NCBI RefSeq assembly: GCF_022206305.1
Contig: NZ_JAKOIW010000004.1
Coordinates: 1 to 64,000, forward strand
Origin: Gordonia sp. 'Campus'
GTDB taxonomy: Bacteria; Actinomycetota; Actinomycetes; Mycobacteriales; Mycobacteriaceae
Direction of reading: 5' to 3'
Length of the DNA stretch: 64,000 bases
Shown here: positions 1 to 64,000 of the stretch, piece after piece
How the letters are laid out: each line of letters begins with the position of its first letter
How positions within the stretch are numbered: position 1 is the stretch's first letter
Translations under genes and position numbers: made by a program
The notes under the pieces: model-generated
The model's input: the letters and a program-made list of their open reading frames with translations, nothing else
Told to the model about the DNA's origin: nothing
The model's database searches: none

Positions 1-29
1 GGTTTGGGGGTGTGGTCGGAGGACGTCGC

Positions 30-344
30 TCAGTTCGCGAGCTTGAGACCGATCACGCCGCCGACGATCATCAGCAAGAAGAACACCCGGAGCACCGATA
101 TCGGCTGACCACCGGTGATCATGGCGTAGACGACCGTGAGCACGGCGCCGATGCCGACCCACACGGCGTAGGCGGTTCCCACCGGCAGATCGCGCATCGC
201 GTAGGCCAGGCCCGCCATGCTGATGGCCAGTGCCACCACGAACAACGACGTGGGTCCGGGCTTCGTGAACCCCTCGGATCTACCCAGAGCGGTGGCCCAC
301 ACGGCTTCGAAGACACCGGACAGAACCAAGATCAACCATGACAT
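30..344 (-). CDS. sugE: Guanidinium exporter, SMR family (Gdx/SugE type)
   Basis: A 104-residue small multidrug resistance protein of usual length with four hydrophobic segments. The membrane-buried acidic residue is Glu13 in GVFEAVWATAL. The segment PVGTAYAVWVGIGAV (about 54-68) is characteristic of the SugE/Gdx branch rather than the EmrE drug exporters. Characterised Gdx proteins export guanidinium in exchange for protons as antiparallel dimers. The ATG at 344 was chosen because GGGAGG (350-355) lies five bases upstream; the frame stays open further upstream only through the riboswitch. The guanidine-III riboswitch immediately upstream independently supports guanidinium as substrate. Confidence 0.93.
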   Translation of the reverse strand: MSWLILVLSGVFEAVWATALGRSEGFTKPGPTSLFVVALAISMAGLAYAMRDLPVGTAYAVWVGIGAVLTVVYAMITGGQPISVLRVFFLLMIVGGVIGLKLAN

Positions 345-357
345 GACGGCCTCCCAC

Positions 358-399
358 GGGCCGTCTTGTCGCACACCGGGTACAGCACCCCTCGTCCGG
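358..399 (-). promoter_or_regulatory. Guanidine-III (ykkC-III) riboswitch
   Basis: The transcript reads CCGGACGAGG, then GUGCUGUACCCGG, then GACAAGACGGCCC. I recall the Thermobifida fusca guanidine-III aptamer having the same blocks: CCGGACGAGG, GCCGUACCCGG and GACAAGACGG. CCGG pairs with the second CCGG as the pseudoknot, and GUGCUGU pairs with ACGGCCC with one mismatch. The 3' end lies three bases from the Shine-Dalgarno GGGAGG of the exporter, so control is probably translational. Family assignment is from motif memory, not from a covariance search. Confidence 0.9.
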
Positions 400-496
400 G
401 GCCCGCAATCGCGGGCTCCGTTCCACGGTGTCACGCCGGGTGCGGGGTGGCAACGTCAGACGCGTCACCACCCGGCCTGCCCGGGTCCACGGGCCG

Positions 497-1498
<1,002 letters not shown>

Positions 1499-1552
1499 TT
1501 ACCCGGTCAGTTCACGGACAGGTGTCCACGCTACCCACTCGCCGGAAACACG

Positions 1553-1587
1553 ACACCGGCCGCACCCATAAAGGGTGCGGCCGGTGT
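1553..1587. terminator. Strong hairpin terminator downstream of erpA
   Basis: A perfect 15-bp stem (1553-1567 with 1573-1587) carries a 5-base loop. The arm sequence ACACCGGCCGCACCC is very GC-rich. Read on the minus strand it follows the erpA stop and is followed by a short T-rich stretch. Confidence 0.8.
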
Positions 1588-1616
1588 GTGACGAGCGGTC
1601 CGACGCGGCTGGTGCG

Positions 1617-1976
1617 TCAGTTGAACGAGTCGCCGCAGGCGCAGCTGCCGGTGGCGTTCGGGTTGTCGATGGTGAAACCCTGCTTCTCGATGGTGTCGAC
1701 GAAGTCGATGGTGGCGCCCTGCACGTAGGGAGCGCTCATGCGGTCGACCGCCAGGGTCACGCCGCCGAAGTCGCTGGTGATGTCGCCGTCGAGGGTGCGG
1801 TCGTCGAAGAAGAGCTGGTAGCGCAGGCCGGCGCAGCCTCCCGGCTGTACGGCGATGCGCAGCGCCAGGTCGTCGCGACCTTCCTGGTCGAGCAGCGCTT
1901 TGGCCTTCGATGCGGCGGCATCGCTGAGGATGACGCCGGTGCTCGTGGCTGTGCCCGTTTCGTTCTGCACGGTCAT
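1617..1976 (-). CDS. erpA: A-type iron-sulfur cluster carrier/insertion protein (HesB/IscA/ErpA)
   Basis: A 119-residue HesB/IscA-family protein that carries Fe-S clusters to apo-targets. The three conserved cysteines are present: Cys48 in PGGCAGLRYQ, and Cys112 and Cys114 in GSCACGDSF. The ATG at 1976 (MTVQNETG) gives the usual length; the frame extends upstream without start support. It corresponds to Rv2204c and sits between glycerate kinase and adenosine kinase. Its likely clients nearby include LipA, which needs two [4Fe-4S] clusters. Confidence 0.92.
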   Translation of the reverse strand: MTVQNETGTATSTGVILSDAAASKAKALLDQEGRDDLALRIAVQPGGCAGLRYQLFFDDRTLDGDITSDFGGVTLAVDRMSAPYVQGATIDFVDTIEKQGFTIDNPNATGSCACGDSFN

Positions 1977-2220
1977 GGATGCTCCTGTAGGTGGTGTGGT
2001 CCCGGTGGGATGTGGCCCGATGTCGTCGCGGGGTCGGCACCCCGCCCGCAGTCGGGATTCACCCCGCTCGCCGAGAGGTCGACCGGTTGTGCCCGTGCGT
2101 ACAACCGTACTCCTCCCCGTGCTATTCCCGTCGAGTAGCACCAGCGTTTTCCCGACCTGTCGCAGCCGCGGGATGGGCCGTCGGGAGCCATCGACGGACG
2201 ATGCCCCGGCCCGCGCACGC

Positions 2221-3294
2221 TCACCTGGGCCGCAAGTCCGCCGCGACTCTGCGCGCAAGTGCGGTGAGCTGGTTCTCGGCATCGTTCATGGCCACCTCGA
2301 CCGAACCCGCGACGTCGACGATCGAGTGCGCCCCGGCGATGCCCGCGGCCTCGATCTCGGCATCGCTGAGCGTCACCTGGCCCGCGAGCACCAGCGTCGA
2401 CGCCCCGGCACCACGTGCGCCCAGCGTCGAAGCCCGCCGGTGTAGCGCGGACACGACTTTTCCGCGCAGTGTCTGGGCGTCGAATCTGCCCTCGCCGGTG
2501 ACGACCACGTCGGCGGCGGTGACCTCTTCCTCGAGGCCGGTGGCCTCGGCGACCACCGAGGCTCCGGACACGCGCCTGCCGCCGAGGGCGAGCAGTGCCG
2601 CGCCGAGTCCGCCGGCCGCCCCGGCGCCCGGCTCGCCCGTCACATCGCGCCCCGCGAGCGCGTTGAGCGTCGTCGACCACTCGGCGAGGCGCCGCTCCAG
2701 CGCCTCGACGGTGTCGGGGTCGGCCCCCTTCTGCGGACCGAAGACGGCAGCTGCTCCTGTCGGCCCGAGCAGCGGATTCTCCACGTCGGACGCCACGATC
2801 AGTTCCACCCCGCGGAGTCGCTCGCGTGCGCGCTCACCGCCGCCGAGCGCCTCGACCAGACCCGCGCCGCCGTCGGTGGTGGCACTGCCGCCGAGTCCGA
2901 CGACGATCCTGGCCACCGGGTGCCGCAGCGCCGCGTCGAGGAGTTCCCCGACCCCGGACGTGTCCGCCCGCATCGCGGTACGGGGGGTGGGAGCACCGCC
3001 GAGTTGGTGCAGGCCGCACGCCTGGGCGCATTCGACGTAGGCGGTCGACGCCGCGTCGTCGAGGAGCCAGTTCGCCGGGATCCCGGCGCCGAGCGGACCG
3101 TGGACGAACTCCGGTCGTCGGGTGCCGAGTCGTGATGCGAGCACGTCCACGAAACCCGGCCCGCCGTCGGACTGCGGTGCGACGACGACGTTGTCCGACG
3201 GCCTCGCGGCGAGCCATCCGGCCTCGATGGCACGCGCGGCGACGACCGCGGACATCGTGTCGCCGAACGAATCCGGTGCGATCAGGACGCGCAT
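2221..3294 (-). CDS. Glycerate kinase (GarK/GlxK family)
   Basis: A 357-residue glycerate kinase that phosphorylates D-glycerate for entry into glycolysis or serine metabolism. It begins MRVLIAPDSFGDTMSA with the family N-terminal motif. Conserved blocks include PQSDGGPGFVDVL (about 41-53), a GLGGSATTDGGAGLVEAL glycine-rich segment (about 132-149) and VVTGEGRFDAQT toward the C-terminus. The ATG at 3294 removes a 60-residue low-complexity extension. It corresponds to Rv2205c. Divergent from the DUF3043 gene; the 195-bp gap between them should hold both promoters, although I cannot place boxes with confidence. Confidence 0.88.
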   Translation of the reverse strand: MRVLIAPDSFGDTMSAVVAARAIEAGWLAARPSDNVVVAPQSDGGPGFVDVLASRLGTRRPEFVHGPLGAGIPANWLLDDAASTAYVECAQACGLHQLGGAPTPRTAMRADTSGVGELLDAALRHPVARIVVGLGGSATTDGGAGLVEALGGGERARERLRGVELIVASDVENPLLGPTGAAAVFGPQKGADPDTVEALERRLAEWSTTLNALAGRDVTGEPGAGAAGGLGAALLALGGRRVSGASVVAEATGLEEEVTAADVVVTGEGRFDAQTLRGKVVSALHRRASTLGARGAGASTLVLAGQVTLSDAEIEAAGIAGAHSIVDVAGSVEVAMNDAENQLTALARRVAADLRPR

Positions 3295-3489
3295 TCGGGT
3301 TCCTCCCACCGGCTCGGCCGGCCCGGTCGTGGCGCACGGACCCGGGTCCCGGCCTCGAAGACGAAGTCTCGAGCACGAAGTATAGGGACGGTCGCGTGAC
3401 CGGGCAGCGCGACGAACGCCGCCGTCGGTGCCCGGAAAGCGACCACCACGCGTTTGCCCCGCGACGTCGATCACCTAGGCTCTACAGGC

Positions 3490-4176
3490 GTGAAGCTGCC
3501 ATGGAAGAAGGACGACACGGAGGCGGAATCCGGCGAGAGCCCGGTGTCCACCTACACCGCCGACGAGTCCGGCGCCGACGTCGCGACGACCACCAAGGGC
3601 AGCAAGTACACCCCGGGCAAGGGCCGCCCGACGCCGTCCCGGCGTCAGGCCGAGAACAAGCGTCGCGGGCCCGTCGCACCTCCCCCGACGAACCGGTCCG
3701 AGGCGCGGGCCCGCAAGAAGGAATTGAAGTCCACGCTCACCAAAGAGGAAAAGCGTGCGCTCTCCGCGGAGCGCCGGGAGAAGCGACTCCAACAGCGCGA
3801 GCGGATGATGGCCGGCGACGAGGCCTATCTCATGCCGCGCGACAAGGGTCCCGCGCGTCGTTATGTGCGTGACATCGTCGACGCCCGACGCAACTTCGCC
3901 GGGCTGTTCATGCCGTTCGCCATCCTGCTGATCGTGCTGATGTTCCTCGTGCCGCAGGCGGCGGCGCTGACCAACCTGATCCTGGTCGCCTTCGTCGTCC
4001 TGATGGCCATCGACGGCGTCATCCTGGGCCGCATGGTGAACCGCCGTGTCGCCGAACGCTTCCCCGAATCCGGAGACGGCGGCTTCAAGCTGGGCTGGTA
4101 CGCCTTCACCCGCGCCATGCAGCTGCGCAAGATGCGGGCACCCAAGCCGATGGTCACCCACGGCGACGAAGTCTGA
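3490..4176 (+). CDS. DUF3043 membrane protein
   Basis: A 228-residue protein matching the DUF3043 family (M. tuberculosis Rv2206). The first 120 residues are highly charged (Lys/Arg/Glu-rich). Two transmembrane helices follow at about 134-175 (LFMPFAILLIVLMFLV and LILVAFVVLMAIDGVIL). The motif GDEAYLMPRDKGPARRYVRD just before the membrane is the family hallmark. The GTG at 3490 (VKLPWKKDD) was chosen because it matches the family N-terminus. Function is unknown. It is followed three bases later by cobU-cobT, so the genes are probably co-transcribed. Confidence 0.85.
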   Translation: MKLPWKKDDTEAESGESPVSTYTADESGADVATTTKGSKYTPGKGRPTPSRRQAENKRRGPVAPPPTNRSEARARKKELKSTLTKEEKRALSAERREKRLQQRERMMAGDEAYLMPRDKGPARRYVRDIVDARRNFAGLFMPFAILLIVLMFLVPQAAALTNLILVAFVVLMAIDGVILGRMVNRRVAERFPESGDGGFKLGWYAFTRAMQLRKMRAPKPMVTHGDEV

Positions 4177-4179
4177 TCG

Positions 4180-6015
4180 ATGACCGATCGCGCGATGCGC
4201 ACCCTGGTCCTGGGCGGTGTGCGTTCGGGTAAGTCGGCGCACGGCGAATCGCTGCTCGGCGACCACCGCCAGATCCGCTACCTGGCCACGGGCCCCCTCA
4301 CCTCTTCAGACGGCGAGTGGATGGAGCGGGTCCGCACCCACCGCGAGCGCCGCGACGACCGGTACACCACGATCGAGACCACCGATCTTGGTCAGGCGTT
4401 GCGGGCGGCACCAGACATCCCGGCTCTCGTCGACGATCTGGGCAGCTGGCTCACCGCGCAGATCGACGCCGTCCACGGGTGGACTACGGACGTCGCGATC
4501 GACCTCGAGGACCAGATCACCGACCTGTGTGATGCCCTCGCCGCGATGGCCGCCGATGTGGTGCTGATCAGTCCCGAGGTGGGGCTGAGTCTCGTTCCAC
4601 CGACCCCTGCCGGCCGCATCTTCCAGGACCTCCTGGGCACCCTCAACACCCGGGTCGCCGACGCGTGCGATCGAGTCCAGCTCGTCGTCGCCGGACGGGT
4701 TCTCGACCTTCCGCGGCCCGGCGACACCGCGAGCCCCCGAGGATCGGACCGCGACGCAGAGCCGGGCCATGGGCGGTCACCGTCTCCGACCGTCGCTCCG
4801 GTTCCGACACCGGCCCCGACGGTCGACGCCACCGATCTCGACGCGAGCGCGACTGCCGCCGGCCAGACCGGGGCGGCGCGCACCGACGCTGCCTCCCCGA
4901 CGTCCTACGACCGTCCCGACCCGACCGACGCCGAGGTCTTCGCTCCCATCACGCCGCCCGACGAAGCCGTCGCCCGGGCAGCCCGCGAACGCCAGGCGAT
5001 CCTCACCAAGCCGCCGGGCTCGCTCGGCCGCGTCGAGGAGATCGGGGTGTGGATAGCCGCGTGCCAGGGCCAGTGCCCGCCCACCGCCCTCACCTCCCCC
5101 ACCGTCGTCGTGTTCGCCGGCGATCACGGTGTCGCCGGCGGCGGGGTGTCGGCGTTCCCACCCGAGGTGACCGCGCAGATGGTCGCGAACATCGCGGCCG
5201 GTGGCGCGGCGGTGAACGTCCTCGCCGAACGTGCCGGCGCAACGGTCCAGGTCGTCGACATGTCCGTCGACGCCGACACCGACCCCCATGTGTCGCGGTA
5301 CAAGGTCCGCCGCAGCAGCGACGACCTGCGCACCTCCGACGCCATCTCACTCGAACAGGCGCGCATGGCCCTCGCCGCGGGCCGCGCGATCGCCGACGAA
5401 CTCGTCGACTCGGGCACCGGTCTTCTCATCGCGGGTGACATGGGCATCGGCAACACCACACCGGCGACCGTGCTCGTGGGTGCGCTCACCCGTCGCGAGC
5501 CGGTCGAGATCGTGGGCCGCGGCACCGGGATCGACGACACGGGCTGGATGCGCAAGACGGCGGCCATCCGCGACGGAATGCGCCGCGCACGCAAGGTCGT
5601 TCACGATCCGCTGGCGCTGCTGGCTGCCGTCGGCGGAGCCGACCTCACCGCGACAGCGGGGTTCCTGGCCCAGGCCGCGTTGCGTCGGACACCGGTCATC
5701 CTCGACGGTGTCGTGGTCACCGCGGCCGCCATGGTCGCCAACGAACTCGCGCCCGGCGCGATGCGGTGGTGGATCGCCGGTCACCGGTCGGTCGAGCCCG
5801 CCCACCAGATCGCGCTCGAACACCTCGATCTCGAACCCGTCCTCGACCTCTCGATGCGCCTCGGCGAGGGCAGCGGCGCGGTGCTCGCGCTTCCCATCGT
5901 GCAGTCCGCCACCGATCTGCTGTTCTCGATGGCGACGTTCGACGAGGCAGGTGTGAGCGACAAGACGGCGTCGGACGCCGCGGTCGCCGAGACCGTCGAG
6001 GCCGGAAAGTCCTGA
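4180..6015 (+). CDS. cobU-cobT: Bifunctional cobinamide kinase/guanylyltransferase - nicotinate-nucleotide:DMB phosphoribosyltransferase (CobU-CobT fusion)
   Basis: A 611-residue fusion of two steps of cobalamin nucleotide-loop assembly. Residues 1-185 are CobU: P-loop GGVRSGKS (12-19), and [14 protein letters not shown] followed by a [10 protein letters not shown] strand end. A proline/alanine/aspartate-rich linker (about 186-245) follows. Residues about 246-600 are CobT, which activates dimethylbenzimidazole to alpha-ribazole phosphate: [38 protein letters not shown], and the C-terminal [13 protein letters not shown] with the proposed catalytic Glu. In M. tuberculosis the two enzymes are separate genes. 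cobS follows, making a three-step module. The ATG at 4180 is the only good start. Confidence 0.93.
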
Positions 6016-6025
6016 CCCGCAGCGT

Positions 6026-6814
6026 GTGTCGATGATCTCACCGGGACGTGCGGTCCGAACCGCAGTCACCTGGCTGACGGTGGTCCCCGTCGCCGAGCGG
6101 CATGTGGACACCGCACCTGACCGCGCACTCGGCGGCGCTGTGATGGCCTCGGTGCCCGCGATCGGCGCGGCCCTCGGCGCCGTTGCCGCCGGCCTGGCAT
6201 TCGGACTGTCGCACACCGGATTGCCGGTGGCGCTCATCGGTGTCCTGCTCGTCGCCGCGCTCGCCGCGCTCACGCGGGGAATGCACCTCGACGGCCTCGC
6301 CGACACAGCCGACGGTCTGGGCTGCTACGGCCCGCCGGAACGGGTCACCGAGGTGATGCGCAGCGGGACGGTCGGGCCGTTCGGGGTGGCGACACTGCTG
6401 CTCACCCTGGCTGTCCAGGCGACCGGCTTTGCCGGACTCACCGACGAGAATCGTTGGTACGCCGTCGCATTCGCCATCGCCGTCGGGCGACTCGGGGCGG
6501 TCATCGCCACGCGCCGCGCACTGACGCCGGCCCACCCCGACGGTTTCGGCGCGCTGGTCGCCGGAACCCAGCACGTCTCGATCGCCGTGTGGTGTGGCAT
6601 CGCACTGCTGGCAACGGCGCCACTCGGGTTGGGTGGCACCGGTTTCGATCCCGTGCCGGTCGTGCAGGGTGCGGGGGTCGTCGTCGTGGTCGCCGGGTTC
6701 GCGTGGTTGTTCACCCGTCACTGCGCGCGGCGGATGGGTGGGGTGACCGGCGACGTCCTGGGTGGGACGATCGAACTCGGCGTCGCGATCGCCCTCGTCG
6801 GTCTGCTGCTCTGA
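6026..6814 (+). CDS. cobS: Adenosylcobinamide-GDP ribazoletransferase (cobalamin synthase)
   Basis: A 262-residue integral membrane protein that joins AdoCbi-GDP to alpha-ribazole (phosphate), the last steps of B12 synthesis. Hydrophobic segments occur throughout. The conserved metal-binding stretch RGMHLDGLADTADGLGCYG is near residues 91-109, and RSGTVGPFG follows. It starts ten bases after cobU-cobT, so it is co-transcribed and receives the products of that fusion enzyme. Start could be GTG 6026 or ATG 6032; neither has a clear Shine-Dalgarno at ideal spacing. Confidence 0.92.
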   Translation: MSMISPGRAVRTAVTWLTVVPVAERHVDTAPDRALGGAVMASVPAIGAALGAVAAGLAFGLSHTGLPVALIGVLLVAALAALTRGMHLDGLADTADGLGCYGPPERVTEVMRSGTVGPFGVATLLLTLAVQATGFAGLTDENRWYAVAFAIAVGRLGAVIATRRALTPAHPDGFGALVAGTQHVSIAVWCGIALLATAPLGLGGTGFDPVPVVQGAGVVVVVAGFAWLFTRHCARRMGGVTGDVLGGTIELGVAIALVGLLL

Positions 6815-6815
6815 C

Positions 6816-6847
6816 CCGGCGGCCCGGCCGCGAGGCGGGGCCGCCGG
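6816..6847. terminator. Bidirectional hairpin between cobS and ilvE
   Basis: The arms CCGGCGGCCC (6816-6825) and GGGCCGCCGG (6838-6847) form a perfect 10-bp stem between two convergent genes. There is no U-tract, as is common in actinobacteria. Confidence 0.65.
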
Positions 6848-6853
6848 TAGGCC

Positions 6854-7963
6854 TCAGCGGCGGTAGAGCTCCGTCATCCACCCGTGGGTGTCGGCGAACG
6901 TTCCACGCTGGATGCCCGTCAGGGTGTCTCGCAACGCCTGCGTGACCTCGCCGGTCTCTCCGTTGTTGATGGTGTAGTCCTCGCCACCCTCGCCCTTGAC
7001 CCGGCCGACGGGGGTGATCACGGCGGCGGTGCCGCACGCGAAGACCTCGGTGATGTCGCCGGAGGCCACACCCTTGCGCAGCTCCTCGGTGGTGATCTTG
7101 CGTTCCTCGACCTCGAACCCGGCATCGGTGGCCAGGGTGAGCAGAGACGAACGGGTGATACCGGGGAGGAGTGAGCCCGAGAGTTCGGGGGTCACCAGAC
7201 GCGCGTCGGCACCGGAGCCGAACACGAAGAACAGGTTCATGCCGCCCATCTCTTCGATGTAGCGGCGCTCCACGGCGTCGAGCCAGACGACCTGGTCACA
7301 ACCCTGCTCGGTGGCTTGGCGCTGCGCCAGGAAGGCGGCGGCGTAGTTGCCGCCGCATTTCGCGAAGCCGGTACCGCCGGGAGCGGCACGCACGTATTCG
7401 GTGGACAGCCAGACACTCACCGGCTTGATGCCGCCGGCGAAGTAGGCCCCGGCCGGGGAGGCGATGACGGCGTAGATGTACTGGGTCGACGGCGCGTTCA
7501 CGCCGAGACTGGCCTGTGAGGCGAACATGAACGGACGCAGGTAGAGCGACTCCTCGCCACCGGCGGCGGGAACCCACTCGTTGTCCGCGGCGAGGAGCGC
7601 CTCGAGCGACGCGAGGAAATCCTCGACGGGCAGGGCCGGCATCGCGAGGCGTTCGGCGCTGCGCTGCAGTCGTTCGGCGTTGGCCTCCGGGCGGAAGGCG
7701 GCGATCGAACCGTCGGGCTGACGATAGGCCTTGAGGCCTTCGAAGACCTCCTGGCCGTAGTGCAGGACCGTGGCCGCCGGATCCAGCGCGATCGGACCGT
7801 ACGGCTTGACCTTGGCGTTGTGCCAGCCCACCTCGGCGCCGTAGTCGATCATCACCATGTTGTCGGTGAAATGACGTCCGAATCCGGGGGCGGACAAGAT
7901 CTCCGCGCGCCGGCCCTCAGACACCGGGTGCGGGTGCTCGGTACGGTTGAACTCCAAGGTCAT
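6854..7963 (-). CDS. ilvE: Branched-chain amino acid aminotransferase
   Basis: A 369-residue fold-type IV PLP enzyme that interconverts Leu/Ile/Val and their 2-oxo acids. The Schiff-base lysine lies in [32 protein letters not shown] and [12 protein letters not shown] are family signatures. Length is normal for the actinobacterial class II enzymes and position matches Rv2210c. The ATG at 7963 gives [15 protein letters not shown], the typical start. Monocistronic: it converges on cobS and gcvT lies upstream on the same strand 90 bp away. Confidence 0.95.
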
Positions 7964-8053
7964 GGCGTCATCGTACCGCTGGCCGCAAAAGCATTACCGC
8001 ACCCCGTCAGCCGGGCCGACGGCGTACTCGAGCGCCCCGCGGGTGCGCCCTGG

Positions 8054-9172
8054 TCACACGTGCGAGGGCACGAACGGCGGGATGACGACCTCGCAGAGCA
8101 GGTCCCGGCCACGGACGTCGACGACCACCTCGTCGCCCTTGCGCACTCCGGACGCGGTGTCCAGGAGAGCCAGTGCGATGCCCTGCTTCAGCGTCGGCGA
8201 GAACGTTCCGGAGGTGCAGGTTCCGATCTGCCCGGCGCCCTCGGGGTCTCCCGCGAGCCGAACCGCGCATCCGGCGCGCGGGACCCCACGGCCGGTCGCC
8301 CGCAACCCGTACAACCGGCGGGCGGGTCCGGCCTCCTTCTCGGCGAGCAGCGCGTCGCGACCGAAGAACGACGGCTTCTCCCAGCCGACCGCCCAGCTCG
8401 AGCGAGCCTGCACCGGCGAGATGTCCGGACCGAGTTCGTGTCCGTGCAGCGCGTATCCCATCTCGGTACGGAGGGTGTCGCGTGCACCCAGTCCCGCTGG
8501 GAGGCCGCCGGCCTCGGTGATCGACTCCAGGAGAACGTCGAAGACCGCTCCGGCATCGGTCCAGCGCGGCAGGATCTCGTAACCCCGTTCGCCGGTGTAC
8601 CCCGTGCGGCAGACCCGCACCGGCGCCACGCCCGCGGCGGTCGTCAGCTCGGCGTCGGCGAACGCCATGTACTCGATGTCGGCGGGCAGCCCCAGTCCGG
8701 CGAGGATCTCCGGCGACTTCGGCCCCTGGACGGCCAGCACTGCCAGGTCGCGATGCCGGTCGACGACGGAGATTCCTTCTGGCGCAATGGCACTCATCTT
8801 CTGTACGACAGCGGCGGTGTTGGCCGCATTGGGCACCAGGAACACTTCGTCGTCGCTCACGAGGTAGGCGATGAGATCGTCGATGACACCACCGGAGTCG
8901 TTGCAGCACAACGTGTACTGCGCTTTACCTGGGGCGATCTTGCCCAGGTCGTTGGTCAGTGTCGAGTTGACGAAGGCCGCCGCGCCGGGACCGGACACGA
9001 GCGCCTTGCCGAGGTGACTGACGTCGAAGATGCCGACCGCCTCCCGCACGGCGGCATGCTCGGCGACGGTGCCCGAGTAGGACACCGGCATGTTCCAACC
9101 GCCGAACTCGGCAAAGGTCGCACCCAGTGCGGCATGACGGTCGGCGATGGGCCCGGCGAGGAGTTCGGTCAT
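8054..9172 (-). CDS. gcvT: Aminomethyltransferase, glycine cleavage T-protein
   Basis: A 372-residue T-protein of the glycine cleavage system, transferring the aminomethyl carbon from lipoylated H-protein to tetrahydrofolate. [10 protein letters not shown] and [15 protein letters not shown] (N-terminal folate domain), [13 protein letters not shown] and [20 protein letters not shown] are all family motifs. The ATG at 9172 is used; a GTG three codons earlier (9181) aligns equally well with Rv2211c, so the start is uncertain by three residues. Its function depends on lipoylation of GcvH (not in this window), which ties it to lipB/lipA downstream. No glycine riboswitch is visible upstream. Confidence 0.94.
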
Positions 9173-9309
9173 GACGTCCACGCTATCGGGCCGCCCCGGT
9201 GCCGCGGGTCGGGACCACGCCCGGACACGCGCGGACCGACGGGCAACGTACGCGGACGGCTTCGTGCGTCGCGAGTCGGCATCGCCGCCGCTGTGGCAGA
9301 GTTGTCCGG

Positions 9310-10854
9310 GTGAGCAAGAACGACACCGTCGACCGCGTGCGCGGCCCCGAACTCGAACTGTCCACCTCGATCGGCAAGGACGATTCCGCCCTGGTCATCG
9401 GCCTGATCAGCGCGTCGTCACCCGACGCCGAGGGCGCCGACGACGCCGCCGAGCCCACGCTCGCCATCGGTGACGGCATCCTGGACGACGCCCAGGCCGC
9501 CGCGATCACCGCCGCGCTGACAGCCCTCGGGGCAACCGGCTCGCACGGCGAGGTCACCCGCACCGCGGCCCCCGAGACGCTGCCCGTCGACGTCGTCGTC
9601 GCGGTCGGCCTCGGCGACGCCGACAACCTCGACGACGCCGATCAGGTCCGGCAGGCGGCGGGCATCGTCGCCCGGGAACTCGACGGCTTGGAGTCGGTGG
9701 CGACCACCCTCTCCGCGGTCGACCTCATCGCCGCCGCGGAGGGCCTGTTCCTCGGCGCGTACCGGTTCGACGAGTTCCGGTCGGAGAAGTCGCGTCCCAA
9801 GAAGACTCCGCCGCAACACATCACACTGCTGGTCGAATCGAAGTCCAAGGAGGCCAGGGCCGCCCTGGAGCGCGCGATCGCGGTCGCCGACTCGGTGGCC
9901 ATCGCCCGCGACTTCGTCAACACCCCGCCCAGCCACCTCTACCCCGAGGAGTTCGCGGCACGCGCCCGCACCCTGGGCAGCAAGGCGGGCCTCAAGGTCG
10001 AGATCCTCGACGACACCCAGCTCGCCGCACAGGGTTACGGCGGCATCATCGGCGTCGGCAAGGGCTCGTCGCGCCTGCCGCGTCTCGTCCGGCTGTCCCA
10101 CACCGCCAAGAAGTCGACCAAGAAGGTCGCCCTGGTCGGCAAGGGCATCACCTTCGACACCGGCGGCATCTCGATCAAGCCGGCCGCGAACATGGATGCC
10201 ATGACCTCGGACATGGGCGGCGCGGCAGCCGTCATCGCGGCGACCATCCTGGCCGCCCGACTCGACATCGATGTCTCGGTCACCGCGACCGTGCCGATGG
10301 CCGAGAACATGCCGTCCTCGACCGCCCAGCGCCCCGGCGACGTGCTGACCCAGTACGGCGGACGCACGGTCGAGGTCCTCAACACCGACGCCGAGGGGCG
10401 CCTCATCCTCGCCGACGCGATCGTGCGGGCCTGCGAGGACGACCCGGACTACCTCATCGACACCGCAACCCTGACCGGCGCGCAGATGGTGGCACTCGGC
10501 ACCCGGACCCCGGGGGTCATGGGCACCGACGAGTTCCGCGACCGCGTCGCCGCCCGCTCGGCCGACGTCGGTGAGAACGCCTGGGCCATGCCGCTGCCCG
10601 CCGAACTGCGTGCCGATCTCAAGTCGCGCGTCGCCGACCTCGCCAACGTGACTCCCCACCGTTGGGGCGGGATGCTCGCCGCAGGCATCTTCCTGAAGGA
10701 GTTCGTGCCCGAGGACGTCCAGTGGGCACACATCGACATCGCCGGGCCGGCCTTCAACACGGGCGGCCCGTGGGGCTACACCACCAAAGGCGGTACGGGA
10801 GTGCCCGTCCGGACCATCGCGGCGGTGCTCGAGGACATCGCCGCGAACGGCTGA
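9310..10854 (+). CDS. pepA: Leucyl aminopeptidase (M17 family)
   Basis: A 514-residue cytosolic M17 aminopeptidase (Rv2213 equivalent, where it is called pepB). The dimetal catalytic domain is in the C-terminal half: [15 protein letters not shown] with the conserved Lys and Asp, then [15 protein letters not shown], and the signature [13 protein letters not shown]. The N-terminal macro-like domain is the more variable part. The GTG at 9310 (VSKNDTVDR) gives family length; the upstream extension is low-complexity. Divergent from gcvT with about 137 bp between starts. Confidence 0.95.
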
Positions 10855-11094
10855 CAACAGGTCTCGGACAGCGACCGCATGATCACCCCGACCCCGCATG
10901 AGAATCGTTACCCACGAGTACGAGCCGAATCGAGTCGGCGTCGTGCGGTGCGGGTAGGGTTGGCCGCGGGGATGAGCGGCTGACCCGCCTCTCATTCGCG
11001 CGGTTCCTCACCGTCCCCCGACCCCGTGCCCGCGGCGCACACACCACTGGGCATCACCTACAGACCACCACGTCGAGTTCAGGAGTTCACAACG

Positions 11095-12915
11095 ATGGCC
11101 TTCTCCGTCCAGATGCCCGCCCTTGGTGAAAGTGTCACCGAGGGGACAGTCACCCGGTGGCTGAAGGAGGAGGGCGACACCGTCGAGGCCGACGAGCCCT
11201 TGCTCGAGGTGTCGACCGACAAGGTGGACACCGAGATCCCCGCCCCGACATCGGGGGTGCTGACCAAGATCATCGCGCAGGAGGACGACGTCGTCGAGGT
11301 CGGCGGCGACCTCGCCCTGATCGGCGACGCCGACGAGGCCGACTCCGGTTCCGACGACTCCGGCTCCGACGACTCCGGCTCCGACGACTCCGACAAGGAT
11401 TCCGCCGGCGGCGACGAGCCCACCGAGGCCGCCCCCGAACCCGAGCCCGAGCAGGCGGCCGAGGAGCCCTCCACCGACGAGGACGCGCCCGCCGAGAAGC
11501 CCACGGCCGACACAGGATCCGGTTCCGCAGAGGGCACCGACGTGCTCATGCCCGAGCTCGGTGAATCCGTCACCGAGGGCACCGTGACCAACTGGCTGAA
11601 GGCGGTCGGCGACGAGGTCGCCGCCGACGAACCGCTTCTCGAGGTCTCGACCGACAAGGTCGACACCGAGATCCCGTCGCCCGTCGCGGGCACCCTGCTC
11701 GAGATCCTCGCGCAGGAGGACGACGTCATCGAGGTCGGCGGCAAGCTGGCCGTCATCGGCGACGCCTCCGCCGCACCGTCGAAGAAGGAGCCGGAGCCCG
11801 AACCCGAGCCGGAACCCGAGCAGAAGTCGGAACCCGAGCAGAAGTCGGAGCCGGAACGCAAGCCCGAGCCCGAGCAGGCGCCTGCCCCCGAGGAGGAGCA
11901 GAAGCCCGAGCCCAAGGCCAAGGTCGCCGACAAGTCCGACCCGCCGACCGTCGAGTCGACTCCGTACGTCACCCCGCTGGTGCGCAAGCTGGCCGCGGAG
12001 AACAACATCGATCTGAACGCGATCAAGGGCACCGGTGTCGGTGGCCGGATTCGCAAGCAGGACGTGCTCGCCGCGGCCGAGGAGGCCAAGGCCCCCGCTC
12101 CCGAGCAGAAGCCCGCGGCTGCTGCTCCGTCGGCTCCCGCGGCATCGGCCGGGAAGTCCGCGTCGCCGGAGATCCGTCCCGAGCTCGCCGAGCTGCGCGG
12201 CACCACCCAGAAGATCAACCGTATCCGGCAGATCACGGCGAAGAAGACCCGCGAGTCCCTGCAGCAGAGCGCCCAGCTGACACAGGTCTTCGAGGTCGAC
12301 ATGACCCGCATCGCCGGTCTGCGCAAGGCGGCCAAGGAGAGCTTCAAGGCCTCCGAGGGCGTCAACCTCACGTTCCTGCCGTTCATCGCGAAGGCCGTCG
12401 TCGAGGCGCTGAAGGCGCACCCGAACGTCAACGCGTCGATCGACGAGGACAAGAAGGAGATCACCTACTACGACAAGGTGCATCTGGGGATCGCCGTCGA
12501 CACCCCGCAGGGACTGCTGTCGCCGGTCATCCACAACGCGGACGACCTGTCGATCGCCGGTCTCGCCCGGGCCATCGCCGACATCGCCTCGCGTGCGCGG
12601 TCCAACGGCCTGAAGCCCGACGAGCTCGCCGGCGGCACCTTCACCATCACCAACATCGGCAGCCAGGGCGCGCTGTTCGACACCCCGATCCTGGTTCCGC
12701 CGCAGGCGGCCATGCTCGGTACCGGTGCCATCGTCAAGCGTCCGGTCGTCATCACCGGTGAGGACGGCTCGGAGTCGATCGCGGTGCGGTCGATGTCGTA
12801 CCTGCCGCTGACCTACGATCACCGCCTCATCGACGGCGCCGACGCCGGCCGCTTCCTCACCACGGTGAAGAAGCGTCTCGAAGAGGCCGCTTTCGCCGCG
12901 GACCTGGGCCTCTAG
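11095..12915 (+). CDS. dlaT: Dihydrolipoamide acyltransferase E2 (DlaT/SucB type) with two lipoyl domains
   Basis: A 606-residue E2 core protein. Lipoyl domain 1 is residues 1-80 and lipoyl domain 2 is about 146-220, each with the lipoyl-lysine motif [10 protein letters not shown]. An acidic linker with GSDDS repeats separates them, and a Glu/Pro/Lys-rich linker leads to the peripheral subunit-binding domain ([16 protein letters not shown], about 287-302) and the catalytic domain ending [15 protein letters not shown] with the catalytic His and Asp. In mycobacteria DlaT is the E2 of pyruvate dehydrogenase and also serves a peroxidase/peroxynitrite reductase with AhpD and AhpC. The ATG at 11095 follows AGGAG at 11081-11085. 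lipB and lipA downstream make its cofactor. Confidence 0.95.
11341..11385 (+). repeat. 15-bp in-frame tandem repeat in the dlaT interlipoyl linker
   Basis: Three copies of GACTCCGGCTCCGAC (the first with one T) lie head to tail, followed by a partial copy. They encode DSGSD repeats in the flexible acidic linker between the two lipoyl domains. Being a multiple of three, copy-number change would alter linker length without a frameshift. Confidence 0.9.
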
Positions 12916-12951
12916 CCCGGATTCGTCGGAACCCGGCACGAAGGACTCCCG

Positions 12952-13848
12952 ATGCGTATCGCCGTCGCAGGTTCGCAAGGCCTCATCGGCAACGCTCTCG
13001 TCAACTCGCTGCGCGCGGCGGGCCACACCGTCACACGTCTGGTCCGCCGCGAAGCGCACGCCGACGACGAGTTCAGCTGGGACCCCGAGACCATCGGCGT
13101 CCCTCCCGAGAGTCTCGCCGGGGTCGACGCAGTGGTGTCGCTGGGCGGCGTCGGCGTGGGCAACGGTCGCTGGACGGGCAGGTTCAAACAGGAGCTACGC
13201 GACTCCCGGATCGCGCCCACCGAGGTGCTCGCCGAAGCGGTACGCGATCTCGGCATCCCGACGTTCATCAGTGCGAGTGCGACCGGCTACTACGGCGACA
13301 CCGGTTCACGGCCGGCGACGGAGTCCGACGGCCCGGGCGAGGGTTTCCTCGCCGACCTGGTCGTGGACTGGGAGCGCGCGGCAACCGCCAACGTGGGAGA
13401 CGGCACCCGTCTCGTCCTGCTGCGCACCGCTCCCGTCCTGAGTGCACAGGGCGGCCTGCTGGGCAAGCTCCGGCCGCTGTTCAAGCTCGGTCTCGGCGGG
13501 CCCATCGGCGACGGCAAGCAGTACTTCTCCTGGATCAGCCTCATCGACGAGGTGCGGGCCATCGAGTTCCTGCTCGACGCCGACGTGTCCGGGCCGGTGA
13601 ACCTGAGTTCGCCGGGCGCCGTGCCGTTCGGCGAGTTCGCGTCCGCCCTGGGCCGCGCGGTGCACCGTCCGACGGTGCTGCAGGTGCCGGCCTTCGCTGC
13701 CCGCCGGGTGGGCGGTGAGATGGCCGAGGAAATGATTCTGTCCAGTCAACGCGTTGCACCTCAGGTGCTGACCGATCACGGATTCACCTTCACCCATCCC
13801 GGCATCGACGAGGCCCTGGCCTACGCGACCGGGTCCGGCCGTTCATGA
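12952..13848 (+). CDS. TIGR01777-family NAD(P)-dependent epimerase-like protein
   Basis: A 298-residue extended-SDR protein of the TIGR01777/YfcH family (Rv2216 position). A Rossmann signature [19 protein letters not shown] is at 7-25. [25 protein letters not shown] and the DUF1731-like C-terminal block (about 250-295) are also present. The ATG at 12952 follows AAGGA by six bases. Its stop overlaps the lipB start as ATGA, so the two are translationally coupled. The substrate is unknown for this family; sugar-nucleotide epimerase activity is annotated only by similarity. Confidence 0.88.
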
Positions 13849-14564
13849 CCCCCGGGCATCGGATTCGCGCCTCGTCCGAGCCGGTCGAGATCCGCGATCT
13901 CGGCATCGTCGACTACCGGGCCGCCTACGACATGCAGCACGGCCTGGCCGCCGAACGGGCCGACGGCACCCTGGACCACGACGCGCTGCTTCTTCTCGAA
14001 CACCCGTCCACGTACACGGCGGGCAAGCGCACCGAGGATGCTGACCGGCCGACCAACGGCGCGCCGGTGATCGACGTCGACCGCGGCGGCCGCATCACCT
14101 GGCACGGCCCGGGGCAGCTCGTCGGATATCCGATCGTCAAGCTCGCCGAGCCGCTCGACGTCGTCGAGTACGTCCGCAGGCTGGAAGCCGCGCTCATCGC
14201 CGTGTGCGCGGAGCTCGGTGTCCGGACCGGTCGCGTCGAAGGACGGTCAGGTGTCTGGATTCGCGACGACGCCGGAGAACGCAAGCTCGGCCAGATCGGC
14301 ATCCGCGTGGCGCGCGGGGTGGCGCTGCACGGCTTCGCCCTCAACGTCGACCCCGACATGTCGGCGTTCGACGCGATCGTCCCGTGCGGCATCCCCGACG
14401 CCGGCGTCACCTCACTGGCTCGGGAACTCGGCCGGGCGATCCCGGTGGCCGACGTGCGGGAATCGGTCGCGCAGGCCGTTCTCGCCGCCCTCGACCGCAC
14501 ACTCGACGCCGCACCGGCGTCTCTCCATGACCACACCTCAGCGAGCGTAGGATCGATACAGTGA
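13845..14564 (+). CDS. lipB: Octanoyl-ACP:protein N-octanoyltransferase
   Basis: A 239-residue LipB. It moves octanoate from acyl carrier protein to the lipoyl domains of E2 proteins and GcvH, the first step of de novo lipoylation. The Cys/Lys dyad is visible: Lys147 in ERKLGQIG and Cys181 in [32 protein letters not shown] (80-97) is the family signature. Start ATG overlaps the previous stop by four bases, and its own stop overlaps the GTG of lipA, so three genes are coupled. Its octanoyl donor comes from the FAS systems, part of which (fabD, acpM, kasA) is at the end of this window. Confidence 0.96.
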
Positions 14565-15649
14565 CCGCGTCCCCCCTCACCCCCGGACCCGGTGCCACCG
14601 ATGTCACACCCTCGACACCGGCATCCGCACCTCAGACCCCCACCCCGGCCCCCGAGGGCCGCAAACTGTTGCGCCTCGAAGTGCGCAATGCCCAGACCCC
14701 CATCGAGCGCAAGCCGGAGTGGATTCGCACCCGCGCGACGATGGGACCGGAGTTCACCGAACTCAAGGGACTGGTCAAGCGCGAGGGTCTGCACACCGTC
14801 TGCGAAGAAGCCGGGTGCCCCAACATCTACGAGTGCTGGGAAGACCGCGAGGCGACCTTCCTCATCGGCGGTGAGCAGTGCACCCGTCGCTGTGACTTCT
14901 GCCAGATCGACACCGGCAAGCCGTCGGCACTCGACCGCGACGAGCCCCGTCGTGTGGCCGAGAGCGTCCAGGCGATGGGTCTGCGTTACTCCACCATCAC
15001 CGGTGTCGCCCGTGACGACCTGCCCGACGAGGGCGCCTGGCTGTATGCGGAGACGGTCCGCGCGATCCACCGTCTCAACCCCGGCACCGGCGTGGAGAAC
15101 CTCATCCCCGACTTCCATGCCAAGCCCGATCTGCTGGCCGAGGTCTTCGACGCCCGCCCCGAGGTGCTCGCGCACAACCTCGAGACGGTTCCCCGCATCT
15201 TCAAGCGCATCCGTCCGGCATTCCGCTACGAGCGGTCGCTCGACGTCATCACCGCCGCACGCGATTTCGGCCTCGTGACCAAGTCGAACCTGATCCTCGG
15301 CATGGGCGAGACCCCGCAGGAGGTGCAGTCGGCCATCGTCGATCTGCACGAGGCCGGGTGCGACATCCTCACGATCACGCAGTACCTGCGCCCCTCGCCG
15401 CGACACCATCCGGTCGAGCGCTGGGTCAAGCCCGAGGAGTTCGTCGACCACTCGGAGTTCGCGCAAGAGGTCGGTTTCGCCGGCGTCATGGCCGGCCCGC
15501 TGGTGCGTTCGTCGTACCGCGCCGGCCGGCTGTACGCGCAGGCGATGGCCCACCACGGCCGCGAGATCTCGCCGGCGCTCGCCCACCTGGCAGCCGAGGG
15601 ATCGGCCAGCCAGGAAGCCTCCAGCCTGATGGCACGCCTCGCCCGCTGA
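14561..15649 (+). CDS. lipA: Lipoyl synthase (radical SAM)
   Basis: A 362-residue radical SAM enzyme that inserts two sulfurs into protein-bound octanoyl groups. The radical SAM cluster cysteines are Cys107, Cys111 and Cys114 (CTRRCDFCQ). The auxiliary cluster cysteines are Cys81, Cys86 and Cys92 ([12 protein letters not shown]). The N-terminal 35 residues are a Pro/Thr-rich extension typical of actinobacterial LipA. Start GTG at 14561 overlaps the lipB stop by four bases. Confidence 0.97.
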
Positions 15650-15679
15650 CTCCTCGGCGCGCGGACGTAAACTGGGCTC

Positions 15680-16420
15680 ATGGCAAAGGCGCAGGTGAGC
15701 AAAGAGGCTAAGGCCGAGAAGAAGAAGGCCCGCAAGGCCGCATCGAAGGAACGGCGCCAACAGCTGTGGCAGGCCTTCCAGATGCAGCGCAAGGAAGACA
15801 AGCGACTCATCCCGTACATGGCGGGTGTGATCGTTCTGTCGATCGCGGTGTTCACCGCGCTCGGGTTCGTCCTGGGCTCGCCGTGGCTGCTGATCCCGCT
15901 GGGCGTCGTGCTCGGAATCCTGGGCGCGTTCATCCTGTTCGGTCGCCGGGTGCAGAAGAACGTCTACACCAAGGCCGAGGGTCAACCAGGAGCTGCCGGC
16001 TGGGCTCTGGGGAACATGCGCGGACAGTGGCGGGTCAAGCAGGCCGTGGCCGGGACGTCGCATCTCGACGCCGTCCATCGGGTCATCGGCAAGCCGGGCG
16101 TCATCCTGGTGGGCGAGGGCTCACCGACCCGCATCAAGACGTTGCTCGGCCAGGAGAAGAAGAAGGTCGCCCGTGTCGTCGGCGACACCCCGATCTACGA
16201 GATCATCGTCGGCAACGACGACGGTCAGGTCCCGCTGTCGAAGCTGGAACGTCACCTCAACAAGCTGCCCAGCAACATCGACCGCAAGCGCATGGAGACC
16301 CTCGAGGGTCGTCTCGCCGCACTCGGCAGCAAGGCCCCCGGCCCCGGTATGCCGAAGGGGCCGCTCCCCGGCAACGCCAAGATGCGCAGCATGCAGCGCA
16401 CCGCGCGCCGCCGCGGCTGA
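15680..16420 (+). CDS. DUF4191 membrane protein
   Basis: A 246-residue protein of the DUF4191 family (Rv2219). The first 40 residues are Lys/Ala/Glu-rich and charged. Two transmembrane helices follow (about 49-70 and 74-92; LSIAVFTALGFVLG and LLIPLGVVLGILGAFILF). A cytoplasmic domain contains KPGVILVGEGSPTRIKTLLGQEKKK and a C-terminal RLAALGSKAPGPGMPKGP tail. It is conserved next to lipA in this order, but its role is unknown. Start ATG at 15680, 30 bases after lipA. Confidence 0.88.
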   Translation: MAKAQVSKEAKAEKKKARKAASKERRQQLWQAFQMQRKEDKRLIPYMAGVIVLSIAVFTALGFVLGSPWLLIPLGVVLGILGAFILFGRRVQKNVYTKAEGQPGAAGWALGNMRGQWRVKQAVAGTSHLDAVHRVIGKPGVILVGEGSPTRIKTLLGQEKKKVARVVGDTPIYEIIVGNDDGQVPLSKLERHLNKLPSNIDRKRMETLEGRLAALGSKAPGPGMPKGPLPGNAKMRSMQRTARRRG

Positions 16421-16439
16421 CGGCGGTCCCCCGACTCCC

Positions 16440-16560
16440 GTCGACCGTGCACCGAATCCCGTCGACCGTGCGCCAGATCCCGTCGACCGTGCACCGAATC
16501 CCGTCGACCGTGCACCGAATCCCGTCGACCGTGCACCGAATCCCGTCGACCGTGCACCCC
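16440..16560. repeat. 21-bp tandem repeat array (five full copies plus a partial)
   Basis: The unit GTCGACCGTGCACCGAATCCC recurs at 16440, 16461, 16482, 16503 and 16524, with a 16-base partial copy from 16545. The second copy differs (GCGCCAGATCCC). Each unit contains two 6-bp palindromes, GTCGAC and GTGCAC. The array lies in the gap between the convergent DUF4191 and RDD genes, before their shared terminator. Because 21 is divisible by three, all frames stay open through it, but I see no gene. Confidence 0.95.
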
Positions 16561-16584
16561 TTCGACGGGCCATGACCTACGACC

Positions 16585-16614
16585 AAGCCCACCACCGATG
16601 TCGGTGGTGGGCTT
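16585..16614. terminator. Bidirectional terminator between DUF4191 and RDD genes
   Basis: AAGCCCACCACCG (16585-16597) pairs perfectly with CGGTGGTGGGCTT (16602-16614) around an ATGT loop. The 13-bp stem ends in A/T bases on both sides, as in a classical intrinsic terminator. Confidence 0.85.
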
Positions 16615-16650
16615 TGTCGACGGGTGGCGTATGCGCCGGATCGGCTGCCG

Positions 16651-17154
16651 TCAGCGGGTACGGACGAGCGCCGTGCCGGTTGCCCGATCGTGGAGTGCAC
16701 GACCGTTGTAGTCGTTGATGAGAGCCGGGACCAGGAAGACCATCAGCAGTTGGCGGAAGAACGCACGCACGATCCCGACCGCGGCCGGGCTCTCCTTACC
16801 GGTGGCCTCGGCGGTGTTGCGGTCGGCTCCGAAGTCCACCCGCGCGACCCGCATCCCGATGACCAGCTGACCGGGGGTGAACCCGAACAGGGTCACCGCG
16901 AAGATGCCGATGACGAACCAGGTGCCCAGCTGGGTCGTGCCCAGGTGGGGAGAGCCGAAGCCGACGAACAGCATCGCCAGCCCGCCGGCGATCAACCAGT
17001 CGACGAGCAGACCGGCGACGCGCGGCCATCCGGTGGCCAGCGACCCGGGGCCGCTCGCCGGGAGGCCGAGGTCTTGCCCCCGATGATCGTTCTCGACGCC
17101 GTCGGCGGGACCGATCTGTGGTCCCGACAGCCAGGAACCGGTGACTCGTCCCAT
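16651..17154 (-). CDS. RDD family membrane protein
   Basis: A 167-residue RDD-family protein. The defining Arg-Asp-Asp-type elements are ATGWPRVAGLLVDWLIAGG (Arg in the first helix, Asp eleven-odd residues on) and FGFTPGQLVIGMRVARVD. Three hydrophobic segments follow, the last being AFFRQLLMVFLVPALIND. It corresponds to Rv2219A beside glnA1. Some RDD proteins act as Na+/H+ antiporters, but no function is established for this clade. Divergent from glnA1. Confidence 0.87.
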   Translation of the reverse strand: MGRVTGSWLSGPQIGPADGVENDHRGQDLGLPASGPGSLATGWPRVAGLLVDWLIAGGLAMLFVGFGSPHLGTTQLGTWFVIGIFAVTLFGFTPGQLVIGMRVARVDFGADRNTAEATGKESPAAVGIVRAFFRQLLMVFLVPALINDYNGRALHDRATGTALVRTR

Positions 17155-17336
17155 CGGTGATTACTCCTCTCACGCGACCGCGCAACCCCCTCGGTCCGCG
17201 TCGTCGCCGCACTCGTGCACCATCGTAGTCGCTGGTTGGCGCGACCCTCCCCGCCCGTTCGGGCCTGCCGCTAGGGTTGGGGGGCGCCGAGTGCGTTGCG
17301 CCCCGGGCATGCCGTGTAGCGAACACCACTGCGCGT

Positions 17337-17374
17337 GTAACACGGGGGAAACACGGACTTGACGCATGGGCAAC
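17337..17374 (+). promoter_or_regulatory. Tandem GlnR-type operator upstream of glnA1
   Basis: GTAAC-N6-GAAAC at 17337-17352 is a full match to the actinobacterial GlnR box (GTnAC-N6-GnAAC). Exactly 22 bp further on, TTGAC-N6-GCAAC at 17359-17374 matches again with one mismatch. This a-site/b-site arrangement with an intervening N6 is the known GlnR operator architecture. The site ends 103 bp before the GTG start of glnA1. Consensus is from memory; the spacing was counted directly. Confidence 0.75.
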
Positions 17375-17477
17375 TTCGCCTCCATACGGTTGCCGCTGAG
17401 ATCCGCTGCTGTTTCTCAGTGGCGGATGTGGCGTGTCCCCATACACGGACCACCGATCACGAAGGAGTCACCGCACG

Positions 17478-18911
17478 GTGTACAGCAGTAAAGAAGAACT
17501 ACTCGAGGGCATCAAGAAGGAAGGTGTCGAGTACGTCGACATCCGATTCTGCGACCTGCCCGGTGTCATGCAGCACTTCTCGATCCCGGCCTCGGCATTC
17601 GACGAGGACGTGTTCGAGGACGGGCTGGCATTCGACGGCTCGTCGGTGCGTGGCTTCCAGTCGATCAACGAGTCGGACATGATGCTGCTGCCCGACCCCG
17701 CCACCGCGCGGATCGACCCGTTCCGCAAGGCGAAGACGATGAACGTCAGCTTCTTCGTCCATGACCCGTTCACCCGCGAGGCCTACAGTCGCGACCCGCG
17801 CAACGTCGCCCGCAAGGCCGAGGACTACCTCGCGTCGACCGGCGTCGCCGACACCTGCTTCTTCGGCGCCGAGGCCGAGTTCTACATCTTCGACTCGGTG
17901 TCCTTCGGCTCGGAGATGAACGGCACCTTCTACGAGGTCGAGTCCGAGTCCGGCTGGTGGAACACCGCATCGCCCAGCGATCCCGACGGCAGCCCCAACC
18001 TGGGCTACAAGGTCCGCCCCAAGGGCGGCTACTTCCCGGTCGCGCCGTACGACCACTACGTCGACCTGCGCGACGAGATGTCGACCAACCTGACCAACTC
18101 GGGCTTCGAGCTCGAGCGTGGCCACCACGAGGTCGGCACCGCGGGCCAGGCGGAGATCAACTACAAGTTCAACACGCTGCTCCACGCGGCCGATGACGTG
18201 CAGCTGTTCAAGTACATCATCAAGAACACCGCGTGGCAGAACAACAAGTCCGTCACCTTCATGCCGAAGCCCCTGTTCGGCGACAACGGCTCGGGCATGC
18301 ACGCCCACCAGTCGCTGTGGAAGGACGGCAAGCCGCTGTTCCACGACGAGGCCGGCTACGCGGGCCTGTCGGATCTGGCGCGCTACTACATCGGCGGCAT
18401 CCTGCACCACGCTCCGTCGCTGCTGGCGTTCACCAACCCGACGGTGAACTCCTACAAGCGTCTGGTCCCGGGTTACGAGGCCCCGATCAACCTGGTCTAC
18501 AGCCAGCGCAACCGTTCGGCCTGTGTGCGTATCCCGATCACCGGCAACAACCCGAAGGCCAAGCGCCTCGAGTTCCGTTGCCCGGACAGCTCGGGCAACC
18601 CGTACCTGGCGTTCGCGGCGATGATGATGGCCGGCCTGGACGGCATCAAGAACAAGATCGAGCCGCACGAGCCGGTCGACAAGGACCTCTACGAGCTCCC
18701 GCCGGAGGAGGCCAAGAGCATCCCGCAGGCTCCGACCTCGCTGGCCGCGGTCATCGACCGCCTCGAAGAGGATCACGACTACCTCACCGCCGGTGGTGTG
18801 TTCACCGAGGACCTCATCGAGACCTGGATCGCGCTCAAGCGCGAGAACGAGATCGAGCCGGTGCAGATCCGTCCGCACCCGTACGAGTTCTCGCTGTACT
18901 ACGACTGCTGA
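17478..18911 (+). CDS. glnA1: Glutamine synthetase type I (GSI-beta)
   Basis: A 477-residue glutamine synthetase, nearly collinear with M. tuberculosis GlnA1. It condenses ammonia and glutamate at the expense of ATP as a dodecamer. [40 protein letters not shown] and [17 protein letters not shown] are all present. Tyr405 in [14 protein letters not shown] is the adenylylation site, so the enzyme should be switched off by GlnE, encoded about 3 kb downstream. The GTG at 17478 follows GAAGGAG; the upstream frame extension has no family similarity. A tandem GlnR operator precedes it and a very strong terminator follows. Confidence 0.97.
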
Positions 18912-18925
18912 TCTCGGCTGTCACA

Positions 18926-18963
18926 CGACGACGCCCCGTCCGTTCGCGGACGGGGCGTCGTCG
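18926..18963 (+). terminator. glnA1 terminator
   Basis: A perfect 17-bp GC-rich stem (18926-18942 with 18947-18963, arm starting CGACGACGCCCCGTCCG) is capped by a TTCG tetraloop, 15 bp after the stop codon. Confidence 0.9.
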
Positions 18964-19019
18964 CGTTCAGCAGTGTCGACGTCGCCCTGGGCGTCGGGCC
19001 GGGGAGCGAGACCAGGCGC

Positions 19020-19982
19020 TCACTTGATCGCGACCGGATTGACGGGAGAACCGGTGGCCTCGCTGATCTTCAGTGGCGCGGCGACATAGAAGAAGCTGTA
19101 GGTGCCGTCATCGGCGCAGTCAGTGGCGAGCTTCTCCAGGTCGCAGATCTCGGTGAAGGCGACCCCGAGGTTGCGCATGAGGGCGGAGTGGAGCACCAGC
19201 GCGGCACCGTTGTGCGGGTCCATGGTGACTTCGTTGGCGATCGTGTCGGTCACCAGATTGGGAATCTCCATCTCCTGGAACCACGAGACGAGCTCCGGCG
19301 AGTACACCAGGCCCGCTTCGCAGAAGTCGGAGTAGAACTTGTCGCCCTTCTCGAAGAACAGTTGTAGATGGTTGGTGCGGACGACCAGGATGTCGCGGGG
19401 TCGGATCGGCGTGCCCTGTGCCTCGGCGCAGGCGACCAGGTCCTCATGGGTGAAGGTCTCGTAGGGTTCGAGGTACTCCTTGCCGCGGTGGCGGGCGATG
19501 TCGAGGAGCACGGCGCGCCCGGCGTCGCCCCGTTCGGCGATCGGGGCGACGCTCGCCTTGGACAATCCGCCGATCGTGGTCCGCGCGTCGAACCCGTTCC
19601 AGATCTTGCCGTCGTACCAGACATGTCCGAGCGCGTCGTATTGCGTGGACCCCTGCAGCGATGCGGTGAGTGTGTCGTCGGCGCAGTGCATTCCGCCCGG
19701 GAACGCGGGACCGTTGTTTCCCTCGTCCCAGTGGGACTCGTCGAGCGTCATCTCCCGAACCGCCGGGTTACGACCGGGCCACACCGGGTCGCCCTTCGGA
19801 TCGCCGATCAGGCGCTGAAGGGTGAACACCTTCCCCTTTTTGATCTGTGCGGCACCGGCGAGCACTTGCTCCGCGGTGAGATAGTTGAGACTCCCCACCT
19901 CGTCATCCGGTCCCCACTTCCCCCAGTTGGTGGGCGAGTCGGCCAGGAGTTCGGTGAGATCGGGAACGGCGGCATCGGACAT
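19020..19982 (-). CDS. Cyclase-family (PF04199) hydrolase
   Basis: A 320-residue protein of the cyclase/kynurenine-formamidase superfamily, metal-dependent amidases and related hydrolases acting on small cyclic or acyl compounds. It resembles the longer (over 300 aa) branch: NWGKWGPDDEVGSLNYLT at the N-terminus, and the metal-site region SLQGSTQYDALGH. In the short family members that region is HxGTHxDxPxH; here Gln replaces the first two His. ILVVRTNHLQLFF and the C-terminal HSALMRNLGVAFTEICDLE are further family features. Substrate is unknown. A TetR-type dyad sits 24 bp upstream of the start. Not part of the M. tuberculosis gene order. Confidence 0.82.
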   Translation of the reverse strand: MSDAAVPDLTELLADSPTNWGKWGPDDEVGSLNYLTAEQVLAGAAQIKKGKVFTLQRLIGDPKGDPVWPGRNPAVREMTLDESHWDEGNNGPAFPGGMHCADDTLTASLQGSTQYDALGHVWYDGKIWNGFDARTTIGGLSKASVAPIAERGDAGRAVLLDIARHRGKEYLEPYETFTHEDLVACAEAQGTPIRPRDILVVRTNHLQLFFEKGDKFYSDFCEAGLVYSPELVSWFQEMEIPNLVTDTIANEVTMDPHNGAALVLHSALMRNLGVAFTEICDLEKLATDCADDGTYSFFYVAAPLKISEATGSPVNPVAIK

Positions 19983-20005
19983 CGGGCACCTTCCGGTAGG
20001 GAGGA

Positions 20006-20026
20006 AACGATCACTGAGCGATCGTT
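20006..20026. promoter_or_regulatory. Inverted repeat, TetR-type operator candidate before the cyclase gene
   Basis: AACGATC-N7-GATCGTT is a perfect 7-bp inverted repeat, 24 bp upstream of the cyclase start. A second overlapping dyad centred on CGATCG (ACTGAG/TTCCGT flanks) extends to 20030. Length and symmetry fit a TetR-family operator; no regulator gene is adjacent. Confidence 0.45.
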
Positions 20027-20105
20027 CCGTCTGGTCACCTGACTACATGCCATCCCCGATGGGTGCGGTGTCAAGGTTCCTCGGGCGGACGTCCGACGAA
20101 CCCGA

Positions 20106-20137
20106 AGTGAACACACTCACATGTGATCCATATCACT
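20106..20137. promoter_or_regulatory. Two abutting CRP-like palindromes
   Basis: AGTGA-N6-TCACA (20106-20121) and TGTGA-N6-TCACT (20122-20137) each match the CRP/Rv3676 consensus TGTGA-N6-TCACA with one mismatch, and they touch end to end. They lie about 52 bp before the 61-aa gene at 20190 and about 124 bp before the divergent cyclase gene. Confidence 0.55.
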
Positions 20138-20189
20138 TTACGGACTTGTTGCTCTGCCGACTCACAAGGTTCGACCGTAGTTTGGACGC

Positions 20190-20375
20190 ATGACCAGAGA
20201 TGTGTATGTGGAAGACCTCGTACCGGGTGATCGCATCAGCCTCGAGGGCACTCCGCGCGTCGTCCGCACCACGACCCGCCTCGACGACAATCAGTTGCGG
20301 ATCGAGCTCGTGAAGGGCCGGGACGACCTCGCGGAGGTCATCCTGGACCGCACCGTCAAGCTTCAGGTCAACTAG
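20190..20375 (+). CDS. Small conserved hypothetical protein (61 aa)
   Basis: A 61-residue acidic, soluble protein beginning MTRDVYVEDLVPGDRISLEG. The pattern DLVPGDRISLEGTPRVVRTTTRL followed by alternating strands looks like a small beta-barrel (an EF-P/KOW-like or hedgehog-type 'pGDxI' turn), which is inference only. I do not recognise a named family. GC skew and codon use are normal for the window, and the divergent upstream region carries two CRP-like sites, which together support a real gene. It converges on heme oxygenase. Confidence 0.65.
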   Translation: MTRDVYVEDLVPGDRISLEGTPRVVRTTTRLDDNQLRIELVKGRDDLAEVILDRTVKLQVN

Positions 20376-20381
20376 ACACCC

Positions 20382-20395
20382 GGGGCGCGAGCCCC
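20382..20395. terminator. Short GNRA-capped hairpin between convergent genes
   Basis: GGGGC-GCGA-GCCCC is a 5-bp stem with a GNRA tetraloop between the 61-aa gene and heme oxygenase. It is short, so terminator function is uncertain. Confidence 0.35.
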
Positions 20396-20402
20396 CCCGG
20401 AC

Positions 20403-21074
20403 TCAGGCCGCTCGCGCGCCGTCGAGGTCTTCGAAGACCGCCTGGTTGTGGTCGAAAGCAGCGACCGCCTCGTCGATCATGCGCTCGACGGCCTCGTCGT
20501 CGAGCGGTAATTCGTCCACGCGCGATCGGTAGGCGTCCTTGTACCGCTTGAGCTTGTCGATGCCGTCGAAGGAGTAGAAGCTCAGCCCGGTGCTCTCGAC
20601 GCCGTAGTGCTCTCGCATGCGGTGCGCGACGACCTGCCCGCCGCTGAGATCGCCGAGATACCTCGTGTAGTGGTGCGCGACGAACCGCGCCGGATCGGTG
20701 CGCGTCGATTCGATGGCCGCGACATAGCGCGCCACGGCGGGCAGCGGTGTCGCCGACCGTGGATCGATGCCGAACGAGGCGAGGTCGGCGCCGAGTCTCG
20801 GAACACGCAACAACTTCTCGTCGAGGACCGCGTCGGCGACGGGGTCGCCCGCGAGGTGCGCGCCGACATTCTCCAGGGCCTCGTAGACGAAGTAGAGCTG
20901 CACCGCGAGCCGCTGGTACTCGAAGGTGTCGAGGCGCCCCGACATGAGGTCGTCGATGAAGGGCGCGTGTTCTGCGCGCTCGTGCGCCGCCGCGGTCGCC
21001 GACCGGAGTCGAGCGGAGATGCTGGGCCGCTCGGGGGCTTCAGGTGATGGGGCGTTCTGGGGATCGGCGCTCAT
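20403..21074 (-). CDS. hmuO: Heme oxygenase (biliverdin-producing, HmuO type)
   Basis: A 223-residue heme oxygenase that opens heme to biliverdin, CO and iron. The proximal heme ligand is His31 in ATAAAHERAEHAPFI. The distal-helix signature RYLGDLSGGQVVAHRM is present, as in Corynebacterium HmuO. It overlaps the EEP-family gene upstream by four bases (ATGA), so the two are coupled. M. tuberculosis uses the unrelated MhuD, so this is an extra heme-iron acquisition route. No iron box was recognised upstream. Confidence 0.92.
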   Translation of the reverse strand: MSADPQNAPSPEAPERPSISARLRSATAAAHERAEHAPFIDDLMSGRLDTFEYQRLAVQLYFVYEALENVGAHLAGDPVADAVLDEKLLRVPRLGADLASFGIDPRSATPLPAVARYVAAIESTRTDPARFVAHHYTRYLGDLSGGQVVAHRMREHYGVESTGLSFYSFDGIDKLKRYKDAYRSRVDELPLDDEAVERMIDEAVAAFDHNQAVFEDLDGARAA

Positions 21075-22021
21075 GATGCCACCAGTGTTACCACCAGTGC
21101 CCGATGATCGGAACCCGGCAGGTGGTGGGTGTCCATCGTCGTGGACACGAATCCGCGCAGGATCACCCGGTCGATCGCGACGAGGGGACGATTGCCCAGC
21201 CGTGAGTCGGTCGGATAGCTCGGCAGAAAACCCGCGCCGGCGACGTCGGTGCCGTCGACGAGCCCGTTGGTGAGGAGATCCCGGTACTCCGCGTGATTCC
21301 AGGTCGAGTTGTAGTCACCGATCGCGATGACCCGCCCCTGCGGCAACTGCTCGAAATGGGCACCGAGGGTGTCCATGTCCGCGAAATAGCCGTCCTTGTC
21401 ACCCCACAGCGGCGCGGCCGGGTGTACGGCGAGCACCTGGGTGTCCGCGGCTCCTGGGAGGTCGGTGCGAGCCTGCAGGTTGTGGAGCACCGTGCCGGGG
21501 ATGTTGTAGCGGTCGCGCAGCGGTTGCCTGCCGAACATCGCGGTGCCGGCGGCATAGGTGTACGGGATGGCGAACTCATGGGGCAGCGATCGGCCGATCC
21601 CGCTGCGCCGCACCTTGTCCAGCGCCTCCGGGGTCACCTCTTGCAAGGAGACCAGGTCGGGATCGGCGTCGGCGACGATCTTCTCGAGCGCCGCGATGTC
21701 GGCGCCGCCGAAGAGCAGGTTGGCCGAGACCACCGTGAAACGCTCACCCGCTGGCGCGTCCGCGCTGATGACGAGCGGCACCTGCGTGTAGGTGAGAGCA
21801 CCGGCGGCGATGATCGCCGCGGCCAGCATGAACCAACGCCGCAAGACCGCGAAGACGACGATCGCGAGCGCGGCAGGGACCAGTGCGAACTGCACGGCAC
21901 TCGTCAGATACAGGGCCGCGTCGCCCCGGGAGGGGTAGTAGTGCAACCACACCCCCAGCAGCACACCGGCGAGCATGGCCCACCCCAGGACGTAGGCGGC
22001 CGCCCACAAGAATCTCGTCAT
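21071..22021 (-). CDS. Membrane-anchored endonuclease/exonuclease/phosphatase (EEP) family protein
   Basis: A 316-residue protein. Three transmembrane helices fill residues 1-85 (about 7-27, 38-60, 65-84). An EEP domain (PF03372) faces outward: VSANLLFGG with the first Asn, SLQEVT with the metal-binding Glu, IGDYNSTWNH with the catalytic Asp/Asn pair, and PGSDHRALVV with the final Asp-His. Relatives are annotated as secreted nucleases or phospholipid/phosphodiester hydrolases; the substrate here is unknown. It is coupled to heme oxygenase by a four-base overlap. Confidence 0.85.
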   Translation of the reverse strand: MTRFLWAAAYVLGWAMLAGVLLGVWLHYYPSRGDAALYLTSAVQFALVPAALAIVVFAVLRRWFMLAAAIIAAGALTYTQVPLVISADAPAGERFTVVSANLLFGGADIAALEKIVADADPDLVSLQEVTPEALDKVRRSGIGRSLPHEFAIPYTYAAGTAMFGRQPLRDRYNIPGTVLHNLQARTDLPGAADTQVLAVHPAAPLWGDKDGYFADMDTLGAHFEQLPQGRVIAIGDYNSTWNHAEYRDLLTNGLVDGTDVAGAGFLPSYPTDSRLGNRPLVAIDRVILRGFVSTTMDTHHLPGSDHRALVVTLVAS

Positions 22022-22118
22022 CTCTCCCCCGTTTGCCCCGCTGCCCCGTCGTACCGGTCACCCGGTGCCCCGAACCGCTTGCGCCCGCCACGTGCCCCAC
22101 GCTCACCCCCGGGCGGGG

Positions 22119-25100
22119 TCAGGAGCCGAAGACTTTGAGTACCACAGCCTTTGCGCGGCGGGTGACCCTGAGGTAGTTCTCGAGGAACTCCTGGGCCTGG
22201 TCTTCCGGCCAGCCCGCGGCGAACGCGATCTGACGCAGCTGGGTGCCCGGTCCGGGCAATTGGTCGATCGGCTTGCCGCGCACGAGGACCAGGGCGTTGC
22301 GCGCCTTGGTGGCGGTCGTCCAGGCGTTCTTCAACAGGGTCACATCATTCTCGGACAACAGCTCTGCTGCACCGATCGCGTCCAACGCCTCGAGCGTCGA
22401 CGTGTTGTGCAGGCTCCGATACCGGTGTGCGTACCTGAGTTGCAGCAGCTGCACCGTCCACTCGATGTCGGCGAGTCCGCCGCGGCCCAGTTTGGTGTGG
22501 GTCGCCGGATCGGCGCCGCGGGGCAACCGCTCGGCGTCCACGCGCGCCTTGATCCGCCGGATCTCCTTGACGGCCTCGTTGCTGACACCGCCCGCCGGAT
22601 ACCGCACGTGGTCGATCATGTGCAGGAAGTCGATGCCGAGGGGCTCGTCCCCCGCGACCTGGTGCGCACGCAGCAGCGCCTGGACTTCCCAGGGTTGCGC
22701 CCACTGCGCGTAATAGGCCGCATACGACGCGAGGGTGCGCACGATGGGGCCGTTCCGGCCTTCGGGACGCAGACCGGTGTCGACCTCCAGCGGGGGATCC
22801 GCGCTGGGACTCCCGAGCATCGATCGCACGTTCTCGGCGATGGTCTGGGCCCACTTGAGGGCCTCGGACTCCTCCGCTTCGCGATTGGGCTGACACACGA
22901 ACATGACGTCGGCGTCCGAGCCGTAGCCGAGCTCGCCGCCACCGAGACGCCCCATCCCGATCACCGCGATGCGCGCCGGGGCCCGGCTGCCCCGGTCGCG
23001 TTCGGAGACGTTGATCGCGACCGTCAGCGCCGCGTTCAGCACCGCGGCCCACACGCTCGACAGGGCCTTGCACACCGCCGGGACATCGAGCAGTCCGAGC
23101 ACGTCCGCCGAGGCGATGCGGACGAGCTCCGCGCGGCGATGCGAACGCGCCACCGCCACAGCGCGTTTCATGTCCGTCTGGCGGACCGTCGACGCGATCA
23201 GTCCTTTCGCGACGTCCTCGGGCCGGACATTGCACAACTTGGGACCGTCGGGCCCGTCGGAATACTGGTGGATCACCTCGGGCGAGCGCATCAACATGTT
23301 CGCGATGTACTCGGAGGTGCCCAGCACCTTCATCAGCCGCGCGGCCACCACACCGTCGTCGCGCAGCAGACGCAGGAACCAGTCGGTGTCCTCCATGACG
23401 TCGCACAACCGGCGGTAGTTCAGCAGTCCCGCATCGGGATCCGGCGTGTCCCCGATGTGTTCGAGGAGCTGCGGCAGGATGAGGAGCTGGATCTGCCCGC
23501 GGCGCCCGGGCGCATTCGACAGCGCGCGGATGTGGCTCAGCGCGCGATCGGGTTTCGCGTAACCGAGTGCGGCGAGACGTCTTTCGGCCGAGGTGTCGGT
23601 CAGGGTCAGCTCATCGGTCTTGAACCGGGTGACCGCTTCGAGAAGCGGACGGTAGAAGAGCTTCTGGTGGAGCCGGCGCACCCGCAGACTCTGGTGTTTG
23701 ATCTGCTCACGCAACACCCCGGTGGCGTCGAGTTCACCCTCACGCCGGATGTGCGCGGCGCGGGCGAGCCAGCGCAACCCCTCGTGGTCGTCGGGTTGCG
23801 GGAGCAGGTGGGTGCGCGACATCCGTTGCATCTGGAGACGATGCTCGAGCAGGCGCAGGAACTGGTACGACGCACTGAGATTGGCCCCGTCGTCGCGACC
23901 GACGTAACCGCCCGCGGTGAGCGCGGCCAGCGCATCGACCGTCGGCATCACCCGCAGGTCCTCGTCGACCCGGCCGTGCACCATCTGCAGCAACTGCACC
24001 GCGAACTCGACGTCGCGCAGACTCCCCTGTCCCAGTTTGAGATTACGTTCGCGCTCGTCCTCGGGCACCAGCGATTCGACGCGGCGCCTCATCTTCTGGA
24101 CCTCGGGCACGAAGTCGGGCCGCTCGGCGGCCTTCCAGACCATGGGCTTCACCGCGGCGATGTACTCGTCGGCGAGCTGCATGTCGCCGGTCATCGCCCG
24201 CGCCTTGAGCAGCGCCTGGAACTCCCACGTCTTCGCCCAGCGCTCGTAATAGGCGACATGCGATTCGAGGGTGCGGGTCAGCGCACCCGACTTGCCCTCG
24301 GGTCGCAGCGCGGCGTCCACCTCGAAGAAGGCGAGCGAGCCGACCCTCATCATCTCGCCGGCGATACGCGCCGCGGTGCCGTCGGCGGGATCACTGACGA
24401 AGATCACGTCGACGTCGCTGACGTAGTTCAGTTCCCGCGCACCGCATTTGCCCATCGCCACCACCGCGAGCCGTACCGGGACGGGGCCGTCGCCGCACAC
24501 CTCGGCGAACGCGACCGCGAGTGCGGCCGTGAGCGCGGCATCGGCCAGGTCGGACAGATAGGCCCCGACCTCGGGCAGCCACATGACCGGTTCGTCCTCG
24601 ACGGTCGACGCGACGTCGTGCGCGGCGAGCTGAAGGATGAGGTTGCGATACGCCAGACGCAGCGCCACCACCGACTTCGGGCCCGTGAGCTTGGCGCGGT
24701 AGACCCGGTTGCCCTTCTCCTCTTCGCCGGGTACGGCCTCGGCCTCGACGGCGGCCAGCATGAGACGGTCGACTTCCGCACGGTCGGGCAGCTCGTCGGC
24801 GAGCAGCAGGCGCCAGCCGGACGGTTCGGCGACGAGGTGATCGGCGAGGGCGTCCGAGGACCCGATGACCCCGAACAACCGGCCGCGGAAGGAACGTTCG
24901 GAGCGGAGCGCGGCGTCGATGTCCGACCACTCGTCGCCCGCGGCCCCGCGCAACCGGACGAGCGTTCGCAACGCGAGGTCGGCGTCCGGGGACCGCGACA
25001 GCGCCCACAACACGTCGACCGACTCGGGCGTGTTCCACCCCAGCTCCGCCAGATCCCGTGGAGCGGAGTCGTCGAGGAGACCCAGCCGACCCGCACTGGG

Positions 25101-25166
25101 GACCGCGCTGCGGCCGGATCGCGCAGAGGGTCCGGATCGCGCAGGGGGTCCCGATCGTGTTGTCAC
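22119..25166 (-). CDS. glnE: Bifunctional glutamine synthetase adenylyltransferase/deadenylase
   Basis: A 1015-residue GlnE. The N-terminal adenylyl-removing half has [16 protein letters not shown] at about 239-254. The C-terminal adenylylating half has [18 protein letters not shown] at about 741-758. The two GxG...D-x-D nucleotidyltransferase motifs match the family, and each half ends with a helical GlnD_UR-like domain. It adenylylates GlnA1 at Tyr405 in response to nitrogen status. The first 20 residues contain an ARSG-rich repeat encoded by two 18-bp copies (25114-25149). Start GTG at 25166. glnA2 is immediately upstream on the same strand (67 bp gap). Confidence 0.96.
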
Positions 25167-25233
25167 ACCATAAAAGTAGCGACCGGAGCCGCCGATTACG
25201 ACACCGCGGTCCCCGATGAGCAGGGTGCGGGCG

Positions 25234-26574
25234 CTACAGCGGCAGGTAGTTCTGCAACTCGAAGGGGGTGACGAGACTTCGATAGTTCGTCCACTCGGTC
25301 CACTTGTTGCGCAGGAAGTAGTCGAACACGTGCTCGCCGAGCGCCTCCGCGACCAGCTCCGAGGTCTCCATCTCCTTCAGGGCGTCGGCGAGGCTGCCCG
25401 GGAGCTCCTTGTAGCCCATGGCCCGACGCTCCGCCGAGGTGAGTGCCCAGACGTCGTCCTCGGCCTCGTCGGGCAGCTCGTAATCCTCCGCGATGCCCTT
25501 GAGTCCCGCGGCGAGCAGCACGGCGAAGGTGAGGTACGGGTTGCACGCCGAGTCGGGGCTGCGGACCTCCACCCGTCGCGACGACGCCTTGTTCGGCGTG
25601 TAGAGCGGGAGCCGGATCAGCGCGGAACGGTTGGCGCCGCCCCAGGTGGCCGCGGTCGGGGCCTCGCCGCCGTGGATGAGCCGCTTGTAGCTGTTGACCC
25701 ACTGGTTGGTGACAGCGCTGATCTCCGACGCGTGGTGCAAGATGCCGGCGATGAACTTCTTGCCCGTGGCCGACAGCTGCATCGGGTCGTCGGGATTGTG
25801 GAAGGCGTTGATGTCACCCTCGAACAGGCTCAGGTGCGTGTGCATCGCCGACCCCGGGTGCTCACTGAACGGCTTGGGCATGAAGGTCGCCCACACGCCC
25901 TCGTTGATCGCCACCTCCTTGATGAGGTAGCGGAAGGTCATGACGTTGTCGGCCATGGACAGCGCATCGGCGTAACGCAGGTCGATCTCCTGCTGCCCGG
26001 GAGCGCCCTCGTGATGGGAGAACTCCACGGAGATGCCCATCGACTCCAACGCCTCGATGGCGTGGCGACGGAAGTTCGGCGCGGCGTCGTGGACGGCCTG
26101 ATCGAAGTAGCCGCCGGAGTCGGCGGGCGTCGGCACCGAGCCGTCGAGCGGGGCCTCCTTGAGGAGGAAGAACTCGATCTCGGGGTGGACGTAGCAGCTG
26201 AAACCGAGGTCGGCGGCCTTGTTGAGCTGACGACGCAGCACGTGTCGCGAGTCGGCCCAGCTGGGGGTGCCGTCGGGCATCGCGATGTCGCAGAACATGC
26301 GTGCCGAGTGATGACGGCCGGCTGACGTCGTCCAGGGCAGCACCTGGAACGTCGACGGATCGGGCTTGGCGACGGTGTCGGCCTCCGACACCCGCGAGAA
26401 CCCCTCGATGGCGGAGCCGTCGAATCCGATGCCCTCGGCGAAGGCACCTTCGAGTTCAGCGGGGGCGATCGCGACGGACTTGAGATAGCCGAGGACGTCG
26501 GTGAACCACAATCGAACGAAACGGATGTCGCGCTCTTCGAGGGTCCGCAGCACGAATTCCTTTTGGCGATCCAT
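25234..26574 (-). CDS. glnA2: Glutamine synthetase, GlnA2-type
   Basis: A 446-residue type I glutamine synthetase of the shorter actinobacterial GlnA2 group. [48 protein letters not shown], and [17 protein letters not shown] are GS signatures. The C-terminal region reads [19 protein letters not shown] where GlnA1 has the adenylylation Tyr, so it is probably not a GlnE target. Paired with glnE as in M. tuberculosis (Rv2222c-Rv2221c), where GlnA2 is dispensable and less active. A single GlnR-like box lies 25 bp upstream. Confidence 0.93.
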
Positions 26575-26598
26575 GGTCGCCGACCTTAGAAGTACGCT

Positions 26599-26620
26599 GT
26601 TAAATCCGTGTTACACGCGC
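26599..26620 (-). promoter_or_regulatory. GlnR-like box and 15-bp element shared with glnA1
   Basis: On the minus strand GTAAC-N6-TTAAC (26614 to 26599) is one mismatch from a GlnR box, ending 25 bp before the glnA2 ATG. The 15-mer GCGCGTGTAACACGG (26620 to 26606) is identical to the sequence at 17331-17345 before glnA1, and contains the palindrome CGTGTAACACG. The surrounding 330-bp gap between glnA2 and panB holds only this and the dyad at 26656. Confidence 0.55.
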
Positions 26621-26655
26621 GAGTCCAACTCGCTGTGCAGGCGTTTTGGCGAGGC

Positions 26656-26674
26656 TGTCTCAACATTTGGGACA
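26656..26674. promoter_or_regulatory. Inverted repeat in the glnA2-panB divergent region
   Basis: TGTCTCAA-CAT-TTGGGACA is an 8-3-8 dyad with one mismatch, placed between the two divergent genes, 82 bp before glnA2. No regulator is assigned. Confidence 0.4.
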
Positions 26675-26904
26675 CAAGACCATCCTGTGGGAGACCCTTC
26701 CGGCCGTGCCATTCGCCGCGAGAGCCCGTCCACACTCGCACACCGACCGCCCGCGCCCAACTCGCGCGTGTGATCAATTGCATAGCCGCGGCCGGTCACA
26801 AGGTCGTGGCGCGGTGAAACAATGGCTGACGTCCGTGTTCAACCCGGGTACCCGCCGCGTCGCTCTGCCGACCAGCCGGGACTCGAGGCAGAAAAGAGAC
26901 AACG

Positions 26905-27750
26905 ATGTCCGATTCCTCGGTTTATGGTGCACCCGCTTCCGCCCCGACCGCCAAGCGCCGCGTCACCCGCGTCCATCACCTCGCCCAGATGAAGTCCGAA
27001 GGCGAGAAGTGGTCGATGCTCACCGCTTACGACTACTCGTCGGCCCGCATCTTCGACGCCGCCGAGATCCCCGTCCTCCTCGTCGGCGACTCCGCCGCCA
27101 ATGTGGTCCTCGGCTACGACACCACCATCCCGGTCACCCTCGACGAGATGATCCCGCTCATCCGCGCCGTCGTACGCGGCGCACCCCACGCGCTCGTCGT
27201 CGCCGACATGCCGTTCGGCAGCTACGAGATCGGACCCCAGCATGCGCTGGAGAACGCCTTCCGGATCTTCAAGGAAACCGGCGCCCACGCGGTGAAGCTC
27301 GAGGGCGGCGAACGAGTCGCACCCCAGATCGCGGCGCTGACCGCGGCCGGCATCCCGGTCATGGCACACATCGGGTTCACCCCGCAGAGCGTCAACGGCC
27401 TCGGCGGCTTCCGCGTGCAGGGTCGCGGAGACGGGGCGGACCAGCTCGTCGCCGACGCCATCGCCGTCCAGGAGGCCGGGGCGTTCTCCGTCGTCATGGA
27501 GATGGTGCCCGCCGACCTCGCCGGTCAGATCACGCGCAAGCTCACGATCCCCACGGTCGGCATCGGCGCGGGCAACGAGACCGACGCGCAGGTGCTGGTG
27601 TGGCAGGACATGGCCGGACTCACCCACGGCAAGACCGCGAAATTCGTGAAGCGCTTTGCCGACGTCGGTTCCGAATTGCGTTCGGCGGCCGAACAGTACG
27701 CCGACGAGGTGCGGCGCGGCGTCTTCCCGGGGCCTGAACACAGCTACTGA
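26905..27750 (+). CDS. panB: 3-methyl-2-oxobutanoate hydroxymethyltransferase
   Basis: A 281-residue PanB, first committed enzyme of pantothenate (hence CoA and ACP phosphopantetheine) synthesis. It transfers a hydroxymethyl group from 5,10-methylene-THF to 2-oxoisovalerate. [42 protein letters not shown] and [21 protein letters not shown] are signatures, with the Mg-binding Asp in VGDS. Length is normal. Start ATG at 26905. Its substrate comes from the branched-chain pathway that IlvE also serves. Confidence 0.96.
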
Positions 27751-27765
27751 TCCGACGGTCGCCGA

Positions 27766-27816
27766 GCCGGTGATCGGGCGGGGGTCGGGAACCCGCCCGC
27801 CTCCTCGGTCACCGGC
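27766..27816 (+). terminator. Extended hairpin after panB
   Basis: GCCGGTGA (27766-27773) pairs with TCACCGGC (27809-27816), and inside it CGGGCGGG (27775-27782) pairs with CCCGCCCG (27792-27799). The interrupted GC-rich stem starts 15 bp after the panB stop. Confidence 0.6.
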
Positions 27817-27840
27817 CTCGGAGCGCCTACGCTGGCCTGC

Positions 27841-28824
27841 ATGCGGAACTTCTACCCGGAGATCGAACCCTACGATTCGGGTCATCTCGACGTCGGTGAC
27901 GGTCAACAGATCTACTGGGAGACGTCCGGCAACCCCGACGGCAAGCCGGCGGTGTTCGTGCACGGCGGTCCCGGGGGCGGGACGGCGCCGACACAACGCC
28001 GCTTCTTCGACCCGACGAAGTACCGCATCGTCCTGTTCGACCAGCGCGGGTGCGGACAGTCCCGCCCGCACATCGCCGACGGCGCCGACCTGAGTGTGAA
28101 CACCACCGCTCACCTCATCGCCGACATGGAACGTCTCCGTACTCATCTCGGCATCGAACGGTGGCAGGTCTTCGGCGGCTCCTGGGGTTCGACCCTCGGC
28201 CTGGCGTACGCACAGTCACACCCCGACCGGGTCACCGAACTCGTGCTGCGCGGCATCTTCCTGCTGCGACGCAGTGAGATCGACTGGTACTACAACGGCG
28301 GTGCCGCCCACATCTACCCGGACCTGTGGGAGGGCTATCTCGCACCGATCCCGGAGGCCGAGCGCGACGGCGACCTCGTCGAGGCCTATCACCGCCTGCT
28401 CACCTCGGACGATCCCGCCGTTGCCGGCGCTGCTGCGCGGGCATGGACGGGGTGGGAGCAGGCCACCAGCTACCTGCTCCCCCGGCCCGCCGAGAACACC
28501 GGTGCGGGTTCGGGTTCCGAGTCTGACGCCGACGACGCCCAGCGCTTCGACCTCGCGTTCGCCACCATCGAGAACCACTACTTCGTCCATCATGGTTTCC
28601 TCACCGACGGGCAACTGCTCGCCGACATCGATGCGATCGCGCACATCCCCGGCGTGATCGTGCAGGGACGCTACGACGTGGTGTGTCCGACCCGCAGCGC
28701 GTGGGACCTGCACCGCGCTTGGCCGTCGGCCGAGTTGCACATCGTCGCCGACGCCGGCCACGCGTCCTACGAACCGGGTATCCGCCACCACCTCATCGAG
28801 GCGACCGACCGCTTCGCGGGATAG
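27841..28824 (+). CDS. pip: Prolyl aminopeptidase (proline iminopeptidase, S33)
   Basis: A 327-residue alpha/beta hydrolase that removes N-terminal proline from peptides. It has the S33 oxyanion motif FVHGGPGGGTAP (39-50), FDQRGCGQSRPH, the nucleophile elbow FGGSWGSTLGLAYAQ, the Asp in GRYDVVCP and the His in VADAGHASYE. An Asp/Ser/Gly-rich loop (about 218-230) is an insertion compared with the E. coli-type enzymes. Start ATG at 27841, after the panB terminator. Confidence 0.92.
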   Translation: MRNFYPEIEPYDSGHLDVGDGQQIYWETSGNPDGKPAVFVHGGPGGGTAPTQRRFFDPTKYRIVLFDQRGCGQSRPHIADGADLSVNTTAHLIADMERLRTHLGIERWQVFGGSWGSTLGLAYAQSHPDRVTELVLRGIFLLRRSEIDWYYNGGAAHIYPDLWEGYLAPIPEAERDGDLVEAYHRLLTSDDPAVAGAAARAWTGWEQATSYLLPRPAENTGAGSGSESDADDAQRFDLAFATIENHYFVHHGFLTDGQLLADIDAIAHIPGVIVQGRYDVVCPTRSAWDLHRAWPSAELHIVADAGHASYEPGIRHHLIEATDRFAG

Positions 28825-28926
28825 CGAACGCACCCGCGACACCCCGCTCGGTCGTCAGGTGTGTCGACCCGCACCGACCAACGCTCACTAGACTCGACGG
28901 ACAGGCGTCGAACCCAGGAGGAACAG

Positions 28927-30420
28927 GTGGCCGCATCCGAGCAGCTCGAGGTGGAACTGAAGTTCGACGTGGACGCCGGTCACGTGGCCCCCGACCTGCG
29001 GACGCTGCCGGGCGTCGTCTCGGCGTCGGAGCCGCAGACGTTCTCGCTCGACGCCACCTACTTCGACACCGAGAACCTCGACCTCGCCGGCAACCGGATC
29101 ACCATGCGCCGACGGACCGGCGGCACCGATCAGGGCTGGCATCTCAAGCGTCCCACCGACATTCCCGGCGCCCGCCGCGAGTTGCACGTCGGTTTCGACG
29201 AGGCGCCGGCCGACGGTGACGCTCCCGACGCCCTGGTCACACCGGTGCTCGCACTCACCCGCGAGCGCCCGCTGATCCCGGTCGCGGTGATCTCGACGAC
29301 GCGCACCGTCACGCGTCTGCTCGGCGCAGGCGACGAACCCCTCGCCGAACTGGCCGAGGATCTCGTCACCGCGCAGTCGCTGCTTCCCGGCGGACACTGC
29401 CGACAGTGGGCCGAGTGGGAGTTCGAACTTCTCGCCGGAGGCACCGGCAAGCTGCTGAAGGCCGCCGACAAGGCCCTGCGCGCCGGTGGTGCCCGCGAGG
29501 CGTCGAGTGCGTCGAAGCTCGCCCGCGCGATCGGCGCGACCCCCACGGTCCACGAGCCGAAGTTGTCCAAGCGGCCCACGGCTCTCGAGCTCGTCGTCAC
29601 CGACATCGCACTGCACCGCAACTCGTTGATCGCCTACGACCCCCTGGTACGGATCGACGCCCCGGACGCGGTCCACCAGATGCGGGTCGCCTGCCGTCGC
29701 CTGCGCAGCATCCTGTCCGGGTTCCCCACCGTCCTCGACGCGGAGCGGACCGCCCACGTCGCGGCGGAGCTCAAGTTGCTCGCCCAGATCCTCGGCGATG
29801 CACGCGATTCCGAGGTCCAGCTGGAGATGAACCAGGCAGTGCTGCGCGGCGAGAACGCCTCCGCGGAGCTGCTGGCCGAGCTCGCCGGCACCGAGGTCGT
29901 CGCCCACGACCGAGCACTGCGGGCCGCACATGCGGCGATGACCTCGAAGCGGTACTTCGCGCTGCTCGACGCCGTCGACGGTCTGATCGCTTCTCCGCCA
30001 CCCGGGCCCGACGCCGACGTACCGGCGACGGTCGTCGTCGACAAGGCGATCGCGCGCAGCCGCAAGCACATTCACAAGGCACAGGATCGGCTCGCAGCGT
30101 TCGCCGAGGGTTCCGACGAGTGGGAAGAGCAGTTGCACACCATCCGCAAACGCGCAAAGCGCCTGCGGTACAGCATCGACGCGACCGAACCCCTCGGCAA
30201 GAAGAAGTACCGCGCGGTCGGTTCCGCGGCCAAGAGGATCCAAGCAGCCCTCGGCGACTTCAACGACACCCGGATCAACCGGAGGCGTATCGCCGACGTC
30301 GCCGCCACCGGAAAGCTCGGCGGCGCCGACATGTTCGTGCTCGGCCGGGTCGATGCGCGGCTCGAGGCGGACGGTCACCGCGCCATCGCCACCTACCGCA
30401 AGGTCGCCAAGGACCTGTGA
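28927..30420 (+). CDS. CYTH and CHAD domain protein
   Basis: A 497-residue protein. The CYTH domain (1-200) starts with the ELELK-type tunnel motif (LEVELKFDVD), and contains TYFDTENLDLAGNRITMRRR. The CHAD domain (about 220-490) is helical with conserved histidines (VHQMRVACRRLRSILSGF and LHTIRKRAKRLRYSID). CYTH proteins are triphosphate tunnel enzymes and CHAD domains bind polyphosphate, so a role in inorganic polyphosphate metabolism is likely. The GTG at 28927 sits behind a perfect AGGAGGA; a start at 28861 would lack this. Corresponds to Rv2226. It abuts the RNB gene tail to tail with no gap. Confidence 0.9.
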   Translation: MAASEQLEVELKFDVDAGHVAPDLRTLPGVVSASEPQTFSLDATYFDTENLDLAGNRITMRRRTGGTDQGWHLKRPTDIPGARRELHVGFDEAPADGDAPDALVTPVLALTRERPLIPVAVISTTRTVTRLLGAGDEPLAELAEDLVTAQSLLPGGHCRQWAEWEFELLAGGTGKLLKAADKALRAGGAREASSASKLARAIGATPTVHEPKLSKRPTALELVVTDIALHRNSLIAYDPLVRIDAPDAVHQMRVACRRLRSILSGFPTVLDAERTAHVAAELKLLAQILGDARDSEVQLEMNQAVLRGENASAELLAELAGTEVVAHDRALRAAHAAMTSKRYFALLDAVDGLIASPPPGPDADVPATVVVDKAIARSRKHIHKAQDRLAAFAEGSDEWEEQLHTIRKRAKRLRYSIDATEPLGKKKYRAVGSAAKRIQAALGDFNDTRINRRRIADVAATGKLGGADMFVLGRVDARLEADGHRAIATYRKVAKDL

Positions 30421-31842
30421 TCAGGCCACCGGCCGGAACTCCACCGATCGGCTGACCTCGTCGGCCTTCATCAGTTCGACGCCGATCCGGTCCCCCGGTC
30501 GGAGGTCCCCCGCACACCGTGCGACGACCGGGGGATCCGCGATGAACACCTGTGCCGGTCTGCGCTCGGTGGCCGCCGCCATGACCACCGCCTCGAAACG
30601 CTCGCCGATCCGGTCTCGGAGGATCACGGCTTCGGCGAGGTCGATGCTCGCCCGGTCTGCGGTCGCACCGAGAGAGTCCGCCGACCGGAGGATCTTCGGC
30701 AGTGTCGGGAGTGCGCGCAGCACCCAGTCCGGAATCGGCGTGCCGGCGGTGACCGCGAGACACGCCTCGGTCGCGAACCGGTCGCCGAGCCGACGCAGCG
30801 GCGCCGTGACGTGGGCATAGAGTCCGCCGATGGCGGCGTGCCGCTTGCTGTCGTCGTCGATACCGGCCGCGGTGCCGGTTCCGTCGAGCGCGAGGTAGTT
30901 GGCGCCGCGCATCAGCCCGCCCGCCGCCGACTGCAGCGCGAGCGTGCTGGGCTCGTCGCCCGGCAGCCCGGCGAGGAATCGCCCGACGGAGAACCCCGCA
31001 GGCCACGGAACCCCGAGTGCACGGGCGGTGGCCCGCAGGCCCTCGACGGCATCGTCGTCGGCCGGCGGCAGCGTGCGGAGCAGGCCGACTCCGGCGTCTG
31101 CCATGATCGTTCCCGCGCAACTACCCGCAAGCAACGAGACCTGTGAGTTCCACATGTCGGCGGGGGTGTGCGGCTCGAGATCCAGGCGCCACCCACGTGC
31201 GGTGCGGGTGACGGTCTGGTCCGGGAGGTCGAGTTCGACCGCACCGCGGTTGAGTGCCACCTCGTGACGCAGCTCGCCGAAGGCCGGCAGTGCCGCGATC
31301 GAGGGGTGCAGCCGTCCGGCGACGGCGTCCGCGGTGACCCCGGCGTAGTCCAGGCGGGCGACCGACCGGATACGGCTGCGCCGCACCAGCACGTCGGTCA
31401 CCGAACCGTCCCCGGCGACTCCGATGGTCCACAGTACGCACGGTCGCACTTGCTCGGGCAGAAGCGATCCCGCGCCTTCCGACAGTTCTCTGGGATGCAG
31501 GGGCACCGAACCGTCCGGGAAGTACACCGTCGCCCCGCGCCGTCGGCTCTCCTGGTCGAGAGCACCCTCGGGGACGACGAGGGCGGCGACATCGGCGATC
31601 GCGTAATCCACGACGAACCCGTCTCCGTCGGCGGTGATGCGCACCGCCTGGTCGAGGTCTTTCGACGACGGCGGGTCGATGGTGACGAACGGGAGATGCG
31701 TGTGATCCTCGCGGGTGCCGGCGAAGCGGTCGACCGCGGCGCGAGCCTCGGCGAGCGCGTCGTCACCGTATTCCTCGTCCACGCCGAGTTCGGTGCGGAT
31801 GCCGGCGAAATCGATGTCGGGGGCGGAGAGGATGCGCTTCAC
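30421..31842 (-). CDS. RNB-domain ribonuclease (RNase II/R-like)
   Basis: A 473-residue protein with a central RNB catalytic domain. It has IDPPSSKDLDQAVRI (about 78-92), where RNase II family Asp residues bind magnesium, then YAIADVAALV, YFPDGSVPLHP and FVSDGR-like segments. The C-terminus has YAHVTAPLRRLGDR with the second acidic/arginine set. It lacks the cold-shock domains of RNase R, making it a compact actinobacterial form. GTG 31842 (VKRILSAPDID) was chosen, avoiding overlap with rnpB. It lies just downstream of rnpB on the same strand. Confidence 0.85.
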   Translation of the reverse strand: MKRILSAPDIDFAGIRTELGVDEEYGDDALAEARAAVDRFAGTREDHTHLPFVTIDPPSSKDLDQAVRITADGDGFVVDYAIADVAALVVPEGALDQESRRRGATVYFPDGSVPLHPRELSEGAGSLLPEQVRPCVLWTIGVAGDGSVTDVLVRRSRIRSVARLDYAGVTADAVAGRLHPSIAALPAFGELRHEVALNRGAVELDLPDQTVTRTARGWRLDLEPHTPADMWNSQVSLLAGSCAGTIMADAGVGLLRTLPPADDDAVEGLRATARALGVPWPAGFSVGRFLAGLPGDEPSTLALQSAAGGLMRGANYLALDGTGTAAGIDDDSKRHAAIGGLYAHVTAPLRRLGDRFATEACLAVTAGTPIPDWVLRALPTLPKILRSADSLGATADRASIDLAEAVILRDRIGERFEAVVMAAATERRPAQVFIADPPVVARCAGDLRPGDRIGVELMKADEVSRSVEFRPVA

Positions 31843-31910
31843 CCCAGAGACCCTAACGCGGAGCAGGTCCGTACCGGCGGGGGCAGACCGTCGAGAGCCG
31901 GGCGATTGGG

Positions 31911-32333
<423 letters not shown>

Positions 32334-32339
32334 GCACTC

Positions 32340-32345
32340 AGGATA
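32340..32345 (-). promoter_or_regulatory. -10 box of rnpB
   Basis: TATCCT on the minus strand lies six bases before the base that begins P1 of RNase P RNA (32333). This is ideal -10 spacing and independently supports the 5' end. No clear -35 is present. Confidence 0.6.
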
Positions 32346-32395
32346 CGCCGCGGCCCTCTGTGGCTCGCGGCCGGCAGCCGAAGGACCCCAGCGCG

Positions 32396-33091
32396 TCAGG
32401 AACGCCAGTGGGCGGCGTCGTTGACGAGCCGCACCACCGAACCACCGTCGGCGAAGAACTCGGCGATCGACACCGACGCGAGATCCAGATGAAGGCGGAA
32501 CAACAACTCGGGTCCGACGCCCAGCGCGTCACGCAGCATCGACTTGATGGGCGTCACATGCGACACCAGCACGACCGTTTGACCCGAATAGCGTTCCAAG
32601 AGTTCGTTTTTCGTCTCGGCGATCCGGTCGGCGACCTGCGCGAAGCTCTCCCCGCCGGGAGCGGCCAGGGTGATGTCGGACAGCCATGCGCGATGGATCT
32701 CGGGGTCGCGAGCCGCGGCTTCGGAGAACGTCAGCCCCTCCCACTCGCCGAAGTCGGTCTCGATGAGTCCGGCGTGTTCGACGACCTCGACACCCGTGCG
32801 CGCGGCGACTTCGTCGGCGGTGGACCGGGTCCGGCTCAGCGGCGAGGTCACGATGGCCGCGATCGAATCCTCGCGGGCGACCCGTTCGGCTGCGGTCCGC
32901 GCCTGGCGACGACCTTCCTCGGTGAGCTCTGGGTTGCCGCGACCCGAGTAACGCCGTTCCACCGACAACGCGGTCTGCCCGTGGCGCAACAGGATGAAAC
33001 GTGTCGGTGCCCCCTGCTGGCCCTGCCACGACGGCGGCGTCGCGGCCGGACCCGGCGCTGCGACGGTGCGCTCGCTCGGCGTCGCGGTCAC
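32396..33091 (-). CDS. Histidine phosphatase (phosphoglycerate mutase/alpha-ribazole phosphatase-like), lacking the RNase HI domain
   Basis: A 231-residue histidine phosphatase with RHGQT (phosphohistidine), YSGRGNPELTEEGRRQA, ETDFGEWEGL and VVLVSHVTPIKSML (second His). It aligns with the C-terminal half of M. tuberculosis Rv2228c, a fused RNase HI/acid phosphatase. The interdomain linker PSWQGQQGAPTR is recognisable here, but the RNase HI half is absent; the zinc-ribbon gene begins at once upstream. GTG at 33091 was chosen, four bases after that gene's stop. CobC-type activity on alpha-ribazole phosphate is possible given nearby cob genes. Confidence 0.87.
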   Translation of the reverse strand: MTATPSERTVAAPGPAATPPSWQGQQGAPTRFILLRHGQTALSVERRYSGRGNPELTEEGRRQARTAAERVAREDSIAAIVTSPLSRTRSTADEVAARTGVEVVEHAGLIETDFGEWEGLTFSEAAARDPEIHRAWLSDITLAAPGGESFAQVADRIAETKNELLERYSGQTVVLVSHVTPIKSMLRDALGVGPELLFRLHLDLASVSIAEFFADGGSVVRLVNDAAHWRS

Positions 33092-33095
33092 GGAG

Positions 33096-33833
33096 TCAGA
33101 GTCCCGACTCCGCGGTCCGCACCAGGATCGCCCCGCACTCCTCACAGCGGATCACCTCGTCGGAAGCGGCTGCGGCGATCGTGGCGATGGTCCCGCGATC
33201 CAGTTCCATCCGACATGCACCGCAGCGTCGGGCACGCAACAACCCGGCACCGATGCGGCCGTTGGCGCGCTGCTTGTCGTAGACGCTCAACAGGGCCGGA
33301 TCGACTTCGGCCGCAAAGGACTCGCGACGTTCCCGGGCGCGCGCCAGGTCCTCGTCGATCGTCGACAGCGACTGATCCCGACGGACCTGCGCCTCGGCGA
33401 CCTTCTCTTCCAGGTGGCTGATGGTGGCCGCGGCGCGGGACCGTTCCGCCTCCACCGCTTCCTGCTGTTCCATCAGCGTCAGCAACTCGTCTTCGAGTAC
33501 CGAACGACGACGCCCGAGCCCGGCGAGCTCGTGCTGCAGCTCGGACAGGGCCTTCGGGGCCAGTCCACCCCCGGTGAGCAGCGCGGAGTCCTTGGCCTCC
33601 CGGTTGGCCATCCCGGTGACCTCGGAGTCGATGCGGCGGTATTCGCGACCGAGGTCCTCGGCCGCGATCTCCGCGCGCACGAGGTCGTCCCGGGCGGCGT
33701 CGATCGCCTTATTGTGTTCGGCGATCTCGGCGTCCTCGGGCAAGGTCTTGCGTCGATGCTCGAGTCGGTTGATCTCGGCATCGGAGTCCGCGAGATCGAG
33801 TAGCAGTCGTTGCGCGCCGGCGTCGACTTTCAT
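33096..33833 (-). CDS. Zinc-ribbon, coiled-coil protein (C4-type, DUF164 family)
   Basis: A 245-residue protein with a long N-terminal antiparallel coiled coil (about 10-180, heptad-rich in Leu/Ala/Glu/Arg) and a C-terminal zinc ribbon. The ribbon cysteines are CGAC and CEEC (RRCGACRMEL and IRCEECGAIL). It corresponds to Rv2229c. Structures of this family suggest nucleic-acid binding, but no biological role is proven. ATG 33833 is the family start. It sits in a run with NIF3 and the phosphatase, on the same strand. Confidence 0.88.
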   Translation of the reverse strand: MKVDAGAQRLLLDLADSDAEINRLEHRRKTLPEDAEIAEHNKAIDAARDDLVRAEIAAEDLGREYRRIDSEVTGMANREAKDSALLTGGGLAPKALSELQHELAGLGRRRSVLEDELLTLMEQQEAVEAERSRAAATISHLEEKVAEAQVRRDQSLSTIDEDLARARERRESFAAEVDPALLSVYDKQRANGRIGAGLLRARRCGACRMELDRGTIATIAAAASDEVIRCEECGAILVRTAESGL

Positions 33834-33912
33834 TGCGGCCTCCTGTCTCTGAAGTCCCCCCACCGTACGCGGAGGGGTCATGTCCACCGGCGGCGGCTCG
33901 GATTTCGCCGGT

Positions 33913-35055
33913 TCAGAGCGAGCTGTGCAGAACGAACGGATCGGTGGGCTCGTCGAAGACCGTCGTCGGGATGCCGAGTTCGGCGTCGAGCAGCGCCGTC
34001 ACCTGTGCGCACCAGGGGAACTCGGTCGCCCAGTGCCCGGCGTCGATCAGGGCCGGGCCGCCGACGCGAAGGCTCTCGTCGGCGGGGTGGTGCCGGAGGT
34101 CGGACGTCACATAGCAGTCGACGTCGAGACCGCGGACACGGTCGAGCAACGAGTCCCCGGCGCCCCCGCACACCGCGACGGTGCGCACCAGCGCGTCGGG
34201 GTCACCGGCCGCGCGGACTCCTGCGGGGGTCCGCAGAACCCGTGCCGCCATGGCGGTGAAGTCCCGGAGGGTCATCGGCTCGGCGAGCGCCCCCACCCGC
34301 CCGAGCCCGACGTCGCTGCCGAATGCGGCCAGTTCGAACACGTCGAAGGCCGGTTCTTCGTAAGGATGGGCGTTGCGCAGTGCGCGCAGCACCGCGGCCC
34401 GGAGTCCACGGCCCGCGACCATCTCCACGCGCGCTTCGTCGACGTGCGTACGCATGCCGATCTCGCCGATCGCCGGCGATGCCGATTCCCCGGCCTCGAA
34501 TTGTCCCGTGCCGACGACCGACCACGAACAGTCTCGGTAGTCGCCGATGGTCCCCGCGCCGGCGGCGAACATCGCCTCGCTCACCTGCTCGACATTGCCC
34601 TCCGGCACCATCACCACCCATTTGTCCAGCGGGTCAACAGGTTTGGGCGCGATCGGCACGGTGTCGAACACACCGAGGCGGTCGGCGAGGGCGTCGGACA
34701 CGCCGGGTCGCGCACTGTCGGCGTTGGTGTGGGCCGCGAGCAGGGCGGTCCCGGAACGGATCAGCCGGTGCACGATCCGCCCTTTGGCGGTGTCGGCGGC
34801 AAGCGTGGTCACCCCGCGGAGCAGGAGCGGGTGGTGCGCGACCACGATCCCCGCACCCGCCTCGATCGCCGCGTCGACCACCGCCTCGGTCACATCGACA
34901 CACGCGAGCACGCCACGTGCCTGCTCCTCGCGATCGCCGCAGACCAGACCCACCGCATCCCACGACTCGGCCAGGGCCGGCGGGTACGCCCGTTCGACGA
35001 CGTCCACGACATCGCCGACGGTGATCACTCGCTCAGACTGCGGGGACGGCTGCAT
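33913..35055 (-). CDS. NIF3-like dinuclear metal centre protein
   Basis: A 380-residue NIF3/YbgI-family protein (Rv2230c). The metal ligands are visible: IVVAHHPLLLRG (two His), LLAAHTNADSA (His and Asp region), and the C-terminal DAGHWATEFP with His. An inserted domain (about 135-250) with RNAHPYEEPAFDVFELA is the YqfO-like PII-fold insert. Biochemical activity is debated. It overlaps the preceding cobC gene by 23 bases. Start ATG at 35055. Confidence 0.9.
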   Translation of the reverse strand: MQPSPQSERVITVGDVVDVVERAYPPALAESWDAVGLVCGDREEQARGVLACVDVTEAVVDAAIEAGAGIVVAHHPLLLRGVTTLAADTAKGRIVHRLIRSGTALLAAHTNADSARPGVSDALADRLGVFDTVPIAPKPVDPLDKWVVMVPEGNVEQVSEAMFAAGAGTIGDYRDCSWSVVGTGQFEAGESASPAIGEIGMRTHVDEARVEMVAGRGLRAAVLRALRNAHPYEEPAFDVFELAAFGSDVGLGRVGALAEPMTLRDFTAMAARVLRTPAGVRAAGDPDALVRTVAVCGGAGDSLLDRVRGLDVDCYVTSDLRHHPADESLRVGGPALIDAGHWATEFPWCAQVTALLDAELGIPTTVFDEPTDPFVLHSSL

Positions 35056-36169
35056 CACCGATCTCCTCTCGAACCTGTTCGATCGCACGTACGAGATCCC
35101 GCACCTGTGAGCGGGGGCGGACCGCGAGCCGCAGGTGGGCGTCGCCGAGTCCGACGAAGTTGGCGCAACTACGCACCGCGAAACCGTGGTCGACGAGCCG
35201 GCGTTTGACCTCCGTGGCGTTCGGCACCTCGACGAGGACGAACGGCGCCGACGGTTCGGCTGCCGCCGAGAGTCCGATGCGGGCGAGCTCATCGAGCAAT
35301 GCAGCACGCTCCTCCGCGACCGCCCGGGCCTGATCCAGGCAGTATCGCTGCCCGGCATCGCCCAGGCATGCGGTCAGCGCCGCCAGTGCCGGTGTCGACA
35401 GCGCCCAGGGGCGGCGGCCCGCTCGCAGGCGGTCGAGCACTGCGGCTGGGCCCAGCAGATAACCGGCGCGGAGTCCGGCCAGACCGAATGTTTTTGTCAC
35501 ACTACGGATCACCAACAGATCGGGCCAGTCGACCGAGGCCACCGACTGCGGTTCGGGGGCGCCGTCGGCGCCGAGGGTGAGATCGGCGAAAGCCTCGTCC
35601 ACGACGATGATCCGGCCCGGCCGGCGCAGCGCGTGGAGGGCGTCGACCGGGTGCAGGACCGACGTCGGGTTGGTGGGATTGCCGAGGATCACCAGATCGG
35701 CGTCCTCGGGCACACCCGTTTCCGCGGGCGTGCCGAGCCGCCAGGGTGGGCTCAACACCACCTGCGTGATCGGCACACCGGCGGCCCGCAGGACGATCTC
35801 GGGTTCGGTGAACGACGGCTGGATCAGCGCCGCGTGTCGAACTCCCAGTCGTGGGAGCATCTCGAACCCGTCGGCGGCACCCGACAGCAGCAGCACGTTG
35901 TCGGGGTGTCGGCCGTGGGCCGCGGCGACGGCGTCGACCGCACGCTGCTCGTCGGCGGCGGTGGGATAGCGGGCGAGATCATCGAGCCCGGCACGGACGG
36001 CATCGAGTACGAACGGGGGCGGGGTGCCTCGCACGTTCACCGCGAAGTCGACGAGCCCCGGTACCGCGTCGCTGTCGCCATGACGTTCCGGATCGGTCAG
36101 ATCGGCGTCGGAACGCCTCGCGCCCGCGGTGGTCACCGCGACATCGAGCGCACCGTACCCAGCTGTCAT
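35033..36169 (-). CDS. cobC: Histidinol-phosphate aminotransferase-like / threonine-phosphate decarboxylase (CobC)
   Basis: A 378-residue fold-type I PLP enzyme, named cobC at the M. tuberculosis position (Rv2231c). FAVNVRGTPPPFV at the N-terminus resembles CobC/CobD threonine-phosphate decarboxylases, which make the aminopropanol linker of cobalamin. LGNPTNPTSVLHP, VVDEAFADLT and the PLP lysine in SVTKTFGLAGLRAGYLLG are present. Together with cobD (39444) it would supply the linker attached to cobyric acid. Its start is 30 bp from the divergent ptkA start. Histidinol-phosphate activity cannot be excluded from sequence. Confidence 0.83.
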   Translation of the reverse strand: MTAGYGALDVAVTTAGARRSDADLTDPERHGDSDAVPGLVDFAVNVRGTPPPFVLDAVRAGLDDLARYPTAADEQRAVDAVAAAHGRHPDNVLLLSGAADGFEMLPRLGVRHAALIQPSFTEPEIVLRAAGVPITQVVLSPPWRLGTPAETGVPEDADLVILGNPTNPTSVLHPVDALHALRRPGRIIVVDEAFADLTLGADGAPEPQSVASVDWPDLLVIRSVTKTFGLAGLRAGYLLGPAAVLDRLRAGRRPWALSTPALAALTACLGDAGQRYCLDQARAVAEERAALLDELARIGLSAAAEPSAPFVLVEVPNATEVKRRLVDHGFAVRSCANFVGLGDAHLRLAVRPRSQVRDLVRAIEQVREEIGDAAVPAV

Positions 36170-36199
36170 GCCTTCCGACCTTACGTGCACCATGGAATC

Positions 36200-36886
36200 G
36201 TGACGACGCCGCCGGATCCCCGCCATCCCGACACCGTTCTGCTCGTCGACGTCGACGGCACGATCACCGACAGTTTCGACGGAATCGCCAACAGTTTCCG
36301 CCACGCACTCGCCGCGGTCGGCGCCGCCGAACCGGACCCGCGAATCGTCGCGGGTATCGCCGGCCCGCCGATGATCGACACCTTGCACGCCCTGGGACTC
36401 GAACCCGAGGCCGCCGACGAGGCGATGCGCGCCTACCGGGAGCGCTACACCGACACCGGCTGGCTGGAGAACTCGGTGTTCGACGGCATGGACTCGCTCC
36501 TGGGCGACCTGGCGGCGTCGGGTCGGACCCTGGCGATCGCGACGTCGAAGAACGAGACGACCGCCCGAAAGATCCTGGAACACTTCGGACTCGCCGACCA
36601 TTTCCGCCACATCGCCGGCGCGAGCGACGACGGCACCCGGCGGCAGAAGTCCGACGTCATCGCCCATGCGATCGCGCAGCTCGACCTGCCCACCGACCCG
36701 GACACCGGGCACGTCACCGGACCCGTCGTGATGATCGGCGATCGCAGCCACGATGTCCACGGGGCAGCGGCTTTCGGCATCCCGGCGATCCTGGTGCGTT
36801 GGGGTTACGCTCTGGACGGGGAGGAACAGGACGCGACCTGGGCGGTCGGGTCCGTGGCCGAATTGCGTGACGTCCTGGGTGCCTGA
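36200..36886 (+). CDS. ptkA: HAD-family protein, PtkA ortholog position (protein tyrosine kinase A / phosphatase)
   Basis: A 228-residue haloacid dehalogenase-family protein. HAD motifs: VDVDGTITDSFDG (motif I, Asp nucleophile), IATSKNETT (motif II) and MIGDRSHDVHGAAAFGIP (motif IV). M. tuberculosis PtkA (Rv2232), in the same position, autophosphorylates on tyrosine and phosphorylates PtpA despite its phosphatase fold. That protein has a longer N-terminus, which is missing here. Start GTG 36200 is chosen; GTG 36185 is possible. Without the N-terminal region the simplest role is a phosphoglycolate-type phosphatase, so kinase activity is uncertain. Confidence 0.8.
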   Translation: MTTPPDPRHPDTVLLVDVDGTITDSFDGIANSFRHALAAVGAAEPDPRIVAGIAGPPMIDTLHALGLEPEAADEAMRAYRERYTDTGWLENSVFDGMDSLLGDLAASGRTLAIATSKNETTARKILEHFGLADHFRHIAGASDDGTRRQKSDVIAHAIAQLDLPTDPDTGHVTGPVVMIGDRSHDVHGAAAFGIPAILVRWGYALDGEEQDATWAVGSVAELRDVLGA

Positions 36887-36937
36887 TCGGCCCCCGACGC
36901 ACAGCCGACGGCGAATCGACTTGTTGAGGTGGTGACA

Positions 36938-37417
36938 GTGTCAGACGAACTCCACATCTGCTTTGTGTGCACCGGCAACATCTGCCGATCCCCCATGGCG
37001 CAGAACATCTTCCGCACCGCCCTCGACGACGCGGGCCTGGGCGGCAAGGTACGCGTCTCCAGCTGTGGGACGAGCGGTTACCACATCGGCGAACCCGCGG
37101 ACAATCGTGCGCGGACCGAGCTTGTCGCACACGGGTATTCCGATGCCCACGTCGCCGCGATCCTCGGACCGGAGCATTTCGACGCCGACCTGCTGCTGGC
37201 CATGGACGAGGGCCACGTCCGCGAACTCGAACGCAAACGACTCGGCGACCGCACCCGGCTCCTGCGGTCGTTCGATCCGTCCGCACCCGCCGACGATCTC
37301 GACCTCGCGGACCCGTACTACGGCAGCACCGACGACTTCGTCGTGACCCGCGAACAGATCGAGGGCGCGATGCCCGGGCTCATCGACTGGGTTCGAGACC
37401 AGCTCGGGGTGTCCTGA
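36938..37417 (+). CDS. ptpA: Low-molecular-weight protein tyrosine phosphatase
   Basis: A 159-residue LMW-PTP. The P-loop is CTGNICRS with nucleophile Cys11 and Arg17, and the general-acid loop is DLADPYYGS. It corresponds to M. tuberculosis PtpA (Rv2234), a secreted phosphatase in pathogens. GTG codons occur at 36929, 36932 and 36938; 36938 (VSDELHICFV) matches the family start. It follows ptkA by 51 bp, so the two probably form one signalling unit. Confidence 0.93.
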   Translation: MSDELHICFVCTGNICRSPMAQNIFRTALDDAGLGGKVRVSSCGTSGYHIGEPADNRARTELVAHGYSDAHVAAILGPEHFDADLLLAMDEGHVRELERKRLGDRTRLLRSFDPSAPADDLDLADPYYGSTDDFVVTREQIEGAMPGLIDWVRDQLGVS

Positions 37418-37447
37418 CCTGGTCTTGCTCTGCTGTGCCGGTGCAGC

Positions 37448-38452
37448 TCACGCTGCGGGCGCCACCAGGTTGTGCACGAACCGGATCTTGGTGAGGACCT
37501 TCTGCGGCAGGACGAACGGGTAGAGGTCCGGGTGGCCCATCGACCGGTTGATCTGGTTGAGCGCCCAGGTCAGCGGTAGCCACTCGTCGATCACCCGGTC
37601 GAAGCCCACATCCCCTGGCGGGACACCGTCGAAGGTCGCCCCCGCGGGCGCCATCGCGAACGCGGCTGCGGTGTCGAGCGTGTCGCGGATGTGGAGGTAG
37701 TGGGCGAAGGTCTCGGCGAAGTCCTCGGCCGGGTGCATCGTCGCGTACGAGGAGACGAAGTCGCGCTGCCAGCCTTCGGGCGCTCCCTCCTTGTAGTGCC
37801 GGTCCAGCGCGGCCTGGTAATCGTCGTCGGGATTGCCGAACAACTCCTCGTACCCCGCGCGATGGTCGTCGTCGATGAGGACGATCTGATAGTAGTGACC
37901 GATCTCATGACGGAAGTGCCCCAGAACCGTTCGATACGGCTCGGCCAGTTCGACGCGCATCTGCTCGCGGTGCACATCGTCGCCCTCCGCGAGATCGAGG
38001 GTGATGACCCCGCTCGCGTGACCGGTGATGACCGACCGCTTGGCGCTGGACAGCAGATCGAAGGCCAGACCGGTGTGCGGATTGTCCTCCCGGCTCTCGA
38101 TGGGCAACCCGAGTTCGGACAGTTCGAGGACGAGGCGGCGCTTGGCGGTCTCGGTCTGCCCGAAGATCACCATCGCCTCGGTGTCGTCGTCGTCCGGACG
38201 GGTGCGGGTCAATCGACACGACTCACACAGGGTGGGAGTGCCGCTCCACTTCACCAGCCAATTGCACTGAGCGAGCTTGATGTTGACGCACCGCTCGAGG
38301 AGGACGCCGTCCACCTCGGCACGTCCGTCGTCGTCGAGCACATGGATCGCCCGGGTCTGGAGCCAGAATCCGAGCTTGCTCCGGCAGTTCAGACACAGAC
38401 TGTTCTCGAAGGAAAGACGCTGACCACACTTCAAGCAGACGAAGTCTCGCAT
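37448..38452 (-). CDS. Putative zinc-binding metallopeptidase (PF15887-type)
   Basis: A 334-residue protein. The N-terminus has a zinc ribbon (CLKCGQRLSF and CLNCRS), followed by a further CESC. The metallopeptidase core has FRHEIGHYYQIVL (HExxH) and, about 65 residues later, AEDFAETFAHYLH, the usual third-ligand region. Relatives occur widely in proteobacteria and actinobacteria with unknown substrate. Converges on ptpA with 30 bp between stops. ATG at 38452 begins directly with the zinc ribbon. Not a member of the M. tuberculosis order. Confidence 0.83.
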   Translation of the reverse strand: MRDFVCLKCGQRLSFENSLCLNCRSKLGFWLQTRAIHVLDDDGRAEVDGVLLERCVNIKLAQCNWLVKWSGTPTLCESCRLTRTRPDDDDTEAMVIFGQTETAKRRLVLELSELGLPIESREDNPHTGLAFDLLSSAKRSVITGHASGVITLDLAEGDDVHREQMRVELAEPYRTVLGHFRHEIGHYYQIVLIDDDHRAGYEELFGNPDDDYQAALDRHYKEGAPEGWQRDFVSSYATMHPAEDFAETFAHYLHIRDTLDTAAAFAMAPAGATFDGVPPGDVGFDRVIDEWLPLTWALNQINRSMGHPDLYPFVLPQKVLTKIRFVHNLVAPAA

Positions 38453-38488
38453 TTCGATCAGGCTACCCCCGCTCGGTAGCCTGGGTGT

Positions 38489-39466
38489 GTGCATGTTCTG
38501 CGAACGATCCTCCGCCCAGGGTGGATCGCCCTCGGTGTGGTGGTCGCGGCGTTCGCGGTGGCCTGTTTCACCCTGCTCGCGCCCTGGCAGCTCGGCAAGA
38601 ACTCCGACACCGAGCGCCGCAACGACTTGATCCGCACCGCGACGTCGATCGAGACCGAGCCCCTCGCCGAGGTCGCCCCGTCGTCGACGTTCGATCCGTC
38701 GTCGGAATGGCGCTCGGTGCAACTGACCGGTCGCTACCTGGTGGAGGACCAGGCCCTGGTCCGGTTGCGCAACGTCGACGAACGTCCGGCCGTGGAGGTC
38801 CTCACCCCGTTCGCGGTCAGCGGATCGGACCGGGTCATCCTCGTCGATCGGGGGTACATACGACCCCAGGAGGGCGCGGTCCCCGACATCCCGGCGCCGC
38901 CCACGGGCGAGCAGACGATCACCGCGCGCATCCGGGCCGCGGAGAGCGTCAGCACCGACCGCGGGGCACGGCAGGACAACGGGACGCTGACGGTGTCCAC
39001 CATCAATCCCGGCCTCGTCTCGGCGGTGACGTCGACGCCGATGGACGACTTCTACCTGCAGCTGTCCCCCGATCAGCCGGGCTCTCTCGGCGAGATCTCC
39101 CTGCCCCAGCTGGACACGGGTCCCTACCTCTCCTACGGACTCCAATGGCTCGCCTTCGGTGTGATGGCACCCCTCGGCGTGGGCTACTTCCTCTTCTCCG
39201 AGATCCGGGCCCGGCGACGCGCAGCCGCTGCCGCATCCGCGTCCGCAGCCGGCGAACAGTCCGGGCAGGACACGCCCCGGTCGCCGAAACCCACCGCACC
39301 TGAGCCGGACTCACGTGCCCACCGCCGCCAGCAGATGCGTGACGAACTACGCGCCGCGGCCGGCACGACGGTGGTCCATCAGGTCGGCCGCATCGGCCAT
39401 GGTCCGCAGGCCGACGACGAATCCCGCGACGTCCGCGACAAGCTCACCCGACGCTACGGCGACTGA
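38489..39466 (+). CDS. SURF1-like cytochrome oxidase biogenesis protein
   Basis: A 325-residue SURF1 family member (Rv2235) that helps assemble the aa3-type cytochrome c oxidase of the bcc-aa3 supercomplex. The first transmembrane helix is about 11-31 and the second is about 213-231; the extracytoplasmic domain between contains RYLVEDQALVRLRN and VILVDRGYIRPQ. The C-terminal 85 residues are charged and Ala-rich, probably cytoplasmic. GTG at 38489 is used. Its 3' end overlaps the convergent cobD by 23 bp. Confidence 0.9.
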   Translation: MHVLRTILRPGWIALGVVVAAFAVACFTLLAPWQLGKNSDTERRNDLIRTATSIETEPLAEVAPSSTFDPSSEWRSVQLTGRYLVEDQALVRLRNVDERPAVEVLTPFAVSGSDRVILVDRGYIRPQEGAVPDIPAPPTGEQTITARIRAAESVSTDRGARQDNGTLTVSTINPGLVSAVTSTPMDDFYLQLSPDQPGSLGEISLPQLDTGPYLSYGLQWLAFGVMAPLGVGYFLFSEIRARRRAAAAASASAAGEQSGQDTPRSPKPTAPEPDSRAHRRQQMRDELRAAAGTTVVHQVGRIGHGPQADDESRDVRDKLTRRYGD

Positions 39467-40454
39467 GCCGCCGCGCCGCGACGCCCAGGCCGGGGCGGGC
39501 CAGGACGGCGGCGGCACAGACCACCAACGTCGCCCGCTGCACGCGCCGTGACAGGGCCACGGCCGCGCGCAGGTCGGCAGGCCCGGGCACCGGCCCCGAA
39601 CCGAGCGTCGGACGCATCTCGACGCCGTGCGGATACACCGTCCGTCCGCCCAGCTGCACACCCAGCGCACCGGCGAAGCCCGCCTCGACGACACCCGCAT
39701 TGGGACTCGGATGGGCCCCGCTATCCCGTCGCCATGCCGCCGCGGCGCGTCTCGGCGCTCCCCCGACCACGACGATCAGCACGCCTGCGAGCCGGGCCGG
39801 CACCAGGTTCGCAACGTCATCGACGCGCGCTGCCGCCCAGCCGAACCGTCGGTATCTGTCGTTGCGGTAACCGACCATCGCGTCGAGGGTGTTGACCGCC
39901 CGATACCCCAACAGTCCGGGAACACCGGCCAGCGCTCCCCACACCAGCGGACCGACCGTGGCATCCGAGGTGTTCTCCGCGATCGACTCCAACGCCGCAC
40001 GGCACAGACCAGCCTCATCCAGCGACTCCGGATCGCGACCGCACAGGCTCGGGATCAACGCCCGCGCCGACCCCACATCGTCCGCGTCCAGCGCATCGGC
40101 CACCGCATCCCCCACCCGGCACAGCGACGTCCCGCCGAGCGCAACCCACGTCGCCGCCGCGGTCACACCGACCCTCCCCAGCAATGACGCACGTCTCTCG
40201 GCGACGATCGCCGACACCGCTGTCGACCCGACCATCACCGCCACCAAACCCACGCCCGCCACCCGCGAGTCGCGGTACAGCGCACGCTCGACCACACCGG
40301 CCAACCGACCGAAACCCGCGACCGGATGACCGCGCACCGGATCGCCGGCCCACTCGTCGATCACAAACCCCAGCGCGAGCCCGACCGCCGTCGACGCACC
40401 GCCACCGGCCCATCGGACAGGACGGCGGCGGGAAACGCTGGTCGGTCTCGGCAC
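39444..40454 (-). CDS. cobD: Adenosylcobinamide-phosphate synthase (CbiB/CobD)
   Basis: A 336-residue membrane protein of the CbiB family that attaches aminopropanol (phosphate) to adenosylcobyric acid. Signature blocks are DEWAGDPVRGHPVAGFGR, ESIAENTSDATVGPLVWGALAG, RAVNTLDAMVGYRNDRYRRFGW and AHPSPNAGVVEAGFAGALGVQLGG. Four or five hydrophobic segments are visible. GTG start at 40454. Works with CobC (35033) upstream of the CobU/CobT/CobS steps encoded at 4-7 kb. Confidence 0.94.
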   Translation of the reverse strand: MPRPTSVSRRRPVRWAGGGASTAVGLALGFVIDEWAGDPVRGHPVAGFGRLAGVVERALYRDSRVAGVGLVAVMVGSTAVSAIVAERRASLLGRVGVTAAATWVALGGTSLCRVGDAVADALDADDVGSARALIPSLCGRDPESLDEAGLCRAALESIAENTSDATVGPLVWGALAGVPGLLGYRAVNTLDAMVGYRNDRYRRFGWAAARVDDVANLVPARLAGVLIVVVGGAPRRAAAAWRRDSGAHPSPNAGVVEAGFAGALGVQLGGRTVYPHGVEMRPTLGSGPVPGPADLRAAVALSRRVQRATLVVCAAAVLARPGLGVAARRLSRRSVG

Positions 40455-40478
40455 CGCGCGATGGTAACCCGGCCCGCC

Positions 40479-40586
40479 GGGCCATCACGGCCCGCTCGCT
40501 CCGCTCCCGGCACCGGGCCATCACGGCCCGCTCGCTTCGCTCCCGGCGCCGGGCCATCACGGCCCGCTCGCTTCGCTCCCGGCGCC
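40479..40586. repeat. 36-bp tandem repeat, three copies (REP-like)
   Basis: The unit starting GGGCCATCACGGCCCGCTCG occurs at 40479, 40515 and 40551; copies 2 and 3 are identical and copy 1 has two substitutions. Each contains the inverted GGCC-ATCAC-GGCC and ends CCGGCGCC. It occupies the gap between divergent cobD and the methyltransferase-like gene. Being a multiple of three, it is open in frame with the following gene but precedes its GTG. Confidence 0.95.
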
Positions 40587-40606
40587 GGGTGCCACACTTG
40601 GCCCCC

Positions 40607-41419
40607 GTGGCCAGGACACCCGCACAGCCGACACCCGGGCGGTACGACATCGACACCGGCGTCGCCGAACTGAGCGCGGACACCATCTCCGGCGGATGGC
40701 TCCTGACCATCAACGGCGCGCACAGCTCGCACATCCACCCCGACGACCCGACCGCACTCGACTTCGAATATCTCCGCCAGATGGCCGCGGTCATCGACGA
40801 ACGCCACCCGCCGTCGGAGCGACTCCGCGTCCTACACCTCGGCGGCGCCGCCTGCGCGCTCGCCCGCCACCTCGACCACCGCTACGCCGACGCCCGCCAG
40901 GTGGCCGTCGAGATCGACGCCGAACTCGCACGGCTCGTACGCGAATGGTTCGACCTCCCCCGCGCACCCAGACTGCGCATCCGCGTGGGCGATGCGCGCG
41001 AGGTCGTCACCTCCCTGCAACCGGGGACACGCGACGTCATCGTCCGTGACGCGTTCGCCGGGGACCGCACCCCGCGACACCTCACGACACGCGAATTCAC
41101 GACCGCCGTCCGCGACGTCCTCGTCCCCGGCGGGTTGTACCTCGCCAACTGCGGAGACGGCCGTGACCTGGCCGGGGCGCGCGCCGACGCCGCCACCATC
41201 GGTTCGGTCTTCGAGCACCTGATGCTCATCGCCGACGCCGCCATGTTCAAGGGCCGGCGCACCGGCAACATCGTGATCGTGGGCAGCGACACGCCACTCG
41301 AGCCGTCGGCCGCACTCGTCCGTACGTTGCTCGCCGACCCGCTCCCCGCCCAGATCATGTCGGGGCAACGAGCACGCGACTTCGCGCGCGGACCGGCACT
41401 GACCGACGACGACGCGTGA
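40607..41419 (+). CDS. Spermidine synthase-like, SAM-binding protein
   Basis: A 270-residue class I SAM-fold protein. RVLHLGGAACALARHLDHRY is the nucleotide-binding motif I, VAVEIDAELARLVREWFDLP is motif II, and RIRVGDAREVV and RDVIVRDAFAGDRTPRHLTTREF follow as in spermidine synthases, where aminopropyl groups are transferred. The usual catalytic Asp appears as RDAF. The N-terminal tetramerisation barrel is short. A true aminopropyltransferase or an orphan methyltransferase are both possible. GTG 40607 excludes the tandem repeat from the protein. Confidence 0.8.
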   Translation: MARTPAQPTPGRYDIDTGVAELSADTISGGWLLTINGAHSSHIHPDDPTALDFEYLRQMAAVIDERHPPSERLRVLHLGGAACALARHLDHRYADARQVAVEIDAELARLVREWFDLPRAPRLRIRVGDAREVVTSLQPGTRDVIVRDAFAGDRTPRHLTTREFTTAVRDVLVPGGLYLANCGDGRDLAGARADAATIGSVFEHLMLIADAAMFKGRRTGNIVIVGSDTPLEPSAALVRTLLADPLPAQIMSGQRARDFARGPALTDDDA

Positions 41420-41697
41420 CGGGGGCGTACCTTTCCCACCGCCACCCGCCCACCTGCTGGCTGAAAACCACCCGTCTCGACGCCGCCGCGGACGATTCAC
41501 CGTCCGTCGAGTTCTGCGGGGCCGTTGTCGGGACGTCATCGCGTCGACACTGGTACCGGCACCGGGCAGGCGCGGTCCGCACGCCCACCGAGAACCCTCG
41601 GTCCGTGGCTCGTTGTACGTCAGCACCCCACGCTGATTAGGGTTGACCCGACCGCCCCCGACCGACTGGCGCCGACACCGAGGAAGCCGAGGATGAC

Positions 41698-43665
41698 GTG
41701 ACCGATCCAACGTCACGGGCCGGCACCATGCTGGGTCCGTACCGCATCGACCGCCTGCTCGGGCGCGGCGGAATGGGCGAGGTCTACGAAGCCTTCGACA
41801 CCCTCCGCGAACGCCGCGTAGCACTCAAGGTACTGCCCCCACACCTGCTGCGGGACAAAGACTTCCGCGATCGATTCGAACGCGAGTCGAAAACCGCGGC
41901 CAAACTCTCCGACCCGCACGTCATCCCGATCCACGACTGGGGCGAGAAGGACGGCGTCCTCTTCATCGACATGCGACTCGTCGACGGACAGGATCTGCGC
42001 AAGCTCCTCGCGTCGGGACCGCTCACGCCGGGTCGCGCCGTCCACATCCTCGGACAGATCGCCTCGGCCCTCGACTCCGCACACCGTGATGGCCTAGTCC
42101 ACCGCGACATCAAACCCGACAACATCCTGGTCGACGCCGATGACTTCGCCTACCTCGTCGACTTCGGCATCGCGCAGGGCACCACCGACAGCCGGCTCAC
42201 CCAGATCGGCACGGCGCTCGGCACCCTCGCCTACATGGCCCCGGAGCGTTTCGGTGACGAGCCCGCCGGCCCCGGCTCCGACAACTACGCGCTCGCCTGC
42301 GTGTTGTACGAATGCGTCACCGGTCAGACCCCGTACCCGGCCAAGACCGACCAGGGCCTCATGACCGCCCACATCACCAAGGAACCGCCGAGGACCGGCG
42401 GACCGCTCGACCCGGTGATCGCGCGCGGTCTCGCGAAAGACCCGGCCGGTCGGTTCCCCACCGCCAGGGAACTCATCCGCGCCGCGTCGACGGCGCTGTC
42501 ATCGCCGCACGACAACACCCCGCCCGCACCACCCACCGTCACACCCCCGGTCATGCTGCCCCCGACGTACGCGCCCGGCGGCGCATCGGTGCAGCCCGGA
42601 TTCGGTGCGCCCGGCTCCCCCGTGCCCTCGGACCGCACCATCGTCTCCCCCGGCCAACCGACACCGGGCCATCGATCCGGACCCACCGGGGTGCCGTCGG
42701 ATCCGACTCTGGTCCGCGGACCCGGTTCGGGTCCCACGGTGTCCGGACCGCACTCCGGCGCCGGCGGCGGATTCCGCTCCCCGCCTGGAGCATCGGGGCC
42801 GCAAGCATTCTCGGGACCTCAGCCGTACTCGGGGCCCCAGTCGGCATATTCGGCATCGCATCTCGGCGGCGGTCAGTGGGGCCCCGGCCCCACACCGGGC
42901 ACGTCGCACACCGGTCGCAACATCGCCATCGCCGCCGGAGTCGGCCTCGTGGTCATCGTCCTCGCGGTGACGGGAATCGTTGTGGCGCTGTCGGGTTCCG
43001 ACGGCGGCGACCCACCACCGACGCCCAGCACGTCCACCAGCGCCCTACCAGCGGGCACCGTCGCATGCGACTACCCGGCGCGCGCGGCGGTCGGTGGCAT
43101 CACCCAGGCGAAACCCGCTCCGAGCCAGCCGAACACCGGCACGGTCGACGCGGAGATCCCGATCGCCGGTCAGGGCACCGTCAGCATGACGCTCGACCGC
43201 GCCGAGGCGCCCTGCAACGTCGGGGCCATGGTCTCGCTGATCAAGTCCGGTTTCTACAACAACAGCAAATGTCACCGGGCGTCCGACAAGTACTTGATCT
43301 GTGGATCGTCGGGCGGTCAGGAGGGCACCAACCCCGGCTGGACCAGTCCCGACGAACTGCCCGAAGGACTTCCGTCCGCAGGGACCGACGACGACGGCGT
43401 GCCACAGGTGACCTACCCGCGGGGCACGGTCGGAATCCTCGACCTCCCCGACGACGAGGGCGCCACCGGTTCGACCACCTTCTTCATGCTGACCGACGAC
43501 ACGGCCCTGCCACTGACCTACTCGATCGTCGGGACCGTGGACGCGTCCGGACTCGCCGTCCTCGACAAGATCGTGGCGGGTGGCTTCACGCCCAACGCTC
43601 CCGGCGCGGCGTCGGGACCCCCGAAGCAGAATCTCCTGATCCAGCGGGCCACCGTCGACGGGTGA
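41698..43665 (+). CDS. Receptor Ser/Thr protein kinase with extracellular cyclophilin-like domain
   Basis: A 655-residue transmembrane kinase. The Hanks-type kinase domain (about 13-270) has LGRGGMGEV (21-29), Lys44, HRDIKPDN (catalytic Asp137) and DFG (155-157). A Pro/Gly/Ser-rich juxtamembrane region (about 275-405) follows. One transmembrane helix is at about 408-431. The outside part (about 478-653) resembles a cyclophilin-type PPIase: GTVSMTLDRAEAPCNVGAMV, CHRASDKYLIC, GSTTFFML and YSIVGTV. The Arg and the Phe of the active site are kept, but the canonical Gln-Gly-Gly is replaced by Cys-Gly-Ser, so it may be a sensor rather than an enzyme. GTG start at 41698. The 278-bp gap before it contains no recognised gene. 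Confidence 0.9.
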   Translation: MTDPTSRAGTMLGPYRIDRLLGRGGMGEVYEAFDTLRERRVALKVLPPHLLRDKDFRDRFERESKTAAKLSDPHVIPIHDWGEKDGVLFIDMRLVDGQDLRKLLASGPLTPGRAVHILGQIASALDSAHRDGLVHRDIKPDNILVDADDFAYLVDFGIAQGTTDSRLTQIGTALGTLAYMAPERFGDEPAGPGSDNYALACVLYECVTGQTPYPAKTDQGLMTAHITKEPPRTGGPLDPVIARGLAKDPAGRFPTARELIRAASTALSSPHDNTPPAPPTVTPPVMLPPTYAPGGASVQPGFGAPGSPVPSDRTIVSPGQPTPGHRSGPTGVPSDPTLVRGPGSGPTVSGPHSGAGGGFRSPPGASGPQAFSGPQPYSGPQSAYSASHLGGGQWGPGPTPGTSHTGRNIAIAAGVGLVVIVLAVTGIVVALSGSDGGDPPPTPSTSTSALPAGTVACDYPARAAVGGITQAKPAPSQPNTGTVDAEIPIAGQGTVSMTLDRAEAPCNVGAMVSLIKSGFYNNSKCHRASDKYLICGSSGGQEGTNPGWTSPDELPEGLPSAGTDDDGVPQVTYPRGTVGILDLPDDEGATGSTTFFMLTDDTALPLTYSIVGTVDASGLAVLDKIVAGGFTPNAPGAASGPPKQNLLIQRATVDG

Positions 43666-43743
43666 TCGCCCCGCGGGGTGCGGGCGACGCCACCCCTGCT
43701 GCCAGATTCGTCAGTCCTGCAAGGCTGGTCACACAAAGTGGTT

Positions 43744-43808
43744 CCCGCTCATCGAATCCGTTGCCGCTCATCGAAATCCGGTGAGCGGAAACGGAATCAG
43801 TGAGCGGG
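43744..43808. repeat. Large imperfect inverted repeat between convergent genes
   Basis: Two 27-nt arms (43744-43770 and 43782-43808) pair with four mismatches around an 11-nt loop. The CCGCTCATCGAAATCCG motif is also directly repeated within the left arm and loop. It lies between the kinase and the convergent isomerase-family gene; a terminator or mobile REP-like element is possible. Confidence 0.7.
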
Positions 43809-43886
43809 CGCACGTACTCCTCGACCTGCGGGTGGGGTGGCACCACACAGGACCGTTCACAACAAGCGAACTCGACGGGTGATCGC

Positions 43887-44711
43887 TCAGATCACGTAGT
43901 TCATGCGCTTCAGGATCGCCTGTCCGAGAGCCTCATCGCCGTCGAGTTCGACGCCGGACGGGTCCGCGTCGCGACGCCCGCCCGCGAACCGCGCCAGATT
44001 GACCCCGTCGAGTCGGATGCGCACGTCGGCGGCGGAGTCGCCGCCGTCGAACTCGTCGACGACACCGGCGCGGTCGGCGACGGCGATGCGTACGGTGCGC
44101 GGTGCGGGTCCGGTGACGTCGAACAGCACGTTGCTGCCCTTCGGCGCGTCAGCGCGCTTCCCGACCACGAAGGGCAACGACGCACAGATCTCGTCGAGCG
44201 CCCACCTGGCGGGGTGAGAATCGGTCAGCGCGGAATGATCGGTGCCGTCGCGCAGATCGATCTCGTGCACCCAGCAATCGAAGATGCGGATGCGCATGAA
44301 CCGCCCGTAGGTGTCCGCGCCGGCCGGCGTCATCGCCGCGGCGTCGAACTCGTCCTGGGTCATCGCCCTCAGCGCGGCGGTGCGCACCTCGATGATCTCG
44401 TCGAGCGCGTCGAGGACCTCCGTCCGCGGCTTCGGCCGAAAGTGGTCCACCCACTTCTCGTTGAGTTCGCCGATCGGGTTGCGGACGTGGTCGAGCGCGC
44501 TCACCGTGCGGGTCGCCTCGACGTCACGGCCGTCGAGCATGCTCTCGGTGCCGACGATGTGGGCGACGATGTCGGCGTTGGTCCAGCCGGGGAGGACCGA
44601 AGGCGCCGACCACGACTCGTCGTCGAGCGAGCCGGCGAGGTCCCGGATCGCGCCCCACTCCGCGATCAGAGCCGCGGTCACCTCGTCGATGGGCAGGATC
44701 GTCGTCGCCAT
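43887..44711 (-). CDS. Maleylpyruvate isomerase family, mycothiol-dependent enzyme (DinB-like)
   Basis: A 274-residue protein with an N-terminal MDMPI/DinB-like helical bundle. VLPGWTNADIVAHIVGTESML contains the metal-binding His of the mycothiol-dependent isomerase family, and RIRIFDCWVHEIDLRDG contains the second His site. A C-terminal sterol-carrier-like domain (about 185-270) follows. Mycothiol is the actinobacterial thiol, so the assignment fits the host. Substrate unknown. The ATG at 44711 has GAGGAG five bases upstream; GTG 44717 would overlap that site. It sits between two kinase genes on the opposite strand. Confidence 0.85.
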   Translation of the reverse strand: MATTILPIDEVTAALIAEWGAIRDLAGSLDDESWSAPSVLPGWTNADIVAHIVGTESMLDGRDVEATRTVSALDHVRNPIGELNEKWVDHFRPKPRTEVLDALDEIIEVRTAALRAMTQDEFDAAAMTPAGADTYGRFMRIRIFDCWVHEIDLRDGTDHSALTDSHPARWALDEICASLPFVVGKRADAPKGSNVLFDVTGPAPRTVRIAVADRAGVVDEFDGGDSAADVRIRLDGVNLARFAGGRRDADPSGVELDGDEALGQAILKRMNYVI

Positions 44712-44867
44712 TCTCACTCCTCGGGTCTGACGGGCGGCCGGGCCGACCGTGGGGCAATCAACTCAACCGTATCGAGGTCCGCACCGGAGGTCCCGGGACC
44801 CGCCGAACGGGGGACAACTGCCGGCTCCGACTCCGGCGAACCGCCGCAGCCCCCTACGCTTGTCGGC

Positions 44868-46415
44868 GTGTCAGCATCCGTGAACGCCGGCGACCGACTC
44901 GGCCCCTACCTCATCGGCGAGTTGATCGGACGCGGCGGAATGGGTGAGGTGTACCGCGCCATCGACACCCGGAAGGATCGGGTGGTCGCGCTGAAGTTGC
45001 TGAACCCCCAGGTCGCCGACGACCCCGCGTTCCGCGACAGGTTCCATCGCGAATCCCGCGTCGCCGCCCAACTCAACGATCCGCACGTCATCCCGATCCA
45101 TGACTGGGGCGAGATCGAGGGACGTCTGTTCATCGACATGCGCCTGGTCGACGGCCGGGATCTGCGCACACTCCTCGTCGAGGATGGGCCGCTCCCGGCC
45201 GAACGTGCGCTGCGGATCGTCGGCCAGATCGGGGACGCGCTCGACGCGGCGCACCGTTCCGGCCTGGTCCACCGCGACGTCAAGCCCGACAACATCCTCG
45301 TCGACGGCCGAGACTTCGCATACCTCGTGGACTTCGGCCTGGCGCAGGCGGACACCGACACTCGTTTCACGAGCACCGGCACCGCTGTCGGTTCCTTCGG
45401 GTACATGGCGCCGGAACGATTCGGTGACGGCGCGGTGGGGGCGCCCGCGGACATCTACGCGCTGGCCTGCGTGCTCTTCGAATGCCTGTCCGGCACACAT
45501 CCCTTCGCGTCGGCGACCACCATCGAGCGGTTGATCGCGGCTCACCTGACAACCCCACCACCGCGTCTCGGCGGGCCCATCGACGAGGTCATCGGCCGCG
45601 GTATGGCGAAAGACCCTGCGCAGCGGCAGCATTCGGCCGCAGCTCTGGTCGCCGACGCGGAGGCCGCGGTGCGCTCGAAGCCTCTCGGTGGTGCGCCGAC
45701 ACTCATTCCGGCCGGGCCGCCGCGAGTCATTCCCGCCGGTCCGGCCGCGCCCACACTCGGCGGTCCGTCGGGCCCGAGCTCACCGTGGGATGCCACCAGG
45801 ACCGCGAGTCCGGCCCCGTCGCGCCGCCGATCGCCTGTGGTCCCGATCGTCGTGGCCACGGTTGTCGTCCTGCTGATCTGCGCCGGGGTCGTCGCCTGGG
45901 CGGTCGCCACCACCGACCGGGACAACCCGGCGACCGCGCGTGACGCTTCCGCACCGCCGACGACCACCGCGACACCAGCCTCACCAGCTCTGGTCTCGCC
46001 TGTGCCCGGACCCACTTCTGAACCTGGCCCAACGTCGCTACCCGGCCCCTCGCTCCAGCCGCCTACCCGTGCACCGCGCGCAGTCGTCCCAGGCGATCTC
46101 GGTCTCACAGTGCCGATGACACGACCTGCATGCGACGGTACGGGCATCGTCGTCGTCGCCAACGCGACTGCGCCCGGGACCTACGTCGCCGAGGTGCAGT
46201 CCTACCTCGACCGGCACCCAGGTGCGAGTTACCTCCGAACCGACCAATCATGCCCCTCACTGAGGCAGTCCTTCGACGACGGCAGCCCCATCTACTCGGT
46301 CTACTACGTGGCTGGTCGTACCCAGAACGAGATCTGCGAACTGCGAAACCGAGTCGGCGGGTATGGCAAGTGGCTCGACACGTCGTCGGACCCGGGGTCG
46401 CAGGTAGCCTGCTGA
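44868..46415 (+). CDS. Receptor Ser/Thr protein kinase with small Cys-rich extracellular domain
   Basis: A 515-residue kinase, paralogous to the one at 41698. The kinase domain has IGRGGMGEV (20-28), Lys43, HRDVKPDN (catalytic Asp137) and DFG. The pair share the stretch DPHVIPIHDWGE and the FAYLVDFG loop. One transmembrane helix is at about 324-347. The extracellular part has a Pro/Thr-rich stalk, then about 105 residues with four cysteines (PACDG, QSCPS, EICEL and the terminal VAC), likely two disulfides. No known ligand domain is recognised. GTG 44868 or 44880 may be the start. Confidence 0.88.
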   Translation: MSASVNAGDRLGPYLIGELIGRGGMGEVYRAIDTRKDRVVALKLLNPQVADDPAFRDRFHRESRVAAQLNDPHVIPIHDWGEIEGRLFIDMRLVDGRDLRTLLVEDGPLPAERALRIVGQIGDALDAAHRSGLVHRDVKPDNILVDGRDFAYLVDFGLAQADTDTRFTSTGTAVGSFGYMAPERFGDGAVGAPADIYALACVLFECLSGTHPFASATTIERLIAAHLTTPPPRLGGPIDEVIGRGMAKDPAQRQHSAAALVADAEAAVRSKPLGGAPTLIPAGPPRVIPAGPAAPTLGGPSGPSSPWDATRTASPAPSRRRSPVVPIVVATVVVLLICAGVVAWAVATTDRDNPATARDASAPPTTTATPASPALVSPVPGPTSEPGPTSLPGPSLQPPTRAPRAVVPGDLGLTVPMTRPACDGTGIVVVANATAPGTYVAEVQSYLDRHPGASYLRTDQSCPSLRQSFDDGSPIYSVYYVAGRTQNEICELRNRVGGYGKWLDTSSDPGSQVAC

Positions 46416-46441
46416 TCCGCGGCGCCCCGCATGTTTCAATC

Positions 46442-46460
46442 GCGGACAGAAACTGTCCGC
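46442..46460. promoter_or_regulatory. Perfect palindrome before the WYL regulator
   Basis: GCGGACAG-AAA-CTGTCCGC is a perfect 8-3-8 inverted repeat, ending 13 bp before the WYL regulator start. Its core GACA-N-TGTC and position suggest autoregulation, probably overlapping the promoter. Confidence 0.6.
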
Positions 46461-46473
46461 TTCGTCGGGCAGG

Positions 46474-47466
46474 ATGAGACGCATGCTGGAAACGTCTGCT
46501 CGCCTCCTCGCTCTGCTGTCTCTGCTGCAGACACGACGCGAGTGGTCGGGCCGCGAGCTCGCCGAGCGTCTCGAGATCACGACTCGCACCGTCCGTCGTG
46601 ACGTCGACAAACTGCGCGAACTCGGTTATCCCGTCGATGCCAATGTCGGCTCGCGCGGCGGGTATCGGTTGGGGGCCGGGGCCGAGATGCCACCGCTGCT
46701 CCTCGATGACCAGGAGGTCCTCGCCGTCGCGCTGGGTTTGGACGCGGTGACGACCGGGGCCGTCGCCGACATGGCCGAGGCGTCCGCCGGCGCGCTCGCG
46801 AAGCTCCGCCAGGTCATGCCGTCCCGACTCCGACACCGGCTCGACGCGCTGCGCATCGAAGCCGTCCCGCGGACCGCACCGGCGAGCGCGGTGTCGGCGG
46901 ATCGGCTGACCGACATCGCCACCGCCTGCCATCGGAACGAGCGCCTGCGATTCGACTACCGGCGCAACGACGGCGAGGAGAGTCGACGCGAGGTCGAACC
47001 CTACCGCCTCGTCCGCAACGGAAACCGTTGGTATCTGGTCGGTTTCGACATCCAGCGCGCCGACTGGCGATCGTTCCGCGTCGACCGCATGGAACCGAAG
47101 GTGCCCACCGGGCCGCGTTTCACACCACGGGACCCGCCGGAGGGTGGCGCGGCGGCGTTCGTGCTCCGCGGACTCGGCGCGCTGTACAAGCGGGCCACCG
47201 CACGCGTGATGATCTACGCACCGCTGGCCGAGGTCTCGGCGACGGTGCACGAATCGTGGGGGGCGGTGGAATCCGGCGACGAACAATGCTGCGAGGTGAC
47301 GCTCTACAGCACCTCACTCACCTCGATCGCCCGGTGGATGCACGCCTTCGGTGCGGACTTCACCGTCATCGAACCCCCTGAACTCCGTGCCGAGCTCGCC
47401 GCCGCGGCGGAGTATCACGACCAGGTCGCCGAGAGGTACCGGCGAGCAGTCGCCGCGGACCCGTGA
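46474..47466 (+). CDS. WYL-domain transcriptional regulator (DeoR/YafY-like HTH)
   Basis: A 330-residue regulator. An N-terminal winged helix (about 7-62: WSGRELAERLEITTRTVRRDVDKL) is followed by a WYL domain (about 145-225: RRNGNRWYLVGFDIQRADWRSFRVDRM, containing W-Y-L) and a C-terminal WCX-type domain. WYL domains often sense nucleic acids or nucleotides and control DNA-damage or defence genes. A perfect operator-like palindrome is directly upstream. The next gene downstream (47571) is probably its target or a neighbour without relation; nothing proves it. ATG 46474 or 46483 may be used. Confidence 0.9.
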   Translation: MRRMLETSARLLALLSLLQTRREWSGRELAERLEITTRTVRRDVDKLRELGYPVDANVGSRGGYRLGAGAEMPPLLLDDQEVLAVALGLDAVTTGAVADMAEASAGALAKLRQVMPSRLRHRLDALRIEAVPRTAPASAVSADRLTDIATACHRNERLRFDYRRNDGEESRREVEPYRLVRNGNRWYLVGFDIQRADWRSFRVDRMEPKVPTGPRFTPRDPPEGGAAAFVLRGLGALYKRATARVMIYAPLAEVSATVHESWGAVESGDEQCCEVTLYSTSLTSIARWMHAFGADFTVIEPPELRAELAAAAEYHDQVAERYRRAVAADP

Positions 47467-47570
47467 CACCCCGGCGACCGTCGTGATCCACCCGTGACGA
47501 GCGCACCGTCTCAGTCACACCGAACCCCCTTGCTCGACCAAGTCGGCACATTTTCTCTACCGTCGGTGTC

Positions 47571-48659
47571 ATGAGGCTTCTGATCACCGGCGCCACCGGA
47601 TACGTCGGGTCCCGGCTCGTGTGCGCCCTCCTGAAACAGGGACATGAGGTCGTCGTCACGTCACGCGACACCCGCAAGCTCGCCCGTTTCGGGTGGTCGT
47701 CGCAGGTCAGCAAGGTGACGATGGATGCCGACGACCCGACCTCGGTCAAGAAGGCAGTGGCCGACGCGGGTGCGGTGGACGCCATCTACTACCTCGTCCA
47801 CGGCATCGGGCAGGCCGATTTCGCCAACGGCGACCGCGACGCCGCGCGCAACGTCGCCGAGGCTGCGCGCGACGCGGGCGTCGGACGGATCATCTACCTC
47901 GGCGGGTTCGTGCCGTCGGACGACAAACTGTCCACCCATCTGCAGAGCCGCGCCGACGTGGCCGAGGGACTCCAGATCGATGGCGGCCCCGAACTGGTGT
48001 GGCTTCGCGCCGCGGTGGTCATCGGCGCCGGGTCCACGTCGTTCGAGATCATCCGGTACATGGCCGATCGGCTGCCGGTGATCCCCGAACCCGGTTGGAT
48101 CACCAACGCGATGGACCCCATCTCGATCCGGGACGCCGTGCACTACCTGGTGGCGGCGTGTGAGTCGTCGCTTCCTCCAGGCCACTACGACATCTCCGGA
48201 CCCGACAGCGCCCGCTACATCTCCATCCTGCACGAGTACATCTCCGCGGTACGGGTACCGCGGTTGCGGCTTCCGGTGTTCGGGATCTCCACACGTCTGG
48301 CCGGACGGGTGGGCGGGATGCTCGTGCCGGTGCCCGCGTCGCTCACCGAAGAACTCGTGACCTCGCTGAACCATCCGATGACGGCGTCGGAACACCGCAT
48401 CCGCGATCTCGTGCCCCCGCCCGAGGGTGGACTGACACCGATGCGCGAAGCCGTCCGGGCGTCGGTGCGTTCGCCGTACCCCCGCTCGGTGTGCGACCTC
48501 GACGACCTCCACCACCTCGCCGATACCGATCCGGCCTGGGCCGGAGGTGACTGGCTACGAGTGAAGCGCGGCGTCGTCGAGACGATCGGCACATCCCTCG
48601 GGGTGGCCACCAAGGTCGTCGGGGCCCTCCGTCCGAGCCGCACCGATGTAGCGTCGTGA
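47571..48659 (+). CDS. NAD(P)H-binding Rossmann-fold protein (atypical SDR)
   Basis: A 362-residue atypical short-chain dehydrogenase-like protein. GATGYVGSRLVCALLKQGHEV (about 7-27) is the dinucleotide-binding motif. AIYYLVHGIGQADF and GRIIYLGGFVPSDDKLSTHL match NmrA/YbjT-type proteins, and the AAVVIGAGSTSFEIIRYMADRLPVIP segment is shared with membrane-associated actinobacterial homologues. Substrate is unknown. A clear ATG at 47571 is 104 bp after the WYL gene. Confidence 0.82.
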   Translation: MRLLITGATGYVGSRLVCALLKQGHEVVVTSRDTRKLARFGWSSQVSKVTMDADDPTSVKKAVADAGAVDAIYYLVHGIGQADFANGDRDAARNVAEAARDAGVGRIIYLGGFVPSDDKLSTHLQSRADVAEGLQIDGGPELVWLRAAVVIGAGSTSFEIIRYMADRLPVIPEPGWITNAMDPISIRDAVHYLVAACESSLPPGHYDISGPDSARYISILHEYISAVRVPRLRLPVFGISTRLAGRVGGMLVPVPASLTEELVTSLNHPMTASEHRIRDLVPPPEGGLTPMREAVRASVRSPYPRSVCDLDDLHHLADTDPAWAGGDWLRVKRGVVETIGTSLGVATKVVGALRPSRTDVAS

Positions 48660-48723
48660 CCGGTGGTGGTTGATCGACCATCCCTGACCGATCGACCTGA
48701 CCGATCTACCTAGGTGGTGATGA

Positions 48724-49431
48724 GTGCTGGTGACCACACTGGCGCGCGACCTGTACGAGTCCATCGCCGCGGATCGTGACCCCGATCCCGGCGCCCACTA
48801 CATTCGACGACGCTGGCTCGTCGGAGTCTTCCTCGTCATCGGCGCGGTGGTTCTCGGAGTGTCCCTCCGGGTGGAGCCGGGCGATGCCGCGTTCTACCCG
48901 CTGACCATCGGCCTGGCGGCCGTGTGGATCGTCGGGGCGTTCGTCTCCGGGCCACTGCGGCTCGGCGCCTGGAGTCCGACGCCGTCCCGTCCGCCCAACC
49001 GGGTCGGCGCCATCATCCTCGGCACCGTCGTCGGCGTGGCCGTGGGCGGCGCCTTCATCGTCGGCGGCCTGGTCGCACGGATGATCCCTGGCGTCAGCGA
49101 CCTCGCCAACCAGGTGTTGGCCTTCGCCGACTTCGGCAGCCTCGCAGTGGTCACCGCGATCACGATGCTCAACGGCCTCGCCGAAGAGCTGTTCTTCCGC
49201 GGCTCGGTCTACTCGGCGGCCCGCCCGCACAACCCGATCCTCGTGTCGACGGTGATCTACGTGCTGGTCACCATGGCCAGCGGCAATGTCATGCTCGGAT
49301 TCGCCGGCGCCGTCCTCGGTACTGTCTGCGCCATCCTCCGACGCAGCACCGCAGGCGTCCTCGCCCCCGCGATCACCCACGTGATCTGGGGTGCCGTGAT
49401 GGTCCTGGCTCTCCCGCCGGTCTTCGCCTGA
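48724..49431 (+). CDS. CPBP family intramembrane glutamic endopeptidase
   Basis: A 235-residue protein with six to seven hydrophobic segments and the CPBP/ABI motifs: EELFFRG (Glu154, Glu155, Arg159) and the later ITHVIWG with the conserved His. Such enzymes cleave or protect membrane proteins (Rce1 superfamily); the substrate is unknown. GTG at 48724 is used. Its stop is four bases before a 58-bp perfect palindrome. Confidence 0.87.
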   Translation: MLVTTLARDLYESIAADRDPDPGAHYIRRRWLVGVFLVIGAVVLGVSLRVEPGDAAFYPLTIGLAAVWIVGAFVSGPLRLGAWSPTPSRPPNRVGAIILGTVVGVAVGGAFIVGGLVARMIPGVSDLANQVLAFADFGSLAVVTAITMLNGLAEELFFRGSVYSAARPHNPILVSTVIYVLVTMASGNVMLGFAGAVLGTVCAILRRSTAGVLAPAITHVIWGAVMVLALPPVFA

Positions 49432-49435
49432 CTGC

Positions 49436-49493
49436 CAGACTTCAACTCGACTCCCAGACTTCGATCGAAGTCTGGGAGTCGAGTTGAAGTCTG
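49436..49493. repeat. 58-bp perfect palindrome with no spacer
   Basis: Bases 49436-49464 are exactly complementary to 49465-49493, giving 29-base arms. The centre is itself a palindrome, CAGACTTCGATCGAAGTCTG (49455-49474), and CAGACTTC recurs at the outer end, so the arm contains a nested direct repeat. It lies between the CPBP gene and tRNA-Val. It may act as a terminator but is far longer than needed. Confidence 0.97.
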
Positions 49494-49533
49494 CCGGTCC
49501 GACGACTCGTGCGTCCTGAGGTGCCCCTCTGCT

Positions 49534-49573
49534 CCCTGAGGTGCGAGGAGCGCAAGCGACGAGCCTCGAAGGG
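49534..49573. repeat. Actinobacterial REP-like element
   Basis: The 40-nt segment beginning CCCTGAGGTGCGAGGAGCGC and ending CGAGCCTCGAAGGG is an imperfect palindrome. A truncated copy of its first part (CCTGAGGTGCCCCT) lies just before it at about 49515. Sequences of this kind (GAGG...CGAAGGG) are dispersed in Gordonia/Rhodococcus/Mycobacterium genomes, from memory. Confidence 0.6.
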
Positions 49574-49674
49574 CCGGCGACCCTGGCTCCCGCGTCAGGA
49601 CCAACCCGGTTTGGGCGATCGGCATCGGAGCGACTAAATTCGGGTGCGCAGCGCCACAGTTGTGGCCGCCGTAC

Positions 49675-49749
49675 GCGCGTATAGCTCAGCGGTAGAGCTC
49701 TGGTCTTACACACCAGCGGTCAGGGGTTCGAATCCCTTTGCGCGCACCA
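49675..49749 (+). tRNA. tRNA-Val (anticodon TAC)
   Basis: A complete cloverleaf: acceptor GCGCGTA pairs with TGCGCGC, a D-arm GCTCAGCGGTAGAGC, anticodon stem CTGGT/ACCAG with loop CTTACAC (anticodon TAC, valine), a short variable region, and T-arm with GGTTCGAATCC. The 3' CCA is encoded (49747-49749). Confidence 0.95.
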
Positions 49750-49804
49750 CTGCTTATCCCATAGCCCCAATCCGCGCCCAACGCGACTTCGAGCTATGAA
49801 ATCG

Positions 49805-50281
49805 CTAACGGCTGAGCCACTCTCGCGTGTACACGTCCTGCCAGCGCACCGCGATGTTCCGACGCGCGTCGGCACTGCTCTGGCGGCCGACCGCCTCGAT
49901 GAGCACCTCGTCGACGATGTCGCGCACCTCGTCGGACAGCGCCGGCAGGTCGTCGGCGTAACGCGCGATCAACCCGACGCGCACCCCCTCCACGGCGTCG
50001 CCGGTGCCGTCGACGGCGACGAACACCGTGAGCCTTCCCAGTTCCCGGCGGGTGCGGATGGCGATCATCTGCTGGACGACGCGGTCAGTCGTCTTGATGC
50101 CCGGATCGTCGGTCGCGAGTGTCCGGGCGGGGCGGCGGATGCGCCGGAGGTTGCCGGAGATCGACGAGATCAACTGTTCGATGTCGCTCGTCGGCTCCTC
50201 GGCGATCTGCTGGGTCGCCTCGATGAGCCACGAATCGGTGACATCGGGTCCGGCGGGGTCGGGCGAGATCCGGTCAGGCAT
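49805..50281 (-). CDS. Conserved hypothetical protein overlapping the ECF sigma gene; weak Asp23/Gls24 resemblance
   Basis: A 158-residue soluble protein without transmembrane segments or the HxxxCxxC motif of zinc anti-sigma factors. Its start overlaps the sigma gene by eight bases. Residues 64-135 read DRVVQQMIAIRTRRELGRL then strand-rich VTVFVAVDG and LIARYADDLPALSDEVRDIVDEVL, a pattern like Asp23/Gls24 domains. This similarity is by eye only. It could be a regulator of the sigma factor or an Asp23-like partner. Confidence 0.6.
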   Translation of the reverse strand: MPDRISPDPAGPDVTDSWLIEATQQIAEEPTSDIEQLISSISGNLRRIRRPARTLATDDPGIKTTDRVVQQMIAIRTRRELGRLTVFVAVDGTGDAVEGVRVGLIARYADDLPALSDEVRDIVDEVLIEAVGRQSSADARRNIAVRWQDVYTREWLSR

Positions 50282-50915
50282 CACTGTCCCCTCCTTCCCG
50301 GTCGTCGACGATCGTCGTAGGTGTGGGTTTACCAGGGTTCCACGGCGCCAAACGGGTCAACAGGAACTTCCGGCTCCGCTGGAGGTGTCCACGCACCGAT
50401 CCGGTGGTGATGCGCAACACCTGTCCGATTTCCTCGAGGGTAAGCCCCTCCACTTCCTTGAGCCACCACGCTGCGCGTGAATTCGCCGGAAGGTTGTCCA
50501 ATTCGGCCCGGAGAGCGTCGATCAACAGACTCCGCTCGGCCATGTCGGAGGGCAACGGCCCGGCGGCCTCCAGCTCGGCGAACCGCTCGTCGTCGAACGG
50601 GACGTCGCGTCTGCGCCGGTGATGGTCGGCCGCCTTCCGGTGCGCGATGGTGAACATCCACGTGCGGAAGCTGCTCCGAAAGGCGAAGTCGGGCAGACCT
50701 TTCCACGCGTCCAGAAGGGTTTCCTGGGTGAGGTCCTCGGCGGTCTGCTGCCCGTCGACCATTCGCAGCATGTACCGGAGCAGACCCGGTGTCACGCGCC
50801 GGACGAGCACGTCGAACGCCTCGGTGTCGCCGACGGCGGCCGCGCCGGCGAGCTCGTCGTCTCCGAGCTCCGACAGGTCGAGCGATTGCCTGTGAGCCGA
50901 ATCACTGGGTCCCAT
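50274..50915 (-). CDS. ECF-type RNA polymerase sigma factor (sigma-70 family)
   Basis: A 213-residue ECF sigma. Region 2 is RRVTPGLLRYMLRMVDGQQTAEDLTQETLL plus FRTWMFTIAHRKAADHHRRR; region 4 is LPANSRAAWWLKEVEGLTLEEIGQVLRITTGSVRGHLQRSRKFL. It is the only sigma factor in the window and is divergent from the Asp23/AmaP operon (124 bp between starts), as in a stress regulon with its own sigma. I could not identify a clean ECF promoter there. The gene immediately downstream overlaps it. Confidence 0.9.
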   Translation of the reverse strand: MGPSDSAHRQSLDLSELGDDELAGAAAVGDTEAFDVLVRRVTPGLLRYMLRMVDGQQTAEDLTQETLLDAWKGLPDFAFRSSFRTWMFTIAHRKAADHHRRRRDVPFDDERFAELEAAGPLPSDMAERSLLIDALRAELDNLPANSRAAWWLKEVEGLTLEEIGQVLRITTGSVRGHLQRSRKFLLTRLAPWNPGKPTPTTIVDDREGGDSDA

Positions 50916-51039
50916 GCGTGCAACTCCCCCCCTCTGTCCCGACTGACCTTACAGACGGATCGTGAACAGCCTTTGCGATAGCGCATCATCCGAACGCGGT
51001 CCGTCTACGAAGAAGACACGACGACTGAAGGAGTTCGAC

Positions 51040-51540
51040 ATGTCCGCAAGCGCAACCACCACCAAGGACGTCACGAAGGACGATGCCGGCATCGCCACCG
51101 GGACGCCTGCCGACGCCGCCGCGGGTCGTGCTCTGGCCCGCCGCGATTCGACGGGTGACCGCGGTCGCACCTCCATCGCCGACATCGTCGTCGCCAAGGT
51201 CGCGGGCATCGCCGCGCGTGAGATCGACGGCGTCCACGATCTGGGCGGTACCACCGAGCGTGTGGTCGGACGGGTTCGCGACGTCCTCCCGGGCACCACG
51301 GTGAGCAGCACCCAGGGCATCGAGGTGGAGGTCGGTGAGCGCCAGGCCGCGGTCGACGTCTCCATCGTCGCCGAGTACGGAGTGGCGATTCATCAACTCG
51401 CGGCAGCCATTCGACGCAACGTGATCACCGCCATCGAGCAGATGACCGGACTCGAGGTCACCGAGGTCAACGTGACCGTGCACGACATCGCCTTCGGTGA
51501 CGACGACCAGGACTCGAACACCACTCCGCGAGTCCAGTGA
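51040..51540 (+). CDS. Asp23/Gls24 family envelope stress protein
   Basis: A 166-residue alkaline-shock-type protein. After a charged N-terminus, the Asp23 domain (about 49-150) has RTSIADIVVAKVAGIAAREIDGVHDLG, VEVGERQAAVDVSIVAEYGVAI and NVITAIEQMTGLEVTEVNVTVHDIAF, the complete family pattern. In Firmicutes Asp23 binds membranes through AmaP and influences cell-wall stress responses. ATG at 51040 follows GAAGGAG; the upstream frame is poorly coding. First gene of a tightly overlapping cluster with its stop overlapping the next start by one base. Confidence 0.93.
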   Translation: MSASATTTKDVTKDDAGIATGTPADAAAGRALARRDSTGDRGRTSIADIVVAKVAGIAAREIDGVHDLGGTTERVVGRVRDVLPGTTVSSTQGIEVEVGERQAAVDVSIVAEYGVAIHQLAAAIRRNVITAIEQMTGLEVTEVNVTVHDIAFGDDDQDSNTTPRVQ

Positions 51541-51863
51541 TGGCCGGTGCGCCCGGAGACGTCGAGTCGCCGGGCCTCGCGCAGCGGCTGGCCACCGCGG
51601 CACTCGCCGTGCCCGGTGTCAGCGGCCTGCACAGCGGGGTGTTCGGCGAAGTAGCCACTTATTTGCCGGGAGAACGTGTTTCGGGTGTCTCCCTCGACGA
51701 TGACGCGGGTGCGATCCACATCGTCGTCGACGTCTCCCACGACCTGCACGGCGTCGCTGCGCAGGTTCGCGACGCCGCGGAGGAGATCGCGGCCAGGCCG
51801 ATCACGGTGACCATTGCGGACATCAGCGTCGGCACCCCCGCAGAAGAAGGTGAAACGGAATGA
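51540..51863 (+). CDS. Small Asp23-like protein
   Basis: A 107-residue protein whose residues 14-95 (VPGVSGLHSGVFGEVATYLPGE, IHIVVDVSHDLHGVAAQVRD, PITVTIADISV) repeat the first and last strands of an Asp23 domain but lack its central helix region. Its ATG starts one base before the preceding stop ends (TGATG), so it is translated with it. Function is not known; probable partner of the full-length Asp23 proteins. Confidence 0.78.
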   Translation: MAGAPGDVESPGLAQRLATAALAVPGVSGLHSGVFGEVATYLPGERVSGVSLDDDAGAIHIVVDVSHDLHGVAAQVRDAAEEIAARPITVTIADISVGTPAEEGETE

Positions 51864-52039
51864 ACAACGCGACAATAGGTCTGTTCGTCGGTCTGCTGCT
51901 CGCACTGGCCGCCGTGGCCGGCGGCCTGGCCGGCTTTCTGCTGGCCGTGGTGCTCGGGGCCGCCGGACTCGTGCTCGGCCTGAACCGGGACGGTGCCATC
52001 GACCTCGGCGCGCTCCTGCGGAGTCGGGGTCGTGGCTGA
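51860..52039 (+). CDS. Small membrane protein, 59 aa (DUF2273-like)
   Basis: An ATG at 51860 overlaps the previous stop (ATGA) and opens a 59-residue frame ending TGA at 52037-52039. The protein has two hydrophobic helices, LFVGLLLALAAVAGGLAGFL and AVVLGAAGLVLGL, then a short polar tail. In Asp23/AmaP operons of other bacteria small DUF2273-type membrane proteins occupy this slot. Below the usual length cut-offs, it is easily missed. Confidence 0.75.
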   Translation: MNNATIGLFVGLLLALAAVAGGLAGFLLAVVLGAAGLVLGLNRDGAIDLGALLRSRGRG

Positions 52040-52610
52040 CCACCACCCCGGCGCCGTGCGGGGCGACGGCATGCCCGCCGACGAGTCGCCGGGGACACTC
52101 TCGATCGCCGACCGGGTCCTCGAGAAGATCGCGGCCCGAGCAGCTCTCGACATCGCCGGGGTCGTCCGCCACCGCGGCGGCGTCGGTTCCGTACTCGGAC
52201 CGATCGGCGAGAAGACTTCTCTGCCACACGCCACCATCCACGCCGGTGGCTCACGCATCACCTTGTCCGTCGCGCTCGAATGGCCGTGCGCGGTCGCCGA
52301 GGTGGCCCGTCGGACACGTGAACACGTTGCCACGGAGGTCGAGCGTCTGGCCGGGATCGAGCCGCTCCGTGTCGACGTGACGGTGTCCAAACTGGAACCA
52401 CGACAGACGATCCGACGCCTCCAGCGCGGTTACGTCGACCTGCCGCCCGTCGCAGACGACGTGCGAACGGGCGGTCCCGCAGATCTCGCCCCGGCAGACA
52501 ACCCCGACGCCGCAGTTTCCGAGGCGGACGTCCCTGACACCCCCGACCCGCAGCACGACGCCGCTGCGGTCTCTCCGACCATCAGCACCGACATGGAGGT
52601 ACGACGATGA
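52032..52610 (+). CDS. Asp23/Gls24 family protein, second copy
   Basis: A 192-residue protein with one Asp23 domain (about 22-125): LSIADRVLEKIAARAALDIAGVV, ITLSVALEWPCAVAEVARRTREHV and GIEPLRVDVTVSKLE. The C-terminal 60 residues are acidic and Pro/Ala/Asp-rich. GTG 52032 overlaps the preceding small gene by eight bases; ATG 52071 is an alternative. Its stop overlaps the next start (ATGA). Confidence 0.88.
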   Translation: MADHHPGAVRGDGMPADESPGTLSIADRVLEKIAARAALDIAGVVRHRGGVGSVLGPIGEKTSLPHATIHAGGSRITLSVALEWPCAVAEVARRTREHVATEVERLAGIEPLRVDVTVSKLEPRQTIRRLQRGYVDLPPVADDVRTGGPADLAPADNPDAAVSEADVPDTPDPQHDAAAVSPTISTDMEVRR

Positions 52611-53197
52611 CGCAGACCGCGCTCGACCCGGACCTCACACCTCGCGGGCACCAGAACCCGACATCCGAGCACGCGTTTCCACCCGCCGCGCTCCCCGGCG
52701 CCGCCATCGCGGGTGCCGCGCTGGGACTCGCCTTCCTTGCACTCGGCGCGGTGGCAGTGCGTGACATCGCCGTCAGCGCGGCGTGGCTGGATGGTCGGGC
52801 GTGGTCGCTCACCGCGGCCGAGTGGATAGCCGGCCTGCAGTGGCAGAACTGGATGTGGCCGGCAGCAATCGGGGCGATCCTCCTGGGTCTGATCCTGTTG
52901 TGGGTTGCGGTCAGACCGCGACGCCGTACACATCTCGCACTCGCGGGCGACGGTATGTGGACCCGCCCCGGTGATGTCGCGAGGCGATGCAGCGCTGCGA
53001 TCTCCGACCTACCCGGCGTACTCGACGCCGACACGGTGGTCACACGGCGCAAGTTGACCTGCACCGTGGACGTACGGAGTCAGATCGCCGACCGTGCACT
53101 CATCGAGAACACGGCCACCGCGGTGGCCGCCGACCTGCAGTCGCCGCCGCGAGTCGTCGTGCGCCTGCGCGATCGAGGACCGAGGAGCGTGCGATGA
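52607..53197 (+). CDS. DUF6286-type two-TM membrane protein
   Basis: A 196-residue protein with two transmembrane helices (about 30-52 and 82-101; GAAIAGAALGLAFLALGAV and WPAAIGAILLGLILLWVAV) and a cytoplasmic C-terminal domain (about 110-190) with DVARRCSAAISDLPGVLDADTVV. This organisation, hairpin plus Asp23-like regulatory domain, matches actinobacterial DUF6286 proteins found beside Asp23 and AmaP. Coupled on both sides by four-base overlaps. Confidence 0.82.
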   Translation: MTQTALDPDLTPRGHQNPTSEHAFPPAALPGAAIAGAALGLAFLALGAVAVRDIAVSAAWLDGRAWSLTAAEWIAGLQWQNWMWPAAIGAILLGLILLWVAVRPRRRTHLALAGDGMWTRPGDVARRCSAAISDLPGVLDADTVVTRRKLTCTVDVRSQIADRALIENTATAVAADLQSPPRVVVRLRDRGPRSVR

Positions 53198-53742
53198 ATC
53201 GTCTTCCCGCAACCGCGCATCGACTGTCGGTCGGACTCGTGGCCCTGGCGCTGATCGCCATCGGCGGCGCCGCCATCGCCTGGCGGGTGGGCGTCGAACC
53301 CGTGGCCGGTTGGGTCGACCGCCTCGACGAGCGCGCCGTTCTCGATGCGGCACAGGCGTCCTGGTGGACGTGGGTCCTCGTGGGCGTGGCCGTGCTCGCG
53401 GTCGGTTGGGGCCTGCTCTTGCTGGCCACCAACATACGGCCGCGCGCGGTCGACGATGCCCTGCTCGACGGTTCCGATCAGACCGGAACGCTCACCGTTG
53501 CACCGAAACTGATCGCGAACGCCGCCGCGCAGGAGCTCGCCGGAAACCCGATGTTCCAGAAGGTGACCGCGAAAGCCATCGACGATCGGGCGCGCAGCCT
53601 CATCCGGCTCGAGGTCTCGGCGAAGCCGAACCGGGGTTTCGACGAGGTCGCCGCGCCGGTCGCGGAGACCGTCGCCGCGATCCGAACCGCATTGGGGCAG
53701 TCCGGAGTGGACGTCCAGGCGTTTGTCCACCTGGACAGATGA
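53194..53742 (+). CDS. amaP: Alkaline shock response membrane anchor protein AmaP
   Basis: A 182-residue protein with two N-terminal transmembrane helices (about 10-31 and 60-79; VALALIAIGGAAIAWRV and WTWVLVGVAVLAVGWGLLLL) and a soluble tail from about 85 with LTVAPKLIANAAAQELAGNP and KVTAKAIDDRARSLIRLEVSA. In staphylococci AmaP tethers Asp23 to the membrane. It is last in the six-gene overlapping series. Confidence 0.83.
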   Translation: MNRLPATAHRLSVGLVALALIAIGGAAIAWRVGVEPVAGWVDRLDERAVLDAAQASWWTWVLVGVAVLAVGWGLLLLATNIRPRAVDDALLDGSDQTGTLTVAPKLIANAAAQELAGNPMFQKVTAKAIDDRARSLIRLEVSAKPNRGFDEVAAPVAETVAAIRTALGQSGVDVQAFVHLDR

Positions 53743-53832
53743 AGCACGACGACAGATGACCGATCACCGAAGACATGACAGACGACCTCACCCCGAGGCC
53801 GTTGTCGTACCGATGAGATGAAGGAGAAGAAG

Positions 53833-54030
53833 ATGGGATTCAGCGACAAGGTGAGCAACAAGGCCGAGGACCTCTCGGGCAAGGCGAAGGAGACCGCCGG
53901 CGACGTGACCGGTGACGACCAGCTGAAGAGCGAGGGCAAGGGCGATCAGCTGTCCGCTGCCGTCAAGGACGGCGTCGAGAGCGTCAAGGACGCCGCGTCG
54001 AACATCAAGGACAAGCTGTCCGGGAACTGA
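53833..54030 (+). CDS. CsbD family stress protein
   Basis: A 65-residue, very hydrophilic protein (Lys/Asp/Glu/Gly/Ala). The CsbD signature GKAKETAGDVTGDDQLKSEGK is at about 16-36. CsbD proteins accumulate in general stress (sigma-B in Bacillus), and their biochemical role is unknown. The ATG at 53833 has AAGGAGA six bases upstream; the in-frame ATG at 53818 lacks this. It lies 90 bp after amaP, with its own terminator, so it may be separately expressed as part of the envelope-stress cluster. Confidence 0.88.
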   Translation: MGFSDKVSNKAEDLSGKAKETAGDVTGDDQLKSEGKGDQLSAAVKDGVESVKDAASNIKDKLSGN

Positions 54031-54047
54031 TTCCCCGCCGAGAGCAA

Positions 54048-54082
54048 CGAACCCCGAAGGTGTGCAACACCTTCGGGGTTCG
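54048..54082. terminator. Bidirectional terminator between csbD and rtcB
   Basis: CGAACCCCGAAGGTGT (54048-54063) pairs perfectly with 54067-54082 around a GCA loop, giving a 16-bp stem shared by the convergent genes. Confidence 0.88.
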
Positions 54083-54105
54083 ACTTCTCGTGGAGACGAT
54101 CGGTG

Positions 54106-55296
54106 TCACGTCCCCTTCACGTTGAGGATCTGCCGCAATGTGTGCTCGATGTCGACGAGGTCCACGGCATCGGCCATCACCTGGTCGATGTCCTTGTAGG
54201 CGTCGGGGATCTCGTCCACCCACTGCTCACCGTGCCGGTACTCGATTCCCGCCATCCGGTCCGCGAGATCGTCGGCGGTGAACCGCTTGCGCGCCTCGGA
54301 CCGGGAGAAGCGACGACCCGCACCGTGCGGCGCCGAGCAGAGACCCGACTCGTTGCCCTTGCCGCGCACCACATATGACCGCGTCCCCATCGAGCCGGGA
54401 ATCACCCCGCGAACGCCCTCATGGGCATCGATCGCACCCTTCCGGGTGAGCCACACGTCCTTGCCCGCATGCGTCTCGTTGACCGTGTAGTTGTGGTGGC
54501 AGTTGATCCGGTCGACCTCGAGCGACCCCGCGTCGCCGTCGCGCGCACCGAACCAGTCGGCGAAGACCGAGACGAACCGGTCCATCATCTCGGCCCGGTT
54601 CTCGAAGGCGAACCGCTGGGCCCAGGACAGGTCCCGCAGGTAGGCCGTGAGTTCCGGGGTGCCCTGCGGGAGGTAGGCGAGATCTGCATTTGGCAGGTCG
54701 ATCCACCACTGCCTGCACAGCTTCTGGGCGACCTTGATGTGCTTCTGCGCGATCTTGTTTCCGACACCCCGCGAACCCGAGTGGAGGAACAGCCACACCA
54801 TGTCCCGCTCGTCGAGGCACAGCTCGATGAAGTGGTTTCCGCCACCGAGCGACCCGAGTTGCTCACGCCACTTCGGTGAATGTGCGAGATCCACACCGTT
54901 GTTCGACGCGAGTTCGGCGAGTGAGTCGATCCGCGCCCGGGTGAAGGCGAACCGGTCCAGGCCGCGGTTGTAGTTGCCGGGCGACAGCGGGATCGCATCC
55001 TCGATCCGTGTCCGCAACCGCCCGAGGTCCATCCCGGAGATGTCGTCGGCGCGCAGGCGCAGCTGGACAGCGATCATGCCGCAGCCGATGTCGACGCCGA
55101 CGGCGGCCGGGATCACCGCACCGGTCGTCGGAATGACCGTGCCCACCGCGGAACCCATCCCGAAGTGTGCGTCGGGCATGAGGGCGATGTGCGGGTGCAC
55201 GAACGGCATCCGGGCGGTCTGGGCCGCCTGAGCAAGAGTGTTGTCGTCCACGTGCGATGCGTAGTTCAGCACCTTGGGCGACGCCATGGTCGGCAT
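54106..55296 (-). CDS. rtcB: RNA-splicing ligase RtcB
   Basis: A 396-residue RtcB, which joins 2',3'-cyclic phosphate (or 3'-phosphate) and 5'-OH RNA ends using GTP and Mn2+. Metal and guanylylation motifs: AVGVDIGCGMIAVQ (Asp/Cys ligands), GSLGGGNHFIE (His), LHSGSRGVGNKIAQKH and CSAPHGAGRRFSRSEA (guanylylated His region). ATG 55296 has an AAAGGAAC box upstream; the ten-residue upstream extension does not. Its target could be damaged tRNA or mRNA; no archease or rtcA gene is adjacent. Confidence 0.94.
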   Translation of the reverse strand: MPTMASPKVLNYASHVDDNTLAQAAQTARMPFVHPHIALMPDAHFGMGSAVGTVIPTTGAVIPAAVGVDIGCGMIAVQLRLRADDISGMDLGRLRTRIEDAIPLSPGNYNRGLDRFAFTRARIDSLAELASNNGVDLAHSPKWREQLGSLGGGNHFIELCLDERDMVWLFLHSGSRGVGNKIAQKHIKVAQKLCRQWWIDLPNADLAYLPQGTPELTAYLRDLSWAQRFAFENRAEMMDRFVSVFADWFGARDGDAGSLEVDRINCHHNYTVNETHAGKDVWLTRKGAIDAHEGVRGVIPGSMGTRSYVVRGKGNESGLCSAPHGAGRRFSRSEARKRFTADDLADRMAGIEYRHGEQWVDEIPDAYKDIDQVMADAVDLVDIEHTLRQILNVKGT

Positions 55297-55410
55297 GGGA
55301 GTTCCTTTCGTGAGCGCCCGGGTCACGGGCCCTCACATCACACCGTCGAATCTCCCCAAGGGCAACGGGTTTTCGCCCCCGGCCGACATCGGCCCGGGCG
55401 ACAGCGGACC

Positions 55411-55893
55411 TCAGCCGACGATGTCGAGCGCCTTGTCCCAGACCGCGTTGTCGCGCACCTCGCCCGGGCCGACCATGTCCGAGAACACGATCTTGCCGTC
55501 ACGATCGACCAGGAACGTGCCGCGGTTGGCGTAGCCGCGCTCGTCGTTGAACACACCGTAGGCACGCGCAGTCTCCCCGTGCGGCCAGAAGTCCGACAGC
55601 AGCGGGAACAGGAATCCCTGCGCTGCGGACCACACCTTGTGTGTCGGAGACGGACCGACCGACACCGCCACGGTCGTCACGTCGTCGTTGTCGAAGCGAG
55701 GCTGCTGATCGCGGATGTAACCCAACTCGCCCTGACATGTACCGGTGAAGGCGAGCGGGAAGAACACGACGAGCACGTTGCGGCCGTCGCGCAGCGTCGA
55801 CAGGGACACCAGCTGGTTGTTCTGATCGCGCAGCGCGAAGTCGGGAGCGCGATCGCCGACGGACAGAGGCGCAGAGGGCAGATCTGCGCTCAT
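55411..55893 (-). CDS. ahpE: One-cysteine peroxiredoxin AhpE
   Basis: A 160-residue peroxiredoxin with the peroxidatic Cys53 in FPLAFTGTCQGEL (the TxxC loop) and no other cysteine, hence a 1-Cys enzyme like M. tuberculosis AhpE (Rv2238c), which reduces peroxides and peroxynitrite with mycothiol/mycoredoxin. APDFALRDQNNQLVSLS and the N-terminal MSADLP are as in the family. It overlaps the DUF3052 gene upstream by four bases (ATGA). Confidence 0.93.
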   Translation of the reverse strand: MSADLPSAPLSVGDRAPDFALRDQNNQLVSLSTLRDGRNVLVVFFPLAFTGTCQGELGYIRDQQPRFDNDDVTTVAVSVGPSPTHKVWSAAQGFLFPLLSDFWPHGETARAYGVFNDERGYANRGTFLVDRDGKIVFSDMVGPGEVRDNAVWDKALDIVG

Positions 55894-56312
55894 GCTTTCT
55901 TGCCCGAGCGGGCTTTCGGTTGAACCAGTCGAGCGGCCGACCAGTCTCCGAGGCTGATCGCCGAGGTCTGCGTCAGACCCGCGGTGGGCGCCGCCTCGGC
56001 GATCTCACTCGGGTCCACATATCCGGACTTACCCGTCTTGGGCGAGAACACCCAGACGTAACCGTCCTCGGCCAGGGGGCCGATGGCGTCCATCAGGGCG
56101 TCGACGAGGTCACCGTCGCCCTCACGCCACCAGAGGACCACGACGTCGACGACATCGTCGGCGTCCTCGTCGACCATCTCGCCGTCGATCGCGTCCTCGA
56201 TGTCGGCACGGAGCTCGTCGTCGGTGTCCTCGTCCCAACCGACTTCCTGCACGACCAAGCCCGCGGTCAATCCCAGTTTCTGGGCGTTGCTACCGTCTGT
56301 GGCGGCTACCAC
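55890..56312 (-). CDS. DUF3052 family protein
   Basis: A 140-residue acidic protein of DUF3052 (Rv2239c). WDEDTDDELRADIEDAID, VVLWWREGDGDLVDALMDA and GKSGYVDPSEIAEAAPTAGLTQTS are diagnostic. The GTG at 56312 has AGGAGG about nine bases upstream. It is translated coupled to ahpE. Function unknown; the conserved pair with ahpE suggests a redox or stress context, which is inference. Confidence 0.87.
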   Translation of the reverse strand: MVAATDGSNAQKLGLTAGLVVQEVGWDEDTDDELRADIEDAIDGEMVDEDADDVVDVVVLWWREGDGDLVDALMDAIGPLAEDGYVWVFSPKTGKSGYVDPSEIAEAAPTAGLTQTSAISLGDWSAARLVQPKARSGKKA

Positions 56313-56564
56313 CGCGCGTGACCTCCTGAAGGTGATGATTCGTTGTGTGCGTCGGCGTTGCACGCCTCTGCGTTCTGTGTGTCCCGGTCGGCACCGGATA
56401 CGTTCCCGTACACCGACTCGCCTGTCAGCATAGGCAACAGCCTAAAGCCTCACATTGCAAGCCGAACGCCGTCACCGGTTTCGGCGTTTCGCCCCCGGGT
56501 CACCGTTCTGAACGGTGGGGCCGGGGAACGTCGCCGCGAATTTCTTACCCAGACGCCGGTGGCG

Positions 56565-57188
56565 TCAACCGCCCGGACGAGACGGGCCCGTCGGGGTCGG
56601 GACGACGGGGCTACGCGGCGTGGCCGACGACGCCGCCGGGAGCGGGGTGTACGCACGACAGACATCGAGCAGACGCGCCTTGTCTCGGGACCACTGCCCG
56701 GACACCGGGTTGAGTCCCGTGTTCAGTTCACGACGGATCGCGTTCTCGAGGCGTGCCGTCGAGTCGAGGAATGTCCGCGCCGGCGCCGATACCTCGGCGG
56801 GTGCCGAACCGGTGATCTTCGGACGGATCTGGTCCGATCCGGCGATCAGACTCGCGCGGGCCTTCTCGTCGAGGTCTCCGACGGCCGGATACGAGTGGGT
56901 CGTGTTCAGCCGGGTGACGAACGTGTTGAACCCGCGGACCATCACCACCATCGACGCCAACGACTCCCGGCAGAGTTCGACCCCTTCGGCCCGGACCTCC
57001 GCGGCCGCCGACGCCGACAGTTCGGAACGGTAGGCCGCCACCTCACCCGGCACGGGCGATCCCGCGCCGCCCACCGTGGAGGCGCACGCCCCGGACACCG
57101 TCGCCCCGGCGGCGACGAGCAGGGCCGCCACGATCCGGCGCCGACCGCGTGCAGCTCGGTCCGGCACGGTCCCCCCGCTGCCCGGCAT
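56565..57188 (-). CDS. Putative lipoprotein
   Basis: A 207-residue secreted protein with an N-terminal signal (RRRIVAALLVAAGATV) ending in a lipobox VSGAC, so it is probably lipidated and exported. The mature part is helical with two further cysteines (ELCRES and DVCRAYT). I recognise only positional correspondence to Rv2240c. The 252-bp gap to the DUF3052 gene holds no gene that I can support. A perfect 14-bp palindrome lies ten bases before its start. Confidence 0.72.
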   Translation of the reverse strand: MPGSGGTVPDRAARGRRRIVAALLVAAGATVSGACASTVGGAGSPVPGEVAAYRSELSASAAAEVRAEGVELCRESLASMVVMVRGFNTFVTRLNTTHSYPAVGDLDEKARASLIAGSDQIRPKITGSAPAEVSAPARTFLDSTARLENAIRRELNTGLNPVSGQWSRDKARLLDVCRAYTPLPAASSATPRSPVVPTPTGPSRPGG

Positions 57189-57197
57189 CGCCTCTCC

Positions 57198-57211
57198 TTA
57201 CTGATCAGTAA
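57198..57211. promoter_or_regulatory. Perfect palindrome upstream of the lipoprotein gene
   Basis: TTACTGATCAGTAA is a 14-bp perfect palindrome nine bases before the lipoprotein ATG, on the divergent side of aceE (57395). Symmetry suggests a TetR-family operator; no regulator is identified. Confidence 0.4.
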
Positions 57212-57394
57212 CGGTTCGGTGGACGCTACCGCACCGAAGCGAGAGCGACAGCCTACACAGATCCGGTCGGTGCCAAGCCACGTCACATGGGGCACGATGA
57301 GGGGTGACACCGCACAACATCGGAGCGGCGGTGTCACGCCATGCGGCCGGACCACCACCCCCAGTCCGGCCTGTCAGAGGGAGTAGGCATCACC

Positions 57395-60223
<2,829 letters not shown>

Positions 60224-60293
60224 TCCACGCGCGGACCGCCCTCGATCGAGTGCCGCGACCTCGGATGACACGGTCGGGGTCTAGATTGAGGGC

Positions 60294-61565
60294 GTGTCCG
60301 ACCCCCGCGTGAACAAGAAGCCACCACCGGCTGACGTGTTCGGTGAGCGGGGTGCCCACGTACCGGCCCCCGCCACCGTTCACGACGCACTGCCCGACAC
60401 CCTGCTCCGGCGTGTCAAGCAGTACAGCGGACGTCTCGCGACCGAGGCGGTCCACTCGATGCAGGACCAACTGCCGTACTTCTCCGACCTCGACGCCGCC
60501 CAGCGGGCGAGTGTCCAACTGGTCGTGCAGACCGCGGTGGTGAACTTCGTCGAGTGGATCCAGGATCCTGAGGGCAACGTGAAGTTCACGGTTCAGGCCT
60601 TCCAGGTGGTGCCGCAGGATCTCGCCCGACGGATCACCCTGTTGCAGACGGTCGAGATGGTCCGCGTCGCCATGGAGTTCTTCGAGAAGTGGTTGCCACT
60701 GCTCGCCCGCAACGACGCGCAGCTTCGTGCCCTCACCGAGTCGGTCCTCCGGTACGGACGCGAGATCGGCTTCGCCGCAGCCGCGATCTACGCCTCCGCC
60801 GCGGAATCCCGCGGCGCGTGGGATTCCCGACTCGAGGCGCTGGTGGTGGACGCGGTGGTGCGCGGCGACACCGGCCCTCAGCTGCTGTCCCGGGCCGCCG
60901 CACTCAACTGGGATTCCGACGCGCCGGCCACCGTCATCGTGGGCACTCCTCCTCCCGAGCAGAACGTCTCGGTGCCCATCGCCATCCACACGACTGCCAA
61001 ACAGTTCGACCGGTCGGCCCTCTCGGTTGTGCAGGGCGCGGTACTGGTGGCCATCGTCAGCGGGCCGATCCGGCCGACGGAGAAGTTCGTCGCCGCTCTG
61101 CTCTCCCACTTCGCCGAGGGTCCGGTCGTCATCGGTCCGACGATGCCCAACCTCGGCAGCGCGCATACGAGTGCCACCGAGGCGATGGCCGGAATCGAGG
61201 CGGTGGTGGGCTGGCCGAGCGCGCCGCGGCCCGTCCACAGTCTCGAGTTGCTCCCCGAGCGTGCGCTCAACGGTGACGAGTCGGCGATGTCCGCGCTCGT
61301 CGACTCGCTCGTGGATCCGCTCGCCGACGGCGGCTCGACACTCACCACGACGCTCGAGGCGTACCTGGACTCCGGCGGCTCGGTCGAATCATGTGCACGG
61401 ATTCTGTACATACATCCAAATACGGTCCGGTACAGACTGAAGAAAATTTCTGAAATCACAGGACGCGACCCCACGAATCCGCGTGACGCCTACGTTCTGA
61501 GAGTCGCGTCGACGGTGGGTCGTCTGACACACTTCCGGCACAAATCGCGATCATCTGCACCATAG
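60294..61565 (+). CDS. mabR: PucR-type transcriptional regulator, MabR ortholog
   Basis: A 423-residue regulator at the position of Rv2242 (MabR), which in mycobacteria controls the FAS-II operon and mycolic acid elongation. The C-terminal PucR winged-helix is YLDSGGSVESCARILYIHPNTVRYRLKKI (about 360-390). The N-terminal 160 residues are helical and the middle resembles a CdaR GGDEF-like domain. GTG 60294 is used. It directly precedes fabD, and a perfect inverted repeat in the 180-bp gap is a plausible target. Confidence 0.88.
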   Translation: MSDPRVNKKPPPADVFGERGAHVPAPATVHDALPDTLLRRVKQYSGRLATEAVHSMQDQLPYFSDLDAAQRASVQLVVQTAVVNFVEWIQDPEGNVKFTVQAFQVVPQDLARRITLLQTVEMVRVAMEFFEKWLPLLARNDAQLRALTESVLRYGREIGFAAAAIYASAAESRGAWDSRLEALVVDAVVRGDTGPQLLSRAAALNWDSDAPATVIVGTPPPEQNVSVPIAIHTTAKQFDRSALSVVQGAVLVAIVSGPIRPTEKFVAALLSHFAEGPVVIGPTMPNLGSAHTSATEAMAGIEAVVGWPSAPRPVHSLELLPERALNGDESAMSALVDSLVDPLADGGSTLTTTLEAYLDSGGSVESCARILYIHPNTVRYRLKKISEITGRDPTNPRDAYVLRVASTVGRLTHFRHKSRSSAP

Positions 61566-61675
61566 ATCACACCCGTTACATGTCCGATTTACCGTTTCCG
61601 CAGATAGAGACCTTGGGAACACGGTTCGGTAACAAATCTCGGACTGGTGACGACTCAGGTGACCTGACGATCAAG

Positions 61676-61694
61676 TTTGTGGGAACCCCACAAA
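61676..61694 (+). promoter_or_regulatory. Inverted repeat upstream of fabD (candidate MabR operator)
   Basis: TTTGTGGG-AAC-CCCACAAA is a perfect 8-3-8 palindrome, 51 bp before the fabD GTG and 110 bp after the mabR stop. Its position between the regulator and the operon it is known to control in mycobacteria makes it the best operator candidate. The MabR consensus is not certain from memory. Confidence 0.55.
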
Positions 61695-61745
61695 AGCCGG
61701 CAACAAGGTTCATGCTTCTCCACACCCACATACGGGAGGTAAAGG

Positions 61746-62669
61746 GTGTTCTCTGGTCACGTGCTTTCGATGCTTGCTCCCGGACAGGGCTCCCAGACAC
61801 CCGGCATGCTCGTGCCATGGCTCGAACTGCCGGGCGCGCGTGACCAGATCGCCACCTGGTCCAAGCTGACCCAGTTGGACCTGGAACGCCTCGGCACCAC
61901 TGCGACCGCGGAGGAGATCACCGACACCGCGGTGACCCAGCCGCTGGTCGTGGTCGCCGCGCTGCTGGCCTACGACGAGGTCCGCAAGCACGCCGAACTC
62001 CCGTACGACGCCGTCGTCGCCGGACACTCGGTCGGCGAGCTGGCCGCTGCCGCGATCACCGGGGTCATCTCTGCCGACGAGGCCGTCACGCTGGCCGCGA
62101 TCCGCGGTTCGGAGATGGCCAAGGCCTGTGCCATCGAACCGACGACGATGGCCGCCGTCCTCGGTGGCGACGAGGCCGCCGTCCTCGCCCGACTCGCCGA
62201 ACTCGACCTCGTCGCCGCCAACCGCAACGCGGCCGGCCAGATCGTCGCCGCCGGCGCGGTCGCACAGATCGACGAGCTCATCGCCTCGCCGCCGGAGAAG
62301 GCCCGCATCCGCAAGCTCGCGGTCGCCGGCGCATTCCACACCCACTACATGGCGCCGGCCCAGGAGGCCGTCGCCGCGGCCGCCGCGCAGATCACCCCGT
62401 CCGACCCGGCCCGCACTCTCCTGTCGAACTCCGACGGACAGCCGGTGTCCGACGGCGCCGACGCGCTGACCAAACTGGTCGGCCAGGTCACCAAGCCGGT
62501 CCGGTGGGACCTCTGCTCGGCCTACCTGCGCGACCATTCCGCCTCCGCCGTGGTGGAACTCCCCCCGGCCGGCACCCTCGTGGGCATCGCGAAGCGCGAG
62601 CTCAAGGGCACTCCCGCGCTGGCGCTCAAGGAGCCCGGCGACATCGCGAAGATCACCGAACTTGGATAG
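61746..62669 (+). CDS. fabD: Malonyl-CoA:ACP transacylase
   Basis: A 307-residue FabD, which loads malonate on AcpM for FAS-II. The nucleophile is Ser95 in VVAGHSVGELAAAA, the catalytic His lies in AFHTHYMAPA, and APGQGSQTPGML is the N-terminal signature. GTG at 61746 is preferred because GGGAGG ends seven bases before it; GTG 61761 and ATG 61770 are alternatives closer to Rv2243. First gene of fabD-acpM-kasA. Confidence 0.94.
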   Translation: MFSGHVLSMLAPGQGSQTPGMLVPWLELPGARDQIATWSKLTQLDLERLGTTATAEEITDTAVTQPLVVVAALLAYDEVRKHAELPYDAVVAGHSVGELAAAAITGVISADEAVTLAAIRGSEMAKACAIEPTTMAAVLGGDEAAVLARLAELDLVAANRNAAGQIVAAGAVAQIDELIASPPEKARIRKLAVAGAFHTHYMAPAQEAVAAAAAQITPSDPARTLLSNSDGQPVSDGADALTKLVGQVTKPVRWDLCSAYLRDHSASAVVELPPAGTLVGIAKRELKGTPALALKEPGDIAKITELG

Positions 62670-62799
62670 CGGTCGCGGCTGGTCCGCGGCCCCCGGAACG
62701 CCGGCCTGACGTCGGCGTGTCCAAGCGCGCGGACCATTCGGTCCGTCCTGCGCTCCGGAAACCATCAAGTCAACCAAGCCAAGGAAAGGGAACGCCACA

Positions 62800-63102
62800 G
62801 TGGCTGCCACCCAGGAACAACTCATTGCCGGCATCGCCGAGATCATCGAGGAAGTCACCGGCATCGAGCCGTCCGAGGTGACCCTCGAGAAGTCGTTCGT
62901 CGATGACCTCGACATCGACTCGCTGTCCATGGTCGAGATCGCGGTCCAGACCGAAGACAAGTACGGCGTGAAGATCCCGGACGAGGATCTCGCCGGCCTG
63001 CGCACCGTCGGTGACGCCGTCGCCTACATCCAGAAGCTCGAGAACGAGAACCCCGAGGCCGCCGCAGCCATCAAGGCGCAGGTCGAGGCAGACGAGGCCT
63101 GA
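62800..63102 (+). CDS. acpM: Meromycolate-extension acyl carrier protein
   Basis: A 100-residue ACP with phosphopantetheine Ser41 in [13 protein letters not shown]. The C-terminal extension after about residue 80 ([19 protein letters not shown]) marks it as AcpM of mycolate FAS-II rather than the shorter general ACP. GTG 62800 follows AAGGAAAGGG. Its stop overlaps the next start by one base. Confidence 0.95.
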
Positions 63103-64000
63103 TGACCCCCTCTTCCCTCCGCGAGTACAACACGCTGGGTGGGAACTTCCCGAGTGTGGTGGTCACCTCCATGGTGGCCACCACCTCGTTGGGTGGGGAT
63201 CTCGACTCGACCTGGAAGAACCTGCTGGCCGGCGAATCGGGCATCCGAGAGCTGACCGACGACTTCATCACCAAGTACAACCTGCCGGTGCGCATCGGCG
63301 GTCGGCTGCTCCAGGATCCTGCCGAGGAGGTCACGCGCGTCGAGTCCCGACGGATGGCCTACGTCGAACGCATCGCCCACGTGATGAGCAAGCGCCTCTG
63401 GGCACAGGCCGGCGAACCCGACATCGACAAGGACCGCCTGGCGGTCGTGATCGGTACCGGTCAGGGTGGCGCCGACGCGATGGTCGACGCCGTCCAGGCC
63501 ATGGAGGGCACCGGCAACTACCGCAAGGTGTCCCCGCTCGCCGTCTCGATGGCGATGCCGAACGGCCCCGCGGCCGTCGCGGGACTCAACGTCGGCGCAC
63601 GCGCCGGCGTCATCACCCCCGTCTCGGCCTGTTCCTCGGGTGCCGAGGCCATCGCCCACGCGTGGCGTCACATCGTCATGGGTGACGCGGACATGGTGCT
63701 CACCGGTGGCGTCGAGGGACACATCGACGCGGTGCCGATCGCGGCATTCTCGATGATGCGGGCCATGAGCACGCGCAACGACGATCCGGCCGCGGCGTCG
63801 CGTCCGTTCGACAAGGATCGCGACGGCTTCGTCTTCGGCGAGGGCTCGGCGATGCTGATCCTCGAGCGCGAAGAGCATGCACGAGCACGCGGCGCGCACA
63901 TCCACGCACGCCTCCTCGGTTCCGGTATCACCTCCGACGGGTTCCACCTCGTCGCTCCGGATCCCAGCGGCCAGGGCAACGCGCGGGCGATGACCCGGGC
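63102..64000 (+). CDS. kasA: Beta-ketoacyl-ACP synthase II KasA (partial, runs off the window)
   Basis: The first 299 residues of a KasA/FabF condensing enzyme. The catalytic Cys177 is in [18 protein letters not shown], and [22 protein letters not shown] is typical. The two downstream catalytic His are beyond the end. It elongates acyl-AcpM in mycolate FAS-II (Rv2245). ATG at 63102 overlaps the acpM stop as TGATG, so the genes are translated together. Confidence 0.93.

Follow-up and report, generated by a model that had tools for sequence, protein, structure and literature searches.

What bacterial receptor kinases sense is a long-standing open question, and it is raised again by a gene in the 64,000-nucleotide stretch of Gordonia sp. 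'Campus' DNA analyzed here (the window; contig NZ_JAKOIW010000004.1, positions 1 to 64,000), which joins a Ser/Thr kinase to a cyclophilin. A known fold with a well-mapped cleft, if displayed outside a kinase, would open the question to direct tests, since one can guess the class of ligand and the domain, by prediction well folded, is of small size.

Domain architecture and predicted fold

The initial annotation, made from the sequence alone, proposed a Ser/Thr kinase with a cyclophilin-like outer domain, and this was borne out by a PF00160 match and by the predicted fold. The features of the gene are as follows.

41698..43665, + strand: whole gene, encoding Ser/Thr kinase, transmembrane helix and PpiB-type cyclophilin in that order (655 aa, GTG start)
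41725..42513, + strand: kinase domain, approximately residues 10-272 (Pfam PF00069, E 3.6e-42, best stretch 15-227; NCBIfam stretches to 272-277), probably on the cytosolic side
42514..42909, + strand: Gly/Pro/Ser-rich linker, residues 273-404, the fastest-evolving part (dN/dS 0.28-0.50 in six comparisons)
42922..42990, + strand: transmembrane helix, approximately residues 409-431 (hydropathy maximum 2.84)
43060..43662, + strand: ectodomain, residues 455-655, predicted cyclophilin fold (AlphaFold2 pLDDT 91.5; Foldseek, VIA-align)
43162..43653, + strand: PF00160 match, residues 489-652 (Pfam, 44.2 bits against a curated cut-off of 21.7)

The catalytic Lys44, the HRD motif at 135 and the DFG motif at 155 all lie within the PF00069 match, which identifies a Hanks-type receptor Ser/Thr kinase, and the score above the curated cut-off, together with the predicted barrel, places the C-terminal part in the cyclophilin fold family. 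The structure check that had been proposed for the outer domain, performed with AlphaFold2 and Foldseek, returned the cyclophilin fold rather than another one, although the predictions were built on alignments with canonical PpiB proteins, an input that favors this fold. A hydropathy scan gave a single clear maximum, and the lone transmembrane helix suggests a one-pass topology in which the C-terminal domain would lie outside.

With PknB-type PASTA receptor kinases the protein shares the kinase family (263 bits to NCBIfam PknB_PASTA across 14-277, short of the cut-off of 450), a transmembrane helix and, presumably, an outer sensor, but no PASTA domain was matched among eight Pfam families at E values up to 1, which sets the protein apart from the PknB/PrkC kinases. 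PknE is an M. tuberculosis kinase with a thioredoxin/DsbG-like outer domain; there too the fold of a protein-folding enzyme serves as a kinase ectodomain, but both the fold and the chemistry are different. An M. tuberculosis kinase with a DSBA-like domain appears in the available part of Krupa and Srinivasan 2005 (PMC1262709).

The available part of that paper also rules out the view that the architecture has no precedent, as it lists a kinase with a transmembrane segment and a peptidyl-prolyl isomerase in M. avium subsp. paratuberculosis (gi|41407147), called a novel kinase and probably a folding assistant (PMC1262709). The window protein has the same order of kinase, transmembrane segment and Pro_isomerase, a likeness drawn from the description; what is available of the paper gives a single case, without residue analysis, other lineages or catalytic decay. 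The mycobacterial fusions that we found form a group apart from the Gordonia fusions in trees and AU tests. MAP1049, a putative locus tag of the M. avium subsp. paratuberculosis protein, did not occur in the papers listed from the literature. The initial annotation knew of no characterized cyclophilin receptor kinase, and none appeared among the papers listed from the open full-text literature, but the architecture itself has been known since 2005. Among the titles and abstract starts of the matches listed in that literature (subscription papers lie outside this scope), no other paper dealt with the architecture, its recurrence or its catalytic decay, and the latter two were thus not found described.

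PpiB ancestry of the ectodomain

Of the free cyclophilins found, the actinobacterial membrane isomerase PpiB is the nearest to the ectodomain, which is 45% identical to the PpiB encoded elsewhere in this genome. In the cyclophilin tree, the domains of the Gordonia kinases and free Gordonia/Williamsia PpiB make up one side of a branch with a support of 100; this grouping and the PpiB cysteines assign the domain, as distinct from the whole protein, to actinobacterial PpiB of the Rv2582 type. Both have a Cys in the QGG motif and, presumably, N-in/C-out anchoring. Cyclophilin residues are numbered here as in human cyclophilin A; His54, Asn102 and Gln111 have active-site roles. The PpiB of the same genome differs in retaining Gln63, Gln111 and Asn102 and in having a short N-terminal tail, whereas the window protein has a kinase in place of that tail and has lost both Gln residues. 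The surroundings differ as well, since the genome's own PpiB, at C12, lies between a glyoxalase II gene and relA (gene names by sequence resemblance), and the window gene has as its neighbors one spermidine-synthase-like and one MDMPI gene. With its fused kinase, the window gene falls outside free PpiB, a membrane isomerase beside glyoxalase II and relA.

Catalytic residues

The available part of PMC2911226 lists Arg55, Phe60, Met61, Gln63, Ala101, Phe113, Trp121, Leu122 and His126 as cyclophilin active-site residues. We aligned 100 PpiB-type domains, comprising 20 fused domains from Gordonia, 31 from Actinomadura and relatives and 49 free domains, together with the PpiA of the window genome, and located the following positions in the window protein by alignment.

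43276..43278, + strand: Arg527, equivalent of the catalytic Arg55, kept
43297..43299, + strand: Ile534 at the Gln63 position, Gln lost
43300..43302, + strand: Cys535, the PpiB-family cysteine, one of four Cys conserved across the Gordonia kinases (457, 506, 525, 535)
43441..43443, + strand: Asp582 at the Asn102 position
43477..43479, + strand: Thr594 at the Gln111 position, Gln lost

The initial annotation had read Cys-Gly-Ser in place of QGG. The motif is altered, but the reading was off by one residue, as the QGG of the genome's PpiA aligns with Ile534-Cys535-Gly536. The Cys, understood there as the kinase's own change, is instead a trait of the PpiB family, standing at the first Gly of QGG in 100/100 PpiB-type domains; the alignment with PpiA and the 49 free PpiB domains therefore rules out Cys-Gly-Ser as a diagnostic change. 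The Trp/His region does differ, as had been noted, but these positions deviate in free PpiB proteins as well. M. tuberculosis PpiB, a member of the family with this Cys, is reported as an active isomerase in the available part of PMC4794191, so this Cys, common to the whole family, is not in itself a sign of lost activity.

The kinase-specific losses in Gordonia are those of Gln63, Ala101, Asn102 (14/20) and Gln111, with diagnostic changes at Gln63 and Gln111. All 20 Gordonia domains have lost Gln63 (Ile 15, Leu 2, Val 2, Phe 1), Gln111 (Thr 15, Met 2, Ser 2, Lys 1) and Ala101, and Arg55 is retained in 18/20 and Phe113 in 17/20, so some isomerase activity may persist. The window protein itself falls short of the residue set of a catalytically competent cyclophilin, with Arg55 and Phe113 present but Gln63 replaced by Ile, Gln111 by Thr and Asn102 by Asp. 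The earlier view of the outer domain as derived from a prolyl isomerase with an altered catalytic center accordingly stands, on its PpiB ancestry and the changes at the two Gln positions.

Arg55, Gln63, Gln111 and Phe113 are all intact in 49/49 free PpiB and 31/31 Actinomadura-type fused domains; because the latter keep these key residues, the kinase-cyclophilin architecture need not entail catalytic loss. In the main mycobacterial group (18 domains), His54 is lost in 18, Phe113 in 16, Gln63 in 11 and Arg55 in six, and Gln111 is kept in 17. Catalytic decay thus involved different substitutions in Gordonia and in the main mycobacterial clade and none at key residues in Actinomadura, which provides a natural comparison between intact (Actinomadura) and decayed (Gordonia, Mycobacterium) catalytic centers.

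These residues bear on whether the ectodomain might still be an isomerase or foldase that aids the folding of secreted proteins, with the kinase regulating or reporting folding, as in the proposal of Krupa and Srinivasan for the mycobacterial protein. We regard this as unlikely: a folding role has already been proposed in print (available part of PMC1262709), Arg55 and Phe113 persist in most Gordonia domains, the Actinomadura-type fusions keep all four key residues and free M. tuberculosis PpiB is reported active (available part of PMC4794191), but Gln63 and Gln111 are missing from every Gordonia domain and Arg55 from two, and the Gordonia site is under no extra constraint.

The four cysteines, present in 20/20 Gordonia kinases, might alternatively form disulfides that control the kinase, for which PknE, with its thioredoxin-like domain, offers a comparison. 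Three of the four, however, also occur in 47-49 of the 49 free PpiB domains and in 31/31 Actinomadura-type fusions, so they look structural, and such a redox sensor is very improbable.

Selection and conservation

The cyclophilin domain of the Gordonia kinases is under purifying selection, with approximate dN/dS values of 0.10-0.24 (dS 0.6-1.2), similar to those of the kinase domain. Among the Gordonia loci compared, the upstream neighbor gene is kept in 9/9 and the downstream neighbor in 7/9, the exceptions being L035, which stops at a contig end, and L041, in which the neighbor was not found. Kinase and cyclophilin lie in different frames in some mycobacterial and Actinomadura copies, as would be expected of a decaying fusion with no present sensing role, but the constraint on the Gordonia domain and the retained neighbors leave this reading hardly credible. 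A simple pattern of Lys, HRD, DFG and transmembrane motifs was passed by 20/20 Gordonia, 27/31 Actinomadura-type and 18/20 mycobacterial genes. In each of the six genes that failed, it was the Lys pattern that was missed, and one of the six is an incomplete kinase piece.

The former cleft of the Gordonia fusions is no more conserved than the remainder of the domain, which is compatible with a changed ligand and equally with an unused cleft. Site columns in the main mycobacterial group are more variable than the rest (1.53 vs 0.89). When the group was split by gene copy, the gap shrank to 1.26 vs 0.77 and 0.60 vs 0.48, so part of this variability represents a difference between paralogs.

Conservation of the fold and the four cysteines, but not of the cleft, would also suit a docking or dimerization module that, like some spliceosomal cyclophilins, uses a surface remote from the former active site, in this case perhaps to bind PpiB or another envelope protein. 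The available part of Davis et al. 2010 (PMC2911226) describes contacts away from the active site for PPIH and PPIL1, and human cyclophilins without detected activity (PPIL2, PPIL6, SDCCAG-10, PPIL4), which resemble the Gordonia ectodomain in combining a cyclophilin fold with a degraded active site. Docking is nevertheless fairly unlikely in our judgment. To our knowledge, the inactive human cyclophilins are not fused to kinases.

Distribution of kinase-cyclophilin fusions

The survey of architectures suggested by the initial annotation revealed fusions in Gordonia, in Actinomadura and relatives, and in Mycobacterium. Reading and testing each match with an open frame of at least 500 aa gave 20 fused genes in 19/59 Gordonia genomes, including that of the window; carriers are G. 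lacunae, alkanivorans, namibiensis, amicalis, paraffinivorans, soli, effusa and asplenii and Gordonia sp. ABSL49_1. Among loci from species-labeled records, 11/80 were fused, the two outside Gordonia belonging to Actinomadura sp. KC06 and KC216. Actinomadura carries the fusion in at least 29/65 genomes (26, plus three from a further survey), and two more of this type were found in other genomes of its family. This count leaves aside L158 and L164, which are truncated where their contigs stop, L163 and L212, in which the two domains do not share a frame, and three frames of 535-543 aa.

At least 12/248 Mycobacterium genomes carry a fusion. Of 12 genomes with at least four matches, 11 had at least one intact fusion, and G124, chosen for a kinase start beside ppiB, was also fused; nineteen others, hand-picked among the matches listed, had no fusion beside ppiB. 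As only those genome sets were examined, 12/248 is a lower bound. Broken copies, with stops, frame changes or sequencing errors, were seen in L272, L277 and L280 (mycobacterial) and in L163 and L212 (Actinomadura).

Wider surveys covered the best matches from the family (401 genomes), the order (397), the class (296) and the family of Actinomadura (120). Among the matches listed, 20 long-frame stretches from the Gordonia, family and order surveys included two fusions, both from Gordonia, and the new frames of at least 500 aa listed in the class and Actinomadura-family surveys included two, both of the Actinomadura type. Of 15 matching plasmid records, 14 were annotated as peptidylprolyl isomerase and one had no feature; no kinase was annotated under these matches.

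The main mycobacterial group is located between ppiB and relA. Some mycobacteria have one or two kinase-cyclophilin genes at this place (L270-L280, L284); in other species it is occupied by another free ppiB copy or by no such gene. The fused gene, which adjoins the stringent-response gene relA, thus takes the position of that additional ppiB, and a duplicated ppiB may have been the raw material in mycobacteria.

Independent origins

In both the cyclophilin-domain and the kinase-domain trees, the Gordonia, Actinomadura-type and main mycobacterial fusions fall in separate places. AU tests rejected a single clade of Gordonia and Actinomadura-type fusions (p 0.0048 for the cyclophilin, 2.3e-5 for the kinase), of Gordonia and the main mycobacterial group (p 0.005 and 0.0047), and of Actinomadura-type fusions and the main mycobacterial group (p 0.02, the weakest, and 2.2e-6). 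Placement of L281 (genome G1344) with the other mycobacterial fusions was likewise rejected (p 2.0e-7 and 8.5e-5); its cyclophilin pairs with that genome's own free ppiB and its kinase domain with another kinase group. A joint origin of the main mycobacterial group with L275_2616 and L283 was not rejected (p 0.155 and 0.79), so these two were not counted as separate fusions. The trees were quick, with SH-aLRT support only, and some tested groups were defined in the light of an earlier tree; separate origins could also be imitated by subsequent gene conversion or exchange of domains. Unless such events mislead the trees, they point to at least four independent fusions.

The L281 fusion, which is directly followed by a second kinase gene, looks recent, as its cyclophilin is nearly identical to the free ppiB of that genome.

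The apparent independence of these recurrent fusions points to a mode of extracellular protein sensing not described so far. A fuller account, tentative and somewhat short of probable, is that Actinomycetota repeatedly made PpiB a receptor-kinase sensor, through at least four fusions (in Gordonia, in Actinomadura and relatives, at the Mycobacterium ppiB-relA locus and in one further mycobacterial genome), with parallel decay by different substitutions yielding pseudo-cyclophilin receptors that reuse the old cleft for new ligands, possibly the state of secreted proteins. If true, repeated independent fusion with parallel catalytic loss would offer a telling example of how an enzyme turns into a receptor.

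Proposed mechanism

As the ectodomain has lost catalytic residues but retained its fold and its overall constraint, we read it as an isomerase-derived binding module, and consider it somewhat probable that the window protein is a one-pass receptor Ser/Thr kinase whose outer PpiB-type cyclophilin has become a largely non-catalytic ligand-binding module. A duplicated isomerase may have kept its membrane anchor, outward placement and fold while its short cytosolic tail was swapped for a kinase. Either the cyclophilin's cleft or its surface would then bind a segment, probably proline-containing, that could belong to an envelope protein, to a secreted one or to a former client of PpiB, and binding or clustering, perhaps by dimerization or oligomerization, would join the kinase domains, altering autophosphorylation and possibly reaching downstream targets. 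The ectodomain may sense proline peptides or the folding of secreted proteins, as the initial annotation had suggested.

Neighboring observations

A second receptor-type kinase gene lies just downstream in the window.

44868..46415, + strand: receptor-type Ser/Thr kinase with a different ectodomain (start codon estimated)

Its kinase domain is closely related to those of the cyclophilin kinases and stands beside them in the tree, and no Pfam match was found outside the kinase in the part scanned. It is also present in L039 and L040 and absent from L036-L038, where the WYL regulator comes next. A pairing without fusion occurs at L128 3319-7654 (Gordonia genome G048), in which a different kinase gene comes directly after a free PpiB-type cyclophilin. 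An in-phase short tandem repeat, visible in several overlapping frames and repeating ERSERAVMAR in translation, lies at an estimated position of about 40420-40580 in the window, upstream of the spermidine-synthase-like gene.
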